Part shown: positions 1 to 29,324 of the stretch, piece after piece
Position numbering within the stretch: position 1 is the stretch's first letter
Layout: each line of letters opens with the position of its first letter
Source of the DNA: a virus
DNA: 29,324 bases
IMG/VR virus record: IMGVR_UViG_3300027708_000237
Coordinates: 1 to 29,324 of that record
Direction: 5' to 3' (one strand)
The notes under the pieces: model-generated
Seen by the model: only the letters and a program-made list of their open reading frames with translations
Told to the model about the DNA's origin: nothing
Databases searched by the model: none
Translations under genes and position numbers: made by a program

Positions 1-1
1 T

Positions 2-112
2 TTTGTAAACGATACCTTACAAAAAAGACGATTATTTGTTAAGTATGGTTACACTTGCGGAGATTACCCGATTATTCACCGCATTATACCCGATCAAGCC
101 GCACACCAATAA
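2..112 (+). CDS. Possible 3' fragment of a gene cut by the left edge
   Basis: This frame is open from the window edge to a TAA and encodes 36 residues with no start codon inside. The peptide has a protein-like composition and ends in PDQAAHQ, but it matches nothing I recognise. An open frame of this length at an edge can arise by chance, so this is a weak call. If real, it is a rightward gene lying upstream of the structured non-coding stretch that follows. Confidence 0.25.
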   Translation, partial: FVNDTLQKRRLFVKYGYTCGDYPIIHRIIPDQAAHQ

Positions 113-125
113 TTAACAACCTTGC

Positions 126-149
126 ATAAAATCCGAGACACAGTTTCGG
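126..149 (-). terminator. Candidate terminator for leftward transcription
   Basis: Read on the minus strand, CCGAAA-CTGTG-TCTCGG forms a 6-bp stem (one G-T pair) with a 5-base loop, followed directly by ATTTTAT. It lies 285 bases downstream of the DUF5856-like stop codon. The T-run is short and the stem weak, so this is only a candidate. Confidence 0.3.
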
Positions 150-185
150 AAATTCACCAACCCGATAAAGACACAACCCTACCCC

Positions 186-209
186 TAACTCGTAACAGAA
201 GTCGAGTTA
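186..209. repeat. Short hairpin with 7-bp stem
   Basis: TAACTCG (186-192) and CGAGTTA (203-209) are perfect inverted copies around a 10-base loop. The right arm recurs as CGAGTTAAG at 244-252. No T-run follows on either strand, so it is not a standard terminator. Confidence 0.4.
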
Positions 210-261
210 AGGCATTTCCAAAGGGGAACATTCGTCTATTTTGGCGAGTTAAGAATCACCG

Positions 262-323
262 AACTACTAATTATAAACGGCCCCTGAGCCGATTGAGCCA
301 TTTCTGAGCCCGTTTTAGTAGTT
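262..323. repeat. Imperfect inverted repeat with three internal TGAGCC copies
   Basis: AACTACTAA (262-270) is perfectly complementary to TTAGTAGTT (315-323), and inside these arms AACGG (276-280) can pair with CCGTT (310-314). The enclosed segment has TGAGCC at 285, 294 and 305. The layout suggests a folded RNA or a protein-binding site. The function is unknown. Confidence 0.45.
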
Positions 324-433
324 GATTACCTATATGGTCAAAGATCCTTGTTTTTTGAACATGAACCTATGGATATGGATACTTAATCGACACATGGCTT
401 ATGGATGCCAAATGTCTCGTTATGTGGATCACC

Positions 434-796
434 CTACTTGAGGAACGTCAGTTTATAAATAGTAGAATCAATCAACTCTGCAATCCCATCCACAAGGTTC
501 TGGATCTCACTCGCATCTCCCAATACATAACGATCCTCCTCAAGCAATATCTTCAAGAACATCACAAACTCCAAGGAATCCTTATACTCACTCAACTCCA
601 CAACCTGATCGGGATACTCAATCAACTCTCCATGCCTTCCTTGATAAGCCTCAATCACACTATCCACCAGATCGGGCAAGTCAGAATAAAAGGTATTCAG
701 TGCCTTATGCTCCGCATAGCTCCGACTCTGCAAATGTAACACATGACCAATCGTAGCCGCATTCAACAACGTAATAAGTAATTCACCTTTGTTCAT
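434..796 (-). CDS. DUF5856-like phage protein
   Basis: This 120-residue protein is predicted to be almost entirely helical. Its pattern of His, Tyr and acidic residues (HVLHLQSRSYAEHKAL, then DLVDSVIEAYQG, and the ending DSTIYKLTFLK) is what I associate with DUF5856. That family of small phage proteins has a ferritin/Dps-like helical-bundle look and no settled function. I infer the family from remembered sequence pattern, not from a search. It is transcribed leftward after the terminase small subunit gene, with a 255-base gap. No Shine-Dalgarno site precedes the ATG. A promoter-like sequence at 806-833 would place the transcript start within a few bases of the ATG, so the mRNA may be almost leaderless. 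Confidence 0.7.
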   Translation of the reverse strand: MNKGELLITLLNAATIGHVLHLQSRSYAEHKALNTFYSDLPDLVDSVIEAYQGRHGELIEYPDQVVELSEYKDSLEFVMFLKILLEEDRYVLGDASEIQNLVDGIAELIDSTIYKLTFLK

Positions 797-1051
797 AGTC
801 CCAAAACTATAACCACTCCATTCACCTCGTCAAGCACCTATACAATACATTTCAACTACTGCAATCCAATGTGTATAAAAAGAAACTAAAAGAAGGGAAA
901 GTTTCCAGATACTGATATTTTTTCATTGGGGAGTATCGTATACGACCGCCCCCACGCCTAGCGTGCATACCCCACCCCACCTCCCGAGCAGATACCTTAG
1001 GATCTCCTTGCAACTGATGGCCCTCGTCTTTTCTCCTGGCTTCCGGCTTGC
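797..1051. other. Intergenic region with palindromes and G-rich minus strand
   Basis: No gene is visible in these 255 bases. It contains a perfect 10-bp palindrome TCGTATACGA (936-945), a hairpin CACGC-CTA-GCGTG (953-965), and C-tracts on the plus strand at 949-953, 970-973, 975-978 and 983-985. These C-tracts are four G-runs on the minus strand. Its place just downstream of the terminase small subunit gene makes a packaging-recognition role worth considering, but this is inference. Confidence 0.4.
806..833 (-). promoter_or_regulatory. Candidate sigma70-type promoter before the DUF5856-like gene
   Basis: On the minus strand TTGACG and TATAGT are separated by 16 bases. The -10 box ends about 9 bases before the ATG at 796, so transcription would begin close to the start codon. 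The call is based on consensus similarity only. Confidence 0.4.
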
Positions 1052-1591
1052 CTAGTCAGCTGGCACAATCTCCGCTTCGATGACAGGGCGCACCGGAATG
1101 GCCGGCAACGTGCCGGGCTGATTAGAAAACAAGCTCACGATGGCAAGGAAGGGGTTGACTATCTCGCTCCCGGCTCGGTCAGCATAGTTATCACCGGCCA
1201 TCTTGTTATCTATGTTAATTGCTTCTAATTTACTAGGTAATTTGATAACCTTTTTAACATTGCCGGCGGGATCAACTTCTGTTCTCGCCTCTTGGATGAG
1301 ATGACCGGGAAGATCAGGATCGAGGGGATTTGCTCTAACGGTTGCAGCCAAGAATGCTCGTTTTTCTGCGACAGATAACGCATCTTTAGTAAAAACCTTC
1401 TCTCTCAACTTGGAAACATAGGTTGATACTCGTTCAGTCTTTAGCATTCGGCAACCTAGCGAACCATAGTCTTCAGAGCGGCCAGATTTGACTTGATAGC
1501 CGGCTCTTCTAACAGATTCGGCGATACTCATTCCCTTGGTGACGTGGTTCTCAACGAATCTCTTTTGTTTAGTTGTTAATGTTTTGTACAT
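1052..1591 (-). CDS. terS: Terminase small subunit
   Basis: This 179-residue protein would recognise the packaging site on phage DNA and recruit the large terminase (ATPase/nuclease). Residues 6-33 (TKQKRFVENHVTKGMSIAES, then the AGY segment) form the helix-turn-helix start typical of Terminase_2-type small subunits. The length is normal for the family, and the C-terminal part is more acidic and proline-containing. There is no Shine-Dalgarno site. A small inverted repeat (CTAGG, 8-base loop, CCTAG) sits 6 bases upstream of the ATG and could affect initiation. The large subunit is not visible in the window and would be expected further leftward, beyond the left edge. The family call is confident; the identity of the packaging site is unknown. 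Confidence 0.85.
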   Translation of the reverse strand: MYKTLTTKQKRFVENHVTKGMSIAESVRRAGYQVKSGRSEDYGSLGCRMLKTERVSTYVSKLREKVFTKDALSVAEKRAFLAATVRANPLDPDLPGHLIQEARTEVDPAGNVKKVIKLPSKLEAINIDNKMAGDNYADRAGSEIVNPFLAIVSLFSNQPGTLPAIPVRPVIEAEIVPAD

Positions 1592-1892
1592 GATTTACTA
1601 GGTGTTTTAACCTAGCCTTTTTAACTAGTCAACTTCCCTTGTTCATTCCCTCGCTGTTTCGATGATCCCTATCGTGCGAGGCGAAGCCGGGAGACGGTGA
1701 TTCTGATCGTAATCAGTGATGGACGTTCTCTAATTGAAGTTGTTAAGAGAGACAAGAGACTAGCCTTGAAAAGTTACTCTAAAGTAAAAGCCCAGAGAAA
1801 GAAGCGGCTACGCCGAATTGAGTATAATGATCCGTCAGAAAACGTGTCAACACTATTCTTTAGAAACCTTTCAACTCCATGATAAAAATATC

Positions 1893-1920
1893 TTGCAAGT
1901 TTCTTTCAATGTGGTAGAGT
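1893..1920 (+). promoter_or_regulatory. Candidate early promoter
   Basis: TTGCAA (1893-1898) and TAGAGT (1915-1920) are 16 bases apart and precede the first rightward gene. This placement suggests the early promoter. The boxes match the sigma70 consensus only in part, so the call is tentative. Confidence 0.3.
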
Positions 1921-1971
1921 GTATGGAGTGACAGCCGACAGAACCGCTTAAACACTGGCCCTGGAAGCGAT

Positions 1972-2019
1972 CACAAAAAACAACACAACCAACACCAACA
2001 CCAAAAAAAACAAAACAAA
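1972..2019 (+). promoter_or_regulatory. A/C-only translation leader with CCAACA repeats
   Basis: Forty-eight consecutive bases contain no G or T, including tandem CCAACACCAACACC. The tract ends directly at the ATG of the 58-residue gene. Such a leader cannot pair with the anti-Shine-Dalgarno sequence and should be unstructured. It recurs before the next gene at 2197-2228. Confidence 0.6.
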
Positions 2020-2196
2020 ATGAGCATTGACCCAAAAAAAGAAATCGCAAGAGCATCATTCCTTTTGACTAGTGCTGAAGATCATCTCTCTTGGATATAT
2101 GAAGAGATGGGAGCCAAAACGGTGAACTATGAAGTTGTAAAATCAGCTTTGGGGTCTTTGCAAGATGCCATTGCAAAACTCAACGCCATAAAATAA
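2020..2196 (+). CDS. Hypothetical protein (58 aa), first early gene
   Basis: This small acidic, mostly helical protein begins MSIDPKKEIARASFLL and ends LQDAIAKLNAIK. I do not recognise the family. It is the first gene of the rightward early block. It directly follows an A/C-only leader and precedes a second similar leader, and the next gene is 32 bases downstream. The frame has regular helix periodicity (Leu/Ile/Ala spacing) and an ATG at the expected place after the leader, which supports it as a real gene despite its short length. Early first-position phage genes often act on the host, but nothing in this sequence shows that. Confidence 0.6.
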   Translation: MSIDPKKEIARASFLLTSAEDHLSWIYEEMGAKTVNYEVVKSALGSLQDAIAKLNAIK

Positions 2197-2228
2197 CCAA
2201 CCAACACCAACACCAACACCAAAAAAAC
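2197..2228 (+). repeat. Second A/C-only leader with CCAACA tandem repeats
   Basis: The whole 32-base gap between two genes is A and C only, with three CAACAC units followed by AAAAAAAC and then ATG. It repeats the leader at 1972-2019. Confidence 0.6.
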
Positions 2229-2525
2229 ATGAACACGATAACAAAAAAAGACCTAGAAGCAACGGTTGAGAGAATCAACCGGATCACCGGATCACCTCTT
2301 GAGCCATACACGAGAACAGAGGACGAGAACGGTAAAGCAACCTATTCCGCAAACCTTGGAAATTATCACCTTTCCGGTGCATACGGAGGACACGCTTTGT
2401 ATCGCATGGACAACGACGGCGGGGGAGTTCGGGACGTGCTAGGATGCGGACACCTTTCCAAGCGCGACCTATATGATCGTATGCACGCCTTTATCCGTGG
2501 ATTGTCGGCAGCCGAAACCATCTAA
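2229..2525 (+). CDS. Conserved phage hypothetical protein (98 aa)
   Basis: Residues 1-25 form a helix beginning with a KKDLEATVERINRITGSP pattern. These are followed by a Gly/Tyr-rich strand region (NLGNYHLSGAYGGHALYRM) and a C-terminal helix (SKRDLYDRMHAFIRGL). I recall this arrangement from many small phage early proteins that carry no assigned function. The product is probably cytosolic and has no membrane segment. The start is fixed by the A/C-only leader ending at the ATG. It lies 17 bases before the next gene, so the two are likely co-transcribed. Confidence 0.75.
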   Translation: MNTITKKDLEATVERINRITGSPLEPYTRTEDENGKATYSANLGNYHLSGAYGGHALYRMDNDGGGVRDVLGCGHLSKRDLYDRMHAFIRGLSAAETI

Positions 2526-2530
2526 CCTTA

Positions 2531-2536
2531 AAGGAG
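2531..2536 (+). promoter_or_regulatory. Canonical ribosome binding site before 2543
   Basis: AAGGAG lies 6 bases before the ATG at 2543. It is one of only two obvious Shine-Dalgarno sites I found before rightward genes and contrasts with the A/C-only leaders of the two preceding genes. Confidence 0.7.
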
Positions 2537-2542
2537 AACTAC

Positions 2543-2893
2543 ATGAACACGAAAGCAACAAAACAAGCAGACAAGCAAGAGCAAATTGCCAGACTCCGTG
2601 AATGGTTCCCGAAAGGATCAACCGTTCACACGATCCTTCGACACGTTTCCTATTCGGGAATGTCACGGGACATTTCAGTATTGGGAGCGTGGATTGACGA
2701 CAACGGGAAGGTCTCCTTCATCCACCCGAATTATTCTATTTCCAAGGTTTTGGGGTGGACACTTAAAACCAAGAACGGGTCAGACACAATCAGAGTCGGG
2801 GGTTGTGGAATGGATATGGGGTTTCATTTAGTGTATTCGCTTTCTTCTGCCCTATACGGCGACGGATACGCCCTCAATCATCATTGGCTCTAA
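2543..2893 (+). CDS. Conserved phage hypothetical protein (116 aa)
   Basis: The pattern GSTVHTILRHVSYSGMSRDI in the first half and VGGCGMDMGFHLVYSLS in the second half is familiar from a widespread family of small phage early proteins of unknown function. The protein looks like a mixed alpha/beta single domain without a signal or membrane segment. A good Shine-Dalgarno site fixes the start. It follows the 98-residue gene by 17 bases and precedes a micropeptide gene by 20 bases, so it is part of the early operon. I cannot assign a biochemical role. Confidence 0.8.
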   Translation: MNTKATKQADKQEQIARLREWFPKGSTVHTILRHVSYSGMSRDISVLGAWIDDNGKVSFIHPNYSISKVLGWTLKTKNGSDTIRVGGCGMDMGFHLVYSLSSALYGDGYALNHHWL

Positions 2894-2913
2894 TCTTTCA
2901 ACTCATCAAAAAA

Positions 2914-3000
2914 ATGAAAAACCTACTTTTAAACGTGCTTGGCATTCTTTTCGTCGAAGCGTTCCTTTTCTTCACGTTCGCTTGCCTTTTCAAATCCTAA
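2914..3000 (+). CDS. Membrane micropeptide (28 aa)
   Basis: This ATG frame follows an A-rich leader and encodes MKNLLLNVLGILFVEAFLFF, then a short hydrophobic and Lys-containing end. It is essentially one transmembrane helix. It sits in a 111-base gap between two longer genes that it fills almost entirely, which supports it as a gene. A regulator of membrane permeability or a superinfection-type peptide is possible, but nothing shows the role. It is one of several single-helix micropeptides in this window. Confidence 0.5.
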   Translation: MKNLLLNVLGILFVEAFLFFTFACLFKS

Positions 3001-3004
3001 AACC

Positions 3005-3328
3005 ATGACCACTAAAAAACCCACTAACTCAATCAAATTGGAATTTTTCACAAAATCACTTCATAAGCTGCAACGTGCGGCAGATTGGCACCGTTTCGCC
3101 TCTGCATTACGGGACCGCTACGCCAAGGAATTTGGATGCAACGATGGACTTAATCGCTTTCCAATTTCGGGCGGGATTTGCGAGCACTGGCCCCGGTCCA
3201 AAAAAGACAACGTGATAAAAGCTGTCAAAAAATCATGCCAGCTTATAGATGAAAGCGCATGGAATTGGAAACGAGCAGGGAAAACACTTGTCACCTGGCG
3301 CAGGGTAAAAGGTCAAATCCTTGGATAA
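3005..3328 (+). CDS. Hypothetical protein (107 aa)
   Basis: This is a basic protein with several aromatic residues, including WHRFASALRDRYAKEFG, WPRSKKDN and SAWNWKRAGKTLVTWRRVKG. The abundance of Lys/Arg/Trp suggests nucleic-acid contact, but I do not recognise a family. I chose the ATG at 3005 rather than the in-frame TTG at 2939. The ATG follows the micropeptide stop by 4 bases, and its start MTTKKPT resembles MTTK starts elsewhere in the early block. It is followed by an 80-base gap containing a strong hairpin. Confidence 0.65.
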   Translation: MTTKKPTNSIKLEFFTKSLHKLQRAADWHRFASALRDRYAKEFGCNDGLNRFPISGGICEHWPRSKKDNVIKAVKKSCQLIDESAWNWKRAGKTLVTWRRVKGQILG

Positions 3329-3340
3329 TTGACTAGGCAC

Positions 3341-3366
3341 ACCGGCTCTCTTCACGGGGAGCCGGT
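3341..3366 (+). promoter_or_regulatory. Perfect 8-bp hairpin in an 80-base gap
   Basis: ACCGGCTC (3341-3348) and GAGCCGGT (3359-3366) are perfectly complementary around a 10-base loop. The stem is GC-rich, but no T-run follows on the plus strand. It is therefore unlikely to be a simple terminator. It may be an RNA-processing or transcript-stability element, or a protein-binding site between early genes. Confidence 0.5.
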
Positions 3367-3408
3367 AGCCTGAGCAATTCAGCCCAGGATCACCAACTAA
3401 AAAACAGC

Positions 3409-3789
3409 ATGAGAACACCGGAAGAAATAAACGACGAAATCAGAGAACAAGTCGACCAAGAGATTCCGAAACCAGCAGAAGGTTTTGAAACTTGGTCAGA
3501 CGAGTCGGATTGGAAACAGGCACAAGAGGATCGATTTGTGGAACTATGCAAAGCATACTCATATATAATACACAGTATCAACAGAGACGACATTGAAGCA
3601 CTAGAAGAATTCATTCCAGTTGAAGGAGTATGGACAAGCAGCCGGGGACACGATCAAATCCCCTTGGATATTGCCAAGGAAGTGCGTGAATACTCTGATA
3701 TTCCTGTAACCGTCCAACTATTTAGAGACAACGGGGAACACCTACAAGGTGACGAGCGCACCGGGACAATGATCGTAACTCGTGACTAA
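3409..3789 (+). CDS. Hypothetical acidic protein (126 aa)
   Basis: This strongly acidic protein (many Glu and Asp, e.g. EEINDEIREQVDQEIPKP) is predicted to be helical in the first half. The second half mixes strands and includes TSSRGHDQIPLDIAKEV and TVQLFRDNGEHL. The family is not recognised. Small acidic early phage proteins sometimes mimic DNA or bind host enzymes, which is only a possibility here. The ATG follows the hairpin-containing gap, and the next gene starts 8 bases downstream. Confidence 0.65.
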   Translation: MRTPEEINDEIREQVDQEIPKPAEGFETWSDESDWKQAQEDRFVELCKAYSYIIHSINRDDIEALEEFIPVEGVWTSSRGHDQIPLDIAKEVREYSDIPVTVQLFRDNGEHLQGDERTGTMIVTRD

Positions 3790-3797
3790 TAACCACT

Positions 3798-4181
3798 ATG
3801 AAAACACGATTAAAAAACTTGTCATCATTTGAACGGGGATTTTTCACCGCCGCCTTTTGGACGGCTGATGAAAACGCTCCCGGGGGTATGGATTACCGTG
3901 ATACCGGAAACGCTTCCGATCTTTGGGAACGCCTTCACCCTATCAACAAAAAAACGCTTCTTTATGCTTTGCACAACTGGCGTGTTGAAAATCATAAACT
4001 TTTGGAACAAGCGGGCGACGATGAACAGAATGGGATTGATTTATGGCTAACGCAATCTCACGACGGAGCAGGTTTTTGGGATAGGGGATACGGGGAAGTT
4101 GGTGACAAACTAACCGAAGCAGCGCACCTTTTCGGTTCTTATTATTGCACAATTGATGAAGAGGGGGTTTTTATAGAATAA
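3798..4181 (+). CDS. Conserved phage hypothetical protein (127 aa)
   Basis: The motif DLWLTQSHDGAGFWDRGYGE, followed by a helix LTEAAHLFGSYYC, is characteristic of a common small phage protein family of unknown function. In its relatives the order is an N-terminal FxxAAFWT segment, a helical middle and then the G-A-G-F-W-D motif, and all are present here. The protein is soluble. It starts 8 bases after the previous stop with the leader AACCACT before ATG, and the same leader appears before the leftward gene at 17682. It probably belongs to the early host-takeover set, but no mechanism is known to me. Confidence 0.8.
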   Translation: MKTRLKNLSSFERGFFTAAFWTADENAPGGMDYRDTGNASDLWERLHPINKKTLLYALHNWRVENHKLLEQAGDDEQNGIDLWLTQSHDGAGFWDRGYGEVGDKLTEAAHLFGSYYCTIDEEGVFIE

Positions 4182-4185
4182 TATC

Positions 4186-4356
4186 ATGACAACAGAAACC
4201 ACCGCCGCCGAGCCGATAACCGGCGACTTGTCCCTAGTTGAAACATGGGACGCACCCAGGATAAACCCGATCCTAGCCTCATTAGAGCGCATTATTGCAA
4301 CTTGTGACGCTATCGACGGGGAGATAAAAGCAATTCAGCAAACCCTAAACAACTAA
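4186..4356 (+). CDS. Small protein with TTAAEPIT N-terminal tag (56 aa)
   Basis: The product starts MTTETTAAEPITGD and continues with a helix (INPILASLERIIATCDAIDG). The N-terminal Thr/Ala/Glu tag is encoded by the 11-base motif ACCGCCGCCGA and recurs in the genes at 4513 and 6083. The gene lies 4 bases after the preceding stop and 12 bases before the next start. The family is unknown. Conservation of the tag across otherwise different products supports translation of this short frame. Confidence 0.55.
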   Translation: MTTETTAAEPITGDLSLVETWDAPRINPILASLERIIATCDAIDGEIKAIQQTLNN

Positions 4357-4368
4357 CCGCCGCCGACT

Positions 4369-4470
4369 ATGAGTAAAACATCACAGATAACCTTCCATCT
4401 GGTCTGCATGATCCGAAAGCCGAAGGCGTGGAGATTCTACCTTGCCGGGATACGCCGAGCCTTAATCTAA
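4369..4470 (+). CDS. Possible basic micropeptide (33 aa)
   Basis: An ATG frame of 33 codons begins 3 bases after a copy of the ACCGCCGCCGA motif. The peptide is basic (MIRKPKAWRFYLAGIRRAL at its centre and end) and could form one amphipathic helix. No family is recognised. The close spacing to both neighbours and the motif just before the ATG support it. Its shortness keeps the call modest. Confidence 0.35.
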   Translation: MSKTSQITFHLVCMIRKPKAWRFYLAGIRRALI

Positions 4471-4512
4471 TCACCGCCGCAGAACAGACAACCTAACCAC
4501 CAAAATTAAACC

Positions 4513-4773
4513 ATGACCACTAAAACCACCGCCGCCGACCTGATAACTGAAACGCAAAGAATTGTAGCCAGCATAGAACCCCTGTTCTACAACTTGATAC
4601 AAACCTCACAGCATCACAAACTAGATACCATTCAGATTAGCACCGCTAGGGCAAGAGAGATCGCCGCCGACTTGATTATTCTAAAAAAGAGATTGCAATC
4701 CTTTAAAGAATCTGAAAGGATCAAGGAGTCAACCACAGATCGCCATCTCGATAAGATGTTCGGGATAAACTGA
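4513..4773 (+). CDS. Small protein with TTAADLIT N-terminal tag (86 aa)
   Basis: The product starts MTTKTTAADLITETQ, sharing its first dozen residues in pattern with the genes at 4186 and 6083. The rest is helical, Lys/Glu-rich and has no Cys or membrane segment. A second Ala-Ala-Asp stretch (EIAADLIILKKRLQ) occurs in the middle. It resembles the beginning and may be an internal duplication of the tag region. The family is not recognised. The ATG is preceded by a 30-base A/C-rich leader. The gene lies in the early block between tiny genes and a zinc-ribbon gene. Confidence 0.6.
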   Translation: MTTKTTAADLITETQRIVASIEPLFYNLIQTSQHHKLDTIQISTARAREIAADLIILKKRLQSFKESERIKESTTDRHLDKMFGIN

Positions 4774-4801
4774 ACCAGCAACCACAATACCGCCGCCGAC
4801 C

Positions 4802-5029
4802 ATGAAAATTGACTACACCTGCAAGAACGATGAGTGTGAGTTTGAGTTTGAAGTCTCATTCTCACCAGAGCAACCCGCATCAGGACAATACGGGCCTGTA
4901 GAACTATATGACCCCGGACAAGACGCAGAGGTAGACCCCGGTGAGTGTCCTAGATGTGGGCAGGACGTTGACATAGAAGATGTCACCGCCGAGTGTGAAC
5001 CCGATCAAGAATTTGAGTGCGAAGTATGA
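4802..5029 (+). CDS. Zinc-ribbon-like acidic protein (75 aa)
   Basis: Cys7 and Cys12 (YTCKNDEC) pair with Cys49 and Cys52 (GECPRCG) in a layout expected for a structural zinc ribbon. Two more Cys lie near the end. The remainder is very acidic. Phage zinc-ribbon microproteins often bind host transcription or replication proteins, but no specific partner can be read from the sequence. The ATG directly follows an intergenic copy of the ACCGCCGCCGA motif. The stop overlaps the next start as GTATGA, indicating coupled translation with the membrane peptide gene downstream. Confidence 0.65.
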   Translation: MKIDYTCKNDECEFEFEVSFSPEQPASGQYGPVELYDPGQDAEVDPGECPRCGQDVDIEDVTAECEPDQEFECEV

Positions 5030-5133
5030 ACAAGAAACTGATCCTAACCGAAGCAGCATTCATTTTGATTGCAAGCATACCCCTCTGGGCGATCATACTT
5101 TGGGTTGCGAGACTCATCAAAAATAACCTGTAA
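5026..5133 (+). CDS. Membrane micropeptide (35 aa)
   Basis: The frame starts in an ATGA overlap with the zinc-ribbon gene and encodes a short basic start (MNKKL), one long hydrophobic helix (ILTEAAFILIASIPLWAIIL) and a basic end (RLIKNNL). It is a single-pass membrane peptide. The methyltransferase gene begins 2 bases after its stop, so it is tightly embedded in the operon. A holin-like or inner-membrane regulatory role is possible but unproven. Confidence 0.55.
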   Translation: MNKKLILTEAAFILIASIPLWAIILWVARLIKNNL

Positions 5134-5135
5134 AA

Positions 5136-5891
5136 ATGAGTGATTTTGACTTCATGCAAGAAATCAAAGCGTCTCCAAGTCCCGCCAGACTTGCCATTTT
5201 GCCCGTTTCTGTTCTTGAAATAGGATCAGGTGGAAAGCATTCAGTTAGAGGTGAATCAAATCATGATTCTGAATCTAGCAGAACCGGGTATTCCCCATTT
5301 CCGTTTGAAGTTGCGGAAATATGCGCTGCTCTTTATTTAAGGGGAAAATCTCATGTTGTTGATCCTTTTGCTGGATGGGGAGAAAGAGGAGAGGCAATGA
5401 AAAGGCACGACATTAAATATACTGGATTTGATATATCTGAAGAGGCGATTAAAACAGCAAAAGACAAGTTTGGAGTAGAAAATATTCTTTCTGATTCAGC
5501 TTTTGTTGAAGTTCCAAAACATGATGGACTGATTACTTGCCCTCCATATTGGGGGTTAGAAAAATATGATTCAGACGAAGGCTTGGATAAGGCTGAATCA
5601 TGGTCGGGATTTCTTTATGAATACGCAAACGTTCTTGAAAGATTTTCAAAAATGGCAGAATCAAAATCCAAATATGCAATCATGACGGGAGATTGGAGGG
5701 ATGAAGGAAAATACTATGATCTAACCTTTCAAACTGAAATGATAATGAATGCCATTGGATTTGAGCCTTTCGACAAGGTTGTAGTTTCAAGGCTAGGAAT
5801 CAGCAAAATAAAGATCATGTTGCCGCAAGCGAAAAGACTTGGCTATTCAGTAAAAGTTCACGAATCCCTAAATGTTTTCATCAAACCATAA
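5136..5891 (+). CDS. DNA methyltransferase (orphan, phage type)
   Basis: The 251-residue protein has the SAM-binding motif DPFAGWG at residues 76-82, an acidic motif II residue in YTGFDIS (about 98-99), and a catalytic CPPYW at 135-139 followed by LEKYD. The order motif I then CPPY, and the LExYD sequence after it, resemble phage DNA methyltransferases of the group often fused to ParB-like domains, except that no ParB domain is present. It probably methylates adenine N6 or cytosine N4. No restriction enzyme gene is adjacent, so protection of phage DNA against host restriction, or regulation, is the likely job. The gene looks somewhat more AT-rich than its neighbours. Confidence 0.75.
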   Translation: MSDFDFMQEIKASPSPARLAILPVSVLEIGSGGKHSVRGESNHDSESSRTGYSPFPFEVAEICAALYLRGKSHVVDPFAGWGERGEAMKRHDIKYTGFDISEEAIKTAKDKFGVENILSDSAFVEVPKHDGLITCPPYWGLEKYDSDEGLDKAESWSGFLYEYANVLERFSKMAESKSKYAIMTGDWRDEGKYYDLTFQTEMIMNAIGFEPFDKVVVSRLGISKIKIMLPQAKRLGYSVKVHESLNVFIKP

Positions 5892-5898
5892 CAAACCT

Positions 5899-6075
5899 AT
5901 GAAATACACAACCTATAACGGCGACCGCCCTAACTTGGATTGGACTCCTTTCCTTTTACACCTCTTCAGAGACCACAACTGGAACCTCTGCAAGCCAAAA
6001 TATAAATCTTCATTACCTGCAAAAAAAGATTTGCAAGAAACGAAAACAAATGCAATCATAGCAACTTCTAACTAA
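5899..6075 (+). CDS. Hypothetical protein (58 aa)
   Basis: The ATG 7 bases after the methyltransferase stop opens a frame starting MKYTTYNGDRPNLDWTPF and ending in a Lys/Thr/Asn-rich tail. The aromatic-rich first half could be a small domain. I do not recognise it. I prefer 5899 to the in-frame TTG at 5872 because the latter would overlap the methyltransferase end. The gene is in series with the ribbon-helix-helix gene 7 bases downstream. Confidence 0.5.
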   Translation: MKYTTYNGDRPNLDWTPFLLHLFRDHNWNLCKPKYKSSLPAKKDLQETKTNAIIATSN

Positions 6076-6082
6076 TACAACC

Positions 6083-6295
6083 ATGACAACAACTGAACCA
6101 ACCACAATCGAAGCCGAACCCACCGCCGCCGAGCCTATTACTCCCGTCTTAACCGAAACCAAGACTTCCGCATTCCTTGGCCTATACGTTCCTGTACCCC
6201 TTAAAAACAAGGTAGCAGATGCCGCCAAAGCACAGCGTCGATCTATGAGCAGCTTTGCCGTTGGAGTCTTTGAGGATTACTTCAACCAAAAATAA
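6083..6295 (+). CDS. Ribbon-helix-helix (Arc/MetJ-like) DNA-binding protein
   Basis: The C-terminal 40 residues fit a ribbon-helix-helix fold: a strand FLGLYVPVPL (31-40), then helix 41-51 and helix 54-68 (SMSSFAVGVFEDYF). Such proteins dimerise and insert the paired strands into the DNA major groove, usually as repressors. The first 28 residues are a flexible Thr/Glu/Pro/Ala tail containing TAAEPIT, shared with the genes at 4186 and 4513. It is the best candidate for a phage transcription regulator in the window. Operator sites are not established. The next micropeptide begins 1 base after its stop. Confidence 0.65.
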   Translation: MTTTEPTTIEAEPTAAEPITPVLTETKTSAFLGLYVPVPLKNKVADAAKAQRRSMSSFAVGVFEDYFNQK

Positions 6296-6296
6296 T

Positions 6297-6380
6297 ATGA
6301 GCCACCCTACTACAACAATTGCCACGTTGATTCTTCTCTCTGGACTTGTCGTTCTCGCCGTATTAACAATGCCAAAATGA
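6297..6380 (+). CDS. Membrane micropeptide (27 aa)
   Basis: A 27-codon ATG frame starts one base after the regulator gene stop. It encodes MSHPTTTIATLILLSG followed by further hydrophobic residues and a short MPK end. It amounts to one transmembrane helix. The position inside the operon favours translation. The function is unknown. Confidence 0.45.
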   Translation: MSHPTTTIATLILLSGLVVLAVLTMPK

Positions 6381-6505
6381 AACCCGGACTTTAGATCCAG
6401 ACTCTCGCATAAACAAAAGTTTAAGAGCTTGGAATTGCCACTAAATGAAAACACACTTTTCGATCAGCAATAACGCTGAACGAGAACCAAACAAAAACAA
6501 CAACC

Positions 6506-6685
6506 ATGTCACACACACTAGCAGAACTAAACGAAATCGCGCAGGGAGTAGCAAACAAGCTCGGTCACATCAGTCAGGAACGTCTCTTGGAGGTCGAAGC
6601 ACTCATCAACAAGAAGGAGTGTTCTACCGCCCCTTGCCAGAACCAACAGCCTGTATCGGGTGTTACCGAGACCCCTGCTGTTTAA
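6506..6685 (+). CDS. Hypothetical protein (59 aa)
   Basis: The ATG at 6506 follows a CA-rich leader and encodes a helical start (MSHTLAELNEIAQGVANKLG) with regular hydrophobic spacing, then a Cys/Pro/Gln-rich tail. I chose this frame over a longer overlapping frame at 6445-6696. The longer product is rich in Asn, Arg, Ser and His and looks random, whereas this one has an amphipathic helix and a leader like those of neighbouring genes. The next gene starts 7 bases after its stop. No family is recognised. Confidence 0.55.
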   Translation: MSHTLAELNEIAQGVANKLGHISQERLLEVEALINKKECSTAPCQNQQPVSGVTETPAV

Positions 6686-6692
6686 CTAACCG

Positions 6693-6872
6693 ATGAAAGA
6701 ACTCTTTGAGCGCATGAAAGGGATGTTTAAACCCCTCCAAGTCAAGGCACTCCCTAATGAGACTTTGATCAAAACTCGTAAGCTGAAGCCAGCAAAGCGG
6801 AAGTCGATCAAATCAGAAACAACAACGCCAGTAACAAAAGGCCGCAAGGCTGCAACCAAAGGAAAAAAGTAA
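6693..6872 (+). CDS. Highly basic small protein (59 aa)
   Basis: The first 20 residues (MKELFERMKGMFKPLQVKAL) can form an amphipathic helix. The rest is very rich in Lys, Arg and Thr (TRKLKPAKRKSIK, TKGRKAATKGKK), like the tail of a histone or of an HU-like protein. Binding to DNA or RNA is the natural inference. It lies immediately before another Lys-rich peptide gene (1-base gap) and upstream of the Erf recombinase gene. No named family is recognised. Confidence 0.55.
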   Translation: MKELFERMKGMFKPLQVKALPNETLIKTRKLKPAKRKSIKSETTTPVTKGRKAATKGKK

Positions 6873-6873
6873 G

Positions 6874-6981
6874 ATGCCAACTAAAAAGAAGGCCGTAAAA
6901 GGCGAGTCAATGAGAGAAGAAGCCAAAGAGATGAAAATGCTCAAAGGCAAGAAGCCCATGATGAAGGGCAAGAAGAAGTAA
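6874..6981 (+). CDS. Lys/Met-rich basic micropeptide (35 aa)
   Basis: The peptide begins MPTKKKAVKGESMREEAKEM and ends in a Lys/Gly/Met cluster (KGKKPMMKGKKK). It contains short near-repeats of K-G-K-K and M-x-K. The gene starts one base after the preceding basic-protein gene. Very basic short peptides of this type occur in many phage genomes without known roles. Nucleic-acid compaction or charge neutralisation is a guess. Confidence 0.5.
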   Translation: MPTKKKAVKGESMREEAKEMKMLKGKKPMMKGKKK

Positions 6982-6992
6982 AACTTCCTAAT

Positions 6993-7026
6993 GCTCCTAG
7001 AGGGACATGAACAACCCTCTAGGAGC
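6993..7026 (+). promoter_or_regulatory. 12-bp perfect hairpin with the erf ATG in its loop
   Basis: GCTCCTAGAGGG (6993-7004) and CCCTCTAGGAGC (7015-7026) are exact complements around a 10-base loop ACATGAACAA. The loop contains the first in-frame ATG of the Erf gene at 7007. There is no T-run after it, so it is not a classical terminator. It is well placed to control translation or transcript processing of the recombination module. Confidence 0.7.
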
Positions 7027-7810
7027 TACCAGGAGCACAGCAACCACGCAAGCACCCAACTACATGAACATACCAGTAACTACGTCACAAAGTCAACAAT
7101 CCCAAATTGCTTCCAAACTGGTAGCAATTATGAAGGACATCACAGCTATCGGAAAGGATAGCCGAAACCAAGCACAAGGATTCAGTTTCCGAGGGATTGA
7201 TGCCGTTTACAACGAACTTCACTCACTCCTAGCCAAGCATGGAGTGGTTTGCCTACCAGAAGCAGGGACTCCTGTAACTGAAGAACGCACCAATAAGAAC
7301 GGAACGATTCTCCGTTTTGTCCAACTCCCGATGAGGTACAACTTCATTGCCGAGGATGGAAGCACCATTACTTGTTCCGTAATTGGCGAAGGAATGGACA
7401 GTGGGGACAAGGCAACAAACAAAGCAATGGCGATTGCCCACAAGTATGCATTACTCCAAACCTTCTTGATCCCTACCGAGGAGCAGAAAGATCCCGATTA
7501 TGAAGCTCATGAAGTAAAGCCAAGGCAATCAGTCCAGAAACCTGTTATAAAGCCAGAGAAAGCCAAGGAGACCATAGTTGCGGAGCTTGTAGAGGCCAGC
7601 ATGAAGGCAGCAGAAGAACAAAACCCGCTGACCACTCTCTCATCCTTGATGTGGGATGCCGGGATTGAAGACTCTCATGTCATTGAGTTCCTTATCGCTA
7701 AAAAGGCCATCAAGGACAGGAGCGTTCGCCTAAAGGAAGTCAATCCAAAGGTAATTGCCCGCCTCATTGAGAAGTTCGATGACGTTCTAGCATTCAAACC
7801 AGCACTATAA
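7007..7810 (+). CDS. erf: Erf-family single-strand annealing recombinase
   Basis: The family binds single-stranded DNA ends, anneals complementary strands and supports phage recombination and genome circularisation. Residues about 37-165 carry the Erf pattern: LVAIMKDITAIGKDSRN, then FSFRGIDAVYNELHSLLAKHG, then GEGMDSGDKATNKAMAIAHK. A linker and a helical C-terminal domain follow. At 267 residues it is of normal length. The ATG at 7007 lies in a hairpin loop. The in-frame ATG at 7064 follows a CA-rich leader (AACCACGCAAGCACCC) like others here and may be the real start, removing a low-complexity 19-residue extension. The gene is followed by a 1-base overlapping gene, then a nuclease and an SSB gene. 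Confidence 0.85.
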   Translation: MNNPLGATRSTATTQAPNYMNIPVTTSQSQQSQIASKLVAIMKDITAIGKDSRNQAQGFSFRGIDAVYNELHSLLAKHGVVCLPEAGTPVTEERTNKNGTILRFVQLPMRYNFIAEDGSTITCSVIGEGMDSGDKATNKAMAIAHKYALLQTFLIPTEEQKDPDYEAHEVKPRQSVQKPVIKPEKAKETIVAELVEASMKAAEEQNPLTTLSSLMWDAGIEDSHVIEFLIAKKAIKDRSVRLKEVNPKVIARLIEKFDDVLAFKPAL

Positions 7811-8031
7811 TGACAAATAATTCTACAAATATTACAGCCATGAAGGCATTTCCAGTTTCATGGAACGATGAACAAGATTTTCATGGCGGAATGAGCATCA
7901 GGCATTACTTTGCCGCAAAGGCAATGCAGTCATTAATATCTAATAAATCAGAATATCTTACTGATTTTGATTACGATAGAGTTGCTCATGTGGCATATCG
8001 TTTCGCAGATTCAATGATGGAGTTATTGTAA
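7810..8031 (+). CDS. Conserved phage hypothetical protein (73 aa)
   Basis: The segment GMSIRHYFAAKAMQSLIS, followed by a Tyr/Ala/Asp-rich helix (YDRVAHVAYRFADSMMELL), is a familiar small phage protein pattern found near recombination and replication genes, with no assigned function. The ATG shares its A with the Erf TAA stop, and the nuclease gene begins 1 base after this gene ends, so all three are translationally linked. No membrane or metal-binding motif is visible. Confidence 0.75.
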   Translation: MTNNSTNITAMKAFPVSWNDEQDFHGGMSIRHYFAAKAMQSLISNKSEYLTDFDYDRVAHVAYRFADSMMELL

Positions 8032-8032
8032 T

Positions 8033-9088
8033 ATGGACGAGCGCAACGGAAAACCATCAGCAAGCGGGTTCTCTCGACTTGCCCTTTGTCCTGGCTCTTG
8101 GAACCTAGAATCCACGCTACCAGAACAGGAAGAGAACAAGTATATGGCACTAGGAACGGATATTCATGCCGTCCTAGCGGGAACTAAACCCTTTGAGTCA
8201 CTAACTGAAGACGGGCAAGACATCGCTACAAGGTGTCTGTCCCAATTCAGCGAGATGATCGGTCGGTTGGATCTAGGTGAGAGAACCAAGGAGGTCATTG
8301 AGAAGCGATTCTGGTATGATGATCTCTTCTCTGGAGCTATTGATCGCATCGACTTTTTTGGTGATGACACAGCAGTTGTCACCGATTACAAGACAGGTCG
8401 TGTAGCTCAATCAGGAGCCGCTGAAAACTACCAACTCCGAGCCTATGCCGTGCTAGTTAAGAAGGCATTCCCCCAACTCAAGACAATCCTTGTTGCCATC
8501 ATTCAGCCAATGGCGGGGCCAAAGACGATTGCCCAATACGATGAGGGGGATCTAGTCAAGGCAGAGCAGGAAATCTATGGCATCGTTACTGCTTCCCAAA
8601 AGCATGATGCTGTCAGAACTCCTAGTCCAGATGCTTGCAAGTGGTGTCGTGCTAAAAGCATTTGTCCAGAGGTTCGTGGGGTGCATAAGGAGTTAGAGGT
8701 GGTCTCAAAGGCCGTTGTTCCCCAACTCTCCAACGAAGAAATCCTAGCTATTGATGAGAAAGCCGAAGTTGTTTTGGACTTCATCGAGGAAGTCAGGAAG
8801 GAGATGAAGGCTCGCATGATGGCGGGGCAACAATTCGCTGGACGAACACTAACAGAAGGGCGTAAAACAAGGAGTGTCAACGATGCTCTTGCTGTTATTT
8901 CTGCACTTTCTGGCGTGGTTGAACAAAGTGATATACTTGCTTGCTCAAAGATTTCAGTTGCATCTCTTGAAAAAGTCTATGCAAAGGTCAGAGGCATCAA
9001 AGGTAAGGATGCCAAACAGCAATTCGAAGATGCCCTTGGATGGCTCATCGAAACCACAACCAGTGAACCTTCCATCAAACGGAATTGA
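8033..9088 (+). CDS. DUF2800-like PD-(D/E)XK nuclease with Fe-S cysteines
   Basis: The 351-residue protein resembles phage RecB/Cas4-type exonucleases. Near the N-terminus is SRLALCPGSW with Cys19. The nuclease core has GAIDRIDFF and the catalytic DYKTG (Asp118, Lys120), followed by the QLRAYAVLV helix. Three further cysteines (Cys202, Cys205, Cys211 in CKWCRAKSIC) with Cys19 match the four-Cys iron-sulphur arrangement of Cas4/AddB nucleases. It likely resects double-strand ends to give the single strands that Erf anneals. It sits between the Erf and SSB genes, which supports that role. The C-terminal helical region resembles DUF2800 members. Confidence 0.8.
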   Translation: MDERNGKPSASGFSRLALCPGSWNLESTLPEQEENKYMALGTDIHAVLAGTKPFESLTEDGQDIATRCLSQFSEMIGRLDLGERTKEVIEKRFWYDDLFSGAIDRIDFFGDDTAVVTDYKTGRVAQSGAAENYQLRAYAVLVKKAFPQLKTILVAIIQPMAGPKTIAQYDEGDLVKAEQEIYGIVTASQKHDAVRTPSPDACKWCRAKSICPEVRGVHKELEVVSKAVVPQLSNEEILAIDEKAEVVLDFIEEVRKEMKARMMAGQQFAGRTLTEGRKTRSVNDALAVISALSGVVEQSDILACSKISVASLEKVYAKVRGIKGKDAKQQFEDALGWLIETTTSEPSIKRN

Positions 9089-9284
9089 TGAAGAATACAC
9101 TCTTGGCATCAAATACCGAGGGCGTGATTGGCTCATCATTACAAAATCAGATGGGAATTTCAAAGCAATGCCCACTGACAGCAAACCATCAAACATTTAT
9201 CAGGCCAAAAAAGTCATGGAATATCTTCTAAATGAGGGATTCATCTTTCCGAATGAAGATCAACAGATGTCAGTCAAACCATAA
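9030..9284 (+). CDS. Hypothetical protein (84 aa), overlapping the nuclease gene
   Basis: The frame encodes EEYTLGIKYRGRDWLIITK, then SNIYQAKKVMEYLLNEGFIF, a clear strand and helix pattern. The start is uncertain. ATG at 9030 gives 84 residues and overlaps the nuclease end by 59 bases; GTG at 9063 gives 73 residues and a 26-base overlap. An ATG at 9087 is in another frame and gives a less protein-like 47-residue product. No family is recognised. Its position between nuclease and SSB suggests a role in recombination or DNA metabolism. Confidence 0.6.
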   Translation: MPLDGSSKPQPVNLPSNGIDEEYTLGIKYRGRDWLIITKSDGNFKAMPTDSKPSNIYQAKKVMEYLLNEGFIFPNEDQQMSVKP

Positions 9285-9313
9285 AACAAAACAACAAGCT
9301 AAATAATAACCCT

Positions 9314-9661
9314 ATGTTCACAATATCATTAGACGTAACAAAGATAGACAAGTCACTCCTCAAGTCAGTCACCAAGAAGGATGGGACAAAAGCATCCTAT
9401 CTTAACCTAATCTGCTGGCCTAACCGAGATGGTAAGGATCAGTATGACAACGATGGTTCAGTCAAGCACTCCCTCACCAAGGAGCAGCGTGATGCCGGGA
9501 TCAAATCCGAGATCCTTGGTAACTACAAAATCAAGGAACAGCAGGATACAGTCTTCCCCTCCAAGTTCGTTGAAAAAATCAAGGCAGCACCAGCGTTCCA
9601 GAATCGTCCAAAGCCTGTTGTTCAACAGCAAGAAGAGGATAGCGAAGAGATCCCTTTTTGA
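9314..9661 (+). CDS. ssb: Single-stranded DNA-binding protein
   Basis: The N-terminal 75 residues have OB-fold-like strands (MFTISLDVTKIDKSLL, then ASYLNLICWPNRDGKDQYDN). The protein ends with an acidic tail EEDSEEIPF, the hallmark of SSB proteins whose C-terminal tip docks partner enzymes. At 115 residues it is shorter than E. coli SSB but typical of phage versions. It lies at the end of the Erf-nuclease cluster, as expected for a recombination and replication module. The leader AATAACCCT before ATG lacks a Shine-Dalgarno site. Confidence 0.75.
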   Translation: MFTISLDVTKIDKSLLKSVTKKDGTKASYLNLICWPNRDGKDQYDNDGSVKHSLTKEQRDAGIKSEILGNYKIKEQQDTVFPSKFVEKIKAAPAFQNRPKPVVQQQEEDSEEIPF

Positions 9662-9669
9662 TCTGACCT

Positions 9670-9692
9670 AACCACGCAACCACGCAACCACA
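9670..9692 (+). repeat. AACCACGC tandem leader repeat
   Basis: Two exact AACCACGC units followed by AACCACA lie directly before the ATG at 9693. The same AACCACGC occurs upstream of the alternative Erf start at 7064. This belongs to the G-poor CA-rich leader type seen throughout the early region. Confidence 0.6.
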
Positions 9693-9914
9693 ATGAATGA
9701 ACGACACTGCTACTGTTCCGAGCGTTACTCTATCGTCCCGGAATATCACTGCTGCAAGTATGTCAAAGCTAGAAACGAGTTAATTGATGACGCTGAATAT
9801 GAGTCGAGGGCAATGTCTCGTAGGGAGAATGGGTCACTCGATTTCAACAAGTTTAATAGGCTTTTTAATCAACTGATGGAAAAGGCCGTTGATGAAGCAG
9901 GATTACTCAAATGA
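9693..9914 (+). CDS. Hypothetical protein with Cys-rich start (73 aa)
   Basis: The first 21 residues hold four Cys and two His (HCYCSERYSIVPEYHCCKY), compatible with a small metal site. A charged helical region follows. I do not recognise the family. The gene opens a long chain of overlapping genes, and its stop overlaps the next ATG as ATGA. The start is set by the AACCACGC tandem leader. Confidence 0.6.
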   Translation: MNERHCYCSERYSIVPEYHCCKYVKARNELIDDAEYESRAMSRRENGSLDFNKFNRLFNQLMEKAVDEAGLLK

Positions 9915-10297
9915 CATCAGAAGAAATTAACAAACGGATCGCCATTGCTTGCGGGGCAAGGTGGAAGTTCAACCACTCATGCCAATTCAAATTTCTCGGC
10001 TTCAAACACGAAGGGTTTGGGGACGCTGACGAGTCAATCCCTGATTGCATTGACGCAATGGACGGGATTCCAAACTACCACGGCGACCTCAACGCCATGC
10101 ACGATGCGGTCATGTCGCTCCCATCAGGTTTGAAAGAACATTCTTTCCGTAGGGCATTAGCAAAAGCCGTTGGCGTTGCTGGCATAGATGATTGGGCAGA
10201 ATCCCTAGTTTGTTTGGACAAGTTGACCAACGCCACTGCACCACAACGAGCCGAAGCTTTCCTGCGAACAATAGGTCAATGGGAGGACGGCAAATGA
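9911..10297 (+). CDS. Phage ABA-sandwich domain protein (128 aa)
   Basis: The pattern INKRIAIACGARW at the start, IPNYHGDLNAMHDAVMSLP in the middle and ATAPQRAEAFLRTIGQW at the end matches the Phage_ABA_S type of small phage protein as I remember it. The fold is an alpha-beta-alpha sandwich and its function is not known. The gene starts in an ATGA overlap with the previous gene and ends in an ATGA overlap with the next. Translation is therefore probably coupled along this stretch. Confidence 0.75.
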   Translation: MTSEEINKRIAIACGARWKFNHSCQFKFLGFKHEGFGDADESIPDCIDAMDGIPNYHGDLNAMHDAVMSLPSGLKEHSFRRALAKAVGVAGIDDWAESLVCLDKLTNATAPQRAEAFLRTIGQWEDGK

Positions 10298-10458
10298 AAC
10301 GATACGGAAGCAACCCTCGATTAACTATCGCAACCTTAACTATCTGCTTGCCATTGGAAATCATAGCCCAAATTGCAGTTTCGTCTTGGCAAGCGGTTAA
10401 GGAGACGACTTGCTCATATCTCAAGGAAATAAAATTACTGAACCAACTGACCAAATGA
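10294..10458 (+). CDS. Small membrane-associated protein (54 aa)
   Basis: A basic start (MKRYGSNPR) is followed by a hydrophobic helix (LTIATLTICLPLEIIAQIAV) and a polar, Lys-containing end. One membrane pass with the N-terminus inside is likely. Both ends overlap neighbours by the ATGA pattern, which strongly supports this start over the upstream in-frame alternative. No family is recognised. Confidence 0.55.
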   Translation: MKRYGSNPRLTIATLTICLPLEIIAQIAVSSWQAVKETTCSYLKEIKLLNQLTK

Positions 10459-10655
10459 GTTACTCAAAAGAAGCGCAAGGATATTGGGATGGTGAGCATA
10501 TCCGTTATCTCGCTGAAGGGAATCAACCTCCTTCAGTTGAGGATCGGGTAAAGGAAGCCTTTGATGCTGGAGTGAGATCAGTTCAGCGATCTTATTCCAA
10601 CTTGGATGTCATTGGAATGGTAGACAAAACAAAAATCAACTTTCCAAATAAATGA
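10455..10655 (+). CDS. Hypothetical protein (66 aa)
   Basis: The frame starts MSYSKEAQGYWDGEHIRYLA and contains a helix with SVEDRVKEAFDAGVRSVQRS. The mixture of acidic and aromatic residues looks like a compact soluble domain. The ATGA overlaps at both ends fix start and stop within the coupled operon. I do not recognise the family. Confidence 0.6.
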   Translation: MSYSKEAQGYWDGEHIRYLAEGNQPPSVEDRVKEAFDAGVRSVQRSYSNLDVIGMVDKTKINFPNK

Positions 10656-10993
10656 GTGATCAATTTGATTTTGACTTCTCACCCATTGAGGAGGAAATCT
10701 TTGATGATATGGCATCAAGGTTTGAGAGGTTCCATCACAATAACCCTCATGTTTATAAGAACCTTGTGCAGCTTGCTAGAAAGTTCCGTGAGAAGCGTCC
10801 AGATGCCGTAGTTGGTATTGGGATGCTTTACGAAGTTCTGCGCTGGAATTATTACATGACAACAGAATCACAGGAGGAGTATAAACTCTCCAACGATTTT
10901 CGTGCGGCATATAGCAGATTAATTATGAAGCAAGAAACGGGACTTGAAGGAATTTTCAAGTGCAAAAAATCTGCATACGATGAGACACTTTAA
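10652..10993 (+). CDS. Conserved phage hypothetical protein (113 aa)
   Basis: The core, RFERFHHNNPHVYKNLVQLA, then VVGIGMLYEVLRWNYY and a YKLSNDFRAAYSRLIM helix, is common in phage early operons. In my memory it is annotated only as a conserved hypothetical protein. The FxxFHxxNPxVY and IGMLxExLRW motifs are the landmarks. The product is helical and soluble. It overlaps the previous gene by 4 bases and the next by 14 bases. Confidence 0.8.
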   Translation: MSDQFDFDFSPIEEEIFDDMASRFERFHHNNPHVYKNLVQLARKFREKRPDAVVGIGMLYEVLRWNYYMTTESQEEYKLSNDFRAAYSRLIMKQETGLEGIFKCKKSAYDETL

Positions 10994-11321
10994 AGCGAAG
11001 GGGAATACAACCAGGCGAGTTGCTGGCAAGATGAATAAGACCGAAGAGGCATACTCCAAGGTTCTAGAGGCTAGGAAACTATCAGGGGAGATCCACCACT
11101 GGCAGTTTGAGGCTATGGCTTTAAGGCTGGCAGACAGGACAACCTACACTCCTGATTTCCTTGTGATTGATAAAGATGGGCTTATTTCATTCATAGAAAT
11201 TAAAGGATTTTGGCATCAAGCGGGTAGGATTAAGTTAAAGGTCGCTGCTGAAAATCATCCTTGGTTTACCTTCACAGCAGTTCAACTTAAGAAAAAGGAG
11301 TGGGTTTATGAGCAATTCTGA
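10980..11321 (+). CDS. DUF1064-like nuclease-fold protein
   Basis: The 113-residue protein begins with a basic segment. It then has MNKTEEAYSKVLEARKLSGE, the acidic pair in TPDFLVI, and FIEIKGFWHQAGRIKLKVAAE. The D...E-I-K arrangement is the PD-(D/E)XK nuclease signature, and the overall order matches phage DUF1064 proteins, thought to act as structure-specific endonucleases, perhaps on branched DNA. Direct activity is not shown. I chose ATG 10980 over 10944 because the earlier start would overlap the previous gene more deeply and lacks family resemblance. It precedes a replication-type gene. Confidence 0.7.
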   Translation: MRHFKAKGNTTRRVAGKMNKTEEAYSKVLEARKLSGEIHHWQFEAMALRLADRTTYTPDFLVIDKDGLISFIEIKGFWHQAGRIKLKVAAENHPWFTFTAVQLKKKEWVYEQF

Positions 11322-11772
11322 ACTCTGTCCCTGCTGTGGTCAGTCATATTCGCCCCAGAATGCCCGTAAAAGCGACTTTGAGATATTCTGGAAGGCTTAC
11401 CCTAGAAAGACGGGAAAAGGCTATTGTCACGACATCTGGAAGCGGAAGAAGTTCCCGGCAATAGAGATCATCATTGAGGCACTCAAGAAAAGCATAGCAT
11501 CTCCTGATTGGCAGAAGGAGGGAGGAAAGTTTATTCCCAACCCTAGCACTTGGCTCAACCAAGGACGATGGGAGGACGAGGGAATAGACTACTCCGTTCT
11601 TTCCCAAAAGATCCAGAAGCCGATATTCAAAGGGGCTACCGCCAGCGTAGATCCTGATGCGTATCGAGCTTGGAAGATTGAGGAGGGTTATCCCCCGCAA
11701 TTCATTGATTCTTCTTTCCAAGAAGACATTGAACCAGTACAGAGAAAATACCTAGCAACCCTAAAACCATGA
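11308..11772 (+). CDS. Replication-associated phage protein (154 aa)
   Basis: The sequence FEIFWKAYPRKTGKGYCHDI, followed later by KFIPNPSTWLNQGRWEDE, is typical of phage replication or helicase-loader-type proteins, where it often forms the C-terminal domain. Here it stands alone behind a short Cys cluster (CPCCG at residues 7-11) that may bind zinc. A role in loading host replication proteins at the phage origin is inferred. A Shine-Dalgarno AAGGAG lies 7 bases before the ATG inside the preceding gene. The C-terminal third is Pro/Tyr-rich and without known match. Confidence 0.65.
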   Translation: MSNSELCPCCGQSYSPQNARKSDFEIFWKAYPRKTGKGYCHDIWKRKKFPAIEIIIEALKKSIASPDWQKEGGKFIPNPSTWLNQGRWEDEGIDYSVLSQKIQKPIFKGATASVDPDAYRAWKIEEGYPPQFIDSSFQEDIEPVQRKYLATLKP

Positions 11773-11966
11773 CCAACATATACAACGAAGACGAACAAAA
11801 TTGTCTTGACCGAGAGAAGGAGTCTCTTTGTCAGGAGATAAGCAGACTAAATAGCAAGCTATCATACCTAGAGAATGTCTTGAGTGAGATCCATCTCCTC
11901 AACTCGCTAGGCAAAAGCCTAAAGATCCATGATCTTGTAAATTCCGCTATTGAAGTAATCATATGA
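11769..11966 (+). CDS. Coiled-coil protein (65 aa)
   Basis: The product is almost wholly a heptad-patterned helix (CQEISRLNSKLSYLENVLSE), so a dimeric coiled coil is likely. It overlaps both neighbours with ATGA junctions. It opens a run of related coiled-coil genes that extends to about 13725. No function can be assigned. Confidence 0.6.
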   Translation: MTNIYNEDEQNCLDREKESLCQEISRLNSKLSYLENVLSEIHLLNSLGKSLKIHDLVNSAIEVII

Positions 11967-12289
11967 GCGACACGCCACGCACTGACGCTAAATATAAAGA
12001 TCACGAATGGGATATAATGGATCACATTCCATTAGAGTTTTGCCGTCAGCTTGAGTTAGAACTCACCGCATCTCTTGAAAACCAAGTGAAATCAATGGAG
12101 AAACTTGTTGAACAACAAGATTACACATTAAAGGCCGCTGTGTTGTTATCAGAGGCCGTGTCGCAACGAGACCGAGCGATCAAGATTGCAGAAATTTTCC
12201 AAGGTGAAATTGGGATGTATGATCCTGATTATGCTTCTCTAGATATTATAGAGAAAGAATTTGAAGCACTCAAAGCTGAAATCAAATGA
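11963..12289 (+). CDS. TPRTDA-type phage coiled-coil protein (108 aa)
   Basis: The start MSDTPRTDAKYKDHEWD and the following EFCRQLELELTA belong to a very common phage family whose members begin with TPRTDA and carry a QLExEL helix. Its function is unknown. The second half, QRDRAIKIAEIFQGE, resembles the gene at 13510 (QRNRAIQIADKMLEWE). The last residues ALKAEIK are encoded by a DNA segment that recurs nearly exactly at the ends of the genes finishing at 12705 and 13269. It is one member of a local family assembled from shared modules. Confidence 0.75.
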   Translation: MSDTPRTDAKYKDHEWDIMDHIPLEFCRQLELELTASLENQVKSMEKLVEQQDYTLKAAVLLSEAVSQRDRAIKIAEIFQGEIGMYDPDYASLDIIEKEFEALKAEIK

Positions 12290-12705
12290 GCGACACATAC
12301 GAAGATATTGGAGAGCTTTGCGTTGAACTTGAGCATCAGAACGGGCGATTGAACAACGAGGTCGCAAGGCTCCGTCAAGCCCTTGAGTTTATCGCCTGCA
12401 CCGAGCGTCCAGACGGAACCTATAACCGAGACAGGAGGGCTTGTGAGCTGCTCGCTAAAGACGCACTCAAAGCTGAAATTGAGAAACCAGTTGTCAAGGA
12501 TTCCTTGACTACTGAACCCACTCCCGAATGGAGAGACATAGGGCTTGATGAGGTGATCCAAGAGGGGGATGAGGTATTATCATCCAAGGGATGGATACCA
12601 GCAATACGAACTGGACGGACGAAGCTACAGATTATGGCTTACCGCACCCGCCGTCCGTTGCCAAAGCCAAAATTGGAACTGGAACTCAAAGCTGAAATCA
12701 AATGA
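12286..12705 (+). CDS. Coiled-coil protein with duplicated LKAEI module (139 aa)
   Basis: Residues 9-36 form a coiled coil (LEHQNGRLNNEVARLRQALE). ALKAEIEKP follows in the middle and LELKAEIK ends the protein. The middle copy is DNA-identical over 17 bases to the ends of neighbouring genes, as if another module had been joined onto an ancestral gene end. The second half, TPEWRDIGLDEVIQEGDEVL, then WIPAIRTGR and YRTRRPLP, has the look of a small phage beta domain of unknown role. ATGA overlaps link it to both neighbours. Confidence 0.65.
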   Translation: MSDTYEDIGELCVELEHQNGRLNNEVARLRQALEFIACTERPDGTYNRDRRACELLAKDALKAEIEKPVVKDSLTTEPTPEWRDIGLDEVIQEGDEVLSSKGWIPAIRTGRTKLQIMAYRTRRPLPKPKLELELKAEIK

Positions 12706-12974
12706 CCACTAAAACCATGACCCCAAACACCACGATGGTTATCTGCCCTTGTCCTCGTTGCTATCTTGGGGCGCACAATCTGCCAGAACTTGCTGAAAAA
12801 TATCGTCGAGTTTCGGAGTTACAGACCGAGGTCGCAAAGCTTCGTGAGGAGAATGCCGAACTAAAACAAGGAAAGGTGTTTGTTGATCCAAAGTGGATCT
12901 GCGACCTTGAAACTCAACTAGCAAAAGCACACGAGGAACTTTGCCAAGCGGGGCTACGAGAATATGGAAACTAA
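12702..12974 (+). CDS. Coiled-coil protein with Cys motif (90 aa)
   Basis: An N-terminal CPCPRC at residues 15-20 is followed by a helix with VSELQTEVAKLREENAELKQ, a clear leucine-rich coiled coil, and another helix LETQLAKAHEEL. The EVAKLREE segment and its DNA resemble EVARLRQ in the preceding gene, suggesting common origin. The function is unknown. It overlaps the previous gene by 4 bases and the next by 11 bases. Confidence 0.65.
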   Translation: MTTKTMTPNTTMVICPCPRCYLGAHNLPELAEKYRRVSELQTEVAKLREENAELKQGKVFVDPKWICDLETQLAKAHEELCQAGLREYGN

Positions 12975-13269
12975 TACAACAGACACACCACGCACCGATG
13001 AGGAGATGTGGACAACAGATTACCATCACGAATTATGCAACGTAGTGAACGCAGAGTTTGCACAGCAACTTGAGCGAGAACTCAACGAGAAAACCAACGA
13101 TGTCGCAAAACTCACGGGGTTGGTGGAATGGTATAAGGCTAGAATGGAATCGTGTTGGCACGCCGCAAACACCTATGATGGCAATTACTTAAAAGCATGT
13201 GACAATGTTATGCACATAGCTTCAGAACGATTATTAGTAAAAGAGGAACTCAAACCTAAAATCAAATGA
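12964..13269 (+). CDS. TPRTD-type phage coiled-coil protein (101 aa)
   Basis: The start contains TDTPRTDEEM, then VVNAEFAQQLERELNEKTND and VAKLTGLVEWYKARM. The TPRTD start and QLExEL helix are the same family features as in the gene at 11963. The ending EELKPKIK is encoded by DNA closely matching the 3' ends at 12289 and 12705 (20 of 22 bases). It therefore looks like a tandem paralog. The stop overlaps the Pro-rich gene start as ATGA. Confidence 0.7.
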   Translation: METNTTDTPRTDEEMWTTDYHHELCNVVNAEFAQQLERELNEKTNDVAKLTGLVEWYKARMESCWHAANTYDGNYLKACDNVMHIASERLLVKEELKPKIK

Positions 13270-13502
13270 TTGCTGCATCAATAATCTGGCTATGGCTGCA
13301 CTCCGCATCACCCACGCCCACACCAAAGCCAATTCGCCAGCAAGTGATTGTGGAAACGCTTCCGAAGGGTAAGCCGATCAAACCACTTCCTCCAGCACAA
13401 TCTCCATCACCACGCCCTACAATCACGCCCATCCCGCAAGCGACTCATTCACCATACCCAACTCCTCCTCCAGTCAGGGGAACGGCATACAGTATCATAT
13501 AA
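13266..13502 (+). CDS. Pro-rich protein with N-terminal hydrophobic segment (78 aa)
   Basis: The first 13 residues (MIAASIIWLWLHS) are a short hydrophobic anchor or signal. The remainder is dominated by Pro, Ser and Thr (SPTPTPKPIRQQ, LPPAQSPSPRPTITPIP). There is no lipobox Cys. The layout is reminiscent of outer-membrane spanins such as Rz1, which are short and Pro-rich, but those carry a lipoprotein signal that is absent here. A similar architecture recurs in the gene at 14792. It starts in an ATGA overlap with the previous gene. Confidence 0.55.
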   Translation: MIAASIIWLWLHSASPTPTPKPIRQQVIVETLPKGKPIKPLPPAQSPSPRPTITPIPQATHSPYPTPPPVRGTAYSII

Positions 13503-13509
13503 CCTAATC

Positions 13510-13725
13510 ATGAATGAAGAAATCAAAGAGTTTGTTGAGGCATTCTTGGTAGAGAATAGCAAGCCAGAAATGACTATGCACCAGAAACTACAGCGTTCTA
13601 ATGACCAGAGAAATCGTGCTATACAAATAGCAGACAAGATGCTAGAATGGGAAAACCCTTCTGATACTCGCAAAAGCATTAAAGATTTAAGCGCATTGAA
13701 AAAAGAAATTAATGAAAGAAAATAA
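13510..13725 (+). CDS. Small helical protein related to the 11963 gene (71 aa)
   Basis: The product begins MNEEIKEFVEAFLVENSKPE and contains QRNRAIQIADKMLEWENP, then SIKDLSALKKEINERK. The RAIxIA segment and ALKKEI end parallel RAIKIAEIFQGE and ALKAEIK of the gene at 11963, so this is probably a shorter paralog. I chose the ATG at 13510; the earlier in-frame start would overlap the whole Pro-rich gene. The AT-rich HNH gene begins 14 bases before its end. Confidence 0.6.
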   Translation: MNEEIKEFVEAFLVENSKPEMTMHQKLQRSNDQRNRAIQIADKMLEWENPSDTRKSIKDLSALKKEINERK

Positions 13726-14332
13726 ATACAAGAGAGGATTTATACGAGAAGATGGCATGATCTTTTTGCAATATAATAAGAATTGTAAAAATGGAGAATG
13801 GTGGGTTAATCGTGATTTATTTGAAATATATAAAGAAAAAAGAAGGATTTATTCACGAGAAAGATATGCAAAAAATACAAAAAGAGTTAAGGAATGCAGT
13901 TATAAATGGAGAAGAAATAATCCAGAAAAAGTAAAAGCATCTGTATTAAAATGGAGAATTGAAAATAGGGATAAACATCTTTCCACAAGGAATAAATATC
14001 AAAAAAAAAGAAGGCAAAACCCTTTAATAATCATTTCAGAAAGAATAAGAGCCTTAATATTTTTTAAACTTAAAGTTAAAAATTATACAAAGAAGTCTAG
14101 GACTCATGAAATATTGGGCTGCTCCTATGATGATTTTAAAATTTATATTGAAAAACAATTTAAGGATGGCATGACGTGGAATAATAAAGGTGCATGGCAT
14201 ATAGATCATATCATTCCAACGTGTGTTGCTAAAACTGAACAAGAATTAATTAAGTTAAACCATTACACAAATCTTCAACCATTATGGGCTGAAGATAACC
14301 TTAAAAAAGGAAGCAAAATAATAGCCAAATGA
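13712..14332 (+). CDS. HNH endonuclease, probable homing type
   Basis: The 206-residue protein is very basic. Residues 1-40 form a small domain (KRGFIREDGMIFLQYNK, then GEWWVNRDLFE). A Lys/Arg-rich helical DNA-contact region follows. The C-terminal HNH fold has WHIDHIIP with catalytic His about 163-166, then HYTNLQPLWAEDNLKKGSK. This order fits free-standing phage homing endonucleases, which cut related genomes and spread by repair. The gene is strikingly AT-rich: bases 13861-13920 have only 15 G/C of 60, against 29 of 60 in the nuclease gene at 8161-8220. It overlaps both neighbours, so it has fitted into the operon without a gap. Confidence 0.75.
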   Translation: MKENKYKRGFIREDGMIFLQYNKNCKNGEWWVNRDLFEIYKEKRRIYSRERYAKNTKRVKECSYKWRRNNPEKVKASVLKWRIENRDKHLSTRNKYQKKRRQNPLIIISERIRALIFFKLKVKNYTKKSRTHEILGCSYDDFKIYIEKQFKDGMTWNNKGAWHIDHIIPTCVAKTEQELIKLNHYTNLQPLWAEDNLKKGSKIIAK

Positions 14333-14505
14333 CTGATATATCCAAATGCAATAATACTGATTGCCCTTCACATATGCAATGTTGGAGGCACTTAGCACCA
14401 AGTAATGAAAATTGGCAATCATACGCTCAATTCGATCCAGATGGAGAGGATAAGTGTGATTATTTTATAGATGCCGTTGAGTGGCTAAAATGGGCAAAGA
14501 AATGA
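14329..14505 (+). CDS. Conserved Cys-rich phage protein (58 aa)
   Basis: The start MTDISKCNNTDCPSHMQCWR, followed by a WQSYAQF segment and DKCDYF, is a widespread small phage protein pattern. Cys7, Cys12, Cys18 and Cys43 could bind one zinc ion. The function is unknown. The ATG lies in an ATGA overlap with the HNH gene and the stop overlaps the following gene in the same way. Confidence 0.7.
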   Translation: MTDISKCNNTDCPSHMQCWRHLAPSNENWQSYAQFDPDGEDKCDYFIDAVEWLKWAKK

Positions 14506-14795
14506 AATCCTGTATTGATCACATCCTACAAGAATTGGGGTATGAAACTCCAGAGTTGCCACCCATAAACAAAAGGGAAGCCTTTGAACAAGGTCTTATC
14601 AAGGGAGCAGAGAAGCCAAAGAAGTGTGAAGGATGCGGAAAGTCGTCCTATTCTTCATCTTCTAAATGTGACCAAGCTATCAAACATCGACTTGAGCAAG
14701 GGTTTGGTGGAATGGGGATGTTACGAGCCTATGAATGTGACATCGTTAGGGGAAATTGGCATATGTCATCAATTAACAACAAGAAAAAATCATGA
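14502..14795 (+). CDS. Hypothetical protein with Cys pair (97 aa)
   Basis: The first 20 residues (MKSCIDHILQELGYETPELP) form a helix. A CEGCG motif at residues 42-46 and more Cys at about 56 and 80 suggest a metal-binding element. The last part is Gly/Met and His/Asn-rich. No family is recognised. I chose ATG 14502 because it makes the same ATGA overlap as most genes in this operon. ATG 14490 and GTG 14481 are in-frame alternatives. Confidence 0.55.
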   Translation: MKSCIDHILQELGYETPELPPINKREAFEQGLIKGAEKPKKCEGCGKSSYSSSSKCDQAIKHRLEQGFGGMGMLRAYECDIVRGNWHMSSINNKKKS

Positions 14796-15010
14796 TCCTA
14801 GCACTCATCTACACAGCATTCGCTCCCATCCATCAGCCCGTCCCTCAAACCCAGACCATCTATGTTGCCAACCTATCAGCAACAGATGGCAGGGATGCGG
14901 GGGCATATTACCAAGTCACCACGCTCCCTCAACCATATCAAGAGCCTCAATATCAACCAGTGATACCCATCATGGCTATCCCAAGTATAGACAACCAACA
15001 AGATCAATGA
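14792..15010 (+). CDS. Pro/Gln-rich protein with N-terminal hydrophobic segment (72 aa)
   Basis: The start MILALIYTAFAPIHQPVPQT is hydrophobic then Pro-rich. The remainder is rich in Pro, Gln, Tyr and Thr (TTLPQPYQEPQYQPVIPI). The plan resembles the gene at 13266: a short hydrophobic N-terminus and a disordered Pro tail. It may be an exported or membrane-tethered peptide. Both ends overlap neighbours as ATGA. No family is recognised. Confidence 0.5.
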   Translation: MILALIYTAFAPIHQPVPQTQTIYVANLSATDGRDAGAYYQVTTLPQPYQEPQYQPVIPIMAIPSIDNQQDQ

Positions 15011-15156
15011 AACTCAAACGAGGAACTTGGAATGAGGATAAAACAAAGCGATTCTGGGCATACCACCCAAAAGGAATAGAGATGTGGGTAACTCCAGAAA
15101 GGCTTGAAGAAACCAAAAACCCTATCAAGCTAGGGCAATTCAAGGAAAAGAAATGA
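15007..15156 (+). CDS. Small protein resembling the HNH N-terminal domain (49 aa)
   Basis: The pattern KRGTWNEDKTKRFWAYHPKG, then MWVTPERLEE, parallels residues 7-38 of the HNH protein (KRGFIREDGMIFLQYNKN, then WWVNRDLFE). It therefore appears to be a stand-alone copy of that small domain. The similarity is judged by eye. It has ATGA overlaps at both ends, which strongly supports translation. Its role is unknown; a DNA-binding or accessory domain is plausible. Confidence 0.6.
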   Translation: MKLKRGTWNEDKTKRFWAYHPKGIEMWVTPERLEETKNPIKLGQFKEKK

Positions 15157-15842
15157 ATCAATACAAAATTACTCGCATTAACGAGACAATGATTTGTCTT
15201 ACGGATGATCAGAATCTTACTCCAGAGGCATTAAAGCATGGAACAATATGCCTAGAGCATTCTATTGCCAACCTTCCAGAAGTAAAATCCCTTAAATCTA
15301 GTGATATAGTTATTGATGTCGGTGGGTTTATCGGAGATACCGCCCTTATCTTTTCCAAAAAAGGAGCAGCAGTTTATGCCTTTGAACCACAAGAAGATGC
15401 ATTCTTTTGCATGGAGTATAATGTTTTTAAGAACAGCACCAATATTAGAGCAATCAATGATGCGGTTGGGAACGGTGATTCAGTTTCAGTAAATCAAGAC
15501 CCCCTCAATGGGAACCCTGGAACTCGCACAGTCAAATTAGATCAGAATGGAAAGAAAAGTATAAAACTTGACGATTACTTTAAAAAATTCCCAAATATTA
15601 CTTTAATCAAGATTGATTGTGAAGGATATGAACCTCCCGTTATCCAAGGAGCAAAAGAGATAATCAAAAAACACAAACCTATTATTATTTGTGAAATATA
15701 TCCCGAAATGCTTGCTAGGGCAGGATTTTCTAAATCAGATATTTATAATCCATTAATTGAATTAGGTTACAAAATCGTTACTTCTATTGGAGAAGAAGAT
15801 TCTGTGCGGTGGGATATTACCGCTACGTTCTCAACTTGCTAA
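15153..15842 (+). CDS. FkbM-family SAM-dependent methyltransferase
   Basis: This 229-residue protein carries the FkbM (Methyltransf_21) motifs. These are VIDVGGFIGD at residues 53-62 for SAM binding, VYAFEPQ ending motif II at about 74-80, and LIKIDCEGYEPPVIQGA from about 151. Family members methylate hydroxyl groups of sugars or polyketides. As the last gene of the rightward operon, it overlaps head-on by 20 bases with the 3' end of the leftward glycosyltransferase gene. The two may act on the same glycan, but they are on opposite strands and may be expressed at different times. The substrate is unknown. Confidence 0.85.
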   Translation: MNQYKITRINETMICLTDDQNLTPEALKHGTICLEHSIANLPEVKSLKSSDIVIDVGGFIGDTALIFSKKGAAVYAFEPQEDAFFCMEYNVFKNSTNIRAINDAVGNGDSVSVNQDPLNGNPGTRTVKLDQNGKKSIKLDDYFKKFPNITLIKIDCEGYEPPVIQGAKEIIKKHKPIIICEIYPEMLARAGFSKSDIYNPLIELGYKIVTSIGEEDSVRWDITATFSTC

Positions 15843-17349
15843 AGTCGGGACGCTTGAACTTACCCTCATAATTAAGGGTTTCTAACTCCTCCAACGGCAT
15901 CTTCCGTTCAGTCAACCATTCCCTAGCCAGCTTGCAGTTGCGTAGGTTGGAGGGGTCTCTATGCAATCCATCACCCTCCCACAAGGAAGGATGCCATTCA
16001 TGGTAGATGATATCTTCAATCTCTCTACCGCCAGCAGATTTGATTAGCTCACGCTTGATGCGATCCCATGAGTGTCTTCCCAATACCATGTCAGGAAATA
16101 AATGATGATTGCGCCTCCACCATCCTACCCTCATGGCAAAGAAATCACATCCAGAATACTTTGCCCCTGCGCTAATGCGATCATAAGGAAGGGCATCATC
16201 TAATCTCTTGAAGTCTCTACGATAGGAATAAGCTGGAAGAACTCCCTCTAGCCTTTGGATTAGGTTATTGGTTACACAAGTATCCGTATTGGTCAGTAAT
16301 AGAACCGTTTCATCATCACGACCCGCACAAGCCAGACGAAGCATATCCTTAATCATGGGTATCCTACGGGTTTCATCAGGTATAACTTCAGCCGATGATC
16401 TTACAAAGCAGTTGTCATCCAATCCCAAATCAATACAACCAATAGATTCCCATGTCTTTGCTGCTAATTCATTACGCCTCTTCTCATCTCCAGTTGCCCA
16501 AGGCATTTTCTGATATACATGGACAATATTTTGATGCGTTAATTTTGGTCTAGGATTACGGATTAGATCCAAGATTCTAGTCACATCCCTTGGGAAGTTC
16601 TTATATCGTGTATAAGATGCGTAGAATGGTCGCCATGCTGTTCCATGCCACAGGGAGGGTGAGTCTGTTATTAAAGCATGAACTGGTTTCTGTGTGGCGT
16701 ATGAGAGGTGTAGAGGGCCACTATCAGTCAATATCATGGCATGGGTATTCGGATGATCCATAATCCCAAGTAAATCATAGAATTTCTCTGCTTTGATTGT
16801 AGCCAAATCAACGATATGGAAATCAGGCAAAGAATGGTTCAGAATCTCCCACAGCAAATCAGAATACGGAAATGGAGATGATGTCCCACCAGTTGAGACA
16901 ACAATCCAAGGTTTATCTTTAGGGATTCCTTTCGTTAGTTTTTTCTCTCTTTTGGCATCTCGTTTATCAAATATTAATGGAGGCTGGCTAGGCCATAAAT
17001 CTAGCTTCCCCGCTAGTCTCCATGCGTCTTGCTGGAATGAGTCACAAATGATTTTAGGCCCAACATGGTTTCCGTAAACCTGACTTATTAAAACATCAGG
17101 GATTCCGACAACTTGGGTTGCAGTTGCCGTTTTATTCAGAGTCTTGAGGCATTCTAATGCACCCGTGATGTCATCAAATGTGCCATCATAGACGATAGGA
17201 TTGACATAACTGACACCTTCTAGGATGTCAGCGTAATCTTTGGAGATAACTAGGCTAGGCTTCTTACCCGTTTCATCAAACTCATTCTTTAGGACAGGCA
17301 GGAACGATACGATATCCCCATACCGCCCCATATTGAGGAAGGTAGCCAC
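15823..17349 (-). CDS. Two-domain glycosyltransferase (GT9-like plus second domain)
   Basis: The 508-residue protein has an N-terminal GT9/heptosyltransferase-like GT-B fold. MGRYGDIVSFLPVL (7-20) is the usual first loop. ILTDSGPLHLSYATQKPVHA (about 206-225) is the conserved donor-site region. From about residue 275 a second domain begins (HVYQ, then LLLTNTDTCV at about 352, and CDFFAMRVGWWRRNHHLFPD). It resembles GT-A-like domains I recall from phage and bacterial proteins of unknown substrate. It probably modifies a surface glycan or virion component. The start is GTG at 17349, three bases after the previous stop, because it keeps the first beta strand; ATG 17331 is the alternative. It is the last gene of the leftward virion operon. 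Confidence 0.75.
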   Translation of the reverse strand: MATFLNMGRYGDIVSFLPVLKNEFDETGKKPSLVISKDYADILEGVSYVNPIVYDGTFDDITGALECLKTLNKTATATQVVGIPDVLISQVYGNHVGPKIICDSFQQDAWRLAGKLDLWPSQPPLIFDKRDAKREKKLTKGIPKDKPWIVVSTGGTSSPFPYSDLLWEILNHSLPDFHIVDLATIKAEKFYDLLGIMDHPNTHAMILTDSGPLHLSYATQKPVHALITDSPSLWHGTAWRPFYASYTRYKNFPRDVTRILDLIRNPRPKLTHQNIVHVYQKMPWATGDEKRRNELAAKTWESIGCIDLGLDDNCFVRSSAEVIPDETRRIPMIKDMLRLACAGRDDETVLLLTNTDTCVTNNLIQRLEGVLPAYSYRRDFKRLDDALPYDRISAGAKYSGCDFFAMRVGWWRRNHHLFPDMVLGRHSWDRIKRELIKSAGGREIEDIIYHEWHPSLWEGDGLHRDPSNLRNCKLAREWLTERKMPLEELETLNYEGKFKRPDFSKLRT

Positions 17350-17352
17350 GAC

Positions 17353-17682
17353 CTACTCGTAACTTTTACGGAATCTTTCCACTATTGGCTCGTCAGAAGT
17401 AATGACCTTGAGTTCTGGAAACTCTGTTTTCTCTTCTACCTCTGGATCTTGCTCTTCCACTTGAGGCAACTGACCATACTCCTTTGCGTATCGAATAGCT
17501 TCCACAACAAAGTAATTCCTCTGCTCTAGTAGGGCGATAACGATAGCTTGGTAAAAGGAAACCTCTGGTAATTTGTTCTTTTCTCCATGCTCCCGAATCT
17601 CACGAAGATTGAGATCACCGGGGAACTCTGATTGTTCAAAAGGATATTTAAGAGATGTTGGCAGGATATATTTTTTGCTCAT
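17353..17682 (-). CDS. Hypothetical acidic protein (109 aa)
   Basis: The protein starts MSKKYILPTSLKYPFEQSEF, has a helical core (VSFYQAIVIALLEQRNYFVV), and ends in a very acidic stretch (QVEEQDPEVEEKTEFPEL). The family is not recognised. I chose ATG 17682, preceded by the leader AACCACT as before the gene at 3798. The in-frame start at 17748 would overlap the giant virion gene. Its place between the last virion protein and the glycosyltransferase suggests late expression. Confidence 0.6.
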   Translation of the reverse strand: MSKKYILPTSLKYPFEQSEFPGDLNLREIREHGEKNKLPEVSFYQAIVIALLEQRNYFVVEAIRYAKEYGQLPQVEEQDPEVEEKTEFPELKVITSDEPIVERFRKSYE

Positions 17683-17728
17683 AGTGGTTGCTGGTGAAGA
17701 TAAAGATTTACTGAAAGCGAGGAAGGAA

Positions 17729-20700
17729 TCAATCTTTAAAAGAACCAAATGTGGAATTATTTGATTCTGTAAAACCAGGAAGAATTGAAGAACTGCGAGA
17801 TGATCTTCCTTTTGGTGTTGGCAATTGATTACGCAATCCTGGTATGCCTTTCATAATTTCTTGCTCAAATGTTTTCGGAGATCGTTTAATCGGTTCAGAT
17901 TCAAGCATATCAATAAAGTTTTTGGGTTGTGAAGCTGTATCCATTTTTGCAGCAACATCTTGAACAGCTCCGGGAATAATCATATCACGCACAGTCTGTC
18001 CCAATTTTTGACCAGCAGTTGTGAATGGAGAAAAGAATCGTGTAGCGGCTTGTGCGGGTGGCATACTTCCTAATCCAGATACAAACATGCTAAAGAAAGC
18101 TGGCTCGGAAAGACTGCTCCATTTGTTATTAGGATTATTGCGAACAGATTTGTCATACATCCTTCTTGCGTCTGCGACCATATTCATAAATGTGGCAACA
18201 GGGCCATGCCCTAAAGGACGAGAAATTTTGATTCCCCCAAGTTGCATTTCGCCTTTTTTAAGATCTTTGTTTTCTGGGGCATTAGGGCCGACATTGTTGA
18301 TGATTCCACCAAATTGATTTGAATGAGTCCATGCATAAGCACCAACCGCAAGCCCCACGGTTCCATATTTGAATGCCCTCATTATTTGCTCTGCTTCTTG
18401 AGTCGTTAAAGTTTCTGCTTTATTTGTTAATTTGCCTTCTTTTGCGGCAATTCCTATTCTTATTGGAGCTTCCAAAAGACCTAAAGCCAATCTCATCTTC
18501 CTAATAGCAATATTTGTTGGAACATTCATAATTGGCATTGCAATATCCAATAAAGTAGAAACAAATTTTCCAAGTCTAGGGGATTGTTTATTTGTCTCAT
18601 ACCCCTTTATTAATCCTCTAATTCCACGGGTAATAAAGTTATCTCCCATGAAGATGTCCGAATTGGCATCATTAACTGCTTCAGATGCAAGTGTATGGTA
18701 AAGAACTTCATCATGAGTTGGATCTAATCCTTGTTTTTCAGCAGCTTCTATACGCAATTGTAATGAACGAGAAAAAATACCTTGGCGAACAGGCTCCTTC
18801 ATTGCTCCATGTATGTTTTCAACAGCTCTCACAAAAGATGGAGAATTATTATTCTTTCCCCCATAAAGCCAATCAATGTCAGCTTTTCCTTTAAGGACTT
18901 TACTCCATACATCTTTTGCTGATGTTGCTATTCCAAAAACACCCTTTAGTTCAGATTTTGCGCTTAACCCTCCCTCATAAACAGCTTTATTCCTAATAGC
19001 ATTAAGCGTTTTATTAAAACGAAATAATTGAGCAAGGGTTGAGGAAACGGGTCGTGTAACAATATTTTCTACAGCAGCTCCAGCCAAATGCTCAAGAACT
19101 GTAATATGACTTAAAATGTTAAAGCGATTAAGCGCAGATATTGCATCAAGAACTTTGTTCACAAATGGTCTATTTGCTTTTTCAAAGTCAGCTTTTCTTT
19201 TATCAATACGATCTTTAATTTTTTGAGCTTCAATTCGTAATCTTTTTGTTTCTTCAGAAGCCTCAATCGGAGCTTTTTTTAGAGGTTTACTAAAATCACC
19301 TTTATTTTGGCGTTCTTCTTCTTGTTTTAGTTGCTCAAGTCTATTTCTAGCCCTTGTTTCTTGACCTTTTCGGATGCGTTCTTCTGGAGAAGATGCTTTA
19401 ACAATACGCTTTTTTACTGACTTTGAACCCTTGGATTCTTTGTCAACTTGCTGTTCATTAAATTCTTTAGATTTTTTGAAGATGTCATCCAAATAAGGGC
19501 GAATCTTTTCTCCAAAATCTCCAATCATTTTTGAAGACCAATCTGCAAATTTTGTTGTCCCTTCCAAAAGATGATCAGCACCAATTACTGCAAATTTATG
19601 CAATTTTGTTGGATCAACTCCAGTAAAAAGTCTGCCCTCTCTTGCCTCTTTCTTTAATTCTTCTCTGTATTTATCAGCAAGAGATTTAACATTTTTCTTA
19701 ACTCTATCAACAAGACTTTGAATATAGGGATCAACCTCTGTAGCGTTCTTTAATTCCTTCTCTAAACCTTTTTGCTCTTGCTTGTTTGCTTCCTTCTCTT
19801 GATTTTCTGCAATCTGTTTATCAATGTCAGTAAGACGCTTTGTTTCTTCAGCAAGTTTAGTTTTCTCGTTAGAAGTAAGTGGCTTTCTTTTTGCGGCAGT
19901 AGCAAGCCTTTCTTGAGTTGCAAATGTGTAATCTTGATGAAGTAATGCTTGCCTCCAGCGGCCTTCTCTACCCCATTCACTACCCCTATCTTTTATTGCT
20001 TGAAGTAAATCATGATAAGCCTTGCTTGCATTATCATAGGAAAGACTTTTTTCAAATTTCTGTTCTGGACTTCCTTCAGTCAACCCGTCTGCCATTTTGT
20101 TAAGGCTATTAAACAAATCAGTTTTATGCTTTAATAGCAACGCAGACTCATCTCCCGTTAATGATCTTCTAGGATCTGCAATAAGAGATTCTGCTAATCT
20201 TTGCCCCGCCATTGGATCTTCTGTGCTTGTGGCTTTTGCCCGATCCATAGCGGCATTCATTTCCTGTTCGTCTTGTTGTGTTAATTCAGGAAATCCAAGG
20301 GCTTTTGCTTCAGCTTCTGCACTTTCATTCTTCAAAGAAATCTTCTCTCCTTCACCACCAGCTATGGGAGCAGGAGCAGGAGTTTCAGCTTTTCCAAACT
20401 TCTTATCAACTTTTCCAGAAACCTCTTCAGCGGTTGGAGGTCTTCCTAAAACCTTGGTAAGTTGGTCAGTAAGTTTTTCAGCATAGACATCCCTTTCGCT
20501 AGGAGGTTTTGGCCCGTATTTAGCGGCTTCAGCTTTTCTACGCAATTCACCTTCATCTATTCCAGGTGTTCGACCAATACCGCCAGATTGCCCAAGTTTC
20601 TCATTGTAATCTTTAGCGGTCTTCCAAATTTGGCGTAAGTAATCACGAACACCCTCGCCTAACCTTGCGATCATGGTCTTTGACCAATCACGGAAACTCA

Positions 20701-23281
20701 TGCCAGCCTTGTAAACAGCATTACCAAAATCAGTAGCGGCTTTCTTTACAGCGTCAGGGAACTCAAAAAATGCTGCATCACCTTTATATCCCCCCCTTCT
20801 AGCATTAAAATAATCTTTGAGATCCTGATTCATTACATCAGCAAGTTTCTCTGGGTCGCCTTCAAGTTTCCTTAATCTTTCACTTGCCTCTTGGATTCTT
20901 TTTTCAGCATCATTTTGCTTTTTTGTTTGCTCTTCTTCTTTTATGGATGAATCAGATGCTTCTTTAATGTAATTCCATAAATCATCTGGTGTATGAAGAT
21001 CCAATGCTTTTCCATCTTCATGTAGCCCCTTTAAAGCAACATCAATCTTTTGCCCTCTTCCTTTTGTGCCATAAATAGTTTCAGCGTGTTTTCTAGGTAT
21101 TTCTGGAACACCATTATATTCACCTCTTCCCGTTAGGCTTTCACCCCTATCGGTGATTTCTTTTTCCCATGCAAACTTTGGAAGTATTTTGTTTATTTGG
21201 AGATAACGAATAATTTCATCGCCATGCTTTCCTCCAAAGAATTGAGGCTTTTTATATTGTCCTTTAGCCAATCCTCGTTCACTAATTTTTACGCCTTCAT
21301 CGTGATAATTTGACTCTCTTTCAATATCACTTAAAAGTTTCTCAACTTCTGGTTCCATGTCAGCACCAACAGATAAAGCATCACGGAATTTTTGAACGGA
21401 CTCTTTTAGGAATTTATTCTTTTCTTTGTTTGCTACTTTCTCAACTTCATCCGCAAGTTCGGAATGAGTTTTAATATTTGTGTAGTATTTCTTTTCTAAT
21501 TCACGATATGGATTTGCTGGCTTCTCTGGTTCCGCTGGCTTTGGAGTTTCCCCCATCGGAAGTTGTTGTTCTTCCTCTGTGCCAATAGTTAATCGCTTTG
21601 ATTCTTCTGGAAGAACTTCTCCTGCAAGATTGAATGGAAGTTGGTCATTCTTAAATAACTCACCTTCTCCATTAGTTTCAATCGTTGGAGTAGTTGGCTT
21701 TACTTCTTCTTTTGGGACTTGACCTTCTTGGGTAGGGACTTCTGCTTCGTTTTGTCGGCCCACTCCTTCGCCCACGGCTGGTGCGTTGCGAACGCCCACT
21801 TCTCCTGTTGTTTGCTTTTGAACGGCATTTGGTGTTTCTGGTTGTGCTTCGGCTACTGGAGTTTCAGCGGGTTGTTTTAAAGCATCAATCTGTTTTTGGT
21901 AATCATTCCATTTATCTGATCCCTCATCATGCTCCAATTGGTCTGTAGCTAGATTAATTAACTTTTGCGTGTTATCTACTGGAGTAGAAGTCTCTCCAGC
22001 CTTTGCCAACTCTTCTGGAGTTGCGGGAGGAAGGTTAATGGGTTTTGATTCTGTTTCTGGAGAGGTTGCTGTTTGAGCTTCTGCTCCATTTAAAACTTGT
22101 GCTGTCTTCTCATTAACAATTGGATCTTTGGATGGAGCAAGTCCAGTTGCTTTTCCTCCCAATGCAAGAGCAGTAAGGACTTGTTCACCTGTGCTTCCAA
22201 AGGTTATCGGAGCTGCTGGTTGATCGGTAATCCCTGCTTTGTTTAAGGTAACATCAACACCATACCTCATTGGTTCCATGATCCCTGCGCCAATAGCGGC
22301 TTGTCCTGCCATTTGTCCAGCAACTGCCCCGGCTCCTTTTGTTAATGCAGTAGCCCCATAACCAAGTGCAGATTCAGCGGCAAAAGGAAGTTGTGGTATT
22401 ACTTGACCAGCAAAAGCTGTCTTTGGATATTCTTGTTGAGATACTTGAATTTCTGGTTCTAACCCAAGTAATTTTTCTGCTTTTTTAGCACCAACAACTC
22501 CCAAAGCACTTCCAGCAGTAAATAATGCAGGAACAGCAAGTAAAGATGCTCCTCCCGTTACTGGAACTCCAACTGCTTCACCTCCAGCTACAGCACCCAG
22601 TCCAGAAAGCAACCCAATTGTTCCCTCGATTCCAGCAGAAAGCCCAGAAGTTAATTGACTTGGTTTTGGAGGTTGTTGATTTGGTGTAGCAGATGGATAG
22701 CCTTGCGTTCCAGCTTTAGCTAACTCTTGTGGAGTTGCCGCAGGAAGATTTATAACTTTTCCTGTCTGCTCTAAATTTGTTCCTGCTTTGGAAGAATCAT
22801 TTGGAAGTTTATCAAATGGATTAGATGATTCAGAAATATCTGGCAAACTATCAAACGGATTTGAAGTTGAATTGTTAGCAGTATTCTTACTATCCACAAA
22901 ACTATATTGAACTGGAGTTAATCCCGTTCCACCAATAGCTTTATTTGTTGCATATGTAAGATCAATTCTATCTTTAAGCCTCTCTGCTGGGCCTTTATCA
23001 ACAATTGGAGCAACAATACTATCTCCTGTATCGGGATTGGTTACTTTAACCAATTGTCCATGAGCTTTATTCTCATCACCAAATTTATTTCTTAAAACAG
23101 AAATTGGTAAAGATACTCCATGTATATTTGGATCGTTAGTTACATCTCCCCAAGCTCCCACTCCATTATCTTGAGGATCGTTATATCCAAATGTAGATGC
23201 AGTAGCATGAATTGAATTTGATGCTGAACTTTTTCCAGTTGAGTTTATATCTGGAAGGCTATCAAAAGGATTGGTAGCCAT
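17729..23281 (-). CDS. Giant internal virion protein with RlpA-like lytic domain (1850 aa)
   Basis: Residues about 26-128 form a double-psi beta-barrel of RlpA/lytic transglycosylase type (STFGYNDPQDNGVGAWG, then APIVDKGP). Gly/Ala-rich hydrophobic stretches lie at about 210-265 and 298-338. The long central region is charged and helical. It has two copies of a FxDWSxxMIxxxGExxRxYL repeat at about 860-900 and 1243-1277. From about 1375 the C-terminus resembles large polyvalent phage proteins (LPD38-like), with PRLGKFVSTLLDIAMPIMNV and further hydrophobic helices. NPFDSLPD recurs at 4-11, 141-148 and (as NPFDKLPN) 154-161, and INLPxATPxELAKAG at 177-191 and 415-429. It is probably an ejected internal protein that opens the cell wall and helps DNA entry, like T7 gp16. 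The gene is intact. Confidence 0.7.
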   Translation of the reverse strand: MATNPFDSLPDINSTGKSSASNSIHATASTFGYNDPQDNGVGAWGDVTNDPNIHGVSLPISVLRNKFGDENKAHGQLVKVTNPDTGDSIVAPIVDKGPAERLKDRIDLTYATNKAIGGTGLTPVQYSFVDSKNTANNSTSNPFDSLPDISESSNPFDKLPNDSSKAGTNLEQTGKVINLPAATPQELAKAGTQGYPSATPNQQPPKPSQLTSGLSAGIEGTIGLLSGLGAVAGGEAVGVPVTGGASLLAVPALFTAGSALGVVGAKKAEKLLGLEPEIQVSQQEYPKTAFAGQVIPQLPFAAESALGYGATALTKGAGAVAGQMAGQAAIGAGIMEPMRYGVDVTLNKAGITDQPAAPITFGSTGEQVLTALALGGKATGLAPSKDPIVNEKTAQVLNGAEAQTATSPETESKPINLPPATPEELAKAGETSTPVDNTQKLINLATDQLEHDEGSDKWNDYQKQIDALKQPAETPVAEAQPETPNAVQKQTTGEVGVRNAPAVGEGVGRQNEAEVPTQEGQVPKEEVKPTTPTIETNGEGELFKNDQLPFNLAGEVLPEESKRLTIGTEEEQQLPMGETPKPAEPEKPANPYRELEKKYYTNIKTHSELADEVEKVANKEKNKFLKESVQKFRDALSVGADMEPEVEKLLSDIERESNYHDEGVKISERGLAKGQYKKPQFFGGKHGDEIIRYLQINKILPKFAWEKEITDRGESLTGRGEYNGVPEIPRKHAETIYGTKGRGQKIDVALKGLHEDGKALDLHTPDDLWNYIKEASDSSIKEEEQTKKQNDAEKRIQEASERLRKLEGDPEKLADVMNQDLKDYFNARRGGYKGDAAFFEFPDAVKKAATDFGNAVYKAGMSFRDWSKTMIARLGEGVRDYLRQIWKTAKDYNEKLGQSGGIGRTPGIDEGELRRKAEAAKYGPKPPSERDVYAEKLTDQLTKVLGRPPTAEEVSGKVDKKFGKAETPAPAPIAGGEGEKISLKNESAEAEAKALGFPELTQQDEQEMNAAMDRAKATSTEDPMAGQRLAESLIADPRRSLTGDESALLLKHKTDLFNSLNKMADGLTEGSPEQKFEKSLSYDNASKAYHDLLQAIKDRGSEWGREGRWRQALLHQDYTFATQERLATAAKRKPLTSNEKTKLAEETKRLTDIDKQIAENQEKEANKQEQKGLEKELKNATEVDPYIQSLVDRVKKNVKSLADKYREELKKEAREGRLFTGVDPTKLHKFAVIGADHLLEGTTKFADWSSKMIGDFGEKIRPYLDDIFKKSKEFNEQQVDKESKGSKSVKKRIVKASSPEERIRKGQETRARNRLEQLKQEEERQNKGDFSKPLKKAPIEASEETKRLRIEAQKIKDRIDKRKADFEKANRPFVNKVLDAISALNRFNILSHITVLEHLAGAAVENIVTRPVSSTLAQLFRFNKTLNAIRNKAVYEGGLSAKSELKGVFGIATSAKDVWSKVLKGKADIDWLYGGKNNNSPSFVRAVENIHGAMKEPVRQGIFSRSLQLRIEAAEKQGLDPTHDEVLYHTLASEAVNDANSDIFMGDNFITRGIRGLIKGYETNKQSPRLGKFVSTLLDIAMPIMNVPTNIAIRKMRLALGLLEAPIRIGIAAKEGKLTNKAETLTTQEAEQIMRAFKYGTVGLAVGAYAWTHSNQFGGIINNVGPNAPENKDLKKGEMQLGGIKISRPLGHGPVATFMNMVADARRMYDKSVRNNPNNKWSSLSEPAFFSMFVSGLGSMPPAQAATRFFSPFTTAGQKLGQTVRDMIIPGAVQDVAAKMDTASQPKNFIDMLESEPIKRSPKTFEQEIMKGIPGLRNQLPTPKGRSSRSSSILPGFTESNNSTFGSFKD

Positions 23282-23287
23282 AAGCTA

Positions 23288-24409
23288 TTATGTTCCAGAC
23301 ATTGCTGGAATGCTACCCGATGGAGAAGGAGATGGTGTAACCCCTGGACTTGGGCTAGGAGTTGGAGAAGCCGCAGGGATAGCAGAACCAGATGCTTGAG
23401 GATTTTGTTGAGAAGTTGATTGAATGGCTTGATTTATTACCAATGGATCAATACCCATGCTTTGCAAATGTTTTGCTACAGCGGCATATCCTTTTTGGGG
23501 GATAGCTTGAATTGCTTGTTTAACAATATCAGGATTTTTAATTATAGCAAAATTGGATCTTGTTTCTTTAATTTTTTGTTGTTGTTCAATAAGATTAGTG
23601 CCACCCCAAATTCCATAACTTTTATTTACACTTTCTGGATTTTCTCCTTTGGCTTTTGCTTTTGCAATTTTATCAGCAATATCTTGTTCTGCAGTCTTTA
23701 AATGATTTTCAATCTTATCGGAAGAAGACTCAAAATCATTATTGGTAATGGCATTTTTACCCATAGCAGATTGGAGTGCTTTATATTGCTGTAGCTTTTC
23801 TGCGTATCCCTTTAAATCATTTGGATCTAAAGTCCCTGCGTCAATTCCTTTATCAATTTTATCAGCATATTCAGAAGCACCGGGAACGGAAGGAGTAGTT
23901 CCTGATGCTGGAACACCATTCCAAAGTTTGTCATACGAACCTACTTGTTTGGCGGCAATTTGAATTTGCTGGAACTGATTCATTGCTTTAGGAATCGGAT
24001 TCCCCTGCTCATCTACAGGGTGATTTGCATTTATTCCTGCCATCTTTGCGGCGGCACTTAAACCAGCGGATTGAAGTCTAGTGCTAGTAAGTAAACTATT
24101 ACGATAGTTTTCATTTGCTTGAGTCGCACCAGCAATCATTTGATTAGACCAATGGGCAGTAAGAGGATTCTGACCAGCAAGACCAGCGGCTTGAGATATA
24201 TCAGCAATGCCAGTTGAATCTCCTAATGAAATCTTTTGCATTCCATTTGCATATTGGCTTTGGATTGCAGGAAGCATTGCTTGAGCCGATTGCGTAGCGG
24301 CATGAGTTTCAATAGCATGACCAATTTGTTGACCAAGGCCAGTAAGTTGATTAACTGTTTGCTCTCCTTGAGCAATCATGGGTGAGTAATTGTAGTATCC
24401 TATTGCCAT
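23288..24409 (-). CDS. Probable internal virion protein (373 aa)
   Basis: This Ala/Gln-rich, largely helical protein (QTVNQLTGLGQQIGHAIETH, then AKMAGINANHP) has no signal peptide. It ends in a disordered Pro/Ser tail (SPTPSPSPGVTPSPSPSG). Its place between a Gly/Ala/Gln-rich membrane-active protein and the giant lytic protein matches the order of T7-like ejection proteins gp14-gp15-gp16. That positional analogy is my main reason for the call; there is no clear sequence motif. It is separated by 6 bases from the giant gene and by 4 bases from the upstream gene. Confidence 0.55.
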   Translation of the reverse strand: MAIGYYNYSPMIAQGEQTVNQLTGLGQQIGHAIETHAATQSAQAMLPAIQSQYANGMQKISLGDSTGIADISQAAGLAGQNPLTAHWSNQMIAGATQANENYRNSLLTSTRLQSAGLSAAAKMAGINANHPVDEQGNPIPKAMNQFQQIQIAAKQVGSYDKLWNGVPASGTTPSVPGASEYADKIDKGIDAGTLDPNDLKGYAEKLQQYKALQSAMGKNAITNNDFESSSDKIENHLKTAEQDIADKIAKAKAKGENPESVNKSYGIWGGTNLIEQQQKIKETRSNFAIIKNPDIVKQAIQAIPQKGYAAVAKHLQSMGIDPLVINQAIQSTSQQNPQASGSAIPAASPTPSPSPGVTPSPSPSGSIPAMSGT

Positions 24410-24413
24410 AATT

Positions 24414-25487
24414 TTATTGCATGAAGTTAAGTGCAGGATTTAATCCACTAGCAAAACTTTGGTTTCCATAATAAGATGCTGGAATTTGTGAAGACACCTG
24501 TCCAAACCCCGTAAAAGCCGCTGGATTTGTATATCCAGTTCCCATCATGGTGTTCATGTATCCTTGACCAGGATTGTAAGAAGCCCCAGAAGCAGATCCA
24601 GAACCCAATCCTTTATAATAATTAGCCATTGTTTTAGAGTTCAGTAAATTTGTAGCGGCATTTGCACCACTTATTCCACTTTGTATTGCTTGTTGGTTTT
24701 GAGCATTCTGTCCAGCCCATTGATTATATCCAGCTTGATATTGGTTTTCCGCATTTTGCATACCAATTCCAGAAGCCCCAAGCACTTGTTGATTCCCAAG
24801 TTGACCAGCCATAAGCCCAACTTGCGCTCCAGTTGCAGGTGAAACAACCATGCTGTTAGCAAGTTGTTGCCATGTAGGGGCGGCACTCAATCCATATTGG
24901 GAAAGACCAAGGCTTGTCTGACCAATGTTACGAGCGAAATTCTGTGGAGCTTGTCCACCACCAGAGAAGAGGTTAAATCCACCACCAAGGTTCTGTGCTA
25001 CTTGACGATTGATATTCTGCTGAACATCTTGAGGAATTTGCCCTTGGATGTAAGAATTAAGTTGCTGTTGGGCAAGTTCACGTTGTGCAGAAGAACCCGG
25101 TGTAACCTTATTTTGAAGATTTATATTTTGTTTGGTTCCTGCATTTGCAAACTGTTGAGCAAAACCTAAACTACTATTCGGATCATAAGCAGATCCAAGT
25201 AAGTTTTTTTCTTGAGCTTGTTGTGCAGCGGAAAAGCTATTACCAGTAGGGACATATTGACCACCAGTATAGGAGCTAGATCCTGGAGGCCCACCACCAC
25301 TCAATAACTTTGATGCTCCATAACTTGCGGCAGCACCTACTGCAGCAGTTCCTGCAGCAGCAGCAAGCCCTCCAACAGTAAGAGATCCAACAATCGTGGT
25401 CGCACCAATAGCGGCAAGTGTCTCAAACACAGGCATCTTACGATGCTTATATTCAGCGATAGTTTGTGGTGGAATTAAGAAGCGCAT
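24414..25487 (-). CDS. Probable internal virion (ejection) protein, membrane-active (357 aa)
   Basis: A Gly/Ala-rich hydrophobic helix near the start (VGSLTVGGLAAAAGTAAVGA) is followed by a long Gln/Asn/Gly/Ala-rich region (NLLGSAYDPNSSLGFAQQFA, then QQNINRQVAQNLGGGF). This resembles small podoviral ejection proteins such as T7 gp14 that insert into the host envelope. The assignment rests on composition and gene order. ATG 25487 overlaps the cupin gene by 13 bases; ATG 25436 (MPVFETLAAIG) is an in-frame alternative right before the hydrophobic helix. Confidence 0.55.
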   Translation of the reverse strand: MRFLIPPQTIAEYKHRKMPVFETLAAIGATTIVGSLTVGGLAAAAGTAAVGAAASYGASKLLSGGGPPGSSSYTGGQYVPTGNSFSAAQQAQEKNLLGSAYDPNSSLGFAQQFANAGTKQNINLQNKVTPGSSAQRELAQQQLNSYIQGQIPQDVQQNINRQVAQNLGGGFNLFSGGGQAPQNFARNIGQTSLGLSQYGLSAAPTWQQLANSMVVSPATGAQVGLMAGQLGNQQVLGASGIGMQNAENQYQAGYNQWAGQNAQNQQAIQSGISGANAATNLLNSKTMANYYKGLGSGSASGASYNPGQGYMNTMMGTGYTNPAAFTGFGQVSSQIPASYYGNQSFASGLNPALNFMQ

Positions 25488-25978
25488 GGCAATTCAAGTT
25501 CTTTAGTTGAGTGTATTAAACTAGGGCTGATGTCTTTTTTCCATTGATTGAATTTAATGTCATTACTATCAATCAAAGGATTATCAGTTCTTTCGGAGAT
25601 ATTTAATACTATTTGATCGGGATCTTCAATATTTTCTGCATTAGCATGGCAAGTTACCCATGTGGTATCTTCAATATTGAATAGAAATCTTTTGGTCTCT
25701 GGTTTGGTAATTCCCATATCTCCTCCAGAATACAAAGCCTCTTGTTCAAATCCACCTTCATTGGTTTCTTTAAGAACGGCAACTTTTCCTTTTAGGATAA
25801 AGAAAGGGTGAGTTGTTTTATGCTTCATTGAAACAACATAAGACCCTGCTGGCATAAATATCTTTCGCACATATAGTCCCGGAGGAAAGAAATGCTCTAA
25901 TGGTAAATCTACTGGAGTCATATTGGCTAATTCAGCCTCAACTCGATCTATTGCAGATATTTCAATAAGTTCATCCAT
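25475..25978 (-). CDS. Cupin-fold phage protein (167 aa)
   Basis: The middle of the protein reads YVRKIFMPAGSYVVSMKHKT, then THPFFILKGKVAVLKE and later ITKPETKRFLF and TTWVTCHAN. This is the alternating strand pattern of a cupin beta-barrel with His residues at typical metal positions. Such proteins occur within phage structural operons with unknown roles. I chose ATG 25978, one base after the stop of the upstream gene. Starts further upstream, to 26032, are in frame but overlap it. Confidence 0.7.
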   Translation of the reverse strand: MDELIEISAIDRVEAELANMTPVDLPLEHFFPPGLYVRKIFMPAGSYVVSMKHKTTHPFFILKGKVAVLKETNEGGFEQEALYSGGDMGITKPETKRFLFNIEDTTWVTCHANAENIEDPDQIVLNISERTDNPLIDSNDIKFNQWKKDISPSLIHSTKELELPCAS

Positions 25979-25979
25979 A

Positions 25980-26987
25980 TCAATAAGGCCATGTTGCCCC
26001 ATCATCCCACGCATAAGTAGGAACCAAGGCATTAAGCATCATGTTGTTTGAGAACTGGCGAATTGGGCTACCCGTAGGCTCTTCCCTATCAGCAGTCTCC
26101 CTATTTACCTCAAAGATAGCATTCTGGAGTGATGTGTTATAAAGCTGGTCACTTCCTTTGTTCTCACGATAAACAACTGCCATGACAGCAGAGATCATGG
26201 CTTCTGGCGTAAATTCTACTTGTTCTTTAAGATCAACAAGATCGTAGTAATTCTTCTTGCAATAAAGAATCACCGAATCCCTTACCTTGCCTTGGATGAA
26301 ATACCTACGGAAAGAAGGGTTAATGTCATAAGGCTGATAAACTGCCAACAACATTCTGATGCTATTATCGGGATCATAGGCATAAACCCTTACCCTTCCA
26401 TTAGTCTGTGTTTTGGTGCATTGGAACAGACTCTTAAAGAAGTTTACCGAGTAAGTAAAATTAGGGGCATTTCCCAATACAAGCGTCTCACTGATGCGAG
26501 TTCCATAAGCATTATCACCGAATAGGGTAATCTCTTTTCCTGCGTCTAACGGGGATTCTGGCTCGATTGCAAGCTGGTATGGTGAGGCATCATAGTTCTG
26601 GAAGGTAACGTGCTTTCCACCAACCTCGATGAATTTCTTGTTACCACCATTCCAAGCATATCCTTGTCCCCAACCATTGCCATACCCACCGCTAGAGGCA
26701 TCACCCCATGAATCTTGGGGAATGCTCTGATACCACTCATTTCCAAGGCTAACGGGGCTTCCATCTATCCAAGCCAATCTGACTTGCTTGTAGATACTAG
26801 GAAGGGTTAATAACTGATTAACACAAGCTATACATACATAATCACAAGTGGCATCAGTGTCCGTTTTATTCCACAACAGACTACGAGCCTTGTTCATGTA
26901 TGCAAGTTGTACCGCTTGATTGCAAGTACCGCTATTCCCTGCATAGGGTTTTATAGCGTTTAGTGTATATGCAACATCAAAAAGCAT
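25980..26987 (-). CDS. Probable virion (tail) protein (335 aa)
   Basis: The protein has a helical start (NQAVQLAYMNKARSLLWNKT) and a Gly/Trp/Tyr-rich segment (GGYGNGWGQGYAWNGG). Long strand regions with many aromatics follow. It is of the size and composition of a phage structural protein. Its place downstream of the nozzle-type gene and upstream of the ejection proteins fits a tail component. I cannot match it to a named family. The start lies 3 bases after the stop of the preceding small gene. Confidence 0.6.
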   Translation of the reverse strand: MLFDVAYTLNAIKPYAGNSGTCNQAVQLAYMNKARSLLWNKTDTDATCDYVCIACVNQLLTLPSIYKQVRLAWIDGSPVSLGNEWYQSIPQDSWGDASSGGYGNGWGQGYAWNGGNKKFIEVGGKHVTFQNYDASPYQLAIEPESPLDAGKEITLFGDNAYGTRISETLVLGNAPNFTYSVNFFKSLFQCTKTQTNGRVRVYAYDPDNSIRMLLAVYQPYDINPSFRRYFIQGKVRDSVILYCKKNYYDLVDLKEQVEFTPEAMISAVMAVVYRENKGSDQLYNTSLQNAIFEVNRETADREEPTGSPIRQFSNNMMLNALVPTYAWDDGATWPY

Positions 26988-26990
26988 AAC

Positions 26991-27158
26991 CTAGATCATC
27001 TCTCCACGGGTGATGGGACTACCCACAAGATTCCTTGTGGCTTTCAATTGTGGGCCAGTAGTGGTCTTCACATCCGTCAACTTAATCGACGGCATCGCTT
27101 TGACCTTGAGCATCCTGCTCCTCATAGCCCCAAGATTAGGGAGCCTTGAAAGAGCCAT
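26991..27158 (-). CDS. Small structural-operon protein (55 aa)
   Basis: The basic product begins MALSRLPNLGAMRSRMLKVK and ends SPITRGEMI. No family is recognised. The TAATATG junction with the preceding gene (stop, one base, ATG) supports this start over the longer in-frame alternative at 27221. The same junction occurs at the next gene upstream. It probably encodes a minor virion or assembly component. Confidence 0.55.
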   Translation of the reverse strand: MALSRLPNLGAMRSRMLKVKAMPSIKLTDVKTTTGPQLKATRNLVGSPITRGEMI

Positions 27159-27159
27159 A

Positions 27160-27411
27160 TTAGAGAAAATCGCTATTAAAAGGAGTTCCCTTGCCCATTG
27201 CAGTCTCATTAGCGGGGCCACCTACAGAGAATGCACTCTGGCAGGACTCACCAATGGACTTAATGCGGGCAGTACGAGCATCCTTATAAGCACGAATAGT
27301 AGGAATATCTCCCTTGATCTGAACCCTCTGCATAGGTTGAGGAGTAACAGAATCGGAGACAATCCCACGCTCGGTCTTATCAACCGTGTATTGAACACCG
27401 TGAGATGCCAT
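27160..27411 (-). CDS. Small structural-operon protein (83 aa)
   Basis: The product begins MASHGVQYTVDKTERGIVSD and includes RVQIKGDIPTIRAYKDARTA, with a Ser/Gly-rich end. It is polar, without membrane segments. The start ATG 27411 makes a TAATATG junction with the gene before it. No family is recognised. The position between the tail-fibre-like gene and the 335-residue virion gene suggests a minor structural role. Confidence 0.55.
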   Translation of the reverse strand: MASHGVQYTVDKTERGIVSDSVTPQPMQRVQIKGDIPTIRAYKDARTARIKSIGESCQSAFSVGGPANETAMGKGTPFNSDFL

Positions 27412-27412
27412 A

Positions 27413-27592
27413 TTATTTCTTGGATGAACGACCGGGGGAAGAAGGCTCTGGCTGTTTAGCACCACTATAAAAGATCCCCGAAAACTCGGTTCCCCTTGGG
27501 TTGTTGCTCATGCCTTCTTTGATGTCTCCACGGGTTGAGAAACCCTCGGATTGTAGTTTAGGCTCGGTAGCCCTGTTTGTGTCTTTAGCCAT
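27413..27592 (-). CDS. Small polar protein of the structural operon (59 aa)
   Basis: The product MAKDTNRATEPKLQSEGFST continues with Gly/Asn/Pro-rich sequence and ends PSSPGRSSKK. It has a composition like a disordered linker or a minor virion protein. The frame fits exactly between its neighbours with a TAATATG junction to the next gene. No family is recognised. Confidence 0.5.
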   Translation of the reverse strand: MAKDTNRATEPKLQSEGFSTRGDIKEGMSNNPRGTEFSGIFYSGAKQPEPSSPGRSSKK

Positions 27593-27618
27593 AGGTTTGG
27601 TTTGTTGTTTAGGTTAGG

Positions 27619-28101
27619 TTAGGATGATGCGATAGATGAGACTGTCCAATTAAATCCTGTAATTGAAGCTGTTGTTGCATCAGTAAACAAGACTTGAAAT
27701 CCAGTAGTTGTTTTGCTTCCAGTAATAATAGCCCAAGACCATGTTCCTGTAGTAGTAGTTGATGCAGTTAATGGTTCAATTACAACTTGGTAAGTTGTAT
27801 TAGGCATATTTTTGGCAAAACTTACTGTATAAATTTTGGAAGCTCCAGCGGTAATGCTTGTAGTTCCTTGCTGAACATTAACCGCCAAAGCATTGTACTG
27901 ATTTTGGAGATTCTGGATATTCTGATTGATCGTAGCAATCTGTGCAGGAGTAACTTGACCTAACCCTGGAATATTTACAGTCCCATTATTCAGATACAAT
28001 TGGATAAAACTATTCAAGATATCACTCCACTTACCCTCTGGGCAATAATTGCTAGGGACAGTTGGAAAGAGAAGTTGTGCTGGAGAACTCTGGTTCTGCA
28101 T
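27619..28101 (-). CDS. Short tail-fibre or host-contact protein (160 aa)
   Basis: The first half has a helical or coiled-coil segment (QIATINQNIQNLQNQYNALA). The second half is Thr/Ser-rich with alternating strands (ASKIYTVSFAKNMPNTTYQV, then TTGFQVLFTDATTASITGF). The latter resembles H-type lectin-like beta-sandwich domains that occur at the tips of phage fibres and bind glycans. This would be a trimeric contact protein anchored by its N-terminus. The call rests on fold-type appearance. It follows the nozzle-type gene by 44 bases. Confidence 0.5.
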   Translation of the reverse strand: MQNQSSPAQLLFPTVPSNYCPEGKWSDILNSFIQLYLNNGTVNIPGLGQVTPAQIATINQNIQNLQNQYNALAVNVQQGTTSITAGASKIYTVSFAKNMPNTTYQVVIEPLTASTTTTGTWSWAIITGSKTTTGFQVLFTDATTASITGFNWTVSSIASS

Positions 28102-28145
28102 AATTATTTGATTTGTAGCCTTATTTTAAGTAATTAGCAATGCTT

Positions 28146-29324
28146 TTATCCAGCAACAGAATAGATGGAATCTGGCAGCGGAATAATGCGGTAGTAATCA
28201 AGATCAGGCTGGCAAGCACATTGAACTGGTTCTGGGTCATTATAGAAAGTATCAGGGCAATACCCTTGCGGAAGATCAATGCTATCATTGAAAATAACAG
28301 CAAGCCTCAATCTATCCACAATACAAGATCCAATAATGTTAATTTTTACTTGGAACTCTGCTCCCTCTTGGAGAGGTATTTGAGCATATTTTTCACATTG
28401 ATCTATGTCTGGAGTCGGAAACCTTAATTGCTGGTATCGAGGTTGAGAAATCCTTGGAACACAATCTGCTGTAATTGGGGTGCATTCATCTAATCCTATC
28501 TTAATCGGGTATGAAAGGGTGTTAAAACAAGCATAGGAATCTGGACGAAACTCACACCCCAAAGTAATAGCTTCCTTGAGATTTGAAACCCATACCTCAC
28601 CACCCACAAGTTGTTTACGAACAAATTTAGAAGCTCCAGGATTAGGCGTGAAGTCATATCTCTTGGTAGTGAAATATGAACCGATCTTTACGCTGCCATA
28701 TTTAACTGAATAGTCATCTACTCCCGTAAGAAGTGAACTGCTACTTTGAAGCTCGTAAAGACGATTCACATTGTCAGCATCAAACGAGAAAGCAAACCCA
28801 CGTTGAACACCATTGATTTGGGCTGTAGATAGTTGAGTTGGTTGTGGGCCTTCCCATAAACCATTCCAGCGTGAAGGCATAGAAGCGTCTGGAGAGATCC
28901 TACTCTCTTGTTCAACATCTAGGACGATCATTGCCCTGCTAGGACGATGGAGTCCACAAACAGATGGGTCAGTAGTAGATACAGTAAATGGTGATACAGT
29001 TGCTATGAGTCGATTATCAAAGAACATCGCACTCTCAAATTGCCTCATCCAAGGAGTGTCATAGTTTACCCAAGGTTGAACCTCACGGGAGATTTTACGG
29101 AAAGAAAGAGCCTGATAAAAATCTACTTGAGCATTGTTGTAGAAAGCCCATCCATCATCAGCCCGAAAATAAACATCGTTATTAACCCCTGCAATACTCC
29201 AAGGAGAACGGCAACCACGACCAATAAGGGAAACCTTTTGGATGTTGTTGGTTTGCCATGTTGTTCGGTCTTGGGAGAGATCAAGAGTAAATGATCCATT
29301 CTCACAGAACACCACAAGCTCGCC
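28146..29324 (-). CDS. Tail nozzle-like structural protein, 5' end beyond the window
   Basis: The frame is open to the right edge, so the N-terminus is missing; 392 codons are visible. The visible start (ELVVFCENGSFTLDLSQD, then VSLIGRGCRSPWSIAGVNND and VYFRADDGWAFYNNAQ) has the repeating strand and turn pattern of podoviral nozzle or tail-stabilising proteins such as T7 gp12 or P22 gp10. Those close the tail channel with a beta-propeller. The C-terminal part is rich in Cys and Pro (CTPITADCVPRISQ, then QCACQPDLDYY). The product is inferred from the pattern and from its position at the head of the tail cluster. Confidence 0.55.
   Translation of the reverse strand, partial: GELVVFCENGSFTLDLSQDRTTWQTNNIQKVSLIGRGCRSPWSIAGVNNDVYFRADDGWAFYNNAQVDFYQALSFRKISREVQPWVNYDTPWMRQFESAMFFDNRLIATVSPFTVSTTDPSVCGLHRPSRAMIVLDVEQESRISPDASMPSRWNGLWEGPQPTQLSTAQINGVQRGFAFSFDADNVNRLYELQSSSSLLTGVDDYSVKYGSVKIGSYFTTKRYDFTPNPGASKFVRKQLVGGEVWVSNLKEAITLGCEFRPDSYACFNTLSYPIKIGLDECTPITADCVPRISQPRYQQLRFPTPDIDQCEKYAQIPLQEGAEFQVKINIIGSCIVDRLRLAVIFNDSIDLPQGYCPDTFYNDPEPVQCACQPDLDYYRIIPLPDSIYSVAG

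Follow-up and report, generated by a model that had tools for sequence, protein, structure and literature searches.

A covarying hairpin upstream of a phage recombinase gene as a candidate terminator of an antisense RNA

Stable hairpins placed directly past a stop codon are familiar from phage operons of the T4 type, where the tetraloop is tight and no antisense promoter is conserved. In phage lambda, the -10 box of the pO-oop-tO unit lies directly against the start codon of O, and transcription stops at a terminator located where the upstream gene ends; the product, OOP RNA, is short, leftward and antisense to early mRNA (PMC5869508, PMC3985674). Here we describe an inverted repeat next to a recombinase gene in a 29,324-nucleotide stretch of viral DNA (IMGVR_UViG_3300027708_000237; the whole stretch analysed is called the window below), and propose that it is probably the intrinsic terminator of a minus-strand gene for an OOP-like antisense RNA.

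The hairpin and its relatives

The two arms, at 6993-7004 (GCTCCTAGAGGG) and 7015-7026 (CCCTCTAGGAGC), are complementary at 12/12 positions around a 10-nt loop (ACATGAACAA), and the RNA fold of 6993-7026 has a z of -5.9, with equal stability in 0/200 shuffles, which bears out an earlier note on this DNA that had reported a perfect 12-bp hairpin with a 10-base loop. This is the sole perfect stem of at least 10 bp with a loop of 3-15 nt in the whole 29-kb window, and 30 dinucleotide-shuffled windows gave no perfect stems of at least 12 bp. The fold also predicts an outer extension on the minus strand (6986-7034), in which UCCUGGU at 7034-7028 pairs with AUUAGGA at 6992-6986 and leaves one bulged A; this outer pairing is present in most relatives and missing in some.

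On the 5' side of the hairpin lie small ORFs, the last of which is Lys-rich (6874-6981, plus strand) and has its stop 11 nt 5' of the hairpin. On the 3' side are the gene of an Erf-type single-strand annealing protein (PF04404; 7064-7810, plus strand, from its conserved start, with an N-terminus kept in relatives) and then a DUF2800/PD-(D/E)XK exonuclease gene.

In close relatives the hairpin is retained while its arm sequences are rewritten, and more distant members were gathered through a leader-pattern search. As a check on bias, loci were also picked by the downstream exonuclease alone, with the hairpin playing no part in the choice. All 47 such loci (identity at least 59%, recombinase start in the contig) had a hairpin of 11-13 bp, one per locus and just 5' of the recombinase start, beside recombinases that were Erf-type (two kinds) or RecT-like; among exonuclease relatives at 43-48% identity, 0/6 had it. 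The exonuclease found no matches in the bacterial genomes searched, and the leader pattern occurred there in at least 117 stretches, of which 80 were examined and none had a hairpin of the clade type. The nearest recorded phage exonuclease, from an Akkermansia phage, is 27% identical, and the hairpin is absent there.

Pair counts were restricted to members of equal loop length because MAFFT misaligned the arms when all loop lengths were aligned at once. Across 16 distinct stems, 174/176 pairs were Watson-Crick, none was G-U and two were A-C, and 99.2% of cells paired in 12 members of equal loop length, against 36-54% in slid controls. The search for compensatory changes in related phages that had been suggested as a check was run on these 12 members: 10 of the 11 pairs had changed on both sides, with 54 double-change cells and no one-sided changes. 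A covariance model found exactly one match per locus in 58 clade loci, and on 96 other sources (mostly other Erf/exonuclease relatives) it matched only the window and seven clade loci. Loop length varies from 8 to 12 nt, the loop motif CATGAA is kept in most members, and an identical stem can be found beside different recombinase types. The compensatory changes support selection on the hairpin, which is tied to the recombinase gene.

Three side observations concern the related contigs. The stem arms of L159, L168 and L197 are swapped relative to those of L164 and L183 (CTCCCTAGCC-loop-GGCTAGGGAG vs GGCTAGGGAG-loop-CTCCCTAGCC) with loop orientation unchanged, an exchange that simple inversion could not produce. 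A gene resembling an HNH endonuclease by sequence occurs in the window (13712-14332) and in L164 (4925-5575), L183 (5872-6432) and L185 (1495-2157), and its position differs among these related phages, as expected of a homing endonuclease. Contig L174 carries an abiF RNA (RF03085, 43.2 bits) at 8266-8302, near a tRNA gene.

Three kinds of recombinase (Erf-A, Erf-B and RecT-like) are found 3' of the hairpin, and all share a C-terminal domain, some 80 residues long, that matches no Pfam family. The cores (two Erf types, one RecT-like) have been swapped between a constant leader and start and this constant domain (window 7064-7810; L094, L116, L143, L185). We considered the common domain as a binder and set this idea aside, its predicted structure being weak (mean pLDDT 69.5) with no fold matches.

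Core swapping beside the hairpin, arms that are nearly all Watson-Crick and the complete lack of one-sided changes would suit a palindrome acting as DNA, for example as a cruciform, a replication or recombination site or a dimer operator. Sites for dimers or recombinases differ from this family, in which the spacer varies from 8 to 12 nt and arm sequence is free, and the position of the hairpin is fixed within a transcribed leader, so we judge a DNA-level role to be improbable.

In all 29 distinct members the hairpin starts 6-17 nt past a stop codon, and 29-41 nt separate its end from the recombinase ATG. This placement, like the conservation of the CATGAA loop, could also be accounted for if the mRNA were the functional strand, with an intercistronic stem-loop for processing or stabilising the message, or for binding a protein through its conserved loop, and covariation is compatible with either strand. 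Such a role for the message is possible but not probable in our assessment: it does not explain the conserved TTGACT and TA boxes of the minus strand described below, nor the A-tract 5' of the stem, and the stem has hardly any G-U pairs and two A-C cells.

The loop ATG and the recombinase start

The loop contains an ATG at 7007, the first in frame with erf, and a second in-frame ATG at 7064 is preceded by a CA-rich leader, both as the earlier note had described them. That note took the loop ATG for an alternative erf start, or for part of a translational switch at the start codon. The loop ATG is in the recombinase frame and stop-free in the window and nine other members; this proportion, 10/36, is about what frame chance would give, and in the other 26/36 it is out of frame or stopped. 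Several members read Met-Asn-stop from it, and near relatives that share the hairpin have small indels that shift it out of frame. It is lost in two lineages, L220/L221 (CCTCGACAA) and L223 (CCATAAACAAA), and offsets from the loop ATG to the true start run from 48 to 60 nt with no three-nt period. Mostly out of frame and missing from two lineages, this ATG is not the conserved start, and the alignment of erf among relatives, in which the first alignable residues start at 7064, indicates that the conserved start is 7064.

A hairpin that occludes or opens the start was likewise rejected. Predicted accessibility of the 7064 start is 0.73 with the hairpin and 0.71 with its arms shuffled, and because the hairpin alters it so little a start-occluding switch is unlikely. 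Initiation or switching at the loop ATG therefore seems to us extremely doubtful, and the in-frame ATG is better seen as a trap, from which gene finders would pick the wrong erf start. Pairing of the loop with the recombinase start codon gave a match p of 0.06.

Candidate promoter and terminator signals on the opposite strand

Read on the minus strand, the hairpin at 6993-7026 has the features of a terminator stem, a reading that draws on the fold, the shuffles, covariation and the covariance model. With the outer helix, the minus-strand stem of the window reaches 19 bp with one bulge and is followed by a T-rich tail (6970-6985, minus strand; AGTTTTACTTCTTCTT) that includes TTTT at 6983-6980 and more T's past the extended stem. 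Relatives have stronger T tails at this place, the window's own subclade having the weakest T-tract, which begins only past the outer helix. At least six T in the eight bases right after the minus-strand stem were found in 16/25 distinct members, compared with 4.5% of 8-mers past other stops, and when the eight bases after the full minus-strand helix were counted, 24/29 had at least four T. Tails were richer in T on the minus strand than on the plus strand in 28/29. An open scan of clade contigs for T-tailed hairpins gave 16 matches, and all 15 of the matches listed were the minus-strand reading of this hairpin.

In favour of this strand, the two A-C mismatches seen in the plus-strand stem would both pair as G-U when the minus strand is read. 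Other comparisons of the strands were less telling. The minus-strand fold was the more stable in 25/29, which partly follows from an A/C-rich plus strand and is given little weight; wobble pairs of the outer helix favoured neither strand.

The earlier note had pointed out that no T-run follows the hairpin and had argued from this against a terminator. The observation holds on the plus strand of the window and fails on the minus strand, where the T-rich tail follows, and for that strand the dismissal of a terminator was probably mistaken. A plus-strand attenuator or terminator relieved by antitermination could draw on the 7/25 distinct members that have at least five T in the eight bases past the stem; a plus-strand terminator was rejected because neither the window nor most members have such a run on that strand, and as the downstream genes would also need read-through, we regard the attenuator as very unlikely.

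A putative antisense promoter lies within the first recombinase codons (7067-7096, minus strand), with TTGACT at 7096-7091 and TATGTT at 7072-7067 separated by 18 nt. It is the only sigma-70-like site in 5800-7300, where 1.5 are expected by chance. The window has three copies of the strict pattern and shuffles have 1.9, and as one sequence alone proves nothing, the case for the promoter is built on conservation. The two other strict TTGAC-17/18-TAnnnT sites of the window, at 1850-1821 and 833-804 on the minus strand, are found shortly 5' of two genes on that strand, which start at 1591 (terminase small subunit) and 796.

TTGAC is kept in 33/33 distinct recombinase starts with unrelated N-termini, encoded by the codons AGT CAA (GGT CAA once), although AGT makes up 19% of Ser codons. 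TA follows at a spacer of 17 or 18 nt in 29/33 starts and in two codon phases, being displaced in the remaining 4/33, and both boxes shift jointly as their distance from the ATG varies (24, 27 or 30 nt). Synonymous redraws that use clade codon usage produced the boxes in a mean of 1.6 and a maximum of 6 starts, compared with 31/35 observed, bearing in mind that the null models remove relatedness only in part. AGTCAA is absent from the recombinase starts of six hairpin-free relatives and present at 3 of about 340 other ORF starts. Judged by sigma-70 rules, which may not be those of the host, many members have a -10 box that departs strongly from consensus (TATTCA, TATTTG). The sequence evidence (29/33; 31/35) thus places a candidate opposite-strand promoter near the start of the downstream gene, and a GC-rich hairpin with a T tract follows in the same orientation, as is typical of intrinsic terminators, more weakly so in the window's subclade. 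If the promoter is real, selection has kept it inside the coding starts of unrelated proteins, an example of overlapping constraints.

A candidate antisense RNA

Promoter, seed, hairpin and T tail stand in the correct order on one strand, and the hairpin most likely serves to end a short RNA transcribed from the opposite strand over the start of the recombinase gene. RNA polymerase would start at the promoter within the first recombinase codons, and the RNA would begin at about 7060, just 5' of the recombinase ATG. It would copy the complement of the conserved recombinase leader AGCAACCACGC (7039-7049, plus strand), so that GCGUGGUUGCU becomes its would-be seed, and transcription would stop in the T-rich tract past the hairpin, near the stop of the Lys-rich ORF. 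The positions of promoter and terminator predict an RNA of about 80-86 nt in the window (6976-7061, minus strand), and lengths of about 66-90 nt across the clade. Paired with the leader in the recombinase mRNA, it would lower or time the expression of the recombination genes, with a possible extra effect of convergent-transcription interference, as at lambda pO. What supports this proposal at the level of sequence is the conservation and covariation of the hairpin, the spaced and conserved promoter-like boxes, the T-rich tail, and the order and orientation of these parts; from them we infer transcription, the RNA ends and the regulatory effect. The conserved loop ATGAAC is poorly accounted for by the antisense reading.

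Leaders of the type AACCACGC also occur directly 5' of the ATG in other early genes that have no hairpin, in the window (9670-9693) and in L143 (4558), L172 (8061, minus strand) and L191 (9550). For the predicted RNA paired with the leader of gene 9693, the calculated duplex energy is -32.0 kcal/mol; the mean for gene starts is -22.5 kcal/mol. We suggest only tentatively, as a rather unlikely extension, that the RNA could also act in trans, its seed GCGUGGUUGC pairing with AACCACGC leaders such as that of gene 9693 and co-timing genes for replication and recombination; the RNA gene would meanwhile stay in place as recombinase cores (Erf-A, Erf-B, RecT-like) are swapped, with its promoter maintained in every incoming coding sequence.

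The antisense prediction is precise as to start, end, length and partner. If it is true, these hairpins would mark an undescribed family of antisense RNAs in dozens of uncultured phages, positioned to control genes of homologous recombination.

Comparison with lambda OOP and other phage hairpins

The T4-type intercistronic hairpins resemble this family in their stability and in following a stop codon directly within a phage operon; they differ in their tight tetraloops, against loops of 8-12 nt here, and in lacking a conserved antisense promoter. Cis-regulatory RNA families in Rfam likewise include covarying hairpins 5' of a gene; no Rfam 15 family matched the hairpin region on either strand when covariance scores were compared with gathering thresholds.

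Lambda OOP differs in its surroundings, which are cII and O; the neighbours in the window are the Lys-rich ORF and the recombinase gene, and the locus does not have the position that defines OOP. Furthermore, OOP overlaps the cII coding sequence by 52 bases, while the RNA of the window, which is predicted from sequence, would mainly span the intergenic leader. The likeness is one of layout, and common descent is not claimed: in both cases the promoter, putative in the window, has its -10 box by the start codon of an early-operon gene of DNA metabolism (O in lambda), a terminator hairpin, here a candidate one, lies by the end of the upstream gene, and the RNA is, or would be, antisense to early mRNA.
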